Below the pieces are notes generated by a model. The model saw only the letters and a list, made by a program, of their open reading frames with translations, was not told where the DNA came from and did not search any database. The translations under genes and the position numbers were made by a program. Source: Solibacillus sp. FSL R7-0682 (lineage in GTDB: Bacteria; Bacillota; Bacilli; Bacillales_A; Planococcaceae). Taken from it: a DNA stretch of 64,000 nucleotides. Positions 1 through 64,000 of the stretch are shown piece after piece; position 1 is the stretch's first letter, and every line of letters starts with the position of its first letter. The stretch lies in contig NZ_JBBOUI010000001.1 of assembly GCF_038005985.1 (NCBI RefSeq), forward strand, positions 1,136,001 to 1,200,000, written 5' to 3'.

Positions 1-2
1 CG

Positions 3-1202
3 CAAATTAATTATTCGAAAGATACGCTATTTGAAATGTTAGAGAGGTATGACTGCTTATATCTAAAACCGATTGTTGGAATGGATATTATTACAATTAA
101 TAAAATACAAGAAGTGTTTCATATAACGACAACTATACATTCTTTTGAAGCAACCGAACGAGAAACGGTTTATGAGCTAATACAAAAGGAAGTCAATAAT
201 AGAAGGTATCTTATACAGCCTCAAATAAATGAAAAATTTATTCCTATAAGAAATTACCGACGATTTATTACCGTTCAAAAAAGAGGTTTAAATTGGCGTG
301 TTACGGCTTCAACAAAACAATCAAATCATTTTCAAGAATATATTATTTATTCTTCGCAACGGGCTAGTATACAAAAAATTGCTTTATTGGCGGCAGAACA
401 ATTAGGTAAATATTACTCGGAATGCGAGGCAATTGTTGTAGAAGTCTCATTCAATAGGATGGGTACTTTTTATATTACAGATTCATTTTTACACTTTTCA
501 GTAAGTAAATGGAATCAATACCAATCCCTAGAATACCTAATGCCGAAAACGGATTTATTAACAGCAGCGACATTTCAATCCTTTTTACAAACATATCCCC
601 TTATATTTTTAAAACCATGTAATGGTCAACAAGGTAAGGGCATTATTAAAGTTCAAAATGTTAATAGCATATGTTACGAAATTCATATGGGCAGACAAAA
701 ATGGGTTATACAAGGTATTCAACCAGTGTATGAGCATATTCGTGAACTAGCACCAATCGAAGATAATTACATTATTCAACAAGGGATAGAATTAGCAACA
801 ATTAAAAACTACTTTACTGATATACGTGTTATGACTAATAAGGATCAAAGCGATTGGCAAGTTACAGGGAAGGCTGTCAAAGTAGCAGGACCACATTTCT
901 TTGTTACAAATGCAGCTCAAGCGGTTTTACCTTTAGAGTTGGCATTAAAGCATTCCTCAATACAACCTATCCATCATCCGAGCCTTGAAAAGAAAATTGA
1001 TAAGGCTTGTTTAATGGCGGCAAATTTACTTGATCAACCTGCTGAACGCACGATAATTGGATTCGATGTGGGCGTTACAGATTATGGACAGATATGGATT
1101 ATTGAAGGAAATTATGTGCCAGATATGTCATTAATTTACAGATTTAATGATCCATTGCAGTACGAGAATATTTTAAAGATTAATGTTAATCATTCAACCT
1201 AG
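3..1202 (+). CDS. YheC/YheD-family tandem ATP-grasp protein (5' partial)
   Basis: The frame is open to the left edge of the window. The first ATG is at 36, but the codons before it already read as the run-up to an ATP-grasp strand (SKDTLFEMLERYDCLYLKP), so the true start lies outside. The protein looks like two YheC/YheD-type ATP-grasp modules in one chain. The first ('YLKPIVGMD') has lost the glycine-rich ADP loop. The second (from about residue 180 after the ATG) is complete in appearance: 'FLKPCNGQQGKGIIKV', then 'YIIQQGIELA', a 'DIRVMT' strand and a C-terminal 'GFDVGV...WIIEGNYVPD' metal-binding strand. YheC and YheD are spore coat-associated proteins in Bacillus and are predicted amide or peptide ligases. 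A Mur ligase gene follows 61 bp downstream, which suggests joint peptide-bond chemistry; the substrate is unknown. Confidence 0.75.
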   Translation, partial: QINYSKDTLFEMLERYDCLYLKPIVGMDIITINKIQEVFHITTTIHSFEATERETVYELIQKEVNNRRYLIQPQINEKFIPIRNYRRFITVQKRGLNWRVTASTKQSNHFQEYIIYSSQRASIQKIALLAAEQLGKYYSECEAIVVEVSFNRMGTFYITDSFLHFSVSKWNQYQSLEYLMPKTDLLTAATFQSFLQTYPLIFLKPCNGQQGKGIIKVQNVNSICYEIHMGRQKWVIQGIQPVYEHIRELAPIEDNYIIQQGIELATIKNYFTDIRVMTNKDQSDWQVTGKAVKVAGPHFFVTNAAQAVLPLELALKHSSIQPIHHPSLEKKIDKACLMAANLLDQPAERTIIGFDVGVTDYGQIWIIEGNYVPDMSLIYRFNDPLQYENILKINVNHST

Positions 1203-1263
1203 TGAATTGAGAAAAATCTTCATAACCTAGTGGAAAGGGGGGGATATTATCCGAGCTATACAT

Positions 1264-2637
1264 GTGAAAACGATTCGGCAAATACTAAAAGGGGAATTAC
1301 TTAGTGGAGCGGAAAATTGGTACGTAAAACACGTAATTTATTATAATCGTCATGATTTAGTTGCGCCGAATACGTTATTATTTGTAAGTAAGAGCGACAA
1401 AATAAATTGGAATGAGCTAAATGTGAAAGCACCTGTAGTTATAATTTCAGATAAGCAAGAAGATGAACTAAGACATGCACTCCCTCAAACAACAGTTATT
1501 CAAGTGCGGAGTGTCTTGCAGGCGTATTGGACATTTATTGAATATTATCGTAATTTATTTGATATTCCAGTTGTTGCGATTACTGGAACGTGTGGAAAGA
1601 CAACAACAAAAGAAATGCTGAAACATATTTTAAGTAAAGAAATGCCAGTGCAAACGTCCTTTAGTAGCAAAAATGAACCACGCCAATCCTTACCTTATTT
1701 ACTGGGGATTAATAGTAATACGAAAGCAGCAGTATTTGAACTTGGACTAGGAAACTCAGGGAATATTAAGCATCAATGTAAGATTTATCAGCCAACAATT
1801 GGGATTATTACGAATATCGGTGTTCATCATTTAGATGGCTGTAAAGACTTAGCAGGTTATATAAAAGCAAAAGCAGAAATTTTGGAAGGGATAAGAACAG
1901 GTGGAACCCTCATTATCAATGCGGATGATGCCAATACAAAGAAAATTTCGTTAACAACTTTTCAAGGAAAGCTTGTAACATTCAGTATAAAGGATAAGGC
2001 AGATGTCTATGCGACTAAGCTGCAATTTGCAGCAAATGGTATGAGATTTCAAGTGCATATAGATAATAAAACATATCAAGCGTATGTCCCAGGCTTTGGA
2101 GAACATCAAGTGTATAATGTTCTCGCAGCAATTGCTACTGTAAGAGAAATGGGTCTTTCTGTTCAAAAAGCTATTTTACATTTAAGAACATTTAAACAGA
2201 TGGAACGGCATTTACAGCTGTCAAAAGGTATTGGTGGAAGTACTATTATTGATGATACGTGGACAAATAACCCAACTTCAGTTGAAGCAGCATTAAAAGT
2301 ATTACATTCAATAGGTAAAGGGAAAAAACTAATCGTTGTGTTAGGTGATATTAAACGACTTGGTCGGTTTGAAAAAAAGTATCATCGAGATATTGGCAGT
2401 TTAGTTGCGACCTATCCGATTAATACGGTCGTTACAGTTGGTACACGAGCGGAAGATATCGCAAAGCAAGCAATTGCGGATGGAACGAAAGCAGAAGTTC
2501 ATGCTTTTAAAGACATACAAGGGGTGTTAAAGCTATTAGAGCCGAAGCTAGATGCGCGAACTATATTGCTTATTAAAGGACCTATGTCGAGTAGAGCGAT
2601 GATTGAATTTGCCCAACAGTTAAAGCAAAAAAAATAG
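1264..2637 (+). CDS. MurF-like Mur ligase family protein
   Basis: A 457-residue Mur ligase with the usual three parts. An N-terminal substrate domain (about 1-105) is followed by the central ATPase with P-loop 'GTCGKTTTKEM' (about 109-119), 'TNIGVHHLDG' and 'KAKAEIL'. A C-terminal domain carries 'VVLGDIKRLG' and 'LLIKGPMSSRAM'. The motif 'DDTWTNNPTSVEAAL' corresponds to the MurF 'DxYNANPxS' stretch but has T-N-N in place of N-A-N. It resembles MurF (UDP-MurNAc-tripeptide:D-Ala-D-Ala ligase), yet sits beside a YheC/YheD ATP-grasp gene rather than ddl, so it may be a paralogue joining another peptide. The start is uncertain. GTG at 1264 lies about 20 nt after the strong GGAAAGGGGGGG (1232-1243); an ATT at 1246 in frame is better placed but rare. 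Convergent with the next gene. Confidence 0.75.
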   Translation: MKTIRQILKGELLSGAENWYVKHVIYYNRHDLVAPNTLLFVSKSDKINWNELNVKAPVVIISDKQEDELRHALPQTTVIQVRSVLQAYWTFIEYYRNLFDIPVVAITGTCGKTTTKEMLKHILSKEMPVQTSFSSKNEPRQSLPYLLGINSNTKAAVFELGLGNSGNIKHQCKIYQPTIGIITNIGVHHLDGCKDLAGYIKAKAEILEGIRTGGTLIINADDANTKKISLTTFQGKLVTFSIKDKADVYATKLQFAANGMRFQVHIDNKTYQAYVPGFGEHQVYNVLAAIATVREMGLSVQKAILHLRTFKQMERHLQLSKGIGGSTIIDDTWTNNPTSVEAALKVLHSIGKGKKLIVVLGDIKRLGRFEKKYHRDIGSLVATYPINTVVTVGTRAEDIAKQAIADGTKAEVHAFKDIQGVLKLLEPKLDARTILLIKGPMSSRAMIEFAQQLKQKK

Positions 2638-2642
2638 GGAAT

Positions 2643-2682
2643 AAAGAAGAATCCTAATGCATAAACATAGGATTCTTCTTTT
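2643..2682. terminator. bidirectional rho-independent terminator
   Basis: A 14-bp stem (AAAGAAGAATCCTA paired with TAGGATTCTTCTTT) with a short loop and flanking A and T runs lies exactly between two convergent genes, so it can serve both strands. Confidence 0.85.
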
Positions 2683-2685
2683 ATA

Positions 2686-4044
2686 TTATATCACACGTTT
2701 CGCTTTCACATAATTTTCTTTTGACCATGTTGAGTTGATATTTTGTTTGACAGCTGTCCCGCCTGTTTTCATCATGATATATTGATTGTTTCCAACATAC
2801 ACAGCAGTTTGGGTAATTTTTGTCCCGCTATTATCCTCAGAGAAGAATAGTAGATCACCAGTTTTTAAGTTGGCCTTTTGAACCGAAGTACCGACATTTG
2901 CTTGACTAGAAGCTAGTTTCGATTTTAAATCGACACCATTTTTTTGGTAGACATAATAAGTGAATCCCGCACTTGTAAACGTTAACGTGCTTTCATTATA
3001 GCTATAACCAAATTTCGTTTTTCCTAATAAGTTATTCGCAGTAGTTACAATTTTAGTAGCCGAAGCTGTTGTTGATGGAGTTTCCTGTGATGGTGTAGAT
3101 GGTGTTGAAGACGTTGATCCATTAATTACACGTCGAGCAGTAATATAATGATCTTTATAATAATCTACCATCATCACACGAGTAATAACGCCATTAGAAT
3201 TCGGAATAATTAATCGATGATCACCCGCATAAATCGCGACAAGTGAAGGAGTTTTAGAGCCTACTGTACTATTGAAGAAAACTAAATCCCCTTTCTTTAA
3301 ATTCGCCTTTGATACGGCCGTTCCAAGCTTCATTTGTTCACTAATTGTTTTTGTTCCAAGTGACACACCCGTTGTACGGTAAATATACTCGACAAATCCG
3401 CCCATCGTAAATTTTAAAGAAGCGTCATTGTTGACAGATCCCATCGTTACTTTGTTTATATTGGCGTATGCCTTTTCAACAATTTTGTCCCCTGTAGTTG
3501 CAGGATTTGAAGACATTAGTGTTGGTAAAACACGGCGAGCGCCTACATAATTTTCCGTGTAATATGGTTTGCTATCTAAATCTGAAATAACAATGTTTTG
3601 CTTTGAATCGGCCATATGAATTACTTTATTATCGCCAATATACATTGCTACATGGTCAGGATCAGTTCCTGTTTTTTTACTTTTGAAAAATAGTAAATCT
3701 CCTTTTTGAAGATTGTTACGAGCAACTGCCGTTCCTTGTTGCATCATAGAGTCTTCATTGTAAGTAGCTAAATCAACCCCATTTTTCTCAAAGATATACA
3801 TAAGGAATGTTGCACAAGAGAATTTATATGGTGCAGTAGGCTTATACTCAGTGTTACTATATGTCGCCTTTCCGATTAAACTTTTAGCTGTATTAATTAA
3901 TTGATTTGCCTTGTTGGCAACCGCTTGATCATTATTTTGTGCATTAGCAGCAAATACCGGTGCTGGTTCGGTAATGACTGGGATAGCAGATAATGAACTA
4001 AAGCCAATCGTTAATGCTAATGTTGTAATAAAACGTTTTTTCAT
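2686..4044 (-). CDS. Secreted NlpC/P60-family protein with three repeats (one active, two degenerate)
   Basis: 452 residues with a Sec signal peptide (MKKRFITTLALTIGF, cleavage near AXA around residue 32). Three NlpC/P60-like (C40 peptidase) repeats follow, at about 45-170, 185-308 and 330-452, the last two separated by a Ser/Thr/Pro linker. Repeat 1 keeps the catalytic Cys in 'YKFSCATF' and His in 'DPDHVAMYIG', so it can be a gamma-D-glutamyl-L-diamino acid endopeptidase acting on peptidoglycan. In repeat 2 the Cys position reads 'KFTMGGF' and the His position 'PSLVAIYAG'. In repeat 3 they read 'TFTSAGF' and 'TQTAVYVG'. Both repeats have therefore lost the catalytic pair while keeping the fold signature 'LKKGDLVFF'. 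The degenerate copies may bind the cell wall. RBS AGGAGG precedes the ATG. Single gene with its own terminator. Confidence 0.85.
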   Translation of the reverse strand: MKKRFITTLALTIGFSSLSAIPVITEPAPVFAANAQNNDQAVANKANQLINTAKSLIGKATYSNTEYKPTAPYKFSCATFLMYIFEKNGVDLATYNEDSMMQQGTAVARNNLQKGDLLFFKSKKTGTDPDHVAMYIGDNKVIHMADSKQNIVISDLDSKPYYTENYVGARRVLPTLMSSNPATTGDKIVEKAYANINKVTMGSVNNDASLKFTMGGFVEYIYRTTGVSLGTKTISEQMKLGTAVSKANLKKGDLVFFNSTVGSKTPSLVAIYAGDHRLIIPNSNGVITRVMMVDYYKDHYITARRVINGSTSSTPSTPSQETPSTTASATKIVTTANNLLGKTKFGYSYNESTLTFTSAGFTYYVYQKNGVDLKSKLASSQANVGTSVQKANLKTGDLLFFSEDNSGTKITQTAVYVGNNQYIMMKTGGTAVKQNINSTWSKENYVKAKRVI

Positions 4045-4263
4045 CCTATTTACCTCCTAAAACTTTGACACCATTGACTCTAGCATAGAAAATAGGGGAT
4101 TCTCGGAGGAAATTGTTGCCAGAGTATTTTTAAGGAACGCAAAACCCACGTCATAATTAGCCTTAAAAGCATAAATTACAGTTTAATTACAAATGTTTCA
4201 GTTACCGGTATTTAGTGTGTATGGTAAGAACTGATTGAGATTTTCAAATAATTGGACAAAAAA

Positions 4264-4294
4264 AAGCGCTCCACTCATATATAGTGGAACGCTT
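4264..4294 (-). terminator. rho-independent terminator of the collagen-like gene
   Basis: Stem AAGCGcTCCACT / AGTGGAaCGCTT, with a run of A on the plus strand at 4259-4265 that is a T-run on the minus strand. It lies 20 bp past the stop of the minus-strand gene. Confidence 0.8.
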
Positions 4295-4314
4295 AAAAAG
4301 TATAATATTTTAAA

Positions 4315-4755
4315 TTAGAAGCATTGGAATGTATAAATACTGTCTGGATTTAGCGGTTGATAAGTCCAACCCCATCGTTGTCTCCAGCGGTAGCCAAGAA
4401 TAATATTCCCCATTACAAATGTTGGATAAAACCAAAATCCTTGTTGATTATTTAGCCAGACATAGGTGTGCCTAAATAAACAGCTTCTCATACTACCTGA
4501 ACCTGGCCGCCATGTAGCCATAGTAGGAGTAAACGTAGGTGGTGGTCCCATTGGAGGGGGAGGAATTTGACCGCCTCCTCCAGGTCCAGGTTGCCCAGGT
4601 TGCCCAGGTGGACCGGGATGCCCAGGTGTCCATGGTGGTGGGCCGCCGGGTGGTCCAGGTGGTCCAGGCGGGCCTGGTGGAAAGAAACCAGGCGATTGTG
4701 GCCAATTGAATGGCTCGAATTCTCCTTGCTGTCCATTAAATGGATTTACATTCAC
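4315..4755 (-). CDS. Collagen-like Gly/Pro-rich probable spore-surface protein
   Basis: About 146 residues. The N-terminal half has a G-P-P/G-Q-P collagen-like tract (about residues 24-65), then a Pro-rich linker. The C-terminal domain is rich in aromatics (CLFRHTYVWL, FWFYPTFVMG, YRWRQRWGW, final FQCF), a pattern I recall from Bacillus/Paenibacillus proteins of unknown function. I choose GTG at 4755. AGAAGGG sits 6 nt upstream, whereas the in-frame ATG at 4773 has no RBS and lies only about 4 nt from the transcription start predicted by a sigma-K-type promoter at 4784-4811. That promoter implies late mother-cell expression and so a coat or exosporium location, which is inference. There is no signal peptide, as expected for a mother-cell coat protein. 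Confidence 0.7.
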   Translation of the reverse strand: MNVNPFNGQQGEFEPFNWPQSPGFFPPGPPGPPGPPGGPPPWTPGHPGPPGQPGQPGPGGGGQIPPPPMGPPPTFTPTMATWRPGSGSMRSCLFRHTYVWLNNQQGFWFYPTFVMGNIILGYRWRQRWGWTYQPLNPDSIYTFQCF

Positions 4756-4783
4756 ATATTTCCCTTCTTTCATGCATTTGCTT

Positions 4784-4811
4784 TACGTTATGCAAAAGGT
4801 TAGGGAAATGT
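4784..4811 (-). promoter_or_regulatory. Putative sigma-K promoter of the collagen-like gene
   Basis: On the minus strand the -10 is CATAACGTA (4792-4784), fitting CATAnnnTA. An AC within GACA (AC at 4811-4810) lies 17 nt upstream. This matches the sigma-K pattern (AC, 16-17 nt, CATAnnnTA). The predicted start point is near 4777. Confidence 0.55.
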
Positions 4812-4852
4812 CTGGGTTACTTAAGTCTTTCATCTAACAAGTCGCCTATAAA

Positions 4853-4886
4853 AAAGTGCCAGACATTAATTGATGTCTGGCACTTT
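4853..4886 (-). terminator. rho-independent terminator of the YfnA-type permease gene
   Basis: Perfect 14-bp stem AAAGTGCCAGACAT / ATGTCTGGCACTTT with a 6-nt loop and flanking A-run, 9 bp past the permease stop codon. Confidence 0.85.
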
Positions 4887-4894
4887 CAAATACA

Positions 4895-6283
4895 TTATTT
4901 TTTAGATAGCTCCGAATGCTTTTTACCATACGTAAAGTAAATAAACATCCCGATAATAAACCAAATGCCACAAGCAATCCATGTGTGGAATGATAATTGG
5001 CTAATTAAGAAAATACATAACAATAACGAAATAATCGGTAATACTGGATAAAATGGTACTTTGAAGCCGCCTTTCGGAAGGTTTTCATTTTTACGTAAAT
5101 AAATGATACCTGCTGATACAAAAATAAAGGCAATTAAAGTTCCCATGTTCACAAGCTCTGCAAGAGTCCCCAGAGGAATAAAACCAGCAAAAAATGAAGT
5201 GATAATAGTAAAGATAACGGTATTTTTCACTGGAGTTTTACGCTTTGGACTAATTTCTGTCATCACTTTTGGCATTAAGCCGTCACGACCAAAAGCGACA
5301 AGTAAGCGTGTTCCACCGTACATCATCACTAATATTACTGTCATCATACCTACAACAGCGCCAAGTGAAATGATACCAGCAATCCAACCTTGATTAATTA
5401 CTTGCATTGCGAAGGCAACTGGATCTGCTACATTAAGTTGCGTATAAGGAACGATACCTGTTAAGACAAGAGAGACTGCCACATATAGTATTGTACATAT
5501 TAATAACGAACCGATAATTCCAATCGGCATATTACGCTGTGGATTTTTTACTTCCTCCGCAGCAGAGGATACAGCATCAAATCCTAAATAAGCAAAGAAA
5601 ACAAGCGCGGCACCCGTAAACACTCCACCCATGCCGAATGGTAAAAATGGCGTCCAGTTTTCAGGTTTTACATAAAACATACCGACTAAAATGAATAATA
5701 AAACGACCAAAATTTTTACTGTCACCATAATAGCATTAAAACGAGTAGACTCTTTCATACCAAGGATTAGTAGGTAGCCCATAGCAAAAATAATAAAAAT
5801 GGCGGGTATGTTAATAAACGTTCCATTTTCAGGATTATATGCTCCGGTTAAGGCGACGGGTAAATGAATATTGAAACCTTCTAATAATGAGACAAAATAT
5901 CCTGACCAGCCTGTTGCAACGGCAGCTGTAGCAAGGCCGTATTCAAGTAATAATGACCAGCCGACTAGCCAAGCAATAATTTCTCCAAAAACAATGTAGC
6001 TATAGGAATAGGCACTTCCTGTTACGGGAACGGTAGAAGCGAATTCAGAGTAGCACATTGCCGCAAGTGCACACACAATTGCCGCAACGACGAATGAAAA
6101 GACAATACCAGGACCGGCATGTTGTGCAGAAACCGTACCAGGAAGGATAAAAATCCCTGTACCAACAATGGCGCCAACACCTAATAAGATTAAATCAAAT
6201 GGTCCTAATGTTTTGGCAAGAGCAACACGACCTTCATTGAGTAAAAGGTCATTGATTGGTTTTTTTCTAAATAAATTTTTCAT
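4895..6283 (-). CDS. yfnA: YfnA-type APC-family amino acid permease
   Basis: 462 residues and about 12 membrane segments. It belongs to the cationic amino acid transporter branch of the APC superfamily. 'GVGAIVGTGIFILPG' in TM1 is the unwound substrate-binding segment, and 'AYLGFDAVSSAAEEVKNP' in TM6 is the family hallmark. Length and sequence agree with B. subtilis YfnA (461 aa, as I recall it), including the N-terminal 'LFRKKP'. It imports amino acids across the cytoplasmic membrane; the exact substrate cannot be read from sequence. Transcribed alone, with its own terminator, and about 270 bp from the next gene upstream. Confidence 0.85.
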   Translation of the reverse strand: MKNLFRKKPINDLLLNEGRVALAKTLGPFDLILLGVGAIVGTGIFILPGTVSAQHAGPGIVFSFVVAAIVCALAAMCYSEFASTVPVTGSAYSYSYIVFGEIIAWLVGWSLLLEYGLATAAVATGWSGYFVSLLEGFNIHLPVALTGAYNPENGTFINIPAIFIIFAMGYLLILGMKESTRFNAIMVTVKILVVLLFILVGMFYVKPENWTPFLPFGMGGVFTGAALVFFAYLGFDAVSSAAEEVKNPQRNMPIGIIGSLLICTILYVAVSLVLTGIVPYTQLNVADPVAFAMQVINQGWIAGIISLGAVVGMMTVILVMMYGGTRLLVAFGRDGLMPKVMTEISPKRKTPVKNTVIFTIITSFFAGFIPLGTLAELVNMGTLIAFIFVSAGIIYLRKNENLPKGGFKVPFYPVLPIISLLLCIFLISQLSFHTWIACGIWFIIGMFIYFTYGKKHSELSKK

Positions 6284-6505
6284 AATTACACCTATTTCTT
6301 TTTTACAATAGTCAAAATATTATCATTTCGTCGTGGAATAATAAAGAACTTTATTGAGTTGAAGCAATGAAGAAATGAAACATTGAAGGCAATAAGAAAA
6401 TCTAATACTTTAAATAGAATAAATTTTCATAAAAAGAGAACAACCCTATAACTAGATAGGTTTATTTTTGGCATTTTTGCGCATTTTTATGAAAGGAAAT
6501 TAATG

Positions 6506-6545
6506 AAAAAAAAGGAGAGGAAGAGCATAGGTTGCTCACCTCTCC
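6506..6545 (-). terminator. rho-independent terminator of the CofE-like gene
   Basis: Stem GGAGAGG / CCTCTCC with an inner GAGCA / TGCTC helix, followed on the minus strand by a run of T (A-run at 6506-6513 on plus). It lies 10 bp beyond the stop of the minus-strand gene. Confidence 0.8.
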
Positions 6546-6554
6546 AACAATTTT

Positions 6555-7745
6555 TTATTTTGTATAGTTATCGAAATAACCTTGGATGTAAATCATTGGT
6601 GTTCCTTTATCACCTGAACCCGAAGTTAAATCAGATAAAGAACCAATTAAATCAGTTAATTTACGAGGTGTAGTGCCTTGTGCAGCCATGTTCCCCGTTA
6701 AATCTTCTTCCTTATTATTAATATATTCTTTAATCGCAGCTTTTAAATCTTCACCTTTTAATTCAGAAAAGTCATTATCTGCTAAATATTTTAATTTAAT
6801 TTCGTTTGGTGTACCGTCAAGACCAGGTGTATATGCTGGTGAGACAACTGGGTCAGCAAGTTCCCAAATTTGACCTACTGGATCTTTAAATGCTCCATCA
6901 CCGTATATCATAACTTCGACTAATTTCCCTGTCGCTTCAAGAATTTTAGATTGAATTTTATCAACGATTGGTTGGCAATTGTCAGGGAATAATTTAATAC
7001 CATCTTCTGTTGATTTGTTCGATCCAAGCAAACCGTATTTTGAATTGAATCCTGAGCCGTTTACTGATTCAGATAAAATGTTATCTAATCCAAATATTTT
7101 TTCAGCACCCGCAGCAGTTAATAAACGTTTTGTACGGAAGCGAGAATGAATATCACAAGTTAAAACGCTCTTTGTATAGTTTAAAATTGTTTTTGCATTG
7201 TTTGAGAAGATGACTTCCACTTCAGCGCCTTGTTCTTCGATTAGTTCTTTATAATATTCGATATAGTCAACACCAGTAAATGTATGTTTGTTATAACCAA
7301 AGTGACCACGGAACTCAGCTTCAGTTAATACATCTGTCCATGGGTTAATTCCTTTTTCATCCAGTTCATCTAATGTTACTAAATGGTTACCAACCTCGTC
7401 AGATGGATAGCTTAGCATTAGGACGATTTTTTTTGTCCCCTTTGCAATTCCTTTTAAAATGTTAGAAAAGCGGTTACGTGAAAGAATTGGGAAAATAACA
7501 CCAACCGTATCATCTCCAAATTTTTCTTGTACATCTGCACCGATATCTGTAATTTTGGCATAGTTACCTTGTGCACGTGCAACAACAGATTCAGTTACTG
7601 TTACGATATCACGATCCTCGATGTCATAACCTTCTACCTTTGCAGCATTTAATGCCGTGTCGACAACGATTTGTACAATATCGTCCCCTTCATTAATAAT
7701 TGGGCCACGAAGACCTCGTACAACTGTTCCTACTACACGTTCCAA
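6555..7745 (-). CDS. Coenzyme F420-0:L-glutamate ligase (CofE)-like protein
   Basis: 396 residues resembling the CofE/FbiB-N fold family (F420-0:gamma-glutamyl ligase). It has an N-terminal 'VVGTVVRGLRGPI', 'DRDIVTVTESVVARAQGNY' and, near the middle, 'MIYGDGAFKDPVGQIWELADP', the metal-binding region of the family. CofE adds gamma-linked glutamate to F420-0 with GTP. Bacilli are not known to make F420 and no other F420 gene is in the window, so the true acceptor is unknown and it may be a gamma-glutamyl ligase for something else. Translation starts at TTG (7745) behind AAGGGAGA. It is divergent from a LysR regulator, which could control it. Confidence 0.65.
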   Translation of the reverse strand: MERVVGTVVRGLRGPIINEGDDIVQIVVDTALNAAKVEGYDIEDRDIVTVTESVVARAQGNYAKITDIGADVQEKFGDDTVGVIFPILSRNRFSNILKGIAKGTKKIVLMLSYPSDEVGNHLVTLDELDEKGINPWTDVLTEAEFRGHFGYNKHTFTGVDYIEYYKELIEEQGAEVEVIFSNNAKTILNYTKSVLTCDIHSRFRTKRLLTAAGAEKIFGLDNILSESVNGSGFNSKYGLLGSNKSTEDGIKLFPDNCQPIVDKIQSKILEATGKLVEVMIYGDGAFKDPVGQIWELADPVVSPAYTPGLDGTPNEIKLKYLADNDFSELKGEDLKAAIKEYINNKEEDLTGNMAAQGTTPRKLTDLIGSLSDLTSGSGDKGTPMIYIQGYFDNYTK

Positions 7746-7898
7746 AATAATCTCTCCCTTAATATAAAACGCTATTATCCATAACGTATGTATTTTAAAT
7801 TCATTTCTCTTAAAGAATACTCACGAGGTTTACTATAACGTAATGATGTGATATAAGTAAAATTAATATTTCTAATAACAGATATAAGTGGTGATTAT

Positions 7899-8792
7899 AT
7901 GTTGGCGAAACTTGAATTATATCGAATTTTTAATGTTGTTAGTCGAAATAACAGCTTTACCAAGGCAGCAGCTGAATTATATATGACGCAACCAGCAGTG
8001 AGTCAGGCAATTTCGAAGCTTGAAAAAGAACTTGAAACGTTACTTTTTAATCGCACACCAAAAGGAGTTACGTTGACCAATGAAGGGAAATTATTACACG
8101 AGTATGTTAATTCTGCCCTAGGAATTTTGGATGCAGGTGAAGAAAAGATATTAGAATTTAAAAATTTACGTACTGGATTATTAAGAATAGGGGTAGGCGA
8201 TACGATTTCCCGCCATTTTTTATTACCATATTTAGAAACATTTCATATTAAATATCCTGGGATTAAATTAAAAGTATTAAACGGTACAACAAGTGAAATA
8301 TTAGCATTTATAAAAGCTGGAGAAGCCGATTTAGGGATTTGTAACCTACCTGTATACGATGAACAGCTTAAAGTCATACCATGTAAGGAAATTCATGATA
8401 TATTTGTGTGCGGAGAAAAATATAAAAATTTAACGAAAAAGCCAGTAAGCTTGACAATGCTCATGAAATTACCGCTTATTTTTTTAGAGAAGAAGGCAAA
8501 CTCTCGCAATTATGTGGAAAACTATATTAAAGAGCAGGGCTTTACGATTGCTCCTGAATTTGAACTTGGCTCCCATGATTTAGTGCTTGAATTTGCAAAA
8601 ATTAATTTAGGTATTGCCAGCGTGACAAAGGAATTTTGTTTGGACTACCTTGACAGAGGAATTTTATATGAAATTGAACTACAAAATAAAATACCAAAAC
8701 GACATGTGGGGATCGTTCATTTGAAATCCGTTCCGTTATCCCGAGCAACTCGAAAATTTATCGCGATTGTTGATCCCGCGATTGTCCATTAA
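7899..8792 (+). CDS. LysR-family transcriptional regulator
   Basis: 297 residues. The N-terminal winged helix-turn-helix (about 1-60, '[26 protein letters not shown]') is followed by a periplasmic-binding-protein-like effector domain (about 90-295). It is divergent from the CofE-like gene across a 153-bp spacer, the classical arrangement for a LysR protein and its target, so that gene is the first candidate target. dbpA follows 23 bp downstream on the same strand and may be co-transcribed. Effector unknown. Confidence 0.85.
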
Positions 8793-8815
8793 TTATAGAA
8801 AAAGAGGAAAAAATT

Positions 8816-10255
8816 ATGTCAAATGACTTTAAACAATTTAAATTATCCCAAGAAATTAATAATGCATTATACGATTTAGATTATACATCGCCTACTGAAG
8901 TGCAACAAAAGGTATTACCCCATGCATTAGAGGAAAGGGACCTAATTGTTAAGGCACAAACAGGAAGTGGGAAAACAGCAGCCTTTGCAATTCCGATTTG
9001 TGAAAAAATCAAGTGGATTGAAAATAAGCCACAAGCCCTTATATTAACTCCAACACGTGAATTAGCAGTGCAAGTAAAGGAAGAGTTTACAAATATCGGT
9101 CGTTATAAAAGAATTAAAGCTGCCGCGCTGTATGGCAAGCAACCGTTCCGTTATCAGCAAGATGAATTAAAGCAAAAGACACATGTGGCAGTAGGGACAC
9201 CAGGTCGTGTATTAGATCATATTGAAAAAGGAACATTAAAGCTTGATAAAATTCGCTACGTTGTTTTAGACGAGGCGGATGAAATGTTGAATATGGGTTT
9301 TATTGAACAGGTGGAGGCGATTTTAGCTCACCTATCAACGGAGCCGATAATGATGTTATTTTCTGCTACGGTACCAGAAGAGATTAAAAACCTGTCTGCT
9401 AATTTCTTAAATGAGCCAGTTGATATTGTAGTACATAATGAGGAGGCGGCTCCGAAAATTGAACATGGTGTGATGGAAGTAGGAGAGGAAGAAAAGTTAT
9501 CCACACTAGCAAAAGTAGCGGTAGTTGAAAATCCAGATACATGTATTATTTTCTGTCGAACAAAGGACCGTGTTGATGAAGTGCATGACTATTTATATGA
9601 CCGGGAATATAGTGTCGATAAATTACATGGTGGCATGGATCAGTCCACACGTCTTTTAGTGATGAATGATTTCAAACGCGGTGATTTTCGTTATTTAGTT
9701 GCAACAGATGTAGCAGCGCGCGGGATTGACATCGAAAATATTTCATTAGTCATTAACTATGATTTACCGATGGAAAAAGAAGCCTATGTGCACCGTACAG
9801 GACGAACAGGTCGTGCTGGTTTAGCAGGGAAGGCCATTACCTTTGTAACGCCATTTGAAGAGGAGTTTTTAGCAGGAATTGAAGAATTCATTGGATTTAC
9901 GATTCCTAAAATGACATTACCTACGCATGAGGAGGTAGAAGCAAAGGTTGATGCCTTTGATAAAAAAATGGCAGCACGTCCCGAAAGAAAAAAGCAAAAG
10001 AGTGCAAAGGTCGATGCGAAAATTACGAAGCTCTACTTTAATGGCGGCAAGAAGAAAAAATTACGTGCAATTGATTTTGTTGGGACCATTGCAAAACTTC
10101 CGGGCATGACGGCTGCAGATATCGGAATTATAACAATTTTAGATGCGTCAACATTTGTTGAGATTTTAAATGGGAAAGGGCAGCTTGTATTAAAGGCGAT
10201 GAAAACAACGCCGATTAAAGGGAAACAATTAAAAGTTCATATCGCAAATAATTAA
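8816..10255 (+). CDS. dbpA: ATP-dependent RNA helicase DbpA
   Basis: 479 residues, the same length as B. subtilis DbpA/YxiN as I recall it. All DEAD-box motifs are visible: Q motif near '[10 protein letters not shown]', '[11 protein letters not shown]', 'PTRELAVQ', 'TPGR', 'DEAD', 'SAT', and '[10 protein letters not shown]'. The C-terminal 75 residues ('[20 protein letters not shown]' onward) form the DbpA RNA-binding domain, which recognises hairpin 92 of 23S rRNA. The role is therefore large ribosomal subunit assembly. RBS AGAGG lies before the ATG. Ends at a shared bidirectional terminator. Confidence 0.92.
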
Positions 10256-10261
10256 TAAATG

Positions 10262-10305
10262 AAAACCATTCACAGCTGAGTAATTACTTTGCTGTGAATG
10301 GTTTT
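10262..10305. terminator. bidirectional rho-independent terminator
   Basis: A 15-bp stem AAAACCATTCACAGC / GCTGTGAATGGTTTT with flanking A and T runs, between convergent dbpA and the TetR gene. Confidence 0.88.
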
Positions 10306-11201
10306 TACTGTTTATTGTGTAAAAGCTTAATGTAATACCACATTAGATTTGCAAGTTCAATACATTCTGCCTCGTGACTCGTATCGACTAATGCTTCATG
10401 AAATGGCTTGAGAAGCGATTTAATGACCGACAAACGAAGCTGGTCGCGATTAAATTCATCTAATAGACATTCTGTAAGTTCACAACCAATAGCGTAAACT
10501 TTGTCATACTGTAACTCCTCATAAAAGCCATGAAGTTTTTCGATTATCATTTCTTTTGAAATGTTTTGGATAGAATGTGACGAATCGAGTAATTGGATTG
10601 CCCCTTGCGCGATTAAAATGTCTGGGCTTTCAAGCATAATAGGAATGATCGCTTTTATATTTCGATAAGCGACAAATACGATTTTATCTGTGTCAGATGA
10701 AGTGCCATAAATCATTCGAGATGCCATCGATAAATGCTGCACCATCCCAAAAAAGCAAATGGATATTTCAAAGGCATGGGGACGAGTTTCTTCGCCGAAC
10801 ACATCAATAAATCGATTAGCCACCCATTCAATTTCGATTAGGCGGTAACGTGTAAGGAGATCTCGGAGTTCCTTATCATTTGAATGAAAGATCCCTTCAA
10901 AAATAGAGAATAAATTTTGTTCCTTATATACTTGCATTAAAACTTTTATTTGTTCGATTAAAATCTCTTCATTCCCTGGATCTTGTCCGAGCATTAACTC
11001 ATGTCGTCTTAAGCTTGCGATGTAGCGTGTTTGCTCCATGATGGCGATAAAACATTCATTTTTTGATGAAAAGTAATTATAAAATGTCCCTTTTGAAATC
11101 AAGGCTTTTTCTAAAATATCTTGAATTGATGTATTATGGAAACCTTTTTCGATAAAAAGTTGTTGCGCGACCTCAATTACTTTTCTTTTTCGCTGGTTCA
11201 T
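10305..11201 (-). CDS. TetR/AcrR-family regulator, divergent from an efflux pump
   Basis: 298 residues. The N-terminal TetR DNA-binding domain is 'AQQLFIEKGFHNTSIQDILE' with recognition helix 'ISKGTFYNYFSSKNEC'. The remaining 240 residues are a long ligand-binding part, longer than the usual 190-220 total for TetR. The stop codon abuts the shared terminator. It is divergent from an MFS multidrug exporter, so it is probably the local repressor, released by a substrate of the pump. GGAGGA precedes the ATG. A palindrome with an extra half-site lies in the spacer (11293-11329). Confidence 0.85.
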   Translation of the reverse strand: MNQRKRKVIEVAQQLFIEKGFHNTSIQDILEKALISKGTFYNYFSSKNECFIAIMEQTRYIASLRRHELMLGQDPGNEEILIEQIKVLMQVYKEQNLFSIFEGIFHSNDKELRDLLTRYRLIEIEWVANRFIDVFGEETRPHAFEISICFFGMVQHLSMASRMIYGTSSDTDKIVFVAYRNIKAIIPIMLESPDILIAQGAIQLLDSSHSIQNISKEMIIEKLHGFYEELQYDKVYAIGCELTECLLDEFNRDQLRLSVIKSLLKPFHEALVDTSHEAECIELANLMWYYIKLLHNKQ

Positions 11202-11292
11202 AATGTTCCTCCGTTAAATTTATACTTTGATTCTAATTGGAAAAAGCGGAAATATCAACGTTATTGGACTTGTGGTATATTTTTGTTGAATT

Positions 11293-11329
11293 TTTTATAC
11301 CTTGAGTATAAAATAGTTCGAGTATAAAA
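11293..11329. promoter_or_regulatory. Putative TetR operator between regulator and pump genes
   Basis: A perfect 8-5-8 inverted repeat, TTTTATAC-CTTGA-GTATAAAA (11293-11313), is followed by a direct repeat of GAGTATAAAA (11304-11313 and 11320-11329). It sits 38 bp before the MFS start codon, where bound TetR would block transcription. Assignment to this TetR is inference. Confidence 0.5.
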
Positions 11330-11366
11330 ATATGATTCGAATAGAATTTAAGAAAGGACTTTGTAC

Positions 11367-12887
11367 ATGGAAAATTCTCAAAAAACAACTACAACGAATA
11401 AACCTCCGTATTTAATGATTGCGGTATTATTTGTCGGAGCATTCGTTGCCTTTTTAAATAACACACTATTAAATGTCGCATTACCATCAATAATGACTGC
11501 ATTTGATATTGAAGATTATTCAACCGTACAATGGCTTGCAACAGGCTATATGCTAGTGAGTGGTGTATTAGTACCAGCATCAGCCTATTTGATAACAAAA
11601 TTTAAAACAAGACCGTTATTCATTATTTCAATGGCCATTTTCGTCCTTGGTACTGCATTGGCGGCTTTTGCACCATCATTTGAGTTTTTATTAGCGGGAC
11701 GTATGGTTCAGGCGGCAGGGGCTTCTGCGATGTCGCCGATTTTAATGAATGTAATGCTCATTAGTTTCCCAGTGGAAAAACGTGGTACTGCAATGGGGAT
11801 GATTGGTTTAGTTATGGTATTAGCACCAGCAATTGGACCGACACTTTCTGGATGGATTGTTGAACATTATGACTGGAGCGTTCTGTTCAAAATGATCTTA
11901 CCGATCGCAATCATTTCTTTAGCACTTTCAATTTGGAAGTTAGATAATGTATTACCAAATCGCCCAGCAAAAATCGATATTTTATCCGTTGCACTATCAA
12001 CAATTGGTTTCGGTGGATTATTGTACGGATTCAGTACAGCAAGTACAGCTGGATGGGGAGCAATTGAAGTTTGGGGGACAATTGTCATCGGGACAATTGG
12101 TTTGATTTGGTTTGTCATCCGTCAATTACGTTTAGAAGAGCCATTATTAGATTTACGTATTTATACGTATCCAGCTTATGCATTAGCTTCGGTCATCTCA
12201 ATGGTATTATCTGTAGCGATGTTCTCAGGGATGATTTTAACGCCTGCTTACGTGCAAAACGTTCGTGGAATTGAACCATTTGAAGCAGGTTTAATGATGC
12301 TTCCAGGTGCACTTATAATGGGGATTATGTCACCAATAACAGGTAAGCTTTTTGATAAGATGGGACCACGCATTTTAGCTATTGTTGGTTTAACGATTAC
12401 AACGCTCTCAACAATAGGCTTAGGATACTTAGAAGCTGATTCATCTTATTTATACATTATTACGGTGTATACAATTCGAATGTTTGGTATCTCACTAGTT
12501 ATGATGCCGATTATGACAAATGGATTAAACGCGTTACCAAACCGTTTAAATCCACACGGTACTGCAATGAACAATACAGCACAGCAAGTAGCAGGTGCGA
12601 TTGGTACGGCAATATTAGTAACAATCTTCAACTCACACACTAAAATGCGTGCAGAGGAAATTGCTGCAGATATGCTAGCCAATGCTACACCAGGTGTTCA
12701 ACCAACAGCAGAACAAATAGCACAGCTTCAAGCACAAGTAGGTCAACAGGCATTACTTGATGGCGTAACGTATTCGTTCATGATTTCAGTTGGAGTGACA
12801 ATTGTAGCATTAATTTTAGCCCTCTTCTTAAAACGTGTAGATATTACAAAACGTGAAGATTATGTAGGACGAAAGCAAGAACAATAA
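11367..12887 (+). CDS. DHA2-type MFS multidrug efflux transporter
   Basis: 506 residues and about 14 membrane segments, typical of the EmrB/QacA (DHA2) proton-drug antiporters. 'LNNTLLNVALPSI' in TM1 and 'AGRMVQAAGASAMSPILMNV' are characteristic, as is motif C 'GLVMVLAPAIGPTLSGWIV' in TM5. The protein exports toxic compounds from the cytoplasm or membrane; the drug range is unknown. I choose ATG at 11367. The RBS AGAAAGGA (11351-11358) is 8 nt away, whereas the TTG at 11361 is only 2 nt away. Divergent from a TetR gene, with operator-like repeats between. Confidence 0.88.
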   Translation: MENSQKTTTTNKPPYLMIAVLFVGAFVAFLNNTLLNVALPSIMTAFDIEDYSTVQWLATGYMLVSGVLVPASAYLITKFKTRPLFIISMAIFVLGTALAAFAPSFEFLLAGRMVQAAGASAMSPILMNVMLISFPVEKRGTAMGMIGLVMVLAPAIGPTLSGWIVEHYDWSVLFKMILPIAIISLALSIWKLDNVLPNRPAKIDILSVALSTIGFGGLLYGFSTASTAGWGAIEVWGTIVIGTIGLIWFVIRQLRLEEPLLDLRIYTYPAYALASVISMVLSVAMFSGMILTPAYVQNVRGIEPFEAGLMMLPGALIMGIMSPITGKLFDKMGPRILAIVGLTITTLSTIGLGYLEADSSYLYIITVYTIRMFGISLVMMPIMTNGLNALPNRLNPHGTAMNNTAQQVAGAIGTAILVTIFNSHTKMRAEEIAADMLANATPGVQPTAEQIAQLQAQVGQQALLDGVTYSFMISVGVTIVALILALFLKRVDITKREDYVGRKQEQ

Positions 12888-12894
12888 TCAATAG

Positions 12895-12928
12895 ACGGTA
12901 AGAGAATTTGTGCTCTTACCGTTTTTTA
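12895..12928 (+). terminator. rho-independent terminator of the MFS gene
   Basis: Stem ACGGTAAGAG / CTCTTACCGT, 8-nt loop, then TTTTTT; starts 7 bp past the stop codon. Confidence 0.88.
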
Positions 12929-12976
12929 TTTATTTAATTAGGATAAAATAGGGAAATATAGGGAAGGAGTGAAAAG

Positions 12977-13351
12977 ATGATGATCGAACAATTAGGACAA
13001 GTAATGCTTTATGTTAAAAATCAAGAGCAAGCCAAGAAATTTTGGACAGAAAAGCTTGGCTTTGTGGTTGTTTCAGATATTGATAATGGAATACGTGCAA
13101 TAACAATTGCACCGAGTTCAGAAGCACAAACAAGTATTGTTTTACATGATAAAGAAACGATAGAAAAGATGCAGCCAGAGCTAACGTTAAGTACGCCATC
13201 GTTAATGTTTTACGCAAAAGATTTGGACGCATTATATGAAAAGTTAAAATCTCAGCGGGTCACTGTAGGGGAGCTTGTTAATATGCCGTTTGGCAAAGTG
13301 TTTAATTTTGCTGATGATGAAGACAATTATTTTGCAATCATGGAAAATTGA
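12977..13351 (+). CDS. VOC (glyoxalase/bleomycin-resistance fold) family protein
   Basis: 124 residues, one VOC module of two beta-alpha-beta-beta-beta units: 'VMLYVKNQEQAKKFWTEKLG' begins the first and 'LMFYAKDLDALYEKLKSQRV' the second, closing with 'FNFADDEDNYFAIME'. Proteins of this size act as dioxygenases, lyases, or drug- or thiol-binding proteins; the substrate cannot be told. AAGGAG is 7 nt before the first of two consecutive ATG codons. Single gene with its own terminator on each side. Confidence 0.8.
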   Translation: MMIEQLGQVMLYVKNQEQAKKFWTEKLGFVVVSDIDNGIRAITIAPSSEAQTSIVLHDKETIEKMQPELTLSTPSLMFYAKDLDALYEKLKSQRVTVGELVNMPFGKVFNFADDEDNYFAIMEN

Positions 13352-13388
13352 GAAAGGCTGGTTCCTCTGTTGGGGGACCAGCCTTTCT
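13351..13388. terminator. bidirectional rho-independent terminator
   Basis: Stem AGAAAGGCTGGTTCC / GGGGACCAGCCTTTCT between the convergent VOC and rnhC genes, ending in CTTTTT. Confidence 0.85.
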
Positions 13389-13390
13389 TT

Positions 13391-14323
13391 TTATCCTTTT
13401 CGTTTTTGAATAAGCTTTCTTGCTTTTTCTGTATTGGCAAAATGCCATTTTGCCATTGACTTTAATGTATCTTCACCGAATTTTAGCCATATTTTTGCAG
13501 CCATTTCGTCTACTTTTGCACTTGCGCCTTTTTGAAGGGGGAATCCAACGATTTCAGATAGCCGTTCCATTTCCTTTAAAAAAGCATATCTTGCTATGAT
13601 AGAAGCAGTGGCAACAGCTACATGTAAGTTTTCAGCCTTCGTTGAAAATAATACATTTTCATTAATAATTTCTTTTTCGTTTTTGATGTGATTGTAGTAG
13701 ATACCTCGTTCAGCAAATTGATCGATTAAAATGTAATCGGGTTTTTCAGTCTCCATCTTCGTCAGTACATGCTTCAATGCTTGATTGTGGAGTAATGCTT
13801 TAATTTTCCCTTGGGAATAGCCACGTGCTTGAATGTTATTATACTTTTCGTTTCGAAGGGTTAAAACGCTATGTGTACAAACTTTCATCAAGTCAGGCGC
13901 AATTTTTCGCATAAAATCATCCGTTAGTTGTTTGGAATCCTTTACACCTAATTCACGAACTAAAGCAATTTTGTCAGCAGGTACATATACTGCTGCGACA
14001 GTGACAGGTCCAAAATAATCTCCTGTACCTGTTTCATCTGAGCCAATAACTGATAGCGTGGCAAAATTGTCAGGTAGTTGATCACCTTTTGTGTTTGACA
14101 CTTTAACGGTTGATTTAACAGCAGTGCCCCATCTCGCAGCTTCACGTTCTGCGCCACCCCCTTGAAACATTACTTTGCCTGATTTGTAAGCCGTAATGGA
14201 AGTATCGTAAAGCTTCGCTGCAAAAATGACTCCTGGGGCATTGCGTTCGATTAATTTTTCACTATAAAATTCTTTGATTTTGTGTTGCTCACTCATTGTT
14301 AACTGCAAAACGATATTTGTCAT
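13391..14323 (-). CDS. rnhC: Ribonuclease HIII
   Basis: 310 residues, close to the B. subtilis enzyme. It has the N-terminal TBP-like substrate-binding extension of type 3 RNases H, then the RNase H fold with 'IGSDETGTGDYFGPVTVAA', where the D-E pair replaces the D-E of RNase HII. 'KDSKQLTD' and a third acidic residue in 'LIDQFAERGIYYN' follow. It degrades RNA in RNA:DNA hybrids. I choose ATG at 14323 because GAAAGGA lies 7 nt upstream; the frame reaches 14344 but without an RBS. It is divergent from zapA, as in many Bacilli. Confidence 0.93.
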   Translation of the reverse strand: MTNIVLQLTMSEQHKIKEFYSEKLIERNAPGVIFAAKLYDTSITAYKSGKVMFQGGGAEREAARWGTAVKSTVKVSNTKGDQLPDNFATLSVIGSDETGTGDYFGPVTVAAVYVPADKIALVRELGVKDSKQLTDDFMRKIAPDLMKVCTHSVLTLRNEKYNNIQARGYSQGKIKALLHNQALKHVLTKMETEKPDYILIDQFAERGIYYNHIKNEKEIINENVLFSTKAENLHVAVATASIIARYAFLKEMERLSEIVGFPLQKGASAKVDEMAAKIWLKFGEDTLKSMAKWHFANTEKARKLIQKRKG

Positions 14324-14590
14324 AAAAAATCCTTTCGAAAACATTCATTAGTTCATAGTATAACTATAGTATATGAAAAGAGGAAATCTCATATTATTCA
14401 CACGAATACTTGAGACAATGCGGGGATTGTGTTGCTTAGATTAAATTGGAAATGGTATGATGTACAATATGAAAATGGCAATACGCATAAGAACAGGAAT
14501 CGGGTTGCTTTCAAGTAGGATGGAAAGCTGTTTTACAAAATGGTATGTACTTGAATCACTGTTTATATATTCTTTTACGGAGGGATTATT

Positions 14591-14851
14591 TTGGCTGAGC
14601 AAGAAAAGAATCGAATTTCAGTAGAAATATACGGTCATACATATAAAATGGTTGGAACTGAGTCGACAGGTCATATGCGCTTAGTTGCTTCAATCGTAGA
14701 TGACAAGATGCGTGAAATTAGTGTACATAACCCATCTTTAGACAGTGCCAAATTAGCAGTGCTGACAGCGGTTAATTCTGTTCATGATTATTTATTATTA
14801 AAAGAGCAGGTAGAAAAATTAGAAGAACAATTGAAACAGTTGAAGGGTTGA
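14591..14851 (+). CDS. zapA: Cell division protein ZapA
   Basis: 86 residues: an N-terminal beta-rich segment '[15 protein letters not shown]', then a long C-terminal coiled coil ('[17 protein letters not shown]'). Matches ZapA, the small dimer that bundles FtsZ filaments at the division ring. Starts at TTG (14591) with GGAGGG 6 nt upstream. Its TGA stop is 5 nt before the start of cvpA, so the two are co-transcribed. Confidence 0.9.
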
Positions 14852-14856
14852 CATAC

Positions 14857-15396
14857 ATGTTAGATTTATTTATTCTCGCGATTTTTATCATTAGTTTAAT
14901 AATTGGTGCAAAACGTGGATTAGTCGTACAATTAATTCATATCGGTAGTTTTATAATTGCATTAGTTGTGGCAATAATTTATTACAAGCCATTAGCAGAT
15001 AAGTTTGTATTATGGATTCCGTACCCAGGCTTTACAGAAGGTTCAACAATGACATTAGTGCTTGATACACTTGATGTTGACCGTACATTTTACCGTGTAT
15101 TTGCCTTTGCGATTATTTTCTTTGTCGTAAAGATATCGTTGCAAATTTTAGGGTCAATGTTTGATTTCCTTACGTATTTACCTGTGATTAGCTCATTGAA
15201 TTATGTATTAGGGGCTACGCTGTCCTTTGTAGAAGCATATATTATTTTATTTATAGGCTTATACGTAGTTGCACTTATCCCAATTGAGTCAATTCAGTCA
15301 ATTGTCGATAATTCCTTTATTACAGGCCTTATGCTCGAGCATACACCAGTCATTACGAAAGTATTCCAAAACTGGTGGTATATTTACATGAAATAA
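14857..15396 (+). CDS. CvpA-family membrane protein (YshB-like)
   Basis: 179 residues and four membrane segments; starts 'MLDLFILAIFIISLIIGAKR' as in YshB of B. subtilis. The CvpA family was named for colicin V production; its cellular function in Firmicutes is unclear. I choose ATG at 14857, 9 nt after AAGGG, instead of a TTG at 14848 that overlaps the zapA stop with no room for an RBS. Lies between zapA and polX, the usual order. Confidence 0.85.
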   Translation: MLDLFILAIFIISLIIGAKRGLVVQLIHIGSFIIALVVAIIYYKPLADKFVLWIPYPGFTEGSTMTLVLDTLDVDRTFYRVFAFAIIFFVVKISLQILGSMFDFLTYLPVISSLNYVLGATLSFVEAYIILFIGLYVVALIPIESIQSIVDNSFITGLMLEHTPVITKVFQNWWYIYMK

Positions 15397-15416
15397 TTGA
15401 AAATCATTGCGCTATG

Positions 15417-15446
15417 CTTCTCTCGATTTTCGGGAGAAGTTTTTTC
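15417..15446 (+). terminator. rho-independent terminator after cvpA
   Basis: Stem CTTCTCtCG / CGgGAGAAG followed by TTTTTT, between cvpA and polX. Confidence 0.8.
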
Positions 15447-15466
15447 AGTAAGAAGGGGGCTTTTAA

Positions 15467-17179
15467 ATGAACAAAAAAATTATTATTCGTACATTAGAAA
15501 AAATAGCATTATATATGGAGTTACAAGCGGAAAACCCGTTTAAAGTATCAGCATTTCGAAAAGCAGCTGCAGCTCTTGAAGCAGATGAACGTAGCTTAAG
15601 TGAAATTGAAGATATTACTGCAATAAAAGGCATCGGAAAAGGAACAGCAGCCGTCATTTTAGAACTGATTGAAACTGGGCAATCTAGCACATTAAAGGAA
15701 TTAGAGGAAGTTGTGCCTAAAGGGTTAGTGCCATTAATGAAGTTACCTGGCTTAGGTGGCAAAAAGCTAGCTAAACTATATCAAGAGCTAAACATCATTG
15801 ATGCAGCTTCATTGAGGGTAGCTTGTGAAACAGGGAAAGTTCGTGAACTTGCTGGCTTTGCAGTCAAGACGGAGGAAAAAATTTTAAAGGAGCTTGAAAG
15901 TTTTGGTACGCGAGCGGAAAGACTCCCAATTTGGCAACTGGAGCCGGTTGTATTGGAAATAAATGCATTACTTGCTAGCCTCCCAGAAGTTGAAAAGTTT
16001 TCAGTAGCCGGAAGCTTCAGGCGTGTTGCAGAAACGAGTAAGGATATCGACTTTATTGTTGCGACTGAACAGTATGAGCTTGTTCGTGAAGCGATTTTAA
16101 AACGACTAGCGATTTTAGAAACAATAGCTGCTGGTGATACAAAGGTGTCGGTTATTTTGGACCGAGAAGAGCCAGTTAGTGTGGATTTCAGGCTAGTAAA
16201 GCGTTCAGAATTTGCAACGGCATTGCACCATTTTACAGGCTCAAAGGATCATAATGTTCGCATGCGACAACTAGCAAAATCAATGGGCAAAAAAATTAGT
16301 GAATATGGCGTTGAGCAAGAGGATGGAACGATTCAAACCTTTGAAACAGAAGAGCAATTTTTTGCACATTTCAATTTACCATTTATCCCACCAACAGTGC
16401 GAGAAAGTGGGAAGGAATTAGATCGTTTACAGGAACTAAAGTACCTTGTACAACCTGGTGATATCGTGTCCGATTTGCATATGCATACGACATGGTCTGA
16501 TGGTGCGCACTCAGTTACAGAAATGGGGGAAGCCTTAATAGAACTCGGGTACACATATGCAGTTATTACGGACCATTCCCAATATTTAAAGGTAGCAAAT
16601 GGTTTAACTCCAGAACGCTTGGAGCAACAAAAACTAGATATTTATGCATTTAATGAGAAACATCCGAACTTCCGTTTATTCCGCGGAACTGAAATGGATA
16701 TTTTGCCGGATGGCACGTTAGATTTTAATGACGATGTGTTAAAGGAGTTAGACTTCGTTATTGCATCGATTCACTCAAGCTTTACGCAGTCACAGGATAA
16801 AATTATGGCCCGATTAAAAACGGCTGTGGAAAACCCTTATGTGCACATGATTGCCCATCCAACAGGCCGCATTGTTGGCCAACGTGGTGGCTATGACCCG
16901 GATGTGCCGTTACTAATTGAATGGGCAGCTGAGCATGGCAAAATATTAGAGTTAAATGCTAATCCATATCGACTTGATTTAAGTGTTGAGTATTTACAGC
17001 TTGCTATGGAAAAGAATGTACCGATTGCGATTAATACAGATGCTCATGCAATTGATCAACTACGTTTTATGGATATTGGTACAAAATATGCGCAAAAAGC
17101 ATGGTTAAAAAAAGAATTGATTGTAAATACATGGTCGTTAAAGCAATTTGAAACATTTATTAAAAAAAATAAAAACTAA
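15467..17179 (+). CDS. polX: DNA polymerase/3'-5' exonuclease PolX
   Basis: 570 residues, the length of B. subtilis PolX. Domains in order: helix-hairpin-helix region (about 1-130, 'ITAIKGIGKGTAAVI', 'LPGLGGKKLAKLY'), then the pol-beta nucleotidyltransferase with 'VAGSFRRVAETSKDIDFIVA' (about 180-200). A C-terminal PHP domain (about 330-570) has 'SDLHMHTTWSDGAHSV', 'HPTGRIVGQRGG' and 'NTDAHAIDQL' as metal ligands. It fills gaps in base excision repair and has exonuclease and AP-endonuclease activity in the PHP domain. AGAAGGGGG lies before the ATG; mutS2 follows 24 bp on. Confidence 0.93.
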   Translation: MNKKIIIRTLEKIALYMELQAENPFKVSAFRKAAAALEADERSLSEIEDITAIKGIGKGTAAVILELIETGQSSTLKELEEVVPKGLVPLMKLPGLGGKKLAKLYQELNIIDAASLRVACETGKVRELAGFAVKTEEKILKELESFGTRAERLPIWQLEPVVLEINALLASLPEVEKFSVAGSFRRVAETSKDIDFIVATEQYELVREAILKRLAILETIAAGDTKVSVILDREEPVSVDFRLVKRSEFATALHHFTGSKDHNVRMRQLAKSMGKKISEYGVEQEDGTIQTFETEEQFFAHFNLPFIPPTVRESGKELDRLQELKYLVQPGDIVSDLHMHTTWSDGAHSVTEMGEALIELGYTYAVITDHSQYLKVANGLTPERLEQQKLDIYAFNEKHPNFRLFRGTEMDILPDGTLDFNDDVLKELDFVIASIHSSFTQSQDKIMARLKTAVENPYVHMIAHPTGRIVGQRGGYDPDVPLLIEWAAEHGKILELNANPYRLDLSVEYLQLAMEKNVPIAINTDAHAIDQLRFMDIGTKYAQKAWLKKELIVNTWSLKQFETFIKKNKN

Positions 17180-17203
17180 CTTAGAAAAACAGGAGGTGTT
17201 CTC

Positions 17204-19570
17204 ATGATCGAAAAACGAGCATTGAAAACACTAGAATTTGATAAAGTACGTGAACAAGTTTCTGCGTTTTGTACGAATTCAATTGGTAAGCAAGCTATTG
17301 ACGAATTAGTGCCTGAAACGAATTTTGAAACTGTTGTTGAGTTGTTAGAGGAAATGGATGAAGGCTTAGCTATTTTACGTGTGAAAGGTAATGTGCCAAT
17401 GGGCGGCATTTTCGATGTTCGTCCCCATGCACGCCGCTCACAAATTGGCGGGATGTTAAGCCCGATGGAGTTAATGGAAATTGCGAGTACGATTCGTGCG
17501 AGCCGTATTTTACGTAATTTTATCGAGGATATCGAAGCAGAAAATACAATCGAAATTCCCCATTTTATCGAGCGTAAAGAGCAAATGCCTGTATTAACAG
17601 CGCTTCAGCATGAAATTAACGACTGTATTGATGATAATGGTGCGGTATTAGACTCTGCTAGTCCAGCGCTTCGCTCAATTCGCCAATCGTTACGCTCGGA
17701 AGAATCAAAGGTGCGTCAAAAATTAGAAAGCTTAACGCGCGGATCAAATGCGTCAAAGATGCTTTCTGATTCCATTATTACGATTCGTAATGACCGTTTC
17801 GTTATTCCCGTAAAGCAGGAATACCGTTCGCATTACGGTGGAATTGTGCATGATCAATCGGCATCTGGCCAAACATTATTCATTGAGCCAGAATCAGTTA
17901 TTCAATCAAATAACGAAGTTCAGCGCTTAAAAGTGAAGGAAAAAGCTGAAATTGACCGTATTTTAGCCGAACTTACAGCAAAGGTTGCAGAGGTAGGGCA
18001 TGATTTATTTGTACTTGTCCAATTACTTGGTGAAATCGATGTTATTTTAGCAAAAGGGAAATACGGACAAGCCAACAAATGTACAATGCCGAAAATGAAT
18101 AATGAAGGCTTCACACGTTTAGTACGTGCCCGTCATCCACTATTGCCAATTGAAGAAGCAGTGGCAAATACGATCGAGTTTGGCCGAGATATTACGGCGA
18201 TTGTTATTACGGGACCGAATACAGGTGGTAAAACGGTAACATTAAAGACGGTAGGACTTTGTACGTTAATGGCACAATGTGGTTTACCAGTACCCGCTTT
18301 GGATGGCTCAGAGCTTGCTGTATTTGAAAAAATTTTCGCCGATATTGGCGATGAGCAATCAATTGAACAATCCTTATCAACTTTCTCTTCACATATGGTG
18401 AACATTGTAGATATTTTAAGCAAATTTGACGAGCACTCTCTTGTCCTTTTCGATGAGCTTGGAGCAGGGACAGACCCACAAGAAGGTGCTGCTTTAGCTA
18501 TATCGATTTTAGATGAAGTAGTTGGTAAAGGTGCACGCGTTATGGCAACAACCCACTACCCAGAGTTAAAAGCTTACGGCTATAACCGTCCTTCCGTAGT
18601 GAATGCAAGTGTTGAATTTGATATTGAAACATTAAGCCCAACGTACCGACTCTTAATCGGTGTTCCTGGTCGATCAAATGCCTTTGAAATTTCAAAGCGT
18701 CTCGGTTTAAATACAGACGTTATTGAACGGGCAAAGTCATTTACAGGTACAGATCGTCATGAGGTTGAGTCGATGATTGCCTCATTAGAAGAAAGTCGAT
18801 TACGTTCAGAACGTGAAGCAGATGAAGCCCATGCATTACTAGAAGATGCTCAAGGGATTCGTGCTCAGCTAGAGGAGCGTTTACGCACATACGATGAAAA
18901 GAAAGAAAGCTTAGAGAAAAAGGCAAAAGAGAAGGCGCGTAAAATTGTGGATGAGGCGAAAAAAGAAGCCGAAAAAATAATTACAGAATTACGTGAGATG
19001 AAAGAAAATGCCGCATCAAACGTTAAGGAGCATGAGCTAATTGATGCGAAAAAGCGCTTAGAAGAAGCTGCGCCAATTGAAAATAAAGTATTACAAAAAG
19101 CAGTAGCTGCCCGTGAGCGTAAACAAAACCTCCAAGTAGGAGACGAAGTTAAAGTATTAAGCTACGGCCAAAAAGGAACAATTCTTCAAAAAGTAGCTGG
19201 CGAAGAATGGGTTGTTCAAATTGGTATTTTGAAAATGAAGCTACCAGAAAGTGATTTAGAATACATTAAGCCTGAAAAAGAAAAAGCTACACGCACAATG
19301 ATGAATGTAAAAAATCGCAATAGTCATGTGAAATTAGAGCTTGATTTACGAGGAGAACGTTACGAGGATGCGCTTCTTCGTACAGAGAAATATTTAGATG
19401 ATGCGCTTTTAGCAAATTACCCGCGTGTCTCGATTATCCATGGTAAAGGAACAGGTGCTTTACGCCAAGGGATTCAAAGCTACTTGAAAAATCATAAGCG
19501 TGTAAAAACATTCCGCTACGGTGAAGCGGGCGAGGGTGGCTTTGGTGTAACCGTTGTCGAGTTAAAATAA
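17204..19570 (+). CDS. mutS2: Endonuclease MutS2 (RqcU)
   Basis: 788 residues. No MutS mismatch-recognition domain is present. Core and clamp helices are followed by the ATPase with Walker A 'GPNTGGKTVTLKTVG', Walker B 'LVLFDELGAGTDPQEGA' and 'TTHYPELKAY'. A long coiled coil (about 510-630) leads to a C-terminal Smr domain ('LDLRGERYEDAL', 'IIHGKGTGALRQGI'). The Firmicute protein senses collided ribosomes and splits them for quality control, and was earlier linked to limiting recombination. AGGAGGTG precedes the ATG. Confidence 0.95.
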   Translation: MIEKRALKTLEFDKVREQVSAFCTNSIGKQAIDELVPETNFETVVELLEEMDEGLAILRVKGNVPMGGIFDVRPHARRSQIGGMLSPMELMEIASTIRASRILRNFIEDIEAENTIEIPHFIERKEQMPVLTALQHEINDCIDDNGAVLDSASPALRSIRQSLRSEESKVRQKLESLTRGSNASKMLSDSIITIRNDRFVIPVKQEYRSHYGGIVHDQSASGQTLFIEPESVIQSNNEVQRLKVKEKAEIDRILAELTAKVAEVGHDLFVLVQLLGEIDVILAKGKYGQANKCTMPKMNNEGFTRLVRARHPLLPIEEAVANTIEFGRDITAIVITGPNTGGKTVTLKTVGLCTLMAQCGLPVPALDGSELAVFEKIFADIGDEQSIEQSLSTFSSHMVNIVDILSKFDEHSLVLFDELGAGTDPQEGAALAISILDEVVGKGARVMATTHYPELKAYGYNRPSVVNASVEFDIETLSPTYRLLIGVPGRSNAFEISKRLGLNTDVIERAKSFTGTDRHEVESMIASLEESRLRSEREADEAHALLEDAQGIRAQLEERLRTYDEKKESLEKKAKEKARKIVDEAKKEAEKIITELREMKENAASNVKEHELIDAKKRLEEAAPIENKVLQKAVAARERKQNLQVGDEVKVLSYGQKGTILQKVAGEEWVVQIGILKMKLPESDLEYIKPEKEKATRTMMNVKNRNSHVKLELDLRGERYEDALLRTEKYLDDALLANYPRVSIIHGKGTGALRQGIQSYLKNHKRVKTFRYGEAGEGGFGVTVVELK

Positions 19571-19638
19571 CGCTTGCTCCTTATAAAAAAATCGCTAATA
19601 TTAAAGATAGAAAAGTAACTTAGAGGGAGTTGAATGGA

Positions 19639-20055
19639 TTGCAGCTAAGTTCAAGCTTTTGGCGCCATCCGCTCGTTGAAACAGCTGGCTATTTTAGCGT
19701 TGTTGTCCTATGCTTGTTTGTTGCGATGATTCTATTTGAAATCGTTACAAAATATAAAAATTGGGAAGAGATAAAAAATGGAAATGTTGCAGTAGCACTT
19801 GCAACAGGCGGAAAAATTATGGGGATTTGTAATATTTTCCGCTATTCAATTGAGCAGCATACATCATTTGTTGAGATGGTAGGCTGGGGATTATTCGGAT
19901 TTATGTTACTAATTTTTGCCTATTTATTATTTGAATTTTTAACGCCTAAGTTTAATGTGGACGAAGAAATTGCAGCAGACAATCGTTCGGTTGGCTTTAT
20001 CTCATTCACGATTTCAGTCGGTTTGTCATTCGTAATTGGTGCTAGTATATCCTAG
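19639..20055 (+). CDS. yshE: DUF350 membrane protein (YshE-like)
   Basis: 138 residues with four membrane segments and the DUF350 signature ('NVAVALATGGKIMGICNIFR', 'GASIS' at the end). It follows mutS2 exactly as yshE does in B. subtilis. Function unknown. TTG at 19639 is preferred: GAGGGAG (19623-19629) is 9 nt upstream, while the earlier TTG at 19630 touches the RBS. A 26-codon membrane peptide gene follows 10 bp downstream. Confidence 0.75.
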   Translation: MQLSSSFWRHPLVETAGYFSVVVLCLFVAMILFEIVTKYKNWEEIKNGNVAVALATGGKIMGICNIFRYSIEQHTSFVEMVGWGLFGFMLLIFAYLLFEFLTPKFNVDEEIAADNRSVGFISFTISVGLSFVIGASIS

Positions 20056-20065
20056 GAGAAAAAAG

Positions 20066-20146
20066 ATGGAAACATTGTCTAAAATTTTAATTGTTGTCTG
20101 TTTATTATTCCTAGCAGTAGGAATCTATTATATGTTTACAGTTTAA
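20066..20146 (+). CDS. 26-residue single-pass membrane peptide
   Basis: ATG at 20066 is preceded by TAGGAG (20053-20058) at 7 nt. The peptide METLSKILIV... has one hydrophobic stretch of about 18 residues and ends ...IYYMFTV. It lies 10 bp after yshE and before the operon terminator, so it is probably translated with it. No family is recognised. The strong RBS and operon position argue that it is real. Confidence 0.5.
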   Translation: METLSKILIVVCLLFLAVGIYYMFTV

Positions 20147-20167
20147 ACTTTCATTAATCCATACAAG

Positions 20168-20205
20168 AGCAGGTAAGCTAAAGAAACTTAGTTTACTTGC
20201 TTTTT
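20168..20205 (+). terminator. rho-independent terminator of the polX-mutS2-yshE operon
   Basis: Imperfect stem AGCAgGTAAgCTAA / TTAGtTTACtTGCT followed by TTTTT, 21 bp past the small peptide gene. Confidence 0.7.
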
Positions 20206-20401
20206 GTTTTAAAAAAATGTACTAGATTTCAAATTCATTTAAGAAAATTTTTAACAACAAAACTTTTGTGGAAAAATATATTTTAATAACAATAGAATCA
20301 ATTTAAAGGGAAATGGAATAGGAATATTATAAAAGTCATAATATTATTTTGAGTAAATAAATGCATAAGCGAGAAAATAACTAAAAATTCGATTAAATAG
20401 T

Positions 20402-20430
20402 TTGAAAGAATTACCTTTTTTAATTATAAT
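20402..20430 (+). promoter_or_regulatory. sigma-A promoter of the long-chain acyl-CoA ligase gene
   Basis: TTGAAA (20402-20407), a 17-bp spacer and TATAAT (20425-20430), 38 bp before the start codon. The 320-bp spacer upstream of the gene is otherwise AT-rich without a gene. I see no copy of the FadR-type palindrome found at 22215. Confidence 0.7.
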
Positions 20431-20468
20431 GATTAAAAAGTAAGAGCTTTCACAAAGGGGGAATTATT

Positions 20469-22163
20469 ATGAGTGAAAAGGTTTGGTTATCGAGTTATCC
20501 GGAAGAAATTCCACATACGTTGGATATTCCGGCAATACCTGTACAGCAATTTTTAACACAGGCATACGAAGAAGTACCAAACAAAATTGGCTTGCATTTT
20601 ATGGGGAAGGAAATGACATACAAGGAATTGTATGAATCAGCAATGAAGTTTGCTAATTATCTGCGTTCTCTAGGGGTGGAGAAGGGCGATCGAGTAGCAA
20701 TTATGTTACCAAACTGTCCACAAGCGGTAATTGCATACTATGGTACGATGTATGCAGGCGGTATTGTCGTTCAAACGAACCCACTTTATACAGAACGTGA
20801 GCTTCAATATCAAATGGCGGATTCTGGTGCAAAAGTAATCTTAGTCATGGACATTTTGTATCCGCGTACAATGAAAATAATTAAAGAAACGAGTTTAGAA
20901 AATGTTATCGTTACGGGAATTAAAGACTATTTACCATTCCCTAAAAATTTAGTGTATCCATTTATTCAAAAGAAGCAGTATGGCTTCAGTGTAAAAGTGG
21001 AGCATAGCGGAACAAATCATCTGTTTACTGAAATAATGAAATCTGCTTCTACAAGCCCAATTGAGGTAGACTTTGATTTTGAAGAGGATTTAGCATTATT
21101 ACAATACACAGGTGGTACGACAGGATTCCCAAAAGGCGTAATGCTAACTCATAAAAACCTCATTTCAAATACAACTATGTGTGATGCATGGATGTATCGT
21201 TGTAACAAGCGAGAGGAAACGATTTTAGGTATTTTGCCATTCTTCCACGTATATGGAATGACGACTGTATTAATTTTATCAGTGATGCAACAGGGGAAAA
21301 TGGTGTTATTACCGAAATTTGATGCTGAGCAAGCATTGAAAACAATCGACAAACAAAAGCCGACATTATTCCCAGGGGCACCAACTATGTATATCGGATT
21401 ATTAAATCATCCAGACCTTTCTAAATATGACCTCTCTTCAATAAAAGCATGCTTAAGTGGCTCAGCACCACTTCCATTAGAAGTTCAAGAAAGCTTTGAA
21501 AAAATTTCTGGTGGCCGTGTCGTAGAAGGCTATGGTTTAACTGAAACGTCTCCAGTAACGCATGCAAACCCAATTTGGGAAAATCGTATCAATGGTTCAA
21601 TTGGTTTACCATGGCCAAATACAGATTCTGTAATTTTACGGTCAGGTGAAGCCGAAATTTTACCTCCGGGTGAAATTGGGGAAATTGCAATTAAAGGTCC
21701 GCAAGTAATGAAAGGCTACTGGAACCGTCCTGAAGACACAGCAATGACTTTCAATGATGGCTGGTTCTTAACAGGAGACTTAGGCTATATGGATGAAAAA
21801 GGTTATTTCTATGTAGTTGATCGTAAAAAGGATATGATTATTGCAGGTGGCTTTAATATTTATCCACGTGAAGTAGAAGAAATTTTATACGAGCATGAAG
21901 CCGTTCAGGAATGTGTTGTAGCTGGTATTCCAGATCCATATCGTGGGGAGACGGTGAAGGCATACATTGTTCTTAAAGAAGGTAAATCAGTAACTGAAAA
22001 AGAGTTAAATGAATTTTGCCGTAAAAATTTAGCTGCATATAAAGTGCCGCGCTTCTATGAGTTCCGTAATGAGCTACCAAAAACAGCTGTAGGAAAGATT
22101 TTACGTCGAACACTTGTTGACGAAGAGAAGCAAAAGATTGCAGAGCAACCAGCGGCAAAATAA
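20469..22163 (+). CDS. lcfA: Long-chain fatty acid-CoA ligase
   Basis: 564-residue AMP-forming acyl-CoA synthetase. ATP-binding P-loop 'YTGGTTGFPKGVMLTH', 'GYGLTETSPV' (A4/A5), 'GDLGYMDEKGYFYVVDRKKD' (A7/A8 hinge), and the catalytic Lys near the end in 'PKTAVGKILRR'. It activates fatty acids to acyl-CoA for beta-oxidation at the membrane face of the cytoplasm. First gene of lcfA-fadR-fadB-etfB-etfA, the order of the B. subtilis lcfA operon. AAGGGGG lies before the ATG. Confidence 0.92.
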   Translation: MSEKVWLSSYPEEIPHTLDIPAIPVQQFLTQAYEEVPNKIGLHFMGKEMTYKELYESAMKFANYLRSLGVEKGDRVAIMLPNCPQAVIAYYGTMYAGGIVVQTNPLYTERELQYQMADSGAKVILVMDILYPRTMKIIKETSLENVIVTGIKDYLPFPKNLVYPFIQKKQYGFSVKVEHSGTNHLFTEIMKSASTSPIEVDFDFEEDLALLQYTGGTTGFPKGVMLTHKNLISNTTMCDAWMYRCNKREETILGILPFFHVYGMTTVLILSVMQQGKMVLLPKFDAEQALKTIDKQKPTLFPGAPTMYIGLLNHPDLSKYDLSSIKACLSGSAPLPLEVQESFEKISGGRVVEGYGLTETSPVTHANPIWENRINGSIGLPWPNTDSVILRSGEAEILPPGEIGEIAIKGPQVMKGYWNRPEDTAMTFNDGWFLTGDLGYMDEKGYFYVVDRKKDMIIAGGFNIYPREVEEILYEHEAVQECVVAGIPDPYRGETVKAYIVLKEGKSVTEKELNEFCRKNLAAYKVPRFYEFRNELPKTAVGKILRRTLVDEEKQKIAEQPAAK

Positions 22164-22178
22164 TATGGTAGTAAACTA

Positions 22179-22205
22179 TTGACAGAATGTTTTACAAATT
22201 ATAAT
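22179..22205 (+). promoter_or_regulatory. Putative fadR promoter
   Basis: TTGACA (22179-22184) and TATAAT (22200-22205). The spacer is 15 bp, shorter than ideal. The start point would fall at the edge of the FadR-type palindrome at 22215-22232. Confidence 0.5.
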
Positions 22206-22214
22206 ATGAAAATA

Positions 22215-22232
22215 TGAATGAATGGTCATTCA
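22215..22232. promoter_or_regulatory. FadR operator
   Basis: TGAATGA-ATGG-TCATTCA, a perfect 7-4-7 inverted repeat. It fits the 18-bp FadR site of B. subtilis (TGAATGA-N4-TCATTCA, from memory). It lies just after the fadR promoter and 31 bp before the fadR start, implying autoregulation and acyl-CoA-relieved control of fadR-fadB-etfBA. Confidence 0.8.
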
Positions 22233-22262
22233 TGTTTTCATATTTTTTTGGTGGTGAACAGC

Positions 22263-22844
22263 TTGAAACGAAATAAACCCAAGTATATGCAAATAGTAGA
22301 TGCTGCAGTCATTGCAATAGCAGAAAATGGCTATCATCAAGCCCAAGTTTCTAAAATTGCCAAACAGGCTGGAGTAGCTGATGGGACAATCTATTTATAT
22401 TTTAAAAACAAAGAAGATATTTTAATTTCCGTATTCCAGGAAAAAATGGGTATTTTCGTAGAGAATTTACAGGATATAATTAAAAGTGGAGAAACTTCTT
22501 CCGAAAAGCTCAGTCGAATGATTGAAAATCATTTCCAAGTTTTATCGAGTGATCGCCATTTAGCTACAGTAACTCAATTGGAGTTAAGACAGTCGAATAA
22601 AGAAATTAGATTGAAGATTAATACTATTTTAAAAGAGTACTTAGTATTACTCGATCAAATTTTAATCGAAGGTATGTTAAATGGAGAGTTTAATCAAGCA
22701 ATGGATGTTCGTATTGCTCGTCAAATGGTCTTTGGAACAATCGATGAAATTACGACAACATGGGTAATGAATGAATATCGATATGACTTAATGGAACAAG
22801 CTCCAAAAGTTAAACAATTAATATTAAATGCAATTAAAGCATAA
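22263..22844 (+). CDS. fadR: Fatty-acid degradation regulator FadR (TetR family)
   Basis: 193 residues, closely matching B. subtilis FadR (YsiA): '[12 protein letters not shown]', '[20 protein letters not shown]', '[14 protein letters not shown]', '[10 protein letters not shown]', '[16 protein letters not shown]'. It represses fatty-acid degradation genes and is released by long-chain acyl-CoA. The start is TTG at 22263 behind GGTGGTG; an in-frame ATG at 22218 lies inside the operator and would add an unrelated N-terminus. Confidence 0.92.
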
Positions 22845-22861
22845 AAAGGGGATGTGGGGAA

Positions 22862-23635
22862 ATGGAGTTTCTTAGTTGGACAGTAGAAGAAGGCGTAGCA
22901 ATCGCTACGATTTCGAGACCACCAGCAAATGCGTTATCACAAGGTTTAATTCAGGATGTCAATGCATTGTTAGACGCGGTTGAGCAAGATGAATCGGTTC
23001 GCGTAATCGTTATTCATGGAGAAGGCCGTTTCTTCTCAGCAGGCGCTGATATTAAAGAGTTTACTAGTGTAGCATCAGGTGAAGAGTTTGCAGGGCTAGC
23101 GAAAAACGGTCAAGTTGTTTTCGAACGATTAGAAACGTATTCTAAGCCAATTATTGCAGCAATTCACGGAGCGGCCCTAGGTGGTGGATTAGAGCTTGCG
23201 ATGGGATGTCATATACGTTTCGTTACTGAAACAGCAAAGCTCGGCTTACCAGAGTTATCGTTAGGAATTATTCCTGGTTTTGCAGGGACTCAGCGTTTAC
23301 CACGTTATGTAGGTGTTGCAAAAGCAGCGGAAATGATGTTCACAAGTGATCCGATTTCAGGGGTGGAAGCGGTTCAGTGGGGATTAGCAAACAAAGCGTT
23401 CACAGATGAAGAGCTATTACCGAAAACGCTTGAAATCGCGAAGAAAATTGCGAAGAAGTCTCCGATCGCATTAAAAGCAGCAATTCAAATGCTGAATTAT
23501 TCTAAGACACCATCATTTTATGAAGGTGTAGAAGCAGAGGCAGCGAGCTTTGGTGAAGTATTTGTATCAGGCGATGCAAAAGAAGGTATCCAAGCATTTA
23601 TTGAAAAACGTGAACCAATTTTTACAGGTAAATAA
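22862..23635 (+). CDS. fadB: Enoyl-CoA hydratase
   Basis: 257-residue crotonase. Oxyanion-hole glycines in '[10 protein letters not shown]' and '[18 protein letters not shown]', and catalytic glutamates in '[20 protein letters not shown]'. It hydrates 2-enoyl-CoA in beta-oxidation. It sits between fadR and etfB as in B. subtilis, 17 bp after fadR, with GGGGATGTGGGG as RBS region. The symbol follows the B. subtilis fadB of this operon, not the large E. coli FadB. Confidence 0.88.
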
Positions 23636-23694
23636 TATATCGCTATTTACCTGTAAATGAGGAATAAATTAAAAGCTTTTAGGAGGTCTAGATA

Positions 23695-24468
23695 ATGAAT
23701 ATTTTTGTATTAGTAAAACGTACTTTTGACACAGAAGAAAAAATCGTTGTAGCAAACGGTAAAATTCAAGAAGATGGTGCAGAGTTTATCATCAATCCAT
23801 ATGATGAGTACGCAATTGAGGAAGCGATTCAAAAGCGTGATGCATTAGGCGGTAAAGTAACAGTTGTAACAATCGGTGGCGAAGATGCAGAAAAGCAATT
23901 ACGTACAGCATTAGCAATGGGCGCTGATGAAGCAGTTTTAATTAATACAGAAGATGATTTAGATGAATTAGATCAATATTCAGCAGCTTATATTTTAGCT
24001 GAATATTTAAAAGACAAAGAAGCAGATTTAATTTTAGCAGGTAACGTTGCAATTGATGGTGGTTCTGGTCAAGTAGGTCCTCGTTTAGCGGATTTACTAG
24101 GCATCAACTACGTAACAACAATTACAAGCCTTGAAATTGACGGAACGAATGTGAAAATCGTTCGTGATATCGAAGGTGATTCTGAAATTTTAGAAACATC
24201 TTTACCATTACTAGTAACAGCACAACAAGGGTTAAACGAACCACGTTACCCATCTTTACCAGGGATCATGAAGGCGAAAAAGAAACCACTTGAAGAGCTT
24301 GAGTTAGATGATTTAGACATTGATGAAGATGATGTTGAAGTAAAAGTAGAAACTGTAGAAATTTACTTACCACCACAAAAAGCAGCTGGACGTATTTTAG
24401 AAGGTGACCTTTCTGCACAGGTAAAAGAATTAGTTAACTTATTGCACAACGAAGCAAAAGTAGTTTAA
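23695..24468 (+). CDS. etfB: Electron transfer flavoprotein beta subunit
   Basis: 257 residues: 'FVLVKRTFDTEEKIVV' at the N-terminus, the AMP-binding 'GGEDAEKQLRTALAMGADEA', and the EtfB signature near 'QQGLNEPRYPSLPGIMKAKK', which is the recognition loop for dehydrogenases. With EtfA it carries electrons from acyl-CoA dehydrogenase to the quinone pool. AGGAGGT lies before the ATG. Confidence 0.94.
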   Translation: MNIFVLVKRTFDTEEKIVVANGKIQEDGAEFIINPYDEYAIEEAIQKRDALGGKVTVVTIGGEDAEKQLRTALAMGADEAVLINTEDDLDELDQYSAAYILAEYLKDKEADLILAGNVAIDGGSGQVGPRLADLLGINYVTTITSLEIDGTNVKIVRDIEGDSEILETSLPLLVTAQQGLNEPRYPSLPGIMKAKKKPLEELELDDLDIDEDDVEVKVETVEIYLPPQKAAGRILEGDLSAQVKELVNLLHNEAKVV

Positions 24469-24531
24469 TTTGAAAAATTCTACTCATTGAAAATGTTTAA
24501 TTTTACGAAGATGGTAATGGAGGGATAATTC

Positions 24532-25509
24532 ATGTCAAAGAAAGTTTTAGTGTTAGGTGAGGTTCGAGAAGGGAGCTTACGTAACGTTTCATTCGAAGCA
24601 ATCGCAGCAGGTACTCAAGTTGCTGACGGTGGTGAAGTAGTTGGTTTATTAGTAGGGGATTCAGTAGCGGGGTTAGCACCTGAATTAGTAGCCTACGGTG
24701 CAAGCCGTGTGATTACGGTAGAGCATCCACATTTAAAAACATATACTTCTGACGGCTTTAGCCAAGCGATTTTAGCAGTTATTGAACAAGAAAAGCCAGA
24801 AGCAATCGTATTTGGTCACACTTCATTAGGGAAAGATCTATCGCCAAAAGTAGCATCTCGTTTACAAGCAGGCTTAGTATCTGACGTTACTGAAATTGAA
24901 GGCGCTGGAGATGACACAGTATTTATTCGTCCAATCTACTCTGGTAAAGCATTTGAAAAAGTAAAAGTTAAAGAGGGTATTATTTTCGCAACAATTCGTC
25001 CAAACAATATTGCACCACTTGCTAAAGATGCAAGTCGTTCAGGTGATGTTTCAACTGTGACGGTGGACATTACAAACTTACGTACAATTATTAAAGAGGT
25101 TGTTCGTAAATCTACTGAAGGTGTCGATCTTTCAGAAGCGAAAGTTGTAGTTGCGGGCGGTCGTGGCGTAAAGTCTGAAGAGGGCTTTGAGCCATTAAAA
25201 GAGTTAGCTAACTTACTAGGCGGTGCTGTTGGTGCCTCACGTGGTGCATGTGATGCAGAATACTGCGATTACTCACTTCAAATTGGCCAAACAGGTAAAG
25301 TTGTAACGCCTGACTTATATATCGCAGCAGGTATTTCTGGAGCAATCCAACATCTAGCTGGTATGTCAAACTCAAAAGTAATCGTAGCAATTAATAAAGA
25401 TCCAGAAGCGAACATCTTTAAAGTAGCAGATTACGGTATTGTTGGTGACTTATTCGAAGTTGTGCCAATGTTAATTGAAGAATTCAAAGCGTTAAAAGTA
25501 AACGCTTAA
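24532..25509 (+). CDS. etfA: Electron transfer flavoprotein alpha subunit
   Basis: 325 residues. The C-terminal FAD domain carries 'VVAGGRGVKSEEGFEPLK', 'LGGAVGASRGACDAEYC', 'QIGQTGKVVTPDLYIAAGIS' and 'INKDPEANIFKVADYGIVGD', all diagnostic of EtfA. Last gene of the fatty-acid degradation operon, 63 bp after etfB, followed by a terminator. Confidence 0.95.
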   Translation: MSKKVLVLGEVREGSLRNVSFEAIAAGTQVADGGEVVGLLVGDSVAGLAPELVAYGASRVITVEHPHLKTYTSDGFSQAILAVIEQEKPEAIVFGHTSLGKDLSPKVASRLQAGLVSDVTEIEGAGDDTVFIRPIYSGKAFEKVKVKEGIIFATIRPNNIAPLAKDASRSGDVSTVTVDITNLRTIIKEVVRKSTEGVDLSEAKVVVAGGRGVKSEEGFEPLKELANLLGGAVGASRGACDAEYCDYSLQIGQTGKVVTPDLYIAAGISGAIQHLAGMSNSKVIVAINKDPEANIFKVADYGIVGDLFEVVPMLIEEFKALKVNA

Positions 25510-25519
25510 TCCATTCTTG

Positions 25520-25550
25520 ACCTCCTTGAACGATTTCGAGGAGGTTTTTT
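25520..25550 (+). terminator. rho-independent terminator of the lcfA-fadR-fadB-etfBA operon
   Basis: Stem ACCTCCT / AGGAGGT with a 10-11 nt loop and TTTTTT, 10 bp past etfA. Confidence 0.85.
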
Positions 25551-25650
25551 ATCTGGATGAAACTATCCATTTTGTAAGCATATTATTATTTTTAAATTGG
25601 CAAATCATGCTATACTACTAACAGATGTTATATAAGGAGGCTGTTTCAAT

Positions 25651-25965
25651 ATGGCAATTGTACACGGTACAGATCAAACATTCGCACAAGAAATTTCAAA
25701 TGGTGTAGCTTTAGTAGACTTCTGGGCAGCATGGTGTGGCCCATGTAAAATGATCGCTCCAGTTCTTGAAGAGTTAGATGCAGAAATCGGTAACGACGTT
25801 AAAATCGTAAAGGTTGATGTAGATAACAACCAAGCAACTGCTGCAGAATATCAAATTATGTCTATCCCATCATTATTATTATTCGTAGATGGTGAGTTAA
25901 AAGCAAAAACTGCTGGCTTCATGCCAAAAGAAGCGTTAATCGATTTCATTAACGACAACAAATAA
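25651..25965 (+). CDS. trxA: Thioredoxin
   Basis: 104 residues with the active site WCGPCK in 'DFWAAWCGPCKMIAPVLEEL', the cis-proline loop 'MSIPSLLLF' and the final helix 'KEALIDFIND'. General protein disulfide reductase. Strong RBS AAGGAGG. Own terminator; monocistronic. Confidence 0.96.
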   Translation: MAIVHGTDQTFAQEISNGVALVDFWAAWCGPCKMIAPVLEELDAEIGNDVKIVKVDVDNNQATAAEYQIMSIPSLLLFVDGELKAKTAGFMPKEALIDFINDNK

Positions 25966-25979
25966 TTTTTAAGAACGGA

Positions 25980-26013
25980 AGCCGTATATCTAATAAGATG
26001 TACGGCTTTTTTC
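25980..26013 (+). terminator. rho-independent terminator of trxA
   Basis: AGCCGTA / TACGGCT with an inner ATCT / AGAT helix and TTTTTT, 15 bp past the stop. Confidence 0.85.
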
Positions 26014-26066
26014 TATGCTTAAAATAAGATAAACTAAAATGGAATGTCAGAATAAAAGGTGATTTA

Positions 26067-27857
26067 ATGAATGCAATCATTAAGGCGAAATTAGAAATAC
26101 TGCCAAATGAGCCTGGCTGTTATATTATGAAGGATCGCCAAGGGACAATTATTTACGTTGGCAAGGCCAAAATATTGAAAAACCGTGTGCGCTCTTATTT
26201 TACAGGCAGTCATGATGGGAAAACAGCTCGTTTAGTCAGTGAAATTGAAGACTTTGAATACATCATCACTTCAAGTAATATTGAAGCACTTATTTTAGAA
26301 TTGAACTTAATTAAGCTACATGATCCAAAATATAATATTAAACTAACAGATGATAAAACTTATCCGTACATTAAAATTACGAATGAACGTTACCCTCGTA
26401 TTATTACAACGAGAAAAGTAAAAAAGGATAAGGCGAAATATTTTGGTCCGTATCCAAATGCTTATGCAGCCAATGAAACACGAAAGCTATTGGACCGTCT
26501 TTATCCTTTACGGAAATGTGTTCAATTACCTCAACAAGTTTGCCTTTACTATCATTTAGGGCAATGCTTAGCACCATGCGTGAAGGACATTGAACAGAAA
26601 GTCTATGATGAGATGATTGAAAGTATTTCAAAGTTTTTAAACGGTGGCGTAGATGAAATAAAACAGGATTTAGAGCAAAAAATGTTAGATGCCGCAGAAA
26701 AATTAGAATTTGAACGAGCGAAGGAGTTTCGTGATTTAATCACACATATAGACAGCATTATGCAAAAGCAAAAAATAGTAACTGATGATTTAAGCAATCG
26801 AGATGTTTTTGGTTTTGCAGTTGAAAAAGGGTGGATGTGTGTACAAGTCTTCTTTGTTCGACAAGGAAAGCTCATCGAACGAGATGTTTCGATATTCCCG
26901 ATTTATAACGAACCAGAGGAAGAGTTTTTAACATTTGTCGGTCGTTTTTACGATGAACCGAATCATATTTTGCCGAAAGAAATTTTTATTCCTTCGAATG
27001 TGGATGAATCTTTATTAGAAAAACTACTGAACTGTAAAGTAATCATCCCAAAAAGGGGACAGAAAAAAGAGCTTGTCGATTTAGCAACGAAAAATGCGTC
27101 GATTGCTGTTAGTGAAAAGTTCCAATTAATTGAGCGACAGGAAGAACGAACAATTGGAGCTTGCGAAGCACTAGGAGAAGCGATGAATATTTCAATCCCG
27201 TTACGCATTGAGGCATTTGATAATAGTCATATGCACGGGACAGACCCGGTTTCTGCGATGGTCGTTTTTATTGATGGGAAGCCTGCGAAAAAGGAATACC
27301 GAAAATATAAAACGAAGCAAGCAGCAAAACACGATGATTACGGTGCAATGCAAGAAGTGATACGTCGTCGGTATACGCGTGTGCTACGTGAAAATTTACC
27401 TTTGCCTGATTTAATTATTATTGATGGAGGGAAAGGACAAATGGAAGTGGCTCGAGAAGTGATTGAAGATGAGCTTGGATTAATGATTCCAATTGCGGGT
27501 TTAGCAAAGGATGATAAGCACAATACTTCACAATTATTATTCGGTGACCCAATTGAACCAATTCCACTAAAACGTACGAGTGATGGCTTTTATTTGTTGC
27601 AGCGTATTCAAGATGAGGTGCACCGCTTTGCCATTACATTTTTACGCCAACAACGACAAGCCAATGCCATCGTATCCGTACTTGATCAAATTGAAGGCGT
27701 CGGACCTAAGAGAAAGCAGCAGCTGATGAAGCACTTTGGATCTGTGAAAAAAATTCGTGAGGCTTCTGTTGAACAATTAGTGGAGTCGGGAGCGCCAAAT
27801 AAGCTCGCCCAGGCAATATATAGTCATTTTCATGATGTATCATTGAATAATGACTAA
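26067..27857 (+). CDS. uvrC: Excinuclease ABC subunit C
   Basis: 596 residues. The N-terminal GIY-YIG nuclease ('[20 protein letters not shown]') makes the 3' incision, and a Cys cluster '[13 protein letters not shown]' follows. The UVR domain (about 200-235) binds UvrB. The RNase H-like domain making the 5' cut has '[20 protein letters not shown]', and a C-terminal helix-hairpin-helix pair ('[20 protein letters not shown]') ends the protein. Nucleotide excision repair. AGGTGATTT precedes the ATG. Confidence 0.95.
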
Positions 27858-27896
27858 TGCTATGATAAAATAATTATTAATTCTATATTTTCTAAC

Positions 27897-28136
27897 GATA
27901 GAGGTGCAGTATTCAAAAGTACATTGCTCGAGGAAGAACAAATCCATTGACAGCAATCGAAAGGGGATCCTGCCGAAGTGAAAAACGTATTGTTCACGTA
28001 TTTTGCTGGTTTTACATTTAAGAGATGTAAGACTGTCAGAGCGTATGTTCTGGAGAGCTATCCCGAAAACATTTAACGTATGTTTATTATTTGTATTGAC
28101 GGCGACTTTCCATGAACGTGGAAGGTCGTTTTTTTG
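27897..28136 (+). ncRNA. Lysine riboswitch (L-box) with terminator
   Basis: P1 is GATAG (27897-27901) paired with CTATC (28058-28062). Conserved L-box blocks appear in order: AGAGGTGC (27900-27907), AAGGGGAT (27961-27968), TGCCGAAG, GACTGTCA (28031-28038) and CTGGAGAGCTATC (28050-28062). An intrinsic terminator CGACtTTCC / GGAAgGTCG with a T-run ends at 28136. Lysine binding would favour the terminator and shut off the downstream aspartokinase gene. The reading frame that opens upstream of 28214 runs through this RNA and is not part of the protein. Confidence 0.93.
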
Positions 28137-28213
28137 TTTTAAAAAGACACTTCACGTTGCATATAAGAAAAATAGAAATGAACTTATGTCTCGTAACTAA
28201 AGGAGTGTATGTG

Positions 28214-29443
28214 ATGCAAACTATTGTTGCAAAATTTGGTGGGCCAGCAATTGCTACCCCAGAAAAAATTCAACAAGTCGCAAAAAAAGTCATAAATGAG
28301 CAAGCAAAAGGCATAAACTTAGTAGTTGTCGTTTCTTCGATGGCGTCTGTTCGTAGAGAATTACGTCAATTCGCTCAAGAAATTACAGATCAACCTTCAA
28401 AGCGTGAAATGGATGTGTTAGTTGCCACTGGGGCTCAAATGACGAGTTCCCTACTAGCGATGGCAATTCAGGAGCAAGGTGGTAAAGCTGTATCTTTAAC
28501 AGGATGGCAAGCAGGAATTTATACAAATTCGACACATCAAAATGCGCGTGTGGATACTGTAGACACAGCAAGATTAAAAAAACATCTCGCGTTAGGAGAA
28601 ATTGTTGTTGTAGCAGGTTTCCAAGGAATTACTGAAGATGAATGTATCTCAACATTGGGCAAGGGTGGTTCGGAAACATCCGCAGTAGTTATAGGTGTTG
28701 CAATTGGTGCAGAGCGAATCGATATATATTCAAACGTCGATGGGATATACACAGCAGATCCGATGATTGTTCAACAGGCAAGCAAATTAAAAGAGCTCTC
28801 GTATGATGAAATGCTTGAATTAGCAAACTTAGGTGCACATATTCTACATCCACGAGCAGTGGAATTAGCAAAAAAATACTTTATGCCAATTGTCGTTCGA
28901 TCAAATCAATCGGATGTAGAAGGTACATTGATTAAAGGGGATATAGAGATGGAAAAAAATTTAATCGTACGTGGCGTTGCGTACGAATCGGATATTATAC
29001 GTTTAACAATTGGATATGACTCGTATGAAACCGCATCATTATCAGAAGTATTTAGTATTTTAGCTGAGCATGATATCAATGTCGATATCATCGTTCAAGC
29101 AGTGATCGATAATGTAAAACCGACCATTTCATTTACAATTTCTAAAGATGAGTTTGCGGAAAGCTTAAGAGTGTTAGAATCAAGTAAGCTATCATTAGGA
29201 TTTAGCTTTGCTGATTTTGAAGTAGGGCTTGCAAAAGTGTCGATCGTTGGTTCTGGTATGGCGTCAAATCCTGGTGTTGCAGCGCGAATGTTTGCACGCC
29301 TCGGTAAGGAGCATATTCCTGTAAAGATGGTAAGTACTTCTGAAATTAAAGTTTCTGTCGTCGTGCCACAAGACGAAATGATACGTGCAGCAAATGTACT
29401 GCATGATGAGTTTAATTTAGCAGTGAAAGTTATGAATCAATAA
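28214..29443 (+). CDS. lysC: Aspartokinase (LysC-type) with altered catalytic motifs
   Basis: 409 residues: a kinase domain (about 1-245) then two ACT domains ('IFSVSILAEHDINVDI' region and 'VSIVGSGMASNPGVAA...KMVSTSEIKVSVVV'), the layout of lysine-sensitive LysC. It phosphorylates aspartate at the head of lysine, threonine, methionine and diaminopimelate synthesis. Several motifs depart from the family: KFGGTSV reads KFGGPAI, the 'SAMGKSTD' loop reads 'SSMASVRR', 'TGEQ' reads 'TGAQ' (Glu lost) and 'GRGGSD' reads 'GKGGSE'. The enzyme may be weakened or specialised. ATG at 28214 follows AAAGGAG (28199-28204). Controlled by the lysine riboswitch upstream. Confidence 0.85.
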   Translation: MQTIVAKFGGPAIATPEKIQQVAKKVINEQAKGINLVVVVSSMASVRRELRQFAQEITDQPSKREMDVLVATGAQMTSSLLAMAIQEQGGKAVSLTGWQAGIYTNSTHQNARVDTVDTARLKKHLALGEIVVVAGFQGITEDECISTLGKGGSETSAVVIGVAIGAERIDIYSNVDGIYTADPMIVQQASKLKELSYDEMLELANLGAHILHPRAVELAKKYFMPIVVRSNQSDVEGTLIKGDIEMEKNLIVRGVAYESDIIRLTIGYDSYETASLSEVFSILAEHDINVDIIVQAVIDNVKPTISFTISKDEFAESLRVLESSKLSLGFSFADFEVGLAKVSIVGSGMASNPGVAARMFARLGKEHIPVKMVSTSEIKVSVVVPQDEMIRAANVLHDEFNLAVKVMNQ

Positions 29444-29450
29444 TCGAAAA

Positions 29451-29486
29451 AGGACCTATAAGCATAAGCTTACAGGTCTTTTTTTA
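29451..29486. terminator. rho-independent terminator between lysC and yslB
   Basis: Stem AGGACCTaTAAGC / GCTTAcAGGTCTT with TTTTTTT, between convergent genes. Confidence 0.85.
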
Positions 29487-29489
29487 TCG

Positions 29490-29909
29490 TTAAATTTTCT
29501 CTTTTGAGTCCCATTTTACAGTAAATTTAATCGTATTCTTCTTAACATGCTTTTCTTCATAGCATTCTGTTAAATAGCCGAGTTGTTTTTGCTTTTGTTC
29601 TGCTAAAAATCCTGCCTCTAATCGGAAACAACGATGCTCAACATTTAGCGAGGATTCTTCATCAACAGTGGTCAGTATGTAATGCGCCTCATCCTTCGTC
29701 TCTTTTTCGAGGATTAATTGCCCCCAACCAGCCTCTTCGAAAAATGAAGCTGCTTCATCCATTGAATATAACGGGAATTTACGTGCTAATTCTTTACCTG
29801 CCCAATATAAAACATCTTCTTCATGCTTGCCGAGAATCGAATGAAGAAGATGATCACGGATAATTTCATATCCAAAACTTGGAATCGTTTTCATTTTAAG
29901 TCCTTCCAT
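29490..29909 (-). CDS. yslB: YslB family protein (DUF2507)
   Basis: 139 residues matching B. subtilis YslB: 'YEIIRDHLLHSILGKHE', 'VLYWAGKELARKFPL', 'FFEEAGWGQL', 'FRLEAGFLAEQ', 'FTVKWD'. It resembles the V4R/heme-NO-binding-associated small-molecule-binding fold; function unknown. It lies between lysC and sdhC as in B. subtilis. Two starts are possible: ATG 29909 (AGAGG 9 nt before) or ATG 29894 (GGAAGGA 7 nt before). Confidence 0.85.
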   Translation of the reverse strand: MEGLKMKTIPSFGYEIIRDHLLHSILGKHEEDVLYWAGKELARKFPLYSMDEAASFFEEAGWGQLILEKETKDEAHYILTTVDEESSLNVEHRCFRLEAGFLAEQKQKQLGYLTECYEEKHVKKNTIKFTVKWDSKEKI

Positions 29910-30043
29910 AGTAAAATACCTCTTTCATAAATTTTCTTATAATATAGATTCATTGTAAAAGAATCGAGATATAAGTAGAAAAAAACAAACTCAAAACAGT
30001 AAAAACCCGTTTTTAAAATGATTATAAAATATACGGAGTTGCC

Positions 30044-30072
30044 TTGACGCTAGTAACTGTTGAGAGTACAAT
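30044..30072 (+). promoter_or_regulatory. sigma-A promoter of sdhCAB
   Basis: TTGACG (30044-30049), a 17-bp spacer and TACAAT (30067-30072), giving a leader of about 100 nt before sdhC. No catabolite-response element was recognised around it. Confidence 0.7.
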
Positions 30073-30181
30073 GGACATGTCATAATATTGTACCATGATG
30101 AAATGTGCAGTCAATAAAACATCTTCTACAAAATAGTGACGATGTGATTGCAAATTTCAAGTACTAAGGGGGGTAACAGTT

Positions 30182-30796
30182 TTGTCGAAAGATCGTGAAT
30201 TTTTATGGCGCCGCTTACACTCGTTACTAGGTGTAATCCCAGTCGGGTTATTCTTGGCGTTCCACTTATCTTTGAACTTCACTGCTGTTGGTGGTGAAGA
30301 GGTTTACAATAATGCAACAGGTGTTATGGAATTAGTTCCTCACTCATTATTGTTAGCTATGGAATGGATTATTATTTATATTCCACTTATGTTCCACGCA
30401 TTTTATGGAGTGTACATTGCATTTACTGCTACACACAACACGAAACGCTTCAGCACATTCCGTAACTGGATGTTCGCATTACAACGTTTTACAGGTATTT
30501 TCCTAGTAATCTTCGTTGCTTGGCACATTTTCCAAACACGTATCCAAAAAGCTTTAGGTGCAGAAGTTAATTTCGAAATGATGGCTGAAATCGTTGATAA
30601 CCCAGCGATGTTAGTATTCTATATCGTTGGTATCTTATCTGCAACATTCCACTTAGCAAACGGCTTATGGTCATTCTGCGTAAGTTGGGGTATTACTCAA
30701 TCAAAAAAATCTCAGCATATCTTTACTTATATTTCAATGATCGTATTTGCAATCTTAAGTATTGTTGGTGTTGCAGCAATTCTTTCATTCGTATAA
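30182..30796 (+). CDS. sdhC: Succinate dehydrogenase cytochrome b558 subunit
   Basis: 204 residues and five membrane helices, the single-subunit di-heme anchor typical of Bacilli. Heme-ligand histidines are in 'RLHSLLGVIP', 'AFHLSLNF', 'MFHAFYGVYI', 'AWHIFQTRI' and 'TFHLANGLW'. It starts at TTG (30182) with AAGGGGGG upstream. It anchors SdhAB in the membrane and passes electrons to menaquinone. First gene of sdhCAB. Confidence 0.93.
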   Translation: MSKDREFLWRRLHSLLGVIPVGLFLAFHLSLNFTAVGGEEVYNNATGVMELVPHSLLLAMEWIIIYIPLMFHAFYGVYIAFTATHNTKRFSTFRNWMFALQRFTGIFLVIFVAWHIFQTRIQKALGAEVNFEMMAEIVDNPAMLVFYIVGILSATFHLANGLWSFCVSWGITQSKKSQHIFTYISMIVFAILSIVGVAAILSFV

Positions 30797-30889
30797 TTGA
30801 CCTTACTTAATCACTATACATAGTGAGGAAAATGTTTTGAATGAATTGTGAGTAAAAGTAATTAGTTAAATGAGGAGTGAGAAATAATC

Positions 30890-32635
30890 ATGGCAAAAAG
30901 TAAAGTTATCGTCGTTGGTGGCGGTCTTGCTGGCTTAATGGCTACGATTAAAGCAGCTGAAGTTGGTACTGCAGTTGAATTATTCTCGTTAGTTCCTGTA
31001 AAACGTTCACACTCTGTATGTGCACAAGGCGGAATTAATGGAGCAGTAAATACAAAAGGTGAAGGGGATTCTCCATGGATCCACTTTGACGATACAGTAT
31101 ACGGTGGGGACTTCTTAGCGAACCAACCACCAGTAAAGGGTATGTGTGATGCAGCCCCTGGCATTATCCACTTAATGGACCGTATGGGTGTAATGTTCAA
31201 CCGTACGCCAGAAGGTTTACTTGACTTCCGTCGTTTCGGTGGTACGTTAATGCACCGTACAGCATTCTCTGGTGCAACGACTGGTCAACAATTACTATAC
31301 GCACTAGATGAGCAAGTTCGTGCACACGAAGTAGCTGGTTTAGTAACAAAATATGAGCACTGGGAATTCCTTGGTGCGGTAATTGACGATGAAGGCGTTT
31401 GCCGTGGTATCGTTGCACAAGATTTAAAAACTGAAGAAATTAAATCATTCCGTTCTGACGCTGTAATTATGGCAACAGGTGGTCCTGGTATTATCTTCGG
31501 TAAAACAACAAACTCTGTAATCAACACTGGTTCTGCAGCATCGATCGTTTATCAACAAGGTGCATCATACTCAAACGGTGAAATGATTCAAATTCACCCA
31601 ACAGCGATTCCTGGTGACGACAAAAACCGTCTAATGTCAGAATCTGCACGTGGTGAAGGTGGTCGTATTTGGACTTACAAAGACGGTAAGCCTTGGTACT
31701 TCTTAGAAGAAAAATACCCAGCTTATGGTAACTTAGTACCACGTGATATCGCAACACGTGAAATCTTCGACGTATGTGTAAACCAAAAACTTGGTATCAA
31801 CGGCGAAAACATGGTGTACCTAGATCTTTCACACAAAGATCCACACGAATTAGATATCAAATTAGGTGGTATCATCGAAATCTACGAAAAATTCGTAGGG
31901 GATGACCCACGTAAATTACCTATGAAAATCTTCCCAGCAGTTCACTATTCAATGGGTGGATTATGGGTTGACTATGACCAAATGACTGAAATCCCTGGTT
32001 TATTCGCTGCTGGAGAATGTGACTTCTCACAACACGGTGCTAACCGTTTAGGTGCGAACTCATTATTATCAGCGATTTACGGTGGTATGGTTGCAGGTCC
32101 AAATGCTGTTAAGTACATTAATGGCCTTAAAAAGCATGCTGAAGATTTACCAGAAGAAATCTTCACTCGTCGCGTACAAGAAGAAACAGAAAAATGGGAA
32201 GCTATCCTTAACATGGATGGTACAGAAAACGCTTACTTACTTCACAAAGAACTTGGTGAGTGGATGACTGACAACATGACTGTAGTACGTGTAAACTCTA
32301 AATTAGAAGAAACATATGCAAAATTAACTGAGTTACAGGAGCGTTGGGAAAACATCAACATCAATGACACACAAAAATGGTCAAACCAAGGTGCTCACTT
32401 CACTCGTCAGTTAAAAAATATGTTATACCTTGCTAAAGTTATGACGAAGGGTGCATTATTACGTAACGAATCTCGTGGTGCTCACTACAAACCAGAATTC
32501 CCAGAACGTGATGATGAGAACTTCTTAAAAACAACTATGGCGAAGTTCGATCCAGCAACGGGCGAACCAATTATCACTTATCAAGAAGTAGACGTTTCGT
32601 TAATTCCACCACGTAAACGCGACTACTCAGCGTAA
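30890..32635 (+). CDS. sdhA: Succinate dehydrogenase flavoprotein subunit
   Basis: 581 residues: FAD-binding 'VVGGGLAGLMATIKAAE', the substrate-site 'HPTAIPGD' and 'SESARGEGGRIW', and 'GLFAAGECDFSQHGANRLG'. The covalent-FAD His is expected in the 'SVCAQGGINGA' region. It oxidises succinate to fumarate in the TCA cycle and respiratory complex II. Lies 93 bp after sdhC. Confidence 0.96.
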   Translation: MAKSKVIVVGGGLAGLMATIKAAEVGTAVELFSLVPVKRSHSVCAQGGINGAVNTKGEGDSPWIHFDDTVYGGDFLANQPPVKGMCDAAPGIIHLMDRMGVMFNRTPEGLLDFRRFGGTLMHRTAFSGATTGQQLLYALDEQVRAHEVAGLVTKYEHWEFLGAVIDDEGVCRGIVAQDLKTEEIKSFRSDAVIMATGGPGIIFGKTTNSVINTGSAASIVYQQGASYSNGEMIQIHPTAIPGDDKNRLMSESARGEGGRIWTYKDGKPWYFLEEKYPAYGNLVPRDIATREIFDVCVNQKLGINGENMVYLDLSHKDPHELDIKLGGIIEIYEKFVGDDPRKLPMKIFPAVHYSMGGLWVDYDQMTEIPGLFAAGECDFSQHGANRLGANSLLSAIYGGMVAGPNAVKYINGLKKHAEDLPEEIFTRRVQEETEKWEAILNMDGTENAYLLHKELGEWMTDNMTVVRVNSKLEETYAKLTELQERWENININDTQKWSNQGAHFTRQLKNMLYLAKVMTKGALLRNESRGAHYKPEFPERDDENFLKTTMAKFDPATGEPIITYQEVDVSLIPPRKRDYSA

Positions 32636-32652
32636 GAAGGGGGAACTAAATA

Positions 32653-33429
32653 ATGGAAACAGTAAATACTGGTAGAACAGTTCAGTTAGAAATCCTTCGA
32701 CAAGATACAGAGAACGGAGCTACTCGTGTTGAGAAGTTCGAAGTTCCTTACCGTCCTGGTATGAACGTTATCTCTGCATTAATGTATATTCAAAAATATC
32801 CGGTAACTGCAGATGGTAAAACGACAACTCCTGTTACTTGGGATATGAACTGTTTAGAAGAAGTATGTGGTGCATGTTCAATGGTAATCAATGGCCGCCC
32901 ACAACAATCTTGTTCTGCATTAGTTGATAAATTAACTCAACCAATCCGTCTAGAGCCAATGAAAACTTTCCCAGTTGTACGTGACTTACAGGTTGACCGC
33001 AGCCGTATGTTCAACGCACTTAAGAAAGTTAAAGCATGGGTTCCAATCGATGGTACGTATGATTTAGGTGAAGGTCCACGTATGCCTGAGCGCAAACGTC
33101 AATGGGCTTATGAATTATCTAAATGTATGACTTGTGGTGTATGTATGGAAGCATGTCCAAACGTGTCTGAAAAAGCTTCATTCATCGGTCCAGCTCCATT
33201 ATCACAAGTTCGTTTATTCAACACTCACCCAACAGGTGCAATGAATAAAGACGAGCGTTTAGAAGCAATCATGGGGGACGGCGGTCTTGCTAACTGTGGT
33301 AACTCACAAAACTGTGTAGCTGCTTGTCCAAAAGGTATTCCTTTAACAACATCTATCGCTTCACTTAACCGTGCAGCAACAGTTCAAATGTTCAAGAACT
33401 TCTTCGGTTCTGATCACATGGTTGACTAA
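32653..33429 (+). CDS. sdhB: Succinate dehydrogenase iron-sulfur subunit
   Basis: 258 residues. The [2Fe-2S] cysteines are in 'CLEEVCGACSMVI' with a further Cys in 'QQSC'. The [4Fe-4S] and [3Fe-4S] ligands are in 'CMTCGVCMEACPN' and 'CGNSQNCVAACPKGIP'. It relays electrons from SdhA to the heme subunit. It starts 17 bp after sdhA behind AAGGGGG. Confidence 0.96.
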   Translation: METVNTGRTVQLEILRQDTENGATRVEKFEVPYRPGMNVISALMYIQKYPVTADGKTTTPVTWDMNCLEEVCGACSMVINGRPQQSCSALVDKLTQPIRLEPMKTFPVVRDLQVDRSRMFNALKKVKAWVPIDGTYDLGEGPRMPERKRQWAYELSKCMTCGVCMEACPNVSEKASFIGPAPLSQVRLFNTHPTGAMNKDERLEAIMGDGGLANCGNSQNCVAACPKGIPLTTSIASLNRAATVQMFKNFFGSDHMVD

Positions 33430-33440
33430 TTAATAGATAA

Positions 33441-33471
33441 AAGGCTCTCACTTTAAGTGAGGGTCTTTTTT
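33441..33471 (+). terminator. rho-independent terminator of sdhCAB
   Basis: Stem GgCTCTCACTT / AAGTGAGgGTC followed by TTTTTT. Confidence 0.8.
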
Positions 33472-33641
33472 GTGCTCAATTAAATTAGCTGATCATTCAC
33501 GTATGTAAAAGAAAATAGTTGTTAAAGTATAGGTCGACGTATATGGAATAAAATGTATTATCTTAATAAAGAATTCATGCTATAATGAACGAGTATTCAT
33601 TATCGGGGGATGATGAGATTTCAATCAAAGGGGGATTTATA

Positions 33642-34085
33642 ATGAGAGCAACATATATTCAAGATGTGACAGAATGGATGGCAGGATTTAGCTTTTCGAC
33701 AAAGGTTCAAGTACGTTTTTCAGAAACAGACATGTATGGACATGTTAATAATACAAAGGTATTCGCCTACTTTGAGTACGCGCGAATTGAATATTTTAAA
33801 GCATTAGGCTTTGATTTTGCATCTCAATCAGGAGAAAAAAATATGCTTGTAGTAGCGGATATTCAATGTGATTACTTAAAGGAAGTATTTTTTGATGAAA
33901 TGCTGACGATTTATGTAAAAACAGCCTCATTAGGAACGTCTTCTATGGATCTGCATTATTTGGTGAAAAATGAAAAAGAGGAAGTATGCTACACTGGACG
34001 TGGTACTTTAGTTCAATTGAACTATGAGACAGGAAAAGGTGTCCCACTTTTAGAAGAACAAAAAAAATTATTGCTTGGGAAATAG
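33642..34085 (+). CDS. ysmA: Acyl-CoA thioesterase, hotdog fold (YsmA-like)
   Basis: 147 residues with the 4-hydroxybenzoyl-CoA thioesterase motif 'RFSETDMYGHVNNTKVFAYFEYARIEYF', which contains the catalytic Asp and His-Asn. It hydrolyses acyl-CoA or acyl-ACP; the substrate is unknown. It lies between sdhB and gerE as ysmA does in B. subtilis. ATG at 33642 is chosen because AAAGGGGG sits 7 nt upstream; the upstream extension to 33585 has no RBS. Confidence 0.82.
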   Translation: MRATYIQDVTEWMAGFSFSTKVQVRFSETDMYGHVNNTKVFAYFEYARIEYFKALGFDFASQSGEKNMLVVADIQCDYLKEVFFDEMLTIYVKTASLGTSSMDLHYLVKNEKEEVCYTGRGTLVQLNYETGKGVPLLEEQKKLLLGK

Positions 34086-34096
34086 TTAAATGCCCT

Positions 34097-34125
34097 CACC
34101 AGCTTTGTATTACGAACATACTGTA
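34097..34125 (+). promoter_or_regulatory. sigma-K promoter of gerE
   Basis: CACC (34097-34100; AC core), 16 nt, then CATACTGTA (34117-34125), matching the sigma-K pattern CATAnnnTA. gerE of B. subtilis is known to be transcribed by sigma-K. The predicted start point is near 34132, followed by AGGAGGG and the ATG at 34156. Confidence 0.75.
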
Positions 34126-34155
34126 CAAAGAAGAGGATAGGAGGGTGTTGCAAAA

Positions 34156-34377
34156 ATGAATCGACCGCAGCATCGTTCGCTGTTAACAAAAAGAGAACGA
34201 GAAATTTTTGAACTTTTAATTGAAGACTATTCAACTCGAGAAATATCGAAAAAACTTGGAATTAGCGAGAAAACCGTACGTAATCATATTTCTAATACGA
34301 TTCAAAAGTTAGGCGTTTCAAGTCGAACGCAGGCACTTATTGAATTATTACGACTACAAGAATTGTCAATAAACTGA
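34156..34377 (+). CDS. gerE: Spore germination/coat regulator GerE (LuxR-type HTH)
   Basis: 73 residues, almost entirely a LuxR/FixJ-type helix-turn-helix: 'LLTKREREIFELLIEDYSTR', 'ISKKLGISEKTVRNHISNTI', 'QKLGVSSRTQALIELLRL'. Length and sequence match B. subtilis GerE (74 aa). It acts last in the mother-cell cascade, switching sigma-K-dependent coat genes on or off. Its own sigma-K promoter is visible upstream. This gene is the clearest sign that the organism sporulates. Confidence 0.95.
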   Translation: MNRPQHRSLLTKREREIFELLIEDYSTREISKKLGISEKTVRNHISNTIQKLGVSSRTQALIELLRLQELSIN

Positions 34378-34450
34378 ATGCATACTTGCTATTTTACGCA
34401 AAAAACATCAAAATAGAACTATGAAACGTTTCGAGGAGTGAATGGAGTAG

Positions 34451-34894
34451 ATGAAAGATCAAAGCAAACATAGCTCTGAGTCTGTAGCAATCTTAGAAAA
34501 AGAGTTAAGATATATTTCACACTTAATTAAGCAAAAGGGTCGCGAAATTTTAAGTAATTATACTATTACACCTCCGCAGTTTGTAGCACTTCAGTGGTTA
34601 CACGAATCAGGAGATATGACAATTGGTGATTTATCCACGAAAATGTATTTAGCATTCAGTACGACAACTGATTTAGTTGATCGTATGGAAAAGAATGAGT
34701 TGGTACAACGTGTTCGGGATGAAAATGACCGACGTGTTGTACGAATTCATCTTTTACCTGAAGGCGAGCGTATAATTCAAGAGGTAATCATAAAGCGTCG
34801 GGAATACTTACGCGATATTACGGAAGAATTTGACGTAGAAGAGTTCGAACAATTATCGAAGAACTTACAAAAACTACATTTATTAATGAAATAG
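34451..34894 (+). CDS. MarR-family transcriptional regulator (YsmB-like)
   Basis: 147-residue winged-helix regulator: 'TPPQFVALQWLHESGDMTIG', 'LSTKMYLAFSTTTDLVDRME', and wing 'RVRDENDRRVVRIHLLPEG'. Stands between gerE and racE, where B. subtilis has ysmB. It ends 16 bp before racE, so it is co-transcribed with it. Ligand and target unknown. Confidence 0.85.
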   Translation: MKDQSKHSSESVAILEKELRYISHLIKQKGREILSNYTITPPQFVALQWLHESGDMTIGDLSTKMYLAFSTTTDLVDRMEKNELVQRVRDENDRRVVRIHLLPEGERIIQEVIIKRREYLRDITEEFDVEEFEQLSKNLQKLHLLMK

Positions 34895-34910
34895 GATAGA
34901 GGCGGTACTA

Positions 34911-35711
34911 GTGAATGCCCCAATTGGTGTAATCGATTCTGGAGTTGGCGGGTTAACAGTTGCAAAAGCCATTATGGAGCTTTTGCCGAACGAAACTATA
35001 TATTATATTGGTGATACAGCGCGTTGTCCTTATGGGCCACGTTCTAAACAGGAAGTAAGAAATTTTACTTGGCAAATGGCAAAGTCACTGGAAAAAATGA
35101 ATATTAAAATGCTTGTGATTGCTTGTAATACGGCAACTGCGGTAGCATTAGAAAGCTTACAAAAACATATGCCCTTCCCGGTGTTGGGTGTTATTAATGC
35201 TGGTGCAAGGGCAGCCATTAAAAAGACAAAACGAAATGAAGTTGTTGTTCTAGCTACAGAAGGGACGATTAAAAGTGGTGCTTACGAGCAAGCGTTATTA
35301 TCGCTTACTACGAAAACCCATGTCATCCCACTTGCTTGTCCTACATTCGTGCCGCTTGTAGAAAGTGGAGAATACGAAGGGCAGTTTTCATACGACTTAG
35401 TAGCGAAAGGGTTAAAGCCTTTAGAGGATGAGCGTTTTGATACAGTCATTTTAGGCTGTACGCATTATCCAATTTTACAAAAGCAAATTGAGGCTGCAGT
35501 GGGACCAAATGTAAATGTTTTATCATCTGCAGAGGAAACAGCAAAAGATGTTGAAGCGATTTTACGTTATAATGGTAAATTGCGTACGGAACAAGAGCCA
35601 CCAAAGCACGTGTTTTATGCTTCAGGCTCTGTTCCGATTTTTCGTTCCATTGCGGAGCGTTGGTTAGATCGTGGCGAATTAGACATTCGTCGAATTTCAT
35701 TTCCTAAATAA
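34911..35711 (+). CDS. racE: Glutamate racemase
   Basis: 266 residues: 'IGVIDSGVGGLTVAK' at the N-terminus, catalytic Cys in 'IACNTATAVAL' and in 'LGCTHYPIL', and 'GDTARCPYG'. Converts L- to D-glutamate for peptidoglycan. Starts at GTG (34911) behind AGAGGCGG. Named racE after the Bacillus gene in this position; equivalent to murI. Confidence 0.94.
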   Translation: MNAPIGVIDSGVGGLTVAKAIMELLPNETIYYIGDTARCPYGPRSKQEVRNFTWQMAKSLEKMNIKMLVIACNTATAVALESLQKHMPFPVLGVINAGARAAIKKTKRNEVVVLATEGTIKSGAYEQALLSLTTKTHVIPLACPTFVPLVESGEYEGQFSYDLVAKGLKPLEDERFDTVILGCTHYPILQKQIEAAVGPNVNVLSSAEETAKDVEAILRYNGKLRTEQEPPKHVFYASGSVPIFRSIAERWLDRGELDIRRISFPK

Positions 35712-35724
35712 CGAAATAGCATAT

Positions 35725-35760
35725 GACTCAAATAGATGTGTAGTCTATTTGAGTCTTTTC
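35725..35760 (+). terminator. rho-independent terminator of racE
   Basis: Perfect 12-bp stem GACTCAAATAGA / TCTATTTGAGTC with TTTTCTTT. Confidence 0.85.
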
Positions 35761-35776
35761 TTTGTTAGTCGTGTAT

Positions 35777-35806
35777 TTGCACTTTAGACGTGAAAAAAAG
35801 TATGTT
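35777..35806 (+). promoter_or_regulatory. Putative promoter of rph-rdgB
   Basis: TTGCAC (35777-35782), an 18-bp spacer and TATGTT (35801-35806), 35 bp before the rph start and after the racE terminator. Confidence 0.45.
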
Positions 35807-35841
35807 AAGATAAGTGCGCGAACAAATTGAGGAGGTCACCT

Positions 35842-36594
35842 ATGACTAGACATGACTTACGAGCTGTGAATGAATTACGTCCAGTTCAAATTGAAAATAA
35901 TTATTTAATGCATCCCGAAGGTTCTGTATTAATTACAGTTGGTAATACAAAAGTAATTTGCACAGCAACGATTGAAGATAGAGTACCGGGCTTTTTACGT
36001 GGACAAGGAAAGGGCTGGATAACAGCGGAGTATTCGATGCTTCCACGTGCCACAGAGCAACGCACACGCCGTGAATCATCTGCGGGGAAGGTGACAGGGC
36101 GCACAATGGAAATACAACGCCTAATTGGACGAGCATTGCGTGCAGTTGTGGATTTAGAAGCACTTGGTGAAAAAACAGTATGGATTGACTGTGATGTCAT
36201 CCAAGCTGACGGTGGCACACGTACAGCGTCCATTACAGGGGCGTTTGTTGCGATGACTCAAGCTATTGCAAAACTTGCAGAAGACAAGTCATTTGAGAAA
36301 TTCCCCGTAACAGATTATTTAGCGGCAACAAGTGTAGGAAAGCTAGCTGAAATTGGTGCAGTATTAGACTTAAATTATATTGAAGACTCTGCAGCAGAAG
36401 TCGATATGAATGTGATCATGACTGGTTCAGGACAATTTGTTGAGTTACAAGGAACAGGTGAAGAGGCTACTTTCTCTCGTGCGGAGCTAAATGAACTATT
36501 AGATTTAGGCGAAGCAGGGATTTCTCAGTTAATCGACATCCAAAAACAAGCACTTGGCGAGCTTGCAAACTTCATCGGAAAGGTAGAGGCATAA
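35842..36594 (+). CDS. rph: Ribonuclease PH
   Basis: 250 residues: '[20 protein letters not shown]', '[14 protein letters not shown]', phosphate-site Arg in '[20 protein letters not shown]', '[19 protein letters not shown]'. A phosphorolytic 3'-5' exonuclease trimming tRNA 3' ends. ATG at 35842 follows GAGGAGGT at 6 nt; the frame extends to 35827 only through the RBS. Its TAA overlaps the rdgB ATG by one base, indicating coupled translation. Confidence 0.94.
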
Positions 36595-37187
36595 TGAAAC
36601 AAGTAGTAATTGCAACAAAAAATAAAGGCAAAGCAAAAGACTTTGAAGCACTATTCTCACCATTTGGCTATGAGGTCGTAACGATGTTTGAGGTGGCGCC
36701 AGATTTAGAAATCGAAGAAACTGGTACAACATTTGAAGAAAATGCAATTTTAAAAGCAGAAACATTAGCGAACTTGCTTGGTAAAATTGTAATTGCTGAC
36801 GATAGTGGTTTAGCGATTGATGCACTAAATGGCGAACCAGGGGTATATTCAGCTCGCTACGCAGGCGATCATGATGACGAGGCCAATATGGTTAAGGTGC
36901 TTGAAAATATGAAGGACGTACCGGAGAAAGAACGTACAGCACGCTTTTGCTGCGCATTAGCGATTGCAGGACCAAATATGGAGACAAAAACAGTGTTTGG
37001 TACGTGTGAGGGAGTTATTGCTCATGAAAAGCGCGGAACAAACGGCTTTGGCTATGACCCAATTTTCTACGTGCCAGCACTAGAAAAGCATATGGCGGAG
37101 TTAAGTGCGGAAGAAAAAGGTGCGATTTCACATCGAGGCAATGCCATTCGTGAATTAGCATACCAGTTAGCGGAAATTTTAAAATAA
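36594..37187 (+). CDS. rdgB: dITP/XTP pyrophosphatase (non-canonical purine NTPase, YsnA)
   Basis: 197 residues of the Ham1/RdgB family: 'VVIATKNKGKAKDFEALF', 'VIADDSGLAIDALNGEPGVYSARYAG', 'GTNGFGYDPIFYV', 'SHRGNAIREL'. It hydrolyses ITP, dITP and XTP to keep them out of nucleic acids. Overlaps rph by one base; called ysnA in B. subtilis at the same position. Confidence 0.94.
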   Translation: MKQVVIATKNKGKAKDFEALFSPFGYEVVTMFEVAPDLEIEETGTTFEENAILKAETLANLLGKIVIADDSGLAIDALNGEPGVYSARYAGDHDDEANMVKVLENMKDVPEKERTARFCCALAIAGPNMETKTVFGTCEGVIAHEKRGTNGFGYDPIFYVPALEKHMAELSAEEKGAISHRGNAIRELAYQLAEILK

Positions 37188-37197
37188 TTTTGATACG

Positions 37198-37232
37198 TCA
37201 TCTTACGTTGGTACAGCGTAAGGTGATTTTTT
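37198..37232 (+). terminator. rho-independent terminator of rph-rdgB
   Basis: Stem CATCTTACG / CGTAAGgTG followed by ATTTTTT. Confidence 0.8.
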
Positions 37233-37330
37233 ATAGAAGGGTTTACCTATTTTGCTGTTTCAATTGCGTTGAATTTTTCGGTAAAAAATGTCACACTAAT
37301 AATACGTTATTTTAAAAATGAGGTGATGGC

Positions 37331-37831
37331 ATGAAACTATTAGTAATGAGTGATACACATGGAGATATAGAGGTTATTGAACGTGTGAAAAGCTTTCATC
37401 CAGATGCAGTGAAGATGATTCATTGTGGGGATAGTGAATTACCCTATTTTCATTCAGCGATGGAAAACTTAGAACGGGTAAAGGGCAATTGCGATCACGA
37501 TCCAAACTATTTAGAAGAAATATTATTCCAAGTGAATGGCGAGCGCATATATGTAACTCACGGTCATTTATATGATGTGAAAAATTCACCGATGAAGCTG
37601 GTTTACCGAGCAAAAGAAGTGGGAGCGAATATTGTATGCTTTGGTCATTCTCATGAACTTGGCGCGGAATACATTGACGGGATTTTCTTTGTGAACCCTG
37701 GTAGTTTATTAAAGCCACGCAGTATTAAAGAAAAATCATTTGTAACGATTACAATCTCCAACACACATTTTACGTTAGATTGTTATGACGATAATAATAA
37801 TTTAATCGAACAAATGTTTATTGAACGATAA
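37331..37831 (+). CDS. ysnB: Metallophosphoesterase (YfcE/YsnB-like)
   Basis: 166 residues with all calcineurin-type motifs: 'MSDTHGDIE', 'HCGDSE', 'GNCDHD', 'VTHGHLYD', 'GHSHELG'. A small cytosolic phosphodiesterase of the YfcE/MJ0936 type; the natural substrate is unknown. It closes the conserved gerE-racE-rph-ysnA-ysnB block. GAGGTGATGG precedes the ATG. Confidence 0.88.
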   Translation: MKLLVMSDTHGDIEVIERVKSFHPDAVKMIHCGDSELPYFHSAMENLERVKGNCDHDPNYLEEILFQVNGERIYVTHGHLYDVKNSPMKLVYRAKEVGANIVCFGHSHELGAEYIDGIFFVNPGSLLKPRSIKEKSFVTITISNTHFTLDCYDDNNNLIEQMFIER

Positions 37832-38026
37832 AGTGTAGGAAAGCTGCTTCTTATTGGTAGGTAGGATATTCTATCTGGCACGGTAAGAGAGTATAATATT
37901 TTTATAGGGTATAAGGAATGCACCAGTTTTGCAGAGGGTGTCGAATGTTGGTTTTTGTAGAACAATGGCAGGCATGCGAATAAGCTTTTTATTTTCTTTC
38001 AATAATAATATTTGTAGAAAATGCTG

Positions 38027-38055
38027 TTGACTTTCAAGTTCTTGTAGCCTATAAT
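38027..38055 (+). promoter_or_regulatory. sigma-A promoter of tRNA-Arg
   Basis: TTGACT (38027-38032), 17-bp spacer, TATAAT (38050-38055), 37 bp before the tRNA 5' end. Confidence 0.8.
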
Positions 38056-38092
38056 AAAAATTGTCTTTCTTACCAATTGGTTAGAAAAACAT

Positions 38093-38166
<74 letters not shown>

Positions 38167-38203
38167 TAATACGAGTAATTATGGTCAACATAATACAATA
38201 AAG

Positions 38204-38247
38204 AAAAACGCTTGAAACCTTGATATTAAAGGGTTTTGAGCGTTTTT
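38204..38247. terminator. bidirectional rho-independent terminator after tRNA-Arg
   Basis: Stem AAAACGCTtgAAACC / GGTTTtgAGCGTTTT with flanking A and T runs; serves the tRNA and possibly the minus-strand recombinase relic. Confidence 0.8.
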
Positions 38248-38335
38248 TCTTTTGGGGTGGAAATATATGAAAAGCATTAAATAACATATAAAATTAAAAT
38301 GAAGTGTACAAGAAGTGTACAAAGTGGACAAAAAA

Positions 38336-38513
38336 TTAAGATGTGAACATGTTGATTGCAATCTCTTCATCACGTTCTTCCATCTCTTTTAATACATGAT
38401 CATAATACTCCATTCAACTTATCCTGAACATATTCATTTACATAGAAAGGCATTTGTGATGAATGCTTTTCTATCAATGCAGTTATGCGTTGTTGTTCTT
38501 TTGTTAATGCCAT
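38336..38513 (-). pseudogene. Collapsed tyrosine-recombinase (XerS-type) relic
   Basis: On the minus strand an ATG at 38513 opens MALTKEQQRI..., continuing EKHSSQMPFYVNEYVQDKL, which looks like the N-terminal arm/core-binding start of XerS-type integrases. It stops at a TGA after GVL. In another frame, 'YDHVLKEMEERDEEI' continues to a stop at 38336-38338 and resembles the C-terminal tail of the same family. About 300 catalytic residues are missing, so only the two ends of the gene survive. It sits about 170 bp from tRNA-Arg, as an integrase of an element in that tRNA would. Family assignment rests on two short peptides. Confidence 0.5.
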
Positions 38514-38658
38514 TGTATTTCACAACCTTTACTATTATTTATTCCTATTGTGAGTGAGGAATATTGAATTTGATTTTAGTTGTATTATAACCTAATTCTA
38601 ATTGTTCGCATAACATACAGGAGCTGATTGTATGCTGAGTAGATGTAAATAAACCGAT

Positions 38659-38698
38659 CGGTAAGGGAAGTAAAGTATTTACTTTAAAATCGTTACCG
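38659..38698. repeat. Nested inverted repeat with TAAAGTATTTACTTTA core
   Basis: Outer CGGTAA / TTACCG encloses AAGTAAA-GTA-TTTACTT. The 16-bp perfect palindrome TAAAGTA-TT-TACTTTA (38671-38686) recurs exactly at 60804-60819. It could be an operator; no T-run follows. Confidence 0.5.
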
Positions 38699-38836
38699 AA
38701 ATTCCAGGTTTATTCTAGTAAATTCACGAATATAACTCTTGCATTTTATTTACATTTAAAGTAAAAAAAGAGTAGGAGAGGAATGTACCTAATAAAGAGT
38801 GACAGTTGTTACTCAGATTACGGAGGATACAATACT

Positions 38837-39046
38837 ATGAAAAAAATTAGGGCTATTTTTATTGGTGATGTTAGATTTGATGAATGTCCAGTTTTCGAAT
38901 TAAATATAGAATCTAACTATTTTGAAATGATAATTGATAAAGAAATAAGATACAAAAAAGAAGTTGTAATAAAAGATGATGACTTCATAATTTTTAATGT
39001 AGAAGACGATATAGCGACAGTAATTAAAAAACAAGAAATAGAATAA
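38837..39046 (+). CDS. Small hypothetical protein
   Basis: 69 residues, acidic and rich in Ile/Asp/Lys, starting MKKIRAIFIGDVRFDECPVF and ending ATVIKKQEIE. No signal peptide or membrane segment; probably a small beta-rich soluble domain. ATG at 38837 follows CGGAGG at 10 nt; the frame extends to 38783 without an RBS. More AT-rich than the core genes, and it lies in the accessory segment after tRNA-Arg, just upstream of a gene for a secreted HicA-domain protein. Function unknown. Confidence 0.6.
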   Translation: MKKIRAIFIGDVRFDECPVFELNIESNYFEMIIDKEIRYKKEVVIKDDDFIIFNVEDDIATVIKKQEIE

Positions 39047-39054
39047 GAAATCCT

Positions 39055-39080
39055 AAAAGAGTAGTTAAACTACTCTTTTT
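39055..39080 (+). terminator. rho-independent terminator
   Basis: AAAAGAGTAGT-TTAA-ACTACTCTTTT, an almost perfect hairpin with a T-run, 9 bp after the small hypothetical gene. Confidence 0.85.
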
Positions 39081-39121
39081 TAATTTAATTTACTTTATTT
39101 TACATAAAAGTAAATTAAATG

Positions 39122-39150
39122 TTGAAAATTAACTTTAATTCTAATATGCT
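39122..39150 (+). promoter_or_regulatory. Putative promoter of the secreted HicA-domain gene
   Basis: TTGAAA (39122-39127), 17-bp spacer, TATGCT (39145-39150), followed by AAAGGAG and the ATG at 39182. Confidence 0.5.
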
Positions 39151-39181
39151 ATAACTATAAAATTAAAAGGAGTTGAAGTTT

Positions 39182-39664
39182 ATGAAAAAGGTTATAAGTT
39201 CTTTAATGATTTTCTCTTTGTTCTTAGTTACGGTATCAAGTACAAGTCTAAATGTTAAGGCTAGTACGGTCGAAAAAGGTCATTACATAAATGATGATAA
39301 TTTGACTGAAGAGTTGATTTTAGTAGATGAAACAGAGATTGAATACAATACAACTGTAGCACCTATTATTGCTTATTTATTGAGAAAAGCTGTAGTGGAT
39401 GCTGTAAAAGATTTTGGGAAACAGGCAGTTATAGATGCTGTCATGAAAGAATTGGATTTACCAAAAGTAATTAGCGGTAAAAATCTTGTAAAAAAACTTA
39501 AAAAAGTTGGTTTTGAAGAAGTTAGACAAAATGGAAGCCATATTATTATGAAAGGTCCTAATGGTAAAACTTTCCCTGTACCTGACCATAAGGAAATAGC
39601 AAAGGGAACTTACTCAGACATAAAAAAACAAATCAAAGATGCTATAATACCTGACTGGCTATAA
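39182..39664 (+). CDS. Secreted protein with C-terminal HicA-like RNA-toxin domain
   Basis: 160 residues in three parts. A Sec signal peptide (about 1-29, 'MKKVISSLMIFSLFLVTVSS', cleavage near VKAS) is followed by a linker with a helical stretch 'PIIAYLLRKAVVDAVKDFGK'. The C-terminal domain of about 55 residues reads 'SGKNLVKKLKKVGFEEVRQN', 'GSHIIMKGPNGKTFPVPDHK', 'EIAKGTYSDIKKQI'. This last part matches HicA, including the catalytic His in the G-S-H motif. HicA is normally an intracellular mRNA interferase paired with HicB. Export suggests a toxin aimed at other cells, or a repurposed domain. No HicB-like gene is adjacent. ATG at 39182 follows AAAGGAG at 9 nt. It resembles the secreted putative toxins of Bacillales in layout; that comparison is from memory. 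Confidence 0.65.
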   Translation: MKKVISSLMIFSLFLVTVSSTSLNVKASTVEKGHYINDDNLTEELILVDETEIEYNTTVAPIIAYLLRKAVVDAVKDFGKQAVIDAVMKELDLPKVISGKNLVKKLKKVGFEEVRQNGSHIIMKGPNGKTFPVPDHKEIAKGTYSDIKKQIKDAIIPDWL

Positions 39665-39692
39665 ATAATATCTGACATATTAATAAGTTATT

Positions 39693-39720
39693 AAGGATGG
39701 CTCGCACGCCATCCTTTTCT
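39693..39720 (+). terminator. rho-independent terminator of the HicA-domain gene
   Basis: Perfect 9-bp stem AAGGATGGC / GCCATCCTT with a 7-nt loop and TTTTCT. Confidence 0.8.
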
Positions 39721-39844
39721 ATTGTCTGCAAACATCTTGCTAGTACCCGGAAAATTAGTAGAAAGCGCGTTATTTTATTGCAAACAATTTCATATACCAC
39801 ATAGAAAACCCTAAAATCGTGTAAACAGTTTTTCTCTACACAAC

Positions 39845-40198
39845 TCAAACGTACCCATATGATCGGTATTCAAGCACTTCAAAATGTGGTATACGACTAG
39901 TTTGTTTACCTTTTAATTGTTCGCAAATACCTAATTCAGCTGAGTTGTTTGTAATATTAGCGAGGTCAGTATAACCAATTAAATTCCCTTCAATATCTAT
40001 TCCCATACGAATAAAATTATTAGCAGTATTATTTACACATTTATGCCACCAAGAATAAACCTCATCGGGCTCACGATTCAGCTCCCATTGATTAGCTAGA
40101 CAAAAATTTTCATGTCTGCTCCATTCTAAAACTGTTTCATAATCAGAAATAGATAGGGGTCTAATTTTCAGAAAATATGTATCTTTATTATTATTCAT
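39845..40198 (-). pseudogene. Truncated GNAT N-acetyltransferase
   Basis: 117 residues. The N-terminal half is a normal GNAT: 'FLKIRPLSISDYETVLEWSR', 'FIRMGIDIEGNLIGYTDLAN' and 'NNSAELGI', strands beta1 to beta4. The acetyl-CoA-binding loop (R/Q-x-x-G-x-G/A) that should follow 'ELGI' is absent. The chain ends after a short tail (CEQLKGKQTSRIPHFEVLEYRSYGYV in pieces: CEQLKGKQTS, RIPHFEVLEYRSYGYV). GNATs are usually 160 residues or more, so about a third is lost, probably by internal deletion. ATG at 40198 follows AGAGGTGA. Confidence 0.55.
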
Positions 40199-40369
40199 TA
40201 CAATCACCTCTATTTAATTATCGTACCCAACCCCTCGTTTGGTATTATGAAAGGTTTTCGAACGGACGTAAGTGCATGCAATCCCATCCCATTCTGTTAA
40301 ACTTAATATTACTATAAATTTTGTGAGAATTTGAACAGTACCACAAGCTTCGACTCTTTCAAATCCACT

Positions 40370-41944
40370 TCAAATACTTAGAGAGATATTCTTTTCTTCA
40401 TATACCCCTGTACGGTTGCGTCCTGCTTTCTTTGCTGAGTATAAAGCTTGGTCTGCTTTGTTGAGTAACTGATGAAGTGTTTCTGCTGTTTCATAATTAG
40501 CTTCAGCTATGCCTAAACTAACCGTCACATTTAAAGAAGCCTTTTCAGTAACACAAACCTGTGACTCCATAGATGTACATAAGTCTTTTGCTAATGCTAA
40601 AGCGTCAATTTGATTGTAACCATTTAAAGCAATAACAAACTCTTCTCCACCAGACCTAGCAAACAGTGCCGTATCTGGGAGCTGTGTTTTACACCGATTA
40701 ACGACATGAACAATAATTTCATCGCCTATATGATGACCATAAGTATCATTTACTTTTTTAAAATGATCAATGTCTAATAGGATGATCGTAAATGGAGTTG
40801 AATTCGTTGTAGCAGTAATAAAATCCTGTTCGCATTGTTGGAAAAATGCTCGTCGATTATTAATTTGAGTAAGCTCATCGTAATAAGCCTGACGCTCAAG
40901 CTGTAACTGTAATTCCTTCAGCTTCGTAATATCAGCAAAAATAATAATATACCCCTTACTATTTTTAAGATTTCGTAATGGTGAAATACTTATTTGATAA
41001 ATCTTTCTATCTTCAGCTTCCCCGATTGTTAGTTCCTTCGTATTAAGTAAACTTTCAAAGTCATATGGGAAACTTTTATTTGTAAGCAGTTCCCACATAT
41101 TTAAAAAGTTTAAGCCAAGCATTGTTTTATTCAGCTGTGGAAATATATTTTGAAATGCTTTGTTATATTCTATTAATTGCTTAGAATCATCAAGTACTAC
41201 TACACCATCATTTATACTATTAAAAATAGTATCTTTATCAATTGGCATCATTGTAAATAATCTAGATGATTTAATTGACCATAAATATAATGCGGAAGTA
41301 ATCCAAAGTACCATTGGGACAGGGTCAACGCCTCGAGGTGTTACATCTATTAAATATAAAAATGCCGTTATAATTGGAATGAGCTGCCCAAGGATTATTG
41401 TAATTGATTGGGGACGATATACTTTATTTGTTTCTTTCCAGCGCGAGCAAGCGAAAAGAAATGCCGCAAACATATAGGAGAAGCAAAAGGTTCCATGAAC
41501 GAGATACCAAAAACCTTCCTCCTGATAAATAAATGGAACACCTAAAAATGGATCCACTTTAAACACACGATAATGTAAATGATGCCAATCATTTGTCGAA
41601 ACCATTAAAACAGTTATAGTTGGAATCAACAGTACTAGCACTGCCATAATTTTTGAAAGATAAAAACCGTAATATTTTAAAACGAATAATAAACCTAAAG
41701 CTGGTGAAACTGCTATACCGATATATTGAACACTTGTCCAAAATTTAATTTCTTCTATACTTGTCGCAAGTAATCCAACTGCACTAGAAAAACAATAAAT
41801 AGTTATAGTTGCCACATACGCAAGAAAATAATACACAATATTTGAATATGTATGTCGCTTATAAAATGCATAAATACATAAAAATAGATTGAGTACACCC
41901 GCTGCACACATAATCGATATATATGCGGTTATTTGAGCATTCAC
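40370..41944 (-). CDS. Membrane diguanylate cyclase (7TM-PAS-GGDEF)
   Basis: 524 residues. About seven membrane helices (1-215) are of the histidine-kinase N-terminal 7TM type. A PAS domain follows (about 235-340, 'FNSINDGVVVLDDSKQLIEY'), then a GGDEF domain (about 355-515) with the active signature GGEEF in 'FARSGGEEFVIAL' and 'DIDHFKKVNDTYGHHIGDEI'. It makes cyclic di-GMP from two GTP. The RxxD product-inhibition site is not present in the usual place. The membrane domain probably senses an extracellular or membrane signal. Single gene, with no partner phosphodiesterase in the window. Confidence 0.9.
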   Translation of the reverse strand: MNAQITAYISIMCAAGVLNLFLCIYAFYKRHTYSNIVYYFLAYVATITIYCFSSAVGLLATSIEEIKFWTSVQYIGIAVSPALGLLFVLKYYGFYLSKIMAVLVLLIPTITVLMVSTNDWHHLHYRVFKVDPFLGVPFIYQEEGFWYLVHGTFCFSYMFAAFLFACSRWKETNKVYRPQSITIILGQLIPIITAFLYLIDVTPRGVDPVPMVLWITSALYLWSIKSSRLFTMMPIDKDTIFNSINDGVVVLDDSKQLIEYNKAFQNIFPQLNKTMLGLNFLNMWELLTNKSFPYDFESLLNTKELTIGEAEDRKIYQISISPLRNLKNSKGYIIIFADITKLKELQLQLERQAYYDELTQINNRRAFFQQCEQDFITATTNSTPFTIILLDIDHFKKVNDTYGHHIGDEIIVHVVNRCKTQLPDTALFARSGGEEFVIALNGYNQIDALALAKDLCTSMESQVCVTEKASLNVTVSLGIAEANYETAETLHQLLNKADQALYSAKKAGRNRTGVYEEKNISLSI

Positions 41945-42079
41945 AAAAAAACCTCATTTCAATAGGATAGATATTTTAATGCAATTATATTTATAACAAA
42001 TAATAAAATTCATTTCTATTTAATCCTTACCGTCTATTTTAAGGGGATTTGCTATCGTCCTTTGAAATTAAAGATAATA

Positions 42080-42114
42080 TTAGTTGTTAGTTGTTAGTTG
42101 TTAGTTGTTAGTTG
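42080..42114. repeat. Tandem heptamer (TTAGTTG) x5
   Basis: Five exact copies of TTAGTTG in a row, then a degenerate TTATTG. A microsatellite that may vary by slippage. Confidence 0.95.
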
Positions 42115-42223
42115 TTATTGGGGTGTGTAAGTCTACAAAAGAAACATAAGGAAGAATTATCTAATTGTTGTTAAAAAGGCATGTGTGAAGCTATGTGAAA
42201 GATTGCTGGAACATAGTAAAAAA

Positions 42224-42303
42224 ACTTGCATTTAAAAAATCAATTTACATGCAAGTCGTATTAATGGAGGACGTGGCTTTATCAAAGCTTTTTTTCTTTA
42301 ATG
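42224..42303 (-). repeat. Diverged repeat, copy 1 (terminator hairpin plus gene end)
   Basis: Shares with 48170-48251 the blocks ACTTGCATTTAA, ATGCAAGTC, GTGGCtTTATCAAAGC and TTTAATG in order and spacing. The ACTTGCAT / ATGCAAGT inverted repeat with A-run makes a minus-strand terminator. Both copies end with the stop of a minus-strand reading frame (CTTTGA). Confidence 0.7.
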
Positions 42304-42414
42304 AAAATTGTATCAAGAAAGTTGGGGTATTGGTAGTGAAATGGAAAACTTAATTTTTAAATGAAGTATATCATTATTTCGTAGCCGCCCATGGTAAAAA
42401 GTAACGCAAAATAT

Positions 42415-43620
42415 TTACTGCGAATTATCCTTATTTAAATTAGGTAAACAGAGGACGCATATCATTCCAACGACTGATAAATAGATCGATAAAATAAACC
42501 CTAGTGAAATTACGCCCATTTGGTCGATAAAATAGCCGAATATCAAATAGGTAGGAATACCACCTCCAATACAAATAATGTTATAAACACTAAAAACGCG
42601 CGCGATAAAATGACTTGGTACGGTAGTTTGTAGAATGCTAACAACGAAAATATTCAAAATCCCTTGCGAAATTCCTCCTACAATTAATACTGCCTGTAAT
42701 AAATGGAGAGGCAGTTCCAGCGCAAAACATAACATCGCAAAACTAAAGGCGAATAGCGATAAATAGAGGCCGAGTTTTTTATTCAATTTTTCATATAAAA
42801 TTGGGCTAATAAATGAGCCAATCAAAATGCCAATCATCGTCGGTGTTGTAAAAACAAATAAATTTTCAGCTCCTTTTCCTAATACTAGCCTTAGATAGCT
42901 AATTAAATATAAATCAATTGCTGAGCCTACCATCCAGCCTAAACCAAATACGATAAACAATCTTGAAAGCATTTTATCTTGCTTAATATAGGTAAGGCCT
43001 TCCTTGATAGCATCGAATAAACGATCTTTGTGAACTGGTTCAGGGGTCTGTTGATTTATTACACGCATAAAGAAAATAGATGCTAGGGCACCTACATAAA
43101 AAATTATTAGAAGTAAAAGCATTTCATAGACAGTTAAATTGAATTGGAAAAGAAGGGCAGTAAATGAATACGCAAGAAGCTTACCCGTCATTGTCATAAC
43201 ACGAAATAAGCTATTTGCTTTAGGAATATGGACGTGCTCTACAATTTGGGGCATCATAGCACCGCTTGCATTTACAAAAAAGAGATGAATAAATGTGATG
43301 ATGAAGATTACTATAAAAATAAAGTAAGTCGAATAATCAGCGAATAATGAGTAAATGTAACATAGAAGCAGTAATAAAATACGAATTGCAACCGACTTGA
43401 GCATTACATTTTTTAGTGACTTGTTTTCGATATAAGCACCTATATGTAAGCCAAATATTAAAACAGGTAGAGCTGAGAATAAATAATAAAAAGATGTGCT
43501 AATACTACCACCGTCAAAAAGTTGAATCATGCTCAATAAAATAACGAATAAAGTGGCATCCCCGAACGAATTGAAAAATGTAGCAAAGAACAATAGACTA
43601 AAGTTCATATTTTTAAACAT
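42415..43620 (-). CDS. MFS transporter (EntS/MFS_3-like)
   Basis: 401 residues and about 12 membrane segments. It begins 'MNFSLLFFATFFNSFGDATL' and has 'GGISQGILNIFVVSILQTTVP' with 'RVFSVYNIICIGGGIPTYLI', as in the MFS_3/EntS-like exporters of peptides, macrolides or siderophores. Substrate unknown. It follows a TetR gene on the same strand 57 bp away, with a copy of that regulator's operator-like palindrome (43642-43656) in the gap. It may therefore have its own repressed promoter. Confidence 0.8.
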   Translation of the reverse strand: MFKNMNFSLLFFATFFNSFGDATLFVILLSMIQLFDGGSISTSFYYLFSALPVLIFGLHIGAYIENKSLKNVMLKSVAIRILLLLLCYIYSLFADYSTYFIFIVIFIITFIHLFFVNASGAMMPQIVEHVHIPKANSLFRVMTMTGKLLAYSFTALLFQFNLTVYEMLLLLIIFYVGALASIFFMRVINQQTPEPVHKDRLFDAIKEGLTYIKQDKMLSRLFIVFGLGWMVGSAIDLYLISYLRLVLGKGAENLFVFTTPTMIGILIGSFISPILYEKLNKKLGLYLSLFAFSFAMLCFALELPLHLLQAVLIVGGISQGILNIFVVSILQTTVPSHFIARVFSVYNIICIGGGIPTYLIFGYFIDQMGVISLGFILSIYLSVVGMICVLCLPNLNKDNSQ

Positions 43621-43641
43621 TGTACACCTCGAAAAAATTTA

Positions 43642-43656
43642 TTAACCACCGGTCAA
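43642..43656. promoter_or_regulatory. Putative TetR operator, MFS-proximal copy
   Basis: TTAACCACCGGTCAA, near-palindromic (TTAACC / GGTCAA) and the reverse complement, with two differences, of the site at 44256-44270. It lies 22 bp before the MFS start codon. Confidence 0.6.
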
Positions 43657-43676
43657 TTTTGGGGTGAAGAAAAACT

Positions 43677-44240
43677 CTAGTTGTCTAGAGTTTTTAATTG
43701 AAATGTAACAAATTCATTTGCATCAATTTTCACTGCTTCAAATTCATCAACACGACCAATATAGTATAATATGAATCCGTGCAGAGCTATAAATGATGCA
43801 TGTATAACATTGTTGCTTAAAGAATTGTTTTGCTGCATTTGAACGGTACTAATAAATTTATTTAAGCTTTCTTTTGCGGCATGTTGTTGGAGGGGGTCTT
43901 CCAACCCGTTCTGTTTTACAAACATAAAATCATAATGGCTTTGATTATTTAGGCCAAATTCAATAAAGCTTAAAAATAATCTTTTTGTTCCTTCATTTCC
44001 ATTGTCTTGGCTCGCAGCATCTAACTTCCGGTTTAAAATCGCGAAATATTTCTCAATGACTCCATTAAATAGTTGTTCTTTGCTTTGGAAGTGATAATAA
44101 ATGGATCCATGACTAACGCCTAATCCATTTGCAATTGAGCGCATCGACACCTTTTGAAAATCCATTTGTAATAATTGATGGTCTGCTTCTTCCAAAATCA
44201 TTTCTCTCGTCAAACTGTCGCTACTTTTTTTTCTACCCAA
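43677..44240 (-). CDS. TetR/AcrR-family regulator of the adjacent MFS gene
   Basis: 187 residues: HTH 'SMRSIANGLGVSHGSIYYHF' preceded by 'MILEEADHQLLQMDFQKV', then a ligand domain. TTG at 44240 is the preferred start: AGAGGTG lies 6 nt before it, and the product then begins MGRKKSSDSLTREMIL. The frame extends to 44303 but would read through the operator-like palindrome at 44256-44270. The same palindrome before the MFS gene suggests that this protein represses itself and the pump. Confidence 0.82.
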   Translation of the reverse strand: MGRKKSSDSLTREMILEEADHQLLQMDFQKVSMRSIANGLGVSHGSIYYHFQSKEQLFNGVIEKYFAILNRKLDAASQDNGNEGTKRLFLSFIEFGLNNQSHYDFMFVKQNGLEDPLQQHAAKESLNKFISTVQMQQNNSLSNNVIHASFIALHGFILYYIGRVDEFEAVKIDANEFVTFQLKTLDN

Positions 44241-44255
44241 CGTTTTCACCTCTAA

Positions 44256-44270
44256 TTGACCGGCGGTTAA
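44256..44270. promoter_or_regulatory. Putative TetR operator, autoregulatory copy
   Basis: TTGACCGGCGGTTAA: a 7-1-7 near-palindrome, 15 bp upstream of the TetR start codon. With AATT flanks it matches the reverse complement of 43642-43656. Upstream (44271-44665) is AT-rich and gene-free; it holds the opuC promoter region. Confidence 0.6.
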
Positions 44271-44665
44271 ATAAATTATAAGCGCTACAATATTGCATGG
44301 CAATATAAAATATTCCAGTTACAAATAAAGCGCACTTTTCAGCTTTGGAACAAAAATATTTAAACAATAATGGTATTTTATTCAAAAAAATAATTTTATT
44401 CTCAAATTATAATATATAATATAAAATAAGCAACTTAAAAAAAAAATGAAGTTGTAACTTTGGAAGTTCGAAATTATTTTACCTTGTTTGATCAATTGGT
44501 TTAGGGGGTAATTAGTAATGGTTGTAATGGAGTAATGTGGAATTACTAGATATTTGACAACAGTTCCTAGCAACTATGTAAAGGTGAAGGGAGCAATAAG
44601 TTAAGTATTGTGTCTAAATTCTTTACGTAGATGGAAAATTTTTTTATGAAAAGGAGTGTAATTGT

Positions 44666-45832
44666 ATGTTATCCATACAAAAATTAACGAAAACATATCG
44701 TGGAAACAAAATGGCAGTCGATAGCTTAAGTATTGATATAGAAAAAGGTGAATTTATCGTCTTTATCGGCACAAGTGGCAGCGGGAAAACAACAGCCCTC
44801 CGTATGATTAATCGGATGATTGAGCCGACCAGTGGGAAAATTATACTTGATGGAACTGATTTATCTAAAATGAATCCTGTGCAACTACGTAGACAAATTG
44901 GCTATGTAATTCAGCAAATAGGGTTAATGCCACATATGACCATCCGAGATAATATTACCCTCGTACCAAAACTCTTGAAATGGGACAAAGAAGAAAAGGA
45001 CAAAGTGGCGGAACGTTTAATCGAACTTGTAAACTTACCCAGTTCTTATTTAGATATGTACCCTTCCCAACTATCTGGTGGCCAACAACAGCGAATCGGT
45101 GTTATACGTGCATTAGCGGCTAATCAAGACATTATTTTAATGGATGAACCATTTGGTGCACTTGACCCCATCACACGTGACACACTTCAAGATTTAATGA
45201 AAGATTTGCAAGTGCGCCTTGGCAAAACCGTTATTTTTGTAACGCATGATATGGATGAAGCAATCAAGCTAGCTGACCGAATTTGCATTATGCATGAGGG
45301 GAAAGTTGTCCAGTTTGATACGCCAGACAATATTTTAGCAAACCCCGCAAATGATTTTGTACGTGATTTTATTGGTTCTCATCGACTTATTCAAAATAAA
45401 CCAAGCGTAAAAATAGTAGATGAAGTAATGATACAGCCAATCTCTATTACAATTGAAAAAAGTTTGGATGATGCATTGCGTTTAATGGTATCAAAACGTG
45501 TCGATACGCTATTTGTGACAGATGCAGAAAAAAGATTGATAGGTTTTTTAAATGTTGAAAGCTTTACAGGTCCGCAGCGTACACAGCAAAGTATTAATGA
45601 AGTATTGCAGCGAGAGGTGATTTACGTTAAAACCGGGACAAAGCTGCAAGATTCTGTCCGCCGTATTTTAAAACGGAACCTTCAAAACATCCCAATTGTT
45701 GACCATGACCACAAACTAATTGGTTTAATTACCCGTGCTAATATTGTTGATACGATTTATGACACAATTTGGGGTGACGAGGAAGAAAATAAAAATGCTC
45801 TTCTTGTAAATCGAGAGGAGAATGTTCAATGA
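44666..45832 (+). CDS. opuCA: Osmoprotectant ABC transporter ATP-binding protein (OpuCA-like)
   Basis: 388 residues. ABC ATPase: Walker A 'GTSGSGKTTALRMI', signature 'LSGGQQQRIG', Walker B 'IILMDEPFGALDP', and switch His in 'VTHDMDEAI'. A C-terminal pair of CBS domains (about 255-370) probably senses ionic strength. It energises uptake of glycine betaine, carnitine or choline. First of four overlapping genes. AAAAGGAGTG precedes the ATG. TTGACA at 44554-44559 and TATGTA at 44575 may be the promoter, though the spacer is only 15 bp. Confidence 0.9.
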   Translation: MLSIQKLTKTYRGNKMAVDSLSIDIEKGEFIVFIGTSGSGKTTALRMINRMIEPTSGKIILDGTDLSKMNPVQLRRQIGYVIQQIGLMPHMTIRDNITLVPKLLKWDKEEKDKVAERLIELVNLPSSYLDMYPSQLSGGQQQRIGVIRALAANQDIILMDEPFGALDPITRDTLQDLMKDLQVRLGKTVIFVTHDMDEAIKLADRICIMHEGKVVQFDTPDNILANPANDFVRDFIGSHRLIQNKPSVKIVDEVMIQPISITIEKSLDDALRLMVSKRVDTLFVTDAEKRLIGFLNVESFTGPQRTQQSINEVLQREVIYVKTGTKLQDSVRRILKRNLQNIPIVDHDHKLIGLITRANIVDTIYDTIWGDEEENKNALLVNREENVQ

Positions 45833-46464
45833 TAGCCTTTTTTACGGAAAATAGCAGTGACATACTATTAAAAACATGGGAACACTTTTATATTTCTATT
45901 ATTGCATTATTTCTTGGTGTATTCTTCGCGATTCCTCTTGGTATATTTTTATCTAAAACAAAAACAATCGCAAAAATCTTTTTAGCCATAACAAGTGTTT
46001 TCCAAACATTACCCTCTTTAGCCATTTTAGCTATTATGATTCCATTTCTAGGTGTGGGGAAAGTACCTGCCATTGTTGCATTGTTTATTTATACTTTGCT
46101 ACCAATTTTAAATAATACTTATATTGGTTTGAAATCTGTTAATGCGGATCTGCGTAAAACAGGTATTAGTATGGGGATGACGCCATTGCAGTCTATATGG
46201 ATGGTGGAATTACCACTAGCAATTCCAGTTATCATGGCAGGTATACGACTATCTGCTGTATATGTCATTGCCTGGGCAACACTTGCGTCATATATCGGTG
46301 CTGGAGGTTTAGGTGATTTTATTTTTAATGGATTAAATCTTTATCAAACAGAACTAATTATTGGCGGTGCATTACTTGTTACGGCATTAGCACTGCTAAC
46401 AGATTTTATATTATCAAAGGTGGAGATTTGGACAACACCAAAAGGACTAAAAATAGAGAAATGA
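45829..46464 (+). CDS. opuCB: Osmoprotectant ABC transporter permease (OpuCB-like)
   Basis: 211 residues and about five membrane segments with the BPD permease motif 'SMGMTPLQSIWMVELPLAIP' (EAA loop) and 'ASYIGAGGLGDFIFNGL'. Its ATG overlaps the opuCA stop as ATGA, so translation is coupled. It forms the membrane channel with OpuCD. Confidence 0.88.
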   Translation: MIAFFTENSSDILLKTWEHFYISIIALFLGVFFAIPLGIFLSKTKTIAKIFLAITSVFQTLPSLAILAIMIPFLGVGKVPAIVALFIYTLLPILNNTYIGLKSVNADLRKTGISMGMTPLQSIWMVELPLAIPVIMAGIRLSAVYVIAWATLASYIGAGGLGDFIFNGLNLYQTELIIGGALLVTALALLTDFILSKVEIWTTPKGLKIEK

Positions 46465-47405
46465 GGCCTAATAGGATGAAGAAAACGATTCTTTTATTCG
46501 GAAGTATATTGCTTGCGTTTAATTTTCTTGCTGGCTGTTCGATTGGCGGGGATCAAGCTAGCAATACTGAGAAAATTAAGATTGCAAGTGTTGTCACAAC
46601 TGAATCACAAATTATGGGTTATATGCTTAAATATATGATTGAGTATTATACAGATGAACAAGTAGAATTAATCAATAATCTTGGTTCGAGTACTGTTGTT
46701 CATCAAGCGATGATCAATGGTGACGCAAATGTTTCCGCTACACGTTATACCGGTACAGACCTAACAGGCGCTTTAAATGCAGATCTCATAAAAGATCCAG
46801 CCGAGGCAATGGCCTTTGTGCAAAAAGCGTTTCAAGAACAATACAATCAAACCTTCTTTGACTCGTATGGCTTTGAAAACACGTATGCCTTTATGGTAAC
46901 GCAGGAAACAGCACAACAATACAACCTCAATAAAATTAGCGACCTGGCTAAAATAGCGGCTGATATTGAAGCAGGTGTTGATACATCTTGGTTAAATCGT
47001 GAAGGTGATGGGTTTAAGGCATTTGTCAAAGAGTATGGGTTTGAGTTTAAACGTACATATCCAATGCAAATTGGTTTAGTGTATGATGCCGTCCAAGCAG
47101 GTGAAATCGATATCGTGCTCGGTTATACAACAGATGGACGTATTGCTTCATATGACTTAAAGGTTCTTGAAGATGATTTGAACTTCTTCCCTCCCTATGA
47201 AACAAGTGCGCTTGCAACAAATGAAATTTTAGAAGCAAAACCCGGAATTAAAGAAGTTATCCAGCGTTTAGTTGGCAAAATCTCAACTGATAAAATGCAG
47301 GAATTAAACTATTTGGCAGATAATAACTTAATGGAACCCTCTGTAGTGGCAGAAAATTTCCTGATTAAAAATAATTACTTTAGTAATGAGGAAGGTGAGG
47401 ACTAA
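46461..47405 (+). CDS. opuCC: Osmoprotectant-binding lipoprotein (OpuCC-like)
   Basis: 315 residues. Lipoprotein signal 'MKKTILLFGSILLAFNFLAGC', with the lipobox Cys anchoring it outside the membrane. The mature part is an OpuAC-type substrate-binding protein: 'IKIASVVTTESQIMGYMLKY', 'INNLGSSTVVHQAMINGDAN', 'ATRYTGTDLTGAL', 'VLGYTTDGRIASYDLKVLED'. Start ATG at 46461 makes the ATGA overlap seen elsewhere in this operon. ATG at 46476 (GAGG 9 nt before) is the alternative and gives the tighter signal peptide. Confidence 0.87.
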   Translation: MRPNRMKKTILLFGSILLAFNFLAGCSIGGDQASNTEKIKIASVVTTESQIMGYMLKYMIEYYTDEQVELINNLGSSTVVHQAMINGDANVSATRYTGTDLTGALNADLIKDPAEAMAFVQKAFQEQYNQTFFDSYGFENTYAFMVTQETAQQYNLNKISDLAKIAADIEAGVDTSWLNREGDGFKAFVKEYGFEFKRTYPMQIGLVYDAVQAGEIDIVLGYTTDGRIASYDLKVLEDDLNFFPPYETSALATNEILEAKPGIKEVIQRLVGKISTDKMQELNYLADNNLMEPSVVAENFLIKNNYFSNEEGED

Positions 47406-48112
47406 TGGAAGATTTATCTCAATTAACTACGTATGAACAGCTTCTTTATTATTTTAAGGAAAATGGTCTTTATGTCCTTGAATTGTTCATTACTCATTTT
47501 TACATTTCAGTATATGGTGTTTTACTTGCTGCAATCATCGGAATTCCAATTGGCATTTTTATTGCCAAAAATATGAAGTTAGCCGGGTTTATCATTACAT
47601 TGGCAAATATAATTCAGACTATACCGGCATTAGCCTTAATGGCAATGATTATGCTAGTACTCGGCTTAGGAAAAACAACGGTTATTGCTACGGTATTCCT
47701 CTATTCGCTGCTACCAATTATTAAAAATACGTATACGGGAATAACAACAATCAATAAAAGTTTAACGGATGCAGGGCGCGGTATGGGGATGACACGTAGA
47801 CAAATCCTTTTTATGATTGAACTACCATTATCTTTATCAATCATTATTACAGGTATTCGTATTGCCTTAGTTATTGCAATTGGAATTACCGCAATCGGAG
47901 CTTTCATCGGTGCTGGCGGTTTAGGGGATATTATTATCCGCGGAACGAACGCAACTGATGGCACTGCCATTATTTTAGCAGGTGCAATTCCAACTGCATT
48001 AATGGCTGTTATTGTAGATATTGGACTTGGTTGGTTAGAGCGCCATTTCGACCCCACAAGACGCCAACAACGATTTAAAAAAGATTCTAATTCCAATGTT
48101 GGTGTGGGGTGA
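47405..48112 (+). CDS. opuCD: Osmoprotectant ABC transporter permease (OpuCD-like)
   Basis: 235 residues and five to six membrane segments, with the EAA-loop motif 'GRGMGMTRRQILFMIELPLS' and 'GAFIGAGGLGDIIIRGTNAT'. Its ATG shares one base with the opuCC stop (TAATG). Last gene of the opuC operon. A diverged repeat with a terminator-like hairpin lies about 58 bp downstream. Confidence 0.88.
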   Translation: MEDLSQLTTYEQLLYYFKENGLYVLELFITHFYISVYGVLLAAIIGIPIGIFIAKNMKLAGFIITLANIIQTIPALALMAMIMLVLGLGKTTVIATVFLYSLLPIIKNTYTGITTINKSLTDAGRGMGMTRRQILFMIELPLSLSIIITGIRIALVIAIGITAIGAFIGAGGLGDIIIRGTNATDGTAIILAGAIPTALMAVIVDIGLGWLERHFDPTRRQQRFKKDSNSNVGVG

Positions 48113-48169
48113 TTGTAATAGCTTCGCGAAGTTAGAAATCCGGTGATAAAGCATTATAAATAACAAAAG

Positions 48170-48251
48170 ACTTGCATTTAATAAATTCATCATTAATGCA
48201 AGTCATATAAATAATGAAGGTGGCCTTATCAAAGCGTTTTGTTTTTTAATG
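48170..48251 (-). repeat. Diverged repeat, copy 2
   Basis: Partner of 42224-42303 in the same orientation. ACTTGCATTTAA...ATGCAAGTC forms a hairpin that can end transcription of the small minus-strand gene whose stop codon (48229-48231) lies inside the repeat, and perhaps of opuCD from the other side. Confidence 0.7.
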
Positions 48252-48522
48252 CGCCTGCATTTAAATTTTTCTGTTTTTGAATGAATAAAATAACAATGGC
48301 TTGGACTGTCATTGCAAATACGATGAAGATAAAATGTGTGTCGTGATAAAACATTTTAGAAATAAAATAAAAAATTGGTGCGGAGGATAGATAAGAAATA
48401 AATTGGTTTTTAGTTAAAAGGAAAATGATTGTTGAAATACAAGTAGTAACTAATAAAAGCTCAAATAGAATGCCAATTGATCCACTATCTAAGTAATTCT
48501 GTAATTCGTTAATATAGGTCAT
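48229..48522 (-). CDS. Small three-helix membrane protein, unknown
   Basis: 97 residues with about three hydrophobic segments ('FELLLVTTCISTIIFLLT', 'LSSAPIFYFISKMFY', 'FIFIVFAMTVQAIVILFI') and a basic tail ending NAGALKNKTL. The start has AGAGAGG upstream. No family recognised. Its 3' end lies in repeat copy 2, and the matching repeat at 42224 retains the end of what may have been a paralogue. Confidence 0.6.
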   Translation of the reverse strand: MTYINELQNYLDSGSIGILFELLLVTTCISTIIFLLTKNQFISYLSSAPIFYFISKMFYHDTHFIFIVFAMTVQAIVILFIQKQKNLNAGALKNKTL

Positions 48523-48741
48523 TGAAAATTTACCTCTCTTTTATCTTAATTAAATCAAATAATGCATTTACAAAAATTGTAACATGGAAAAATATTATTT
48601 GGAATATAAATGGTAAATTAAGATCTTAACAAGTTCCCTAAAATTAACGACCTAAAGCTCATTTAATGAAATGATTGTCATTGTAAAAATGGATAAAATT
48701 TGAAATACTTATTAAAGTATGGATAAATGGAGGGATCTAAA

Positions 48742-49350
48742 ATGCGGCATTTTAAAGGTTACTGCTTGTTTCTACTATTCACCTTGTTGTTAACTGGGTG
48801 CGTAGGTCTAGAAAAAGAAATATCACCATCAAGTACAAAGTTAACTATTGAGTCTTACAACATGAGTGATATAGAAAGCTTGCTCATTAGTAAAACAGGA
48901 GTAGAGCATATTGAATTTTTCAAGCTTAACGGCACTTTGAAAGAAGATGATGATTTGCAATATTCAGTGGATGTGTTTGAAAACGGTAAGTTTAAAGAAG
49001 AGGTATTAAAAACTTGGGGTGAAATAGAAACAAACCATAAAGACAGCATAATTTCTTTTGGAATAAGTGACAATGGGGAAGATAATCATTCTTTAAAATT
49101 AATAAACGGTATTCCCTCTGGACTTGCAACAACGTTTTATTCGAATAACATGACGATGTATACTTTCAGAAATCTAATCGATGAAAAAGTTACATTAGAA
49201 AAAAATAAACCTATTTATTTAGCAGGGTGGTTAGGAACTACTAAAAACGAAATGCGTTCTGCTGGGGGAGAAAACGGGGAACTACCATCAGGTATTGAAG
49301 AGTCTGAACTTGCATTTCTATATAAAGTTTTATGGACTGAGAAAGAATAA
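48742..49350 (+). CDS. Hypothetical lipoprotein
   Basis: 202 residues with a lipoprotein signal 'FLLFTLLLTGCVGLEKE' (lipobox LTGC at residues 16-19), so it is anchored to the outer face of the membrane. The mature part is acidic, with a repeated beta-strand look ('VDVFENGKFKEEVLKTWGEI', 'PIYLAGWLGTTKNEMRSAGG'); no family recognised. ATG at 48742 follows GGAGGG at 7 nt; an ATG at 48727 lies before that RBS and is not used. Confidence 0.75.
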   Translation: MRHFKGYCLFLLFTLLLTGCVGLEKEISPSSTKLTIESYNMSDIESLLISKTGVEHIEFFKLNGTLKEDDDLQYSVDVFENGKFKEEVLKTWGEIETNHKDSIISFGISDNGEDNHSLKLINGIPSGLATTFYSNNMTMYTFRNLIDEKVTLEKNKPIYLAGWLGTTKNEMRSAGGENGELPSGIEESELAFLYKVLWTEKE

Positions 49351-49502
49351 AAAGGTGTCATAATATAATGTTGATTACTTTTTAAGGGGTGTATCCTTGC
49401 AGCTGCATCAACTAATCTTTATATTTGTTAACAATTAAAATCACCTATTATAAACCGTTTTTATTTTTTTAATCTTTTTTTGTTGGCACGAAAATCAAAT
49501 CT

Positions 49503-49664
49503 TTATGCCCCATTTAGAACGTAATAGGTATTGAGTTCCTGTCGCGATGCTTTCGTCGCTAAAATAATAGTTCCTCTGCGATCTGGTTTATATTCGCCTT
49601 GGGAGCTTTTATTTGCATCGAAAGCAGCGCGGCAGATGAAATCACCAACCACCTTACCCTCTAG
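49503..49664 (-). pseudogene. Orphan gene fragment (53 codons, no start)
   Basis: On the minus strand an open frame between a TGA and a TAA encodes pieces such as 'GDFICRAAFDANKSSQ', 'YKPDRRGTIILATKASRQEL' and a final NTYYVLNGA. Composition is protein-like and clearly richer in G+C than the flanks. No start codon or RBS precedes it. It looks like the C-terminal end of a lost gene; family not recognised. The rest of 49351-49752 holds nothing else I can name. Confidence 0.45.
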
Positions 49665-49752
49665 TCAATTATAAAATCTTCAAATATTTATTGCCCACCA
49701 TACATAACCGACATTTCTAATTTTGTATGACTAACCTTTCATTGCAGAGCAA

Positions 49753-50295
49753 TCAGAGAGTTATTACTTTTTTTTCAAACCAACCAAAAGCAATCTCTGC
49801 CTTTACAATTTCAAGGTTAGGCGAAACTAAGAATAGTACAAACGATCCATTGGGTGGAAATATGAATTTTCCATCTTCATCACTTGATAAAGTACTTTGT
49901 GGCGGAACAATTCGCTGAAATGCATTTACTCCTTTCTCTGGTACCCAGTTAATCAGCTCTGCAAATTTGAGTTGAACTTTTGGTCTAGGAAGAGGGGATA
50001 GAGCTGTATCTGCAGGGGTCACTTTATCTGAAATCATGGATTTCCCTATAATTATAGGATTAAACCAAATTTGAGCAATAATAGGTTCATTTGAGTGATT
50101 TGATATAGTAAATGCATTTACAAATAAATCTACATTTGAATTAGAGGGGTTAATTAAACCTCCCCAAGCATACTTTCCTTTTCCTAAACGAATTGTTTCA
50201 GTTTGACCAACAAAGTATCGTCCCTCTAAAGATTGATATAAAGGGTTTGGTATGGTAACCGTTTTATTAAATTTGTCATTATTATTCATCGTCAT
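49753..50295 (-). CDS. DUF6143-like protein, possibly sporulation-linked
   Basis: 180 residues without signal peptide: 'PNPLYQSLEGRYFVGQTETI', 'GGLINPSNSNVDLFVNAFTI', 'PPNGSFVLFLVSPN'. This resembles the DUF6143 proteins of Bacilli as I recall them; function unknown. AGAGGTGA precedes the ATG. A GCATACTAT sequence about 25 bp upstream of the start resembles the -10 of sporulation sigma factors and is shared with the next gene upstream. Confidence 0.6.
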   Translation of the reverse strand: MTMNNNDKFNKTVTIPNPLYQSLEGRYFVGQTETIRLGKGKYAWGGLINPSNSNVDLFVNAFTISNHSNEPIIAQIWFNPIIIGKSMISDKVTPADTALSPLPRPKVQLKFAELINWVPEKGVNAFQRIVPPQSTLSSDEDGKFIFPPNGSFVLFLVSPNLEIVKAEIAFGWFEKKVITL

Positions 50296-50467
50296 AAGAT
50301 CACCTCTCTTCTTTCTAAAATAGTATGCTGATTAGAAACTAATTTGAATTTTTTTTGTTTTCAGAAATATACAAATGGGTAATGAAGTATATTCATATTT
50401 ATGAATAACCTTTAGATAGTTAGTATTATTGTGCCTTTTCCTAAAGATGAGTATTGATAAATTCGAA

Positions 50468-50493
50468 AAGCCTTATATATGAATATAAGGCTT
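50468..50493 (-). terminator. Hairpin terminator of the 113-residue protein gene
   Basis: Perfect 11-bp stem AAGCCTTATAT / ATATAAGGCTT, loop of 4, followed on the minus strand by TTTT; 35 bp past the stop. Confidence 0.65.
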
Positions 50494-50527
50494 CCGAGAT
50501 TTTAACAGTTAAAATCTGTTAGAAAAA

Positions 50528-50869
50528 TTAAAGAATTTGAGTCAATTCAGAGTTCGCAAATCGTTGGGCATCAATGATGACACCTGAAGCCGTTCGACCG
50601 TAAACACTATATAATCCTCCAGTTTGATTCGGAACTATTTCAACTTCATATTGAAAAGCACCAGCTACATTTCGCGTTACAAAAGTAGAGGCATTAGCAC
50701 CTGCTGAAAATGAAGTTGTCGAAAGTAATTGTCTTGTACCGTTAAGTCTATAAACTCGAACTACCCCCGTTAGTGTACCCCCAGTTAGATTAAGAACTTT
50801 AATACGAACGGTAGAGGCATTTTCTGGTTGATTTCCGGTATTTTCAACTGGACCAGTAGTTAATGGCAT
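50528..50869 (-). CDS. Small beta-rich protein, unknown
   Basis: 113 residues, Thr/Val/Asn-rich and predicted as beta-sandwich: 'STVRIKVLNLTGGTLTGVVR', 'YEVEIVPNQTGGLYSVYGRT'. No signal peptide or membrane segment. AAAGGGGGG precedes the ATG. The -10-like GCATACTATA (50929-50920 on the minus strand) shares GCATACTAT with the DUF6143-like gene. Both may be made in the mother cell as spore-surface proteins; this is inference. Confidence 0.6.
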   Translation of the reverse strand: MPLTTGPVENTGNQPENASTVRIKVLNLTGGTLTGVVRVYRLNGTRQLLSTTSFSAGANASTFVTRNVAGAFQYEVEIVPNQTGGLYSVYGRTASGVIIDAQRFANSELTQIL

Positions 50870-51261
50870 GTTTTCACCCCCCTTTAAACAAAAGGTTTAT
50901 AACCTGCAGATTACATTTTTATAGTATGCATACTCTATTACATTCTCTAGTCATATTAATTATGTTTTAAAAAAATAATAATAAATTTGAGATAGTAATA
51001 GAGAATAAGTAAATAGAAATCTTTTAAAAAAACAGGAAACCTCTATTAGAATTATAAAAATTCAGAAGCAAAAAAGGGTTTAAAGAATAATTTATTAAGC
51101 AATAAAAGGGGACATCATTAAATAAAAATTTGGACGATATTTGACTTTCTTTTTTTGATGCAAAGCGTTGTTACGACAAAAACATACAGGATAAACTCTT
51201 ATGATTAGTAGAGTCGTCGCATACACTTATAAGGATCATACTATTTTTCAGGAGGTTTGAG
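50870..51261. other. Intergenic region between divergent genes
   Basis: About 390 bp, very AT-rich, without a gene. It carries the sporulation-like -10 at 50920-50929 for the minus-strand gene and presumably the promoter of the 5'-nucleotidase gene at 51262. No PhoP-box series or terminator was recognised. Confidence 0.5.
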
Positions 51262-54036
51262 ATGAAAAGAAACGCTTATGAAAAGATTTTTAAGGCAGGT
51301 ATTGCGACAACTTTGGTTGCCTCAGCTTTTGTAGTAGCTCCAACGGGTGAGGTAAATGCACAGAAAGATTCGGGGAAAGATCACAAGAATGATTATAAAA
51401 ATGACCACAAAAAAGAACATGGAAAAGATAAAAAAACCGATCAAAAAGTGGACAAGACAAAGCTACAGACGACGATTAACAATGTGGTCAATCGCAAACA
51501 AGTAGATTATACAGAGGATAGTTGGAATAAATTTCAACAGGCTTTATCAGAAGCTCAAAGAATATTAAGAGATTCAAAGGCAACACATTCGGACATTACA
51601 AAAGCAATAAATAATTTAATAGCAGCTATCGCTAATTTAGTCGTAACAACGCAACCTACAGAGGCGAAAGTTAATACATTTAAAGAATTAAAATCGGCCA
51701 TTAATAATCCAAAGGTTAAGAATATTTCTATTCAAAAGGATATTAAATTAGAAGAAAAACTAAAGATTAATTCAGAAAAGCATATTAAAGGTAATGGTTT
51801 TACATTAACTGGGGAAGTGTCGAAAAAGGGAGACACTTCCTATGCATTACAATTTATGAAAACAGTTGGTTCCATAACTAATATTAAAATTAAAGGTGCG
51901 GATGCAGCAGTTTATGTAGATCGCGCTACTGTTACGTTAAGTGGCACTATTGATGTCACTGGAAATAAAACCGCTGGAATAATAGTATCCGGAGCTTCTG
52001 ACGCAAAGAGCCAATCTTTCGTAAAACTAGTAAGTGCAACGCTAGTGAATCGTGATGAAACGAATACTAAACCGACAATATTAGAGGAACGAATTAAAAG
52101 TACAGATGAAACGATCAAAGTCGTTGGTTATGAAGGCATGTATATGGATTACAACCAAAAGTCAGCAAATCATTTACAAAGATTCTATTATTTAAATCGT
52201 GAATTAAGAGCGCCAAATCCGATAAAACGCTTCACTTTGTCACTAATGCATTCAAATGATACGCATGCTAATTTAAATCAAATAGCGAAAAAAGTTACAG
52301 CCGTGAAGGAAGTGCGCGCAGCAAAACCGAAAGCATTACTTTTAGATGCGGGAGACGTTTTTTCTGGGACATTGTATTTTAATGAATTTAAAGGACAAGC
52401 AGACTTACAATTCATGAATTTAATGGGCTACGATATTATGACGTTTGGTAACCATGAGTTTGATTTAGGGTCTAGCCCAGAAGGACATAAAGCGCTAGTA
52501 GACTTTATTAAAGGGGCTAAATTCTCATTTGTTAGCTCAAATATTGATTTTTCTAAGGATGCCAAATTTAAAGGTCTATTTAGCGATTCAATAGCAAGTA
52601 ATCCGAAAAACGGAAAAATTTATAATGGGCTTGTAAAAGAAATCGATGGTGAAAAAGTAGGTTTCTTTGGGTTAACAACTGTGGAGACACGAGATATTTC
52701 AAGTCCAGGGTCTATTGCCTTTAAAAACTATATTGAAGAAGCGAAAAAAGCAGTTAAAGCATTTGAAAAAATGGGTGTAAATAAAATTGTTGCGATTACC
52801 CATATCGGATATGATGATAACCCAGCCATTGATAATGACTTAAATTTAGCATCAATGGTCGAAGGAATTGATGTCATTGTTGGAGGTCATAGCCATACAC
52901 AATTGGCTCAGCCGATTGTCGTGGATGAAAACGGAACACCAACAATTATTGTGCAAGCTTATCAATATAACGAATACCTAGGCACACTTGATGTGGAATT
53001 TGATAAAAAAGGTGTAGTCGTACGACATGATGGTAAATTAATAAAAATCGCTGACAAAGTAGAAGATAAAGCGGCTGCCACACTTCTTCAACCGTATAAA
53101 GCAAAAGTAGACCAGATTGCCGCTCAGGAAACAGGGGCAATAGCAGTTAAAGCATTTGATAACCCACGTACAGAAGCGGATAGTGTTCGTCGCAATGAAA
53201 CACCATTAGGCAACTTAATCACAGACGGTATGCTACAGAAAGCAAAAACGTATAATCCCAACGTCATCATGGCATTCCAAAATGGTGGTGGAATTCGAGC
53301 TGGAATCAATCAAGGTCCAATCACAATTGGAGAAGTAATTACGGTACTTCCATTTGGTAATACATTAGCAACGATGAATTTAACGGGAGCGGAAATAAAA
53401 CAAACATTTGAAACGAGCTTGAAAGATCTCCCGCTTGAAAATGGTGGGTTCTTACATGTGTCTGGTGCAAAAGTGGAATATGATTCCTCCAAACCTGCTG
53501 GAAAACGTGTAGTTTCAATTAAGTATAAAAGCGCATCAAATACTTACATGGAACTTCTGGATAATACAACCTATACAATCGCCACAAATGCCTTTACAGC
53601 TAAAGGTGGGGATGGGTTTACGGTATTAGCAAAAGCATATGCAGAGGGTCGAGTAAAAGATTTAGGATTATCTGATTGGGAAAATTTCCGTGATCACCTT
53701 GTTCGTCTTAAAACGGTTGATGCGAACAAAGAAGGACGCATTGTAGATGTGGCAGGAAAGGTACCTGAACTTCCTGGAGGGACGATTAAAGATACAGATT
53801 TTTCTGGTACACCGCAAGCGCCAAAAGTATACAGTGGAAACGTAAGAGTAAATGTAACAAACGTAGCGCTTCTTTCTAATGCTGTAATAAAAGGAAACCT
53901 TATCATTACAGGGACTCTTCCAGGTATTTTTAATTTAGCGAATATACAAGTAGAAGGAAAATTAGACCTTACTGGACTTGATGCAAAGGACTATAATTTT
54001 AAAAATGTAAAAGTGAATGGAGAAACTCTTTTTTAG
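51262..54036 (+). CDS. Secreted 5'-nucleotidase/2',3'-cyclic phosphodiesterase (UshA/YhcR-type)
   Basis: 924 residues. Signal peptide about 1-33; a highly charged Lys/Asp/His linker (about 34-68); a FIVAR-like helical module (about 69-130); a beta-rich segment (about 135-300). Next is the metallophosphatase domain (about 325-600): 'LMHSNDTHANL', 'LLDAGDVFSGT', 'TFGNHEFDLG', 'ITHIGYDD', 'VGGHSHTQL'. The 5'-nucleotidase C-terminal domain (about 610-830) has 'NLITDGMLQKA', 'FQNGGGIRAGI' and 'TIGEVITVLPFGNTL'. A beta-helix-like tail ends the protein. It cleaves nucleotides and cyclic nucleotides outside the cell to nucleosides and phosphate. No LPXTG or S-layer anchor is seen. It is followed 64 bp on by an extracellular nuclease; B. 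subtilis YhcR joins both activities in one chain. Confidence 0.88.
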   Translation: MKRNAYEKIFKAGIATTLVASAFVVAPTGEVNAQKDSGKDHKNDYKNDHKKEHGKDKKTDQKVDKTKLQTTINNVVNRKQVDYTEDSWNKFQQALSEAQRILRDSKATHSDITKAINNLIAAIANLVVTTQPTEAKVNTFKELKSAINNPKVKNISIQKDIKLEEKLKINSEKHIKGNGFTLTGEVSKKGDTSYALQFMKTVGSITNIKIKGADAAVYVDRATVTLSGTIDVTGNKTAGIIVSGASDAKSQSFVKLVSATLVNRDETNTKPTILEERIKSTDETIKVVGYEGMYMDYNQKSANHLQRFYYLNRELRAPNPIKRFTLSLMHSNDTHANLNQIAKKVTAVKEVRAAKPKALLLDAGDVFSGTLYFNEFKGQADLQFMNLMGYDIMTFGNHEFDLGSSPEGHKALVDFIKGAKFSFVSSNIDFSKDAKFKGLFSDSIASNPKNGKIYNGLVKEIDGEKVGFFGLTTVETRDISSPGSIAFKNYIEEAKKAVKAFEKMGVNKIVAITHIGYDDNPAIDNDLNLASMVEGIDVIVGGHSHTQLAQPIVVDENGTPTIIVQAYQYNEYLGTLDVEFDKKGVVVRHDGKLIKIADKVEDKAAATLLQPYKAKVDQIAAQETGAIAVKAFDNPRTEADSVRRNETPLGNLITDGMLQKAKTYNPNVIMAFQNGGGIRAGINQGPITIGEVITVLPFGNTLATMNLTGAEIKQTFETSLKDLPLENGGFLHVSGAKVEYDSSKPAGKRVVSIKYKSASNTYMELLDNTTYTIATNAFTAKGGDGFTVLAKAYAEGRVKDLGLSDWENFRDHLVRLKTVDANKEGRIVDVAGKVPELPGGTIKDTDFSGTPQAPKVYSGNVRVNVTNVALLSNAVIKGNLIITGTLPGIFNLANIQVEGKLDLTGLDAKDYNFKNVKVNGETLF

Positions 54037-54100
54037 TTTAAGCGCTACATTCATATATAAAGCCCTATTAAAAATAGCAATTTAAAGGAGAATTGTTCAG

Positions 54101-57100
54101 ATGAGCATAAAGAATTGGAAAAAGCAGTTGCATGCATTTTTATCGTTAATTTTAGTCCTAAGTTTATTTGTACCAACAGTAGGGTCAACGGTAAGTGCTG
54201 AAACGGTTGCTACGGATTTAATTATTTCTGAGTATATCGAGGGCAGTAGTTTTAATAAGGCGATTGAACTTTATAATGGAACAGGAGCAACAATAGATTT
54301 AAATGAATACTCACTTGAGCTTCATACAAATGGAGCAGCCACAGCAGCAAACAAAGTTACGTTGTCAGGTTCTTTAGCTAGTGGCGAGACGTATGTATTA
54401 TATAATACGCAAGCAAATGCAGACATTCAAAGTAAGGGAAATTACCCGAGTAATGCCGTTATTAATTTCAACGGAAATGATCCTGTAGTTCTTCGGAAAT
54501 CTGGAAATGTTATTGATTCCATTGGTCAAGTGGGGTCAGCTGCAAACTTTGCTGTTGATGTAACATTAGTACGAAAAAGTACTGTAACAAGTGGAGATAC
54601 AGTAATAGATGATCCATTTGACTTTACGGGTGAGTGGATTCAATATGCGAAAGATGATACTTCTAATCTAGGGTTGCACGAAATGGGCGGAACACCGGTA
54701 GATCCAGTTGACCCAGAACCAACTAATCCAGATGTTATTTCAATCGCAGAAGCACGTAATACTGCGATAGGTGAAATTGTAACGATTAAAGGGATCGTTG
54801 CAGCCAACTTAAAAAATACGATTTCCGTTCAGGATGCTACGGGTGGTATTGCCGTACGTCCAACAAGTTTGCCAATAACAGTAGGTGATGAAGTAACCCT
54901 TACTGGGAAATTGGCTGATTATCGTGGGCTGCTTCAATTAGATGCATCTACAGTCGTTGAAAAGGGTGAAAATGTTGGCGCTCCATCAACGAAAATCGTG
55001 ACTGGCGCGGAAGTGAATGAAAGCCATGAATCACAAATTATTACGGTAAATAATGTGTCGCTAACTGCTATCCAACAAGGAAGTGGTTGGGCAAATTTCA
55101 CAGCTCATGATGGTACAGATTTTATCGTACGGGATGAAGGAAATTCTTTAGGGTTAGCACTAAACACGAACTATGAATCGATTACCGGTATTGTTCAACA
55201 GTTCGATAATGACTATCAGTTAATTCCACGTTCAACACAAGATATCATCATGGACAGTAAAACAATAACACCTGCAGTAGCAAGTCCAAGCAGTGGTACA
55301 TTTGTTGGAGGCACGAATGTTACGTTGTCGACAACAACTGCCAATGCGGAAATTTTTTATACGGTTGATGGAACAGACCCAACAGATTCAAGTATTAAAT
55401 ACGAATCACCGATTGCGATTACAGAAAATACGGTTCTTAAGACCATTGTAAAAACACAAGACGGTTCATTAAGTGACATATCAACATTCACCTATACCAT
55501 TACAGATGCCTTACAAATTCATGATTTACAAGGTGAGGGGCATAGATCACCATTTGATGGAACGGTTGTGGAAGGCATTCAAGGTGTTGTCACATATGCA
55601 TTCACATTGAATGGTTCCTATTACTATACGATTCAAACACCTGATACATTGGCAGATCAAAATCCAAACACATCAGAAGCTATTTTGCTATATAGTGGAA
55701 GAAATGCTTGGTCCATTGAAGTAGGTGACTTAGTCTCTGTTTCAGGAAAAGTAAGTGAATATGCGTATGATGGGTATAGTGATGCCAATCAAACGGACCT
55801 AAAAACAACTCAGATTAATGTACGCAATGATCAAGGTGGGAATGTTGTAGTGAAACAACGAGGTGTAGCATTACCAACGCCGGTAATAATTGACGAATCT
55901 AACATGGATTTCAAGCAAATTGATAGTGATTCGTTTAATGTCTTCAATCCAACGATTGATGCGATCGATTTTTGGGAAAGTATAGAAGGAATGCGCGTTC
56001 AAGTAGGGAATGTTAAAGCGGTAGCACCACAGGAACATGGAGATTTGATTACCGTTCTTGAGAGCACACCTACGAATTCGATTCATGGTGGTGTATTATT
56101 TGAAGAGGGAAATACTAACCCTAATCGTATTCAGTTCCGCTTAGAGCCAAATGGAGCAGCACGTAACTTAGAAGTGGCGACAGGGGATAAATTTACTGGC
56201 CCAATTACTGGCATAGTAGGCTACTCTTATCAAAATTATAAAATCTATGTTTCTTTAGATGAAATGACTGCAAAATATCGTCAAGGAACAACAACTCCAG
56301 AAACGACAAAAATTGTAAAAGCCGAAGATAAGCTAACAATTGCTTCGTATAACCTTGAAAATTTTTCAAACAACAAGACAGAAACAACGAATGACAAAGC
56401 ACGAAAACTAGCTCGAGCAATCGCAGTCGATATGCAAAGTCCGGATATTGTTGGTGTAACGGAAGTACAAGACAATAATGGCCAAACTGCTGGTAACTCA
56501 GCAGCAAACGAAAGTTATGAACGTTTAATTCAAGCGATTGTTGATGCGGGTGGTCCGAGGTACAGCTATCTCAATATTGATCCAATTAACAATGCAGATG
56601 GCGGAGCACCAAACGCAAATATACGAGTAGGATTCTTATATAATCCACAACGTGTTTCGTTACCAGATGGTATTCAACCGGGTGACGCCACTACTGCAGT
56701 AGGTTACGAAAATGGCAAATTAACACTAAATCCAGGTCGTATTGACCCAACTAATGCAGCGTTTAATAGTAGTCGTAAACCATTAGCTGCACAATTTGTC
56801 TTCCAAGGGGAGGAACTTATTGTCATTGCTAACCATTGGAACTCAAAATCAGGCGATACACCATTATTTGGCGCTACTCAGCCACCTGTGAATAATAGTG
56901 AGATTCAACGTAAAAATATTGCTCAAATTGTCTATAATTTTGTTAGTGATATTAAAAGCCAAAACCCTGAAGCGAATATTGTTTCACTAGGTGACTTTAA
57001 TGACTACCAATTCGCACAAGCGTTAAAGATTCATGAGGGCGAATGGATGAGCAATATGATTAATAAAGTAGAAGAATCGGACCGTTACACTTATTTATAT

Positions 57101-57610
57101 CAAGGAAATTCACAAGTTTTGGATCATATTTTAGTTTCTAATAATTTAGTAAACAAGACAGTGGTTGATATTTTACACATTAATGCAGACTTTACAGATA
57201 TGGCGGGTCGTGCAAGTGACCATGATCCGGTGTTAGTGCAAATTGATCTAGCGGGTGGAGAAATAATTGAACCAATTATTGCTGAAAAAATAATCAATCT
57301 TATTAATTTCCAAACAAAACAATTTACTATTAATAAACGAAGTGTTTCCGTAACGATGGATGCACAATCTGTTATTACTGAAGGAATTTTATTTACAGGA
57401 GATTATGCAGAATTCTTAGGGGAAGGCTATGCAACGCATGAAGTAACGATTAAACCCGAAAATGCAGGGGCGATTATAGATTTTAAAGGAACCGTCGTGC
57501 AAAAAGTTATCATTGATGGGACAAATGTAAAGGAAGTCAGAGGCGGAGAAAATATACAAGAACTTGTATTTATAAATGGTGCTCTTAAAGAAAAAATTAA
57601 ATTTGAATAA
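54101..57610 (+). CDS. Secreted multidomain extracellular nuclease (LTD-OB-EEP)
   Basis: 1169 residues. Signal peptide (about 1-34); lamin-tail domain ('LIISEYIEGSSFNKAIELYN', about 40-150); an OB-fold 'ISIAEARNTAIGEIVTIKGI' (about 210-290) and a second OB-like part. A chitobiase-C/FN3-like bead ('GTNVTLSTTTANAEIFYTVD', about 395-470) and another OB-type region (about 475-720) follow. The endonuclease/exonuclease/phosphatase domain (about 740-1065) has 'IASYNLENFSNN', 'VGVTEVQDNNG', 'VIANHWNSKSGD', 'SLGDFNDYQFA', 'DHILVSNNL' and 'ASDHDPVLVQ'. It degrades DNA or RNA outside the cell. It probably works with the 5'-nucleotidase upstream to recover phosphate and nucleosides. No anchor motif. Confidence 0.88.
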   Translation: MSIKNWKKQLHAFLSLILVLSLFVPTVGSTVSAETVATDLIISEYIEGSSFNKAIELYNGTGATIDLNEYSLELHTNGAATAANKVTLSGSLASGETYVLYNTQANADIQSKGNYPSNAVINFNGNDPVVLRKSGNVIDSIGQVGSAANFAVDVTLVRKSTVTSGDTVIDDPFDFTGEWIQYAKDDTSNLGLHEMGGTPVDPVDPEPTNPDVISIAEARNTAIGEIVTIKGIVAANLKNTISVQDATGGIAVRPTSLPITVGDEVTLTGKLADYRGLLQLDASTVVEKGENVGAPSTKIVTGAEVNESHESQIITVNNVSLTAIQQGSGWANFTAHDGTDFIVRDEGNSLGLALNTNYESITGIVQQFDNDYQLIPRSTQDIIMDSKTITPAVASPSSGTFVGGTNVTLSTTTANAEIFYTVDGTDPTDSSIKYESPIAITENTVLKTIVKTQDGSLSDISTFTYTITDALQIHDLQGEGHRSPFDGTVVEGIQGVVTYAFTLNGSYYYTIQTPDTLADQNPNTSEAILLYSGRNAWSIEVGDLVSVSGKVSEYAYDGYSDANQTDLKTTQINVRNDQGGNVVVKQRGVALPTPVIIDESNMDFKQIDSDSFNVFNPTIDAIDFWESIEGMRVQVGNVKAVAPQEHGDLITVLESTPTNSIHGGVLFEEGNTNPNRIQFRLEPNGAARNLEVATGDKFTGPITGIVGYSYQNYKIYVSLDEMTAKYRQGTTTPETTKIVKAEDKLTIASYNLENFSNNKTETTNDKARKLARAIAVDMQSPDIVGVTEVQDNNGQTAGNSAANESYERLIQAIVDAGGPRYSYLNIDPINNADGGAPNANIRVGFLYNPQRVSLPDGIQPGDATTAVGYENGKLTLNPGRIDPTNAAFNSSRKPLAAQFVFQGEELIVIANHWNSKSGDTPLFGATQPPVNNSEIQRKNIAQIVYNFVSDIKSQNPEANIVSLGDFNDYQFAQALKIHEGEWMSNMINKVEESDRYTYLYQGNSQVLDHILVSNNLVNKTVVDILHINADFTDMAGRASDHDPVLVQIDLAGGEIIEPIIAEKIINLINFQTKQFTINKRSVSVTMDAQSVITEGILFTGDYAEFLGEGYATHEVTIKPENAGAIIDFKGTVVQKVIIDGTNVKEVRGGENIQELVFINGALKEKIKFE

Positions 57611-57761
57611 AAGAAAAATAACTAGGCACTCCTGAGAAATAGAAATAGAAATAGATTAGTTAAAAACCCGTATGCTACTCTGTAAGATTAGGTACAAGTA
57701 ATTGTACATTATGTCTTATTCAATAGTGTTTCACTTATAATGTTACACATTAAATAAAAAT

Positions 57762-57794
57762 GCACATTACTAAATGCAAATTTTAGTGATGTGC
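57762..57794. terminator. Hairpin downstream of the nuclease gene
   Basis: GCACATtACTAAA / TTTTAGTgATGTGC, 150 bp past the stop; weak T-run, so terminator activity is uncertain. A triple AGAAAT repeat (57635-57652) lies between. Confidence 0.5.
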
Positions 57795-57929
57795 TTATTA
57801 TTTTGATTAACTTTCACACCCAAATTTGTTAAAAGGGTTAAATACTTTACAATTTATAAAGAAAATATTGATATGGGAACACTCGTTCCTTTCGAGGGGG
57901 TATAATAATTGTATTGGTTTGACTATTGA

Positions 57930-58139
57930 CCGAAGAATATTGGAAGTAAATACCGGTTACTTGTATTTAAAGATAACGAGCCCTTTATTCCTTTGACAGA
58001 TTATTACCATGATTGTATAGGGAAAATTGATAAAAGCTCTGCGATATCATATTTGAAATACTTACTTCCATTTTTTAAATGGTTAGAGGTAGAAAGCAAT
58101 TATCAAGGAAACAAAGTGCAATGGAATGATTCAGGGGAA
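57930..58139 (+). pseudogene. Tyrosine-recombinase N-terminal fragment
   Basis: An open frame without start codon reads 'SKYRLLVFKDNEPFIPL', 'TDYYHDCIGKIDKSSAISYL', 'KYLLPFFKWLEVES', the SAM-like core-binding domain of phage-type integrases. It ends in an unrelated tail near 58139. The catalytic domain is absent. A TTG at 57993 opens part of it but has no RBS. Confidence 0.55.
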
Positions 58140-58153
58140 AAAAACGCCTTTTA

Positions 58154-58255
58154 CACCAACATGGGTTTGAGTTAGTAAATTTATATGGCTCATGGAAAAA
58201 AGAAAAGTTTGATGCAAATAGTATTTCAATGATTGTTCATGCACAATTAAAATAA
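58154..58255 (+). pseudogene. C-terminal fragment of a SAM-dependent methyltransferase
   Basis: In a different frame from the integrase fragment, 'HGFELVNLYGSWKKEKFD' and 'SISMIVHAQLK' end at a TAA (58253-58255). This matches the last strands of class I methyltransferases (GF-x-v-x-x-x-G-s-(x)n-S-x-x-x-I-x-x-a). Start and core are missing. An IS3-family element begins 45 bp downstream. Confidence 0.5.
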
Positions 58256-58351
58256 ATTTTATGCATAATATATTCTTCATAACGTTCCCAAATGCAAGCT
58301 GAACTGCACCCCATTTGTTAGACACATCTAACAAGGAGGTGTAGTTTTTCT

Positions 58352-58864
58352 ATGGCCAAAATGAGCTCAGAAGATAAACTAGCAGCGGTTCAACGATATG
58401 TAAATGGGAATGAAAGCTCAAGAACTGTTGCTGCAGATTTTGGTGTTTCACATCGTTATTTATTAAGCTTAGTGAAACAATATCAACATAACGGTGTAGA
58501 GGTTTTTGTCAGACGATATACAAATTACACAAAAGCATTTAAACTAGACGTACTTAACTATATGGCTGAACATGGTACATCCTTTAATGAAACCGCTGCG
58601 TTCTTTAACATTGCAGGTGCTTCATCGGTACAGAATTGGAAAAAACAACTCGACACTCAAGGAGAAGATGCCCTTCAGCCAAAGAAAAAGGGGCGTCTAT
58701 CCATGAAAAAAGAAACAACGAAACAACCTAAAAACGTACTAGCAGAGGGCTCTACAGAAGCACTTCAAGCGCGTATTAAGCAGCTTGAAATGGAAAACGA
58801 GTATTTAAAAAAGTTGAATGCCTTAGTTCAAGCCAAGGAAAAATCACCACGAAAGACAAAGTAA
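58352..58864 (+). CDS. IS3-family transposase OrfA
   Basis: 170 residues: two helix-turn-helix units ('LAAVQRYVNGNESSRTVAAD', 'FNETAAFFNIAGASSVQNWK') and a C-terminal leucine-zipper-like coiled coil ('LQARIKQLEMENEYLKKLNA'). It binds the IS ends. AGGAGGTG precedes the ATG. The reading frame of orfB, one base back, is already open before the orfA stop, consistent with programmed -1 frameshifting to an OrfAB transposase. Confidence 0.9.
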   Translation: MAKMSSEDKLAAVQRYVNGNESSRTVAADFGVSHRYLLSLVKQYQHNGVEVFVRRYTNYTKAFKLDVLNYMAEHGTSFNETAAFFNIAGASSVQNWKKQLDTQGEDALQPKKKGRLSMKKETTKQPKNVLAEGSTEALQARIKQLEMENEYLKKLNALVQAKEKSPRKTK

Positions 58865-58896
58865 AAGTCATTTGTGAATTAAGGTATAAATATTCG

Positions 58897-59706
58897 GTGA
58901 AAGCACTTGTGGCGTATGCGGACATTCCACGCAGCACGTTTTATGATATGGCGAAAAAGTTCGATTTACCCGATCCAGACGCTGATTTAAAAGCTGAAAT
59001 TCAAGCGATTTACGACGAACACGAGGGTCGTTACGGCTATCGTCGTATTCGTGATGAACTGGCGAATCGTGGGCAAAAAGTGAATCATAAAAAGGTTCAA
59101 CGCATCATGAAAGAGCTAGGGTTAAAGTGCTTAGTGCGTATGAAAAAATATAAATCGTATAAAGGGACGGTTGGTGAAATCGCCCCAAATATTTTAGATC
59201 GCCAATTTACAGCAGAAGCTCCAAATGAAAAATGGGCAACGGATATTACAGAGTTCAAAGTATTTGGCGAGAAGCTTTATTTATCGCCTGTTTTAGATTT
59301 ATTTAATGGCGAGATTATCACGTACACGATTGGCTCAAGACCGACATTTTTACTTGTTTCAGACATGTTAGAAAAGGCTTTAGAACGCTTACCTAAGGAC
59401 CATCAGCTACTGATGCATTCCGATCAAGGCTGGCATTATCAAATGAAGCAATATCGCCACACGCTTCAATCGAGAGGCATTGTACAAAGTATGTCGCGTA
59501 AAGGCAACTGTTACGATAATTCAGTGATGGAGAATTTCTTTGGCATACTAAAATCTGAATTCCTCTACTTAAAGGAATTTGAAAGTGTGGAGCAGTTCAA
59601 AATAGAACTTAAAAAATATATAACGTATTACAACACGAAACGCATGAAGGCAAAATTAAAAATGAGTCCGGTGCAGTACCGAACTCAATTTATTCAAGCT
59701 GCCTAA
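58897..59706 (+). CDS. IS3-family transposase OrfB (DDE integrase)
   Basis: 269 residues from GTG 58897, but the open frame continues upstream ('KVKVICELRYKYSVKALV'), so it is probably made as an OrfAB fusion by slippage near GGAAAAAT (58838-58844). It has the HTH_21 domain 'HEGRYGYRRIRDEL' and the rve core with D in 'WATDITEF', D in 'HSDQGWHYQ' and E in 'SVMENFFGILKSE'. All catalytic residues are present, so the element may be active. Confidence 0.9.
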   Translation: MKALVAYADIPRSTFYDMAKKFDLPDPDADLKAEIQAIYDEHEGRYGYRRIRDELANRGQKVNHKKVQRIMKELGLKCLVRMKKYKSYKGTVGEIAPNILDRQFTAEAPNEKWATDITEFKVFGEKLYLSPVLDLFNGEIITYTIGSRPTFLLVSDMLEKALERLPKDHQLLMHSDQGWHYQMKQYRHTLQSRGIVQSMSRKGNCYDNSVMENFFGILKSEFLYLKEFESVEQFKIELKKYITYYNTKRMKAKLKMSPVQYRTQFIQAA

Positions 59707-59910
59707 GCGAAATTACCGTGTCTAACTTTTAGGGGTCACTTCAAGCTTGGTAACATTTCAAACAGCGACAAGTACTGTTAAATCGGTGTTTGTCGCTGTT
59801 TGTATTAGATAATAAAGCCCTAAGACGCTGCGAAAAATAATTTTAAAGAAGGCTGTTCGATCCACTTGTTCTGAGTGGCGATAACATTTAAAAAGAATCT
59901 CAATGAAACA

Positions 59911-59932
59911 TTACCAAAGGCCGCTTTGGTAA
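59911..59932. terminator. Hairpin downstream of the small secreted protein gene
   Basis: TTACCAAAG-GCCG-CTTTGGTAA, a perfect 9-bp stem just past the minus-strand stop; no clear T-run. Confidence 0.4.
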
Positions 59933-59937
59933 CTTGT

Positions 59938-60210
59938 TTAATTATCATCTTTATATATTGTGAATGTGTTTAATACATTTCCTTCACTATCTGTTAATAC
60001 AGATGTAACTGATAGTGCATTGTGTTCTTTCATTCCTTTAATAGCTTGATATTTTAGGTGTTCTTCTAATTTCTCTGCAAGTGTATTTTCATCTAATATT
60101 TTTGTTTCAGGTATATTTAATGTTTTTGTTTCAGTCTTATTTGCTGTGATTGCACTAGGGATTAAAAAAATAAAAGAACTGAAAAGAACTGTAATCAGTA
60201 TTTTTTTCAT
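59938..60210 (-). CDS. Small secreted protein, unknown
   Basis: 90 residues with a Sec signal peptide 'MKKILITVLFSSFIFLIPSA' (cleavage near AITAN). The mature part is about 67 residues, with a helix 'ENTLAEKLEEHLKYQAIKGM' and a beta-hairpin-like end 'DSEGNVLNTFTIYKDDN'. No family recognised. AAAGGAG lies before the ATG. Stands alone downstream of the IS. Confidence 0.65.
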   Translation of the reverse strand: MKKILITVLFSSFIFLIPSAITANKTETKTLNIPETKILDENTLAEKLEEHLKYQAIKGMKEHNALSVTSVLTDSEGNVLNTFTIYKDDN

Positions 60211-60803
60211 TTAAATATTTATCTCCTTTCGCTAAAACTTAAAATTTCAATTGCTACAAAATATGTTATTTCACCCGAAAATACCACCATTTTTTGGGTC
60301 CTGGTGCAAAAGTGAAAAAATAATTATTTTAGTTATACAAATACATACAAATAAACGTTCACACATGAAAGTTAGGTAACTATAAATCCCCCATTCATTT
60401 GAATGAGGGATTTGCTTTTGGCTACTTATTCACTGAATACATCCAAATCACGATTTTGTAACGTTTTGTGTCTGGGGTCCAGCCGACAAAACGCGGATAT
60501 TATACGCTAAGAGATTTCCAAAAACGTTCGTTTATGAAATAACCTCTATAGCCCCTAAATTTGTCGTTAATATGGCTTAATTTCGCAAAACATATACCAA
60601 AATCAAAGTGCCAAAAAATACGACATAAAACCTTTTTGGTTAAAACTCTTATATATCAAGCTTTTCAGCCTTAACGTATAAAATATGCGTTTTGACGGTA
60701 CTACCCCTGTCTGAAATACAGCAGTCGGTTAACTAAAAAATTACCTCAAGATTTATGAAACCTCTTATCGTAGAATATCTGTGGTTTGTGGACAGAACTC
60801 CTT
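60211..60803. other. Gene-free region
   Basis: About 590 bp. It contains a hairpin AAATCCCCCATTCA / GAATGAGGGATTT (60385-60415) that could terminate transcription. I find no coherent reading frame or RNA signature in the remaining sequence, which is more G+C-rich in patches (60470-60500, 60695-60730) and may be debris of an older insertion. Confidence 0.4.
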
Positions 60804-60819
60804 TAAAGTATTTACTTTA
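60804..60819. repeat. Perfect 16-bp palindrome, second copy
   Basis: TAAAGTA-TT-TACTTTA, identical to 38671-38686. It overlaps the stop codon of the XRE regulator gene. A half-copy (TAAAGTATTTAT) lies near 61426-61437, upstream of the membrane protein gene. Confidence 0.6.
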
Positions 60820-61020
60820 CTCATCACTAATGTGTGTAAATACTTCATCTATTTGCTTTCCCAATACTTTTGAAATCCTAAATGCTAAATCAAGAGAAGG
60901 GTTATATTTGTTTTTTTCAAGAGCGACTATGGTTTGTCGAGTTACTCCTACTTCTTTAGCTAGTTGGTCTTGTGTCATTTTTTTATGAGCTCTCCAAATA
61001 CTAATTTGATTGTCTAACAT
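60817..61020 (-). CDS. XRE-family small transcriptional regulator
   Basis: 67 residues, a single helix-turn-helix: '[20 protein letters not shown]', '[20 protein letters not shown]', '[13 protein letters not shown]'. This YozG/Xre type often pairs with a small membrane protein, as it does here with the gene 55 bp upstream on the same strand. TAGGAGGT precedes the ATG. It probably represses the pair; target unknown. Confidence 0.85.
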
Positions 61021-61075
61021 ACCTAACCTCCTATCTCAAATTGTTTGTTATTTCATAAGATAATTAGATATATGT

Positions 61076-61366
61076 TTACTGGTATTTCCGGTCATACAGG
61101 AAGAGACTCACTGCATGAATTAAAGCTCCTACTGATAAGCCGATTATCATGTAATCAAAAAGGAAATCTGGAGTAATCCTTTCGTTGTAGTAAAAAATGG
61201 TGATGAAACCCATTATGACAAATAATGAAGAAAACGAAATTTTAGCCGCTTTGCCCACTATTTGATCCCCTCTTTCGTCATTTTTGTTCTTATCTAAGAA
61301 ATAAGCCCAATAAAGAATGGTTACGAGTAGCAAGAGTGTCGAGACAGTTGCGAACATATCAAGCAT
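61076..61366 (-). CDS. Three-helix membrane protein paired with an XRE regulator
   Basis: 96 residues with about three membrane segments ('FATVSTLLLLVTILYWAYFL', 'ISFSSLFVIMGFITIFYY', 'FLFDYMIIGLSVGALIHAVS') and a charged loop 'DKNKNDERGDQIVGKA'. It resembles the DUF2178/DUF3796-type proteins seen beside small XRE regulators; function unknown. ATG at 61366 is chosen, with TAGGGGG 8 nt upstream; the frame runs on to 61642 but without coding character. Confidence 0.7.
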   Translation of the reverse strand: MLDMFATVSTLLLLVTILYWAYFLDKNKNDERGDQIVGKAAKISFSSLFVIMGFITIFYYNERITPDFLFDYMIIGLSVGALIHAVSLFLYDRKYQ

Positions 61367-61605
61367 TTTAATACCCCCTACAATTTGTGATAAATTAACA
61401 GTAATATATTTTTTACAAAAAGTAAAGTATTTATAACAAAATGTAACAAATACCATACATATATTAAGTTGTTCGGAAAATTTGGTAACGTTAGTTTCTC
61501 CAGCATAAAAGCTTTGTACAAAAAAATTAGTGTGTGTTGGATACTTCAAAAGGCATTTGGAAATATAGAATAGCGTATTAAGAGAAATATTCATTTCCAT
61601 ACAAA

Positions 61606-61632
61606 ATAACGTTCCCAAACGCAAGTTTGGGC
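61606..61632. repeat. Short intergenic repeat with hairpin, intact copy
   Basis: ATAACGTTCCCAAACGCAAG followed by TTTGGGC; CCCAAA-cgcaag-TTTGGG is a perfect hairpin. The other copy (58279-58299 plus 59747-59750) is split by the IS element. Confidence 0.65.
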
Positions 61633-61642
61633 GCACATCCAA

Positions 61643-62077
61643 AGGTCACGAATGTTGTTATATCAACGTATCGTGACTTTTCCTATGAACATTCTTTATA
61701 CATTATTTTTTACAAATAGCTCAAACGGTTGATAAAGTAATATTTTTTGCTTGCTGGGTTTGTTCTTCACTTTGTATAAAATCCTGTATATTATTACCTC
61801 TATAAATCAGCATTTTTCTGAGGCTATTCCATAAAAATTATTCAATTAAATGTCCATATTCTGGAGTAAATAAAAATTTATGTAATGCAAGTGAGAGTGA
61901 AGGATTTAACTTAAACAAACCCGGCTGGTTAACTGAATAAATAGACTAAGGTATAAATGATGTTTGTAAAAAACTGATTATTGCTAAAATTATTAAATTA
62001 AATTACAATTATAGTAGTTATACAGGTGACATAAGTGAGATAACTTGTGTTGGTGTCCTTAATGGTTAAAAACAGTA
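61643..62077. other. Gene-free region with hairpin and possible coding scrap
   Basis: AGGTCACGA / TCGTGACTTTT (61641-61681) makes a long-loop hairpin. On the minus strand, 61721-61813 holds a 30-codon frame ('MLIYRGNNIQDFIQSEEQTQ', ending NITLSTV) that looks protein-like but has no RBS. Otherwise AT-rich promoter-type sequence for the serine hydrolase gene. Confidence 0.35.
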
Positions 62078-62088
62078 ATGTTGCACAG

Positions 62089-62117
62089 TGCCTCCAATCA
62101 TATTGGGGGCATTTTTT
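62089..62117 (+). terminator. Intrinsic terminator in the leader of the serine hydrolase gene
   Basis: TGCCTCCAAT-CAT-ATTGGGGGCA then TTTTTT, ending 24 nt before the start codon on the same strand. It either ends an upstream leader RNA or works as an attenuator. Confidence 0.7.
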
Positions 62118-62140
62118 ATTTTCTAAGGAGAGTGAAAAAA

Positions 62141-63181
62141 TTGATTTTAAAGAACGAGAATAATTACACAAACTTATTTGAAGATGTACATACTCATGTA
62201 ATGGAAAGTGCTGAAAAGTTGGGTGCTAGTGGTGGTGCCATTTTTATTATCCGTAACGACAAAATCGTAACAGAGTCGTATTTTGGTAAACAGTCTAATG
62301 AAAAATACGCTCGAGATGTTCAAGTAGACACTCAATTCCATATTGCCTCTGTAAGAAAGGCTTATATCGGTTTTGCTGCGTCTTACGCTATATACAGGGG
62401 CTACTTTTCTATTGATGATCCAGTTAAACAGTTTGTAGATGATTCACATCAGTCCGCGTATGAAGGGGTAACCATTCGTCACTTATTAACTCACACACAT
62501 GGGCTAAAAATTTGTGATGTTAATAAACTAGTAAGTGAATATAAACCTGGTGAATCCTGGGCATATAGAGGTCCAAGTATTGATCTGTTGACAATGATTA
62601 TCAAAAAAACAACGGGACTGTCTGTTGCTGAAATCATTAAATCGCAAGTTATTGAACCACTAGGCTTTCAATCGACAGAATGGATTAGGATGAGTAAGCC
62701 TCATTTAAAAATTGCAGACGCTATTCGAGATGCAGATAACCCTTTTTGGACTGAGACGGATGTAGTAGATGGTTCTGGAATGAATATGTATGTGTCTGCA
62801 AAAGAGCTTGCTTTATTGGGTTACATTCATTTAACAGAAGGGAAATGGGGAGGAAAACAGATAATTCCTAGAGAAATCATTCAAATGGCTACATCCATTC
62901 AAACTCCTAACCCAACACTTCCTATTCAGAAGAACGGATTTTTATGGTTTGTAAAAGATACAAACCATAGTTTTAACCAAATAGGCGATACAGTTCCAAA
63001 AGGTTCCTATCAATTACTCGGGTACACCAATGTAGCTCTGCTCGTCATTCCAGAGGAAAACGTAGTAGCAGTAAGAATGCTCAACCGTTATGGTTCATCT
63101 GAAGGATACGATTATTTAAGCGATATTCGATCTTTTGGAGATACTGTTTATAAATGTTCTATAAAATCAGCAATACAATAA
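62141..63181 (+). CDS. Serine hydrolase of the beta-lactamase/PBP4 (class C) fold
   Basis: 346 residues. The nucleophile motif S-x-x-K is in 'FHIASVRKAYIGFAASYAIY', and 'VTIRHLLTHTHGL' is the usual following stretch. The second motif Y-x-N reads Y-R-G in 'SWAYRGPSIDLL', and the H/K-x-G motif near the end is not clear ('LLGYTNVALLVIPEENVV'). It is an esterase, D-peptidase or similar, but may be altered in activity. No signal peptide, so cytosolic. TTG at 62141 follows AAGGAG at 10 nt; the upstream extension to 62078 would run through the terminator. Confidence 0.75.
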   Translation: MILKNENNYTNLFEDVHTHVMESAEKLGASGGAIFIIRNDKIVTESYFGKQSNEKYARDVQVDTQFHIASVRKAYIGFAASYAIYRGYFSIDDPVKQFVDDSHQSAYEGVTIRHLLTHTHGLKICDVNKLVSEYKPGESWAYRGPSIDLLTMIIKKTTGLSVAEIIKSQVIEPLGFQSTEWIRMSKPHLKIADAIRDADNPFWTETDVVDGSGMNMYVSAKELALLGYIHLTEGKWGGKQIIPREIIQMATSIQTPNPTLPIQKNGFLWFVKDTNHSFNQIGDTVPKGSYQLLGYTNVALLVIPEENVVAVRMLNRYGSSEGYDYLSDIRSFGDTVYKCSIKSAIQ

Positions 63182-63289
63182 CGTTAATGTTTGAAAGGTG
63201 TTGCAGAGCTATTCAAGTGCATTCGTTATTCTACAATCTGGCCATTTAATGGAGTAAGTAAGCTTTACACAAAAAAAGGAGTAATAACT

Positions 63290-63749
63290 TTGGGACAAAA
63301 CACATCACATATTTACACACCTTCTAAACACTTTATTTCGGCTGCAACTATTGTACTCAACGACCAAAAGGAAATTTTGCTAATTAAAGGTCCTATTAGG
63401 GGTTGGGAAATGCCAGGTGGAATAGTTGAGGAAGGTGAGCCTCTGAAGGACGCGGCAATTAGGGAAACTAAAGAGGAGTCAGGTATTGATATTGAAGTTC
63501 TTATATTCTGAGGGGTATTTCAAAATGTGAATAAGTCAATTTGTAATACTCTCTTTTTATCTAAGCCAATTGGTGGCAAATTAATAACTTCCCCAGAAAG
63601 TTGAAGTGGGGTTTTTCCCTATCGAGCAGGCTTTGAAAATGATAACTATTGAAAACTTTAGACAAAGAATAGAGTACTGTCTTGATAGTAGCAAACAACT
63701 GGAAATTAGTAATAAGGGCATTGTTATTCAACCCTATGGTGTTATTTGA
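63290..63749 (+). pseudogene. Nudix hydrolase, broken by a stop and a frameshift
   Basis: TTG at 63290 follows AAAGGAG at 7 nt. 'ISAATIVLNDQKEILLIKGP' leads to a perfect Nudix box, GIVEEGEPLKDAAIRETKEE followed by SGI (G-x5-E-x7-REUxEExGU). A TGA at 63509-63511 then stops translation. The same frame continues as 'GVFQNVNKSICNTLFLSKPI', 'GGKLITSPES', and after a one-base shift near 63601 as 'VEVGFFPIEQALKMITIENF', 'RQRIEYCLDSSKQ'. Together these make a normal Nudix protein, so the gene is recently inactivated. The intact first 73 residues alone are unlikely to fold. Confidence 0.8.
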
Positions 63750-63788
63750 ACAAAACGAGTACTATAATATCCGCCGCAACGGGTGCGA

Positions 63789-63822
63789 TTGTTTAATAAG
63801 CATCACTGTTCTTATTAAACAA
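63789..63822. repeat. Perfect 12-bp inverted repeat
   Basis: TTGTTTAATAAG / CTTATTAAACAA with a 10-nt loop (CATCACTGTT). No T-run; could be an operator or RNA hairpin. Confidence 0.6.
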
Positions 63823-63886
63823 CCATATAAGAACGATATTTTCTTACATAATCTGTGGTGTAGTATGGCTTCATGGATCGCAAACG

Positions 63887-63920
63887 GGGCATTAATCCAA
63901 GAAGGATTAAATGCCTTTTT
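63887..63920 (+). terminator. rho-independent terminator
   Basis: GGCATTAATCC / GGATTAaATGCC with TTTTTTT, after the broken Nudix gene and 60 bp before the next gene. Confidence 0.75.
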
Positions 63921-63983
63921 TATTGAAGTAATTTTACTATCGGGGCAGGATAATTGAAGATAATTTATTGGAGGTTATTGATT

Positions 63984-64000
63984 ATGAGAATGCCAACACA
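63984..64000 (+). CDS. Start of a gene cut by the right edge of the window
   Basis: ATG at 63984 (MRMPT...) with the strong RBS TTGGAGG (63968-63974) 9 nt upstream. Only five codons are visible, so nothing can be said of its product. Confidence 0.5.

Follow-up and report, generated by a model that had tools for sequence, protein, structure and literature searches.

L-amino acid ligases of the LAL type, such as BL00235, make dipeptides, and cyanophycin synthetase polymerises aspartate and arginine. We know of no Mur ligase fused to, or encoded next to, the YheC and YheD proteins of Bacillus subtilis, which contain the PF14398 domain. YheD is reported to surround the spore as a shell and to be of unknown function (PMC7911427); cyanophycin synthetase (CphA) is presented in two papers as a fusion of ATP-grasp and Mur ligase domains (PMC11915815; PMC9262961). 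A further point of reference is the poly-gamma-glutamate hydrolase PgdS, which is described as having three NlpC/P60 repeats (PMC5880399).

The stretch of DNA analysed here (the window) comprises 64,000 nucleotides of the genome of Solibacillus sp. FSL R7-0682. At its beginning lie YheT and MurL2, which form the 3' end of a cluster whose start lies some 6 kb before the window, in the order CotZL, FUS, LALg, MurL1, U145, YheT and MurL2, followed by an NlpC/P60 gene; the first five genes lie outside the window on its upstream side (window coordinates are L003 coordinates minus 15000). The same gene order recurs in Lysinibacillus, Psychrobacillus, Sporosarcina, Neobacillus, Lederbergia and others, among 86 loci picked via FUS. 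In these FUS-selected loci LALg is present in 84, full-length FUS in 81, MurL1 in 77, NlpC in 75, CotZL in 69, MurL2 in 65 and YheT in 50; since the loci are related by descent, such counts are not independent. LALg and MurL1 are divergent in 74 of 76 loci, and MurL2 and NlpC are convergent, at most 500 nt apart, in 56 of the 62 loci having both. YheT and MurL2, regarded in the first-pass annotation as a possible peptide-ligase pair, are indeed neighbours in 31 of the 37 loci with both, so the adjacency is kept in relatives. The pair as the whole functional unit was nevertheless rejected, as YheT was not found in 36/86 of the FUS-selected loci, against the presence of LALg in 84 and of MurL1 in 77. 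Scans of the cluster for sigma-70 promoters (42 versus 37.6 in shuffles) and for terminators (6 versus 5.6) gave no excess, and Rfam at gathering scores gave no match in L003 8500-19000.

YheT (430 aa; window 1..1202, forward strand; L003:14910-16202) starts 91 bases 5' of the window, with its last 399 residues inside it (ORF1, window 3-1202). Its two PF14398 matches, both above the cut-off of 26.8 bits, bear out the earlier view of two YheC/YheD modules in one polypeptide. The first match is weak (47.6 bits, profile 15-143, G000:C1:1135952-1136311) and begins before the window, the end part of the module occupying 1..311 of the forward strand. The glycine-rich loop is missing from it, as had been noticed: LKPIVGMD stands at the loop's place, and GxG is absent in six of seven aligned orthologues, the seventh (L036) having GPGK. 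The first module looks inactive. The second (513..1178, forward strand; 139.6 bits, profile 20-246) carries the glycine-rich loop and an EGN triplet; the loop pattern KPxxGxxGxG occurs in all 39 YheT proteins of at least 400 aa, the narrow pattern [EI]EGN[YW] fits 21 of these 39, and EGNY is found in 7/7 aligned rows. No relative of YheT with a solved structure was found by sequence (best E 0.79). A PF14398 search of the host genome found YheC/D domains, shared by YheT and FUS with B. subtilis YheC/YheD, in this cluster only.

MurL2 (1249..2637, forward strand) was first called as ORF2 from a GTG at 1264 (1264-2637, 457 aa) and probably starts at an ATC at 1249 instead, giving 462 aa. It scores 133.5 bits for Mur_ligase_M and 54.8 bits for Mur_ligase_C, and its predicted model (mean pLDDT 87.4) has the MurF fold along the entire length; compared with 4qf5_B, a three-domain Mur ligase fold, the model gives Z 38.8 and rmsd 3.2 over 434 aligned residues. 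The P-loop GTCGKTT (1585..1605, forward strand) belongs to a pattern, G..GKT[TS], kept in 65/65 orthologues, as is the AK.E lysine motif. At 2263..2271 of the same strand T-N-N replaces the N-A-N motif of MurF, the alignment setting DDTWTNNPTS of MurL2 against NDAYNAAPTS of the same genome's murF. This replacement, already seen in the first-pass annotation, is not a chance variant, because DDTWTNNP recurs in 56/65 orthologues and DDTW..NP in all 65.

MurL2 thus shares fold and P-loop with MurF, but MurL2, MurL1 and FUS are set apart from it by score and phylogeny. With TIGR01143 they reach 259.6, 240.4 and 258.9 bits, respectively, all under the murF cut-off of 288.6, whereas the separate murF at G000:C1:298486 reaches 421.8 bits. 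That MurL2 might be the genome's sole murF, a possibility that would have undone the earlier proposal, was therefore rejected. The tree drew its rows from relatives and from 15 of the 86 loci, and three of its 66 rows (two of L122 and one of L149) were left out because they covered too few columns; in it, the three families form clades separate from murF. The N-domain motif G..[DN]GH, which in murF serves the UDP substrate, is retained in 0/65 MurL2 and 0/76 MurL1, versus 9/9 murF rows (10 loci were tried, and five of these nine rows belong to the window's genus); the GxMxELG motif of murF is likewise found in 0/65 and 0/76. MurL1 keeps its P-loop in 70/76, while its C-terminal motif is strongly altered and it has no listed Mur_ligase_C match. 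Because of this altered motif, the loss of GxMxELG and the seemingly inactive first module of YheT, part of the ligase set may be structural.

The closest approach to cyanophycin synthetase is made by FUS, a 726-aa fusion in which, by Pfam domains, a YheC/D ATP-grasp (PF14398, 214.9 bits) precedes a MurF-type ligase. The P-loop is present in 81/81 and the ATP-grasp glycine loop in 80/81. A structure comparison aligned residues 163-877 of CphA1 with residues 18-725 of FUS at Z 31.4 and rmsd 24.1, and the high rmsd means that the domains match but their packing does not. FUS has the same ATP-grasp to Mur order in one chain; it differs in that its ATP-grasp half belongs to the YheC/D family, its Mur half is nearest MurF, and only 17 residues precede the start of the alignment, too few to accommodate the N domain of CphA. 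It also lacks the MurF N domain, is accompanied by extra ligases and is spore-linked. By family score FUS was rejected as a cyanophycin synthetase, since TIGR02068 has a cut-off of 850 bits and gives 66.1, over the Mur part only. When FUS was used in fold searches, its Mur half took up the results. In L122, L123 and L143 the YheC/D and Mur halves are separate neighbouring genes, and in one relative (L123) an acetyltransferase is fused to a MurL protein. The parallel with cyanophycin synthetase, originally drawn from the mere adjacency of YheT and MurL2, is stronger than first thought because a real ATP-grasp/Mur fusion sits in the same cluster; FUS looks like a second fusion of this kind, its ATP-grasp belonging to another family than the one in cyanophycin synthetase.

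The remaining members point to related chemistries. LALg has the LAL_C2 domain (PF18603, 68.2 bits, cut-off 29.4); its closest solved relative is BL00235 and it matches 4wd3, a similarity to L-amino acid ligases that is only remote (E 1e-10), and its profile matches include the dapdiamide synthase DdaF (53.1 bits, under cut-off). The pairing of this LAL-type ATP-grasp gene with a MurF-like gene may recall ddl-murF. CotZL is called CotZ-like only, since its score for PF10612 (CotY/CotZ) is 20.6 bits, under the cut-off of 24. U145 is a small conserved protein for which no relative worth naming was found in Pfam, NCBIfam or solved structures. The NlpC/P60 protein (2686..4044, reverse strand) has a signal-like segment at its N-terminus and three PF00877 stretches; a catalytic-Cys-like motif occurs once in 65 and is absent from 10 of the 75 orthologues that measure 280 aa or more, many orthologues being shorter, at about 310 aa. 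Like the PgsB(CapB)-CapA system with PgdS, the cluster combines a Mur-type ligase with a three-repeat NlpC/P60 protein, and it differs in its added ATP-grasp enzymes. Stand-alone Mur genes share a clade with FUS (support 96/98), and lone Mur relatives of FUS lie beside a PGA_cap/CapA protein in six of eight loci looked at, a few taken out of a longer list; the CapA-linked rows inside the FUS clade are not one group, and the cluster genes that were scanned showed no PGA_cap gene. By analogy with these neighbours and domains, the product is perhaps gamma-glutamyl.

An indirect link to sporulation emerges from promoters and distribution. A sigma-E/K-type -10 box, CATAACCTA, precedes MurL2 at 1221..1229 of the forward strand. 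The -10 box alone was tested with controls after inspecting the LALg/MurL1 intergenic regions, and the pattern CATANNNT[AG] is enriched at the presumed starts of operons, upstream of MurL1 (58/70 versus 8.2 expected), LALg (66/125 versus 24.6), CotZL (31/70 versus 9.4) and MurL2 (31/65 versus 11.4), with no enrichment upstream of control genes (73/592 versus 89.5) and no excess upstream of NlpC (5/74 versus 12.2), which is therefore not clearly co-regulated. Strict two-box sigma-K and sigma-E patterns upstream of the cluster genes are near or little above shuffles (strict sigma-K at MurL1, 3/79), whereas loose patterns exceed them (sigma-K, LALg 38/125 and MurL2 14/65; sigma-E, MurL1 9/79). 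The -35-like block [CA]CAANC (41/70 versus 0.14) was recognised in those very regions and hence is not an independent test. Among 261 genomes of the host's family, 194 carry the spore-coat gene spoIVA, and 102 of these have FUS-like genes, as against none of the 67 SpoIVA-negative genomes. In the window's genus, 10 of 16 genomes have SpoIVA without a FUS-like match, and the NlpC/P60 protein is present in exactly the six genomes having FUS (0/10 in those without).

Taken with the CotZ-like neighbour, the -10 boxes and the restriction of FUS to SpoIVA-positive genomes point indirectly to a spore association. Our preferred reading, with a probability of roughly 0.55, is a sporulation-linked, mother-cell-expressed amide-ligase system resembling cyanophycin synthetase, which would supply the spore envelope with a non-ribosomal peptide, perhaps a gamma-glutamyl one. 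The mother cell would produce the enzymes during sporulation; LALg would join two free amino acids into a dipeptide, and FUS would extend the chain, its ATP-grasp half activating a terminal carboxylate and its Mur half attaching to a second carboxylate either one amino acid or, in the manner of MurF, a dipeptide. MurL1, MurL2 and the second YheT module might perform further additions or capping. The product would be an isopeptide-linked, possibly gamma-glutamyl, oligomer or polymer laid down in coat or exosporium, later to be cut by the secreted-looking NlpC/P60 protein. The earlier suggestion of a peptide built or modified on the spore or wall thus survives, as read from the genes, in its spore association and its peptide ligase, and not in a vegetative wall role. 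A bolder proposal, made tentatively and at somewhat under even odds, is that this product is an undescribed isopeptide biopolymer of the spore surface, made without ribosome, tRNA or NRPS by a YheC/D-MurF fusion that an L-amino acid ligase feeds with dipeptides.

The same enzymes could instead tag proteins, decorating those of the coat with amino acids or short peptides in the style of RimK or tubulin ligases, with CotZL or U145 as acceptors. CotZL and FUS share a strand, with CotZL directly 5', in 59 of the 68 loci having both, U145 lies directly 5' of YheT in 37/37, the cluster's YheC/D domains weakly match tubulin-tyrosine-ligase and RimK-type profiles, and the B. subtilis YheD shell is, in the paper cited above, formed by the protein itself. 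However, U145 was not found in 49/86 loci nor CotZL in 17/86, and the near-constant LAL-type ligase has relatives that join free amino acids, so that tagging appears rather unlikely.

Two other readings dispense with a coat polymer. A diffusible small peptide that acts as an antibiotic, a metal chelator or a germination signal, arising in the mother cell and freed on its lysis with no part in spore structure, would suit the dipeptide chemistry of BL00235-type ligases, the sub-cut-off DdaF match of LALg and the acetyltransferase-MurL fusion; families that we take, by likeness, to be transport-related also lie near some loci (ABC ATPase-like 19/86, permease-like 17/86, small-multidrug-efflux-like 17/86). 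Yet none of these exceeds 19 loci, against 69 for the coat-protein relative, and the diffusible product seems decidedly improbable. Less probable still is a second MurF set altering the stem peptide of spore peptidoglycan precursors, in wall or cortex: the predicted complete three-domain MurF fold of MurL2 would fit it, and solved relatives of the NlpC/P60 protein include peptidoglycan endopeptidases, but the loss of G..[DN]GH in MurL1 and MurL2, the missing MurF N domain of FUS and the many SpoIVA-positive congeners without a FUS-like match all speak against it.

In searches of the open literature for the cluster and its parts, none of the matches listed describes the cluster, judged by title and opening abstract lines. 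A probable precursor is the 2009 survey of amidoligases by Iyer and others, which may have predicted part of the cluster.

Accounts of spore-coat chemistry usually name protein and sugars. To these, a ligase cassette conserved over many genera of Bacillaceae and preceded by promoter boxes of sporulation type would add a non-ribosomal peptide component. The role of YheC/YheD would thereby become testable as an enzyme assay and, should the spore-envelope peptide reading be true, these Bacillus coat proteins, long known without a function, would gain a chemistry.

The tandem YheC/YheD ATP-grasp protein YheT (L003:14910-16202, + strand) and the Mur ligase MurL2 (L003:16249-17637, +), which the first-pass annotation had taken as a pair, are indeed neighbours, with the correction that the window (G000:C1:1136001-1200000) starts inside a larger cluster, as seen in the 19 kb round the window start (locus L003). 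Subtracting 15000 from an L003 position gives the window position. The first five cluster genes lie upstream of the window start, namely the CotZ-like CotZL (151 aa, L003:8821-9276, +; PF10612 at 20.6 bits, under the cut-off of 24); FUS (726 aa, L003:9295-11475, +), a fusion in which aa 95-343 form a YheC/D ATP-grasp and aa 374-708 the middle and C-terminal domains of a Mur ligase; LALg, an L-amino-acid-ligase-type ATP-grasp protein (406 aa, L003:11530-12750) on the strand opposite to the other ligases; the MurF-like MurL1 (466 aa, L003:12883-14283, +), with a CATATGCTA box at L003:12855-12863; and U145 (145 aa, L003:14421-14858, +), of no assigned kind. The last cluster gene, convergent to MurL2, encodes an NlpC/P60 protein that has three repeats and looks secreted. 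Throughout the window genome, YheC/D domains were found only in FUS and YheT.

With a FUS alignment as query, relatives were found encoded in 126 stretches; the best 80 of the 126 and six further loci make up a set of 86, every one chosen by FUS, in which L036 and L086 appear to be one genome and several loci end at a contig end or 10-kb flank, so that absences may be cuts. LALg is present in 84, full-length FUS in 81, MurL1 in 77, NlpC in 75, CotZL in 69, MurL2 in 65, YheT in 50 and U145 in 37. Where both genes occur, YheT precedes MurL2 in 31/37 loci (the adjacency being thus kept in relatives), CotZL precedes FUS in 59/68 and U145 precedes YheT in 37/37; LALg and MurL1 are divergent in 74/76, MurL2 and NlpC convergent in 56/62. 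Further recurring neighbour families, some transport-like, reach at most 19/86 loci. Relatives occur in Lysinibacillus, Psychrobacillus, Sporosarcina, Neobacillus, Lederbergia, Domibacillus, Jeotgalibacillus, Metasolibacillus and Peribacillus, among others, and in a Clostridia metagenome bin. The two FUS halves are encoded by separate adjoining genes in that bin (L122), in Bacillus sp. MRMR6 (L123) and in L143, hence the fusion joins genes that are neighbours also when unfused.

Within the window's genus, FUS occurs in 6/16 genomes and the NlpC protein (E 1e-60) in exactly those six. YheT is found in 39/261 genomes of the taxonomic family, 38 of these with an about full-length FUS, and is missing from 41 of the 79 with such a FUS; two family members (G017 and G020) carry a reduced set of only CotZL, one YheC/D protein and LALg.

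Other genes were observed nearby. Window 6555-7745 encodes, in this Bacillota genome, a protein whose PF01996 domain (F420-0 gamma-glutamyl ligase) scores 188 bits but whose CofE score of 35.9 is far below the cut-off of 180.65, and a gene with this domain also lies near the cluster in L034, L037, L038 and L039. A collagen-like GPP-rich protein of 152 aa (window 4315-4773) is possibly a spore-surface protein; genes like it stand close to the cluster in L034 and L038, and L041 has two of them close to its reduced cluster. At window 39173-39664 lies a 163-aa protein with a signal-like start, whose C-terminal part looks HicA/YcfA-like.

The possibility that MurL2 is the genome's sole murF is ruled out by a separate murF at G000:C1:298486, which scores 421.8 bits (family cut-off 288.6) and is preceded by a gene that looks ddl-like; MurL2, FUS and MurL1 score 259.6, 258.9 and 240.4 bits. 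The MurL2 model (mean pLDDT 87.4) matches MurF 4qf5_B along its whole length (Z 38.8, rmsd 3.2, 434 residues), and MurL2 therefore has the N domain. The N-domain motif G..[DN]GH, which in murF serves the UDP substrate, is present in 9/9 murF rows (from 10 loci tried; the rows were picked by other motifs, and five are from the window's genus) and in 0/65 MurL2 and 0/76 MurL1 of at least 400 aa. The P-loop is retained in 65/65 MurL2, 70/76 MurL1 and 81/81 FUS; the murF motif GxMxELG is kept in 74/81 FUS, but in 0/65 MurL2 and 0/76 MurL1. DDTWTNNP marks 56/65 MurL2, and MurL1 has a motif of its own, DDTWS.TTTS (61/76). A tree of 63 rows shows murF (support 100/100), MurL1 (95/91), MurL2 (99/96) and FUS (100/99) as single clades, with MurL1 and MurL2 as sisters (95/97) and FUS joined at 96/98 by Mur genes that are stand-alone or split. 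In Bacillus sp. MRMR6 a MurL2-like ligase (L123:8114-9877) has a GNAT acetyltransferase domain at its N-terminus (PF00583 at 23.4 bits, above the cut-off of 20.7).

The probable start codon of MurL2 is an ATC (window 1249-1251), behind a strong ribosome site, AAAGGGGGGG, at about window 1232-1243. Starts could be placed in 43/65 orthologues (TTG 23, ATG 9, ATC 5, GTG 3, ATT 1, doubtful 2), ATC and ATT all within the window's genus; MurL1 starts with ATG in 40/46 placed, 29 being not placed.

FUS resembles the cyanophycin synthetase CphA1 in that both catalytic domains align, and their order agrees (CphA1 163-877 with FUS 18-725, Z 31.4); the domain packing differs or is unsure, given an rmsd of 24.1 (FUS model pTM 0.63), and FUS is without the N domain of CphA. 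In CphA1, according to a passage of PMC9262961, Asp is joined to the chain by the ATP-grasp domain, and Arg to its side chain by the Mur domain. By family score FUS is no CphA (66.1 against a cut-off of 850). Among solved structures, LALg is nearest to BL00235. Because the murF and cyanophycin-synthetase scores fall short and agreement is at domain level only (PF14398, LAL_C2, Mur fold), the cluster is assigned to no known system.

As to the product, the NlpC protein shares its three repeats with PgdS, which, according to a passage of PMC5880399, cleaves gamma-glutamyl bonds in poly-gamma-glutamate; a catalytic-Cys-like motif occurs once in 65/75 NlpC orthologues, with none found in the other 10. 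Of eight fetched loci with a stand-alone Mur gene related to FUS, taken from a longer list of such genes, six have a PGA_cap (CapA) protein beside it (L042, L145, L146, L150, L151 and L152, not L043 or L144; CapA identified by Pfam in five, by likeness in L151). These neighbours suggest that the cluster product may be gamma-glutamyl. The MurF-type ligases beside CapA in other Bacilli, of about 370-410 aa, form with it a possible unstudied gamma-glutamate-type pair; in L152 the ligase also adjoins a two-repeat NlpC/P60 protein.

FUS-like genes (E 1e-80) occur in 102/261 family genomes, 79 about full length (one with internal stops) and 23 as one half only. SpoIVA (PF09547) is found in 194/261; FUS-like genes are in 102/194 SpoIVA-positive against 0/67 SpoIVA-negative genomes (Fisher p 3e-18, relatedness ignored). 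The -10 boxes of sigma-E and sigma-K promoters are marked by CATA. In counts set against first-order Markov samples, the -10 type box CATANNNT[AG] precedes MurL1 in 58/70 intergenic regions between LALg and MurL1 (sample mean 8.2, maximum 15 among 200 samples), LALg in 66/125 (24.6 expected, both copies counted where two), CotZL in 31/70 (9.4) and MurL2 in 31/65 (11.4). Before presumed operon-internal genes the counts are 14/81 for FUS (13.3), 3/38 for U145 (8.0) and 16/72 for YheT (9.7), before NlpC 5/74 (12.2), and before 592 other genes 73 (89.5). Nothing clear came from strict two-box sigma-K or sigma-E patterns before cluster genes; a -35-like block was noticed afterwards, in the same regions. 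Published passages describe a shell round the spore formed by YheD, a protein of no known function (PMC7911427), which is located in the coat base layer (PMC3533761), and count YheC among coat proteins (PMC7352945).

To sum up, the cluster is a conserved locus of several ligases, with promoter boxes of the sporulation type. Support is good for the enzymes and their conservation and indirect for the place of action at the spore, and the nature of the product is a guess; on the best reading the cluster makes a peptide material for the spore envelope, amide-linked and non-ribosomal.
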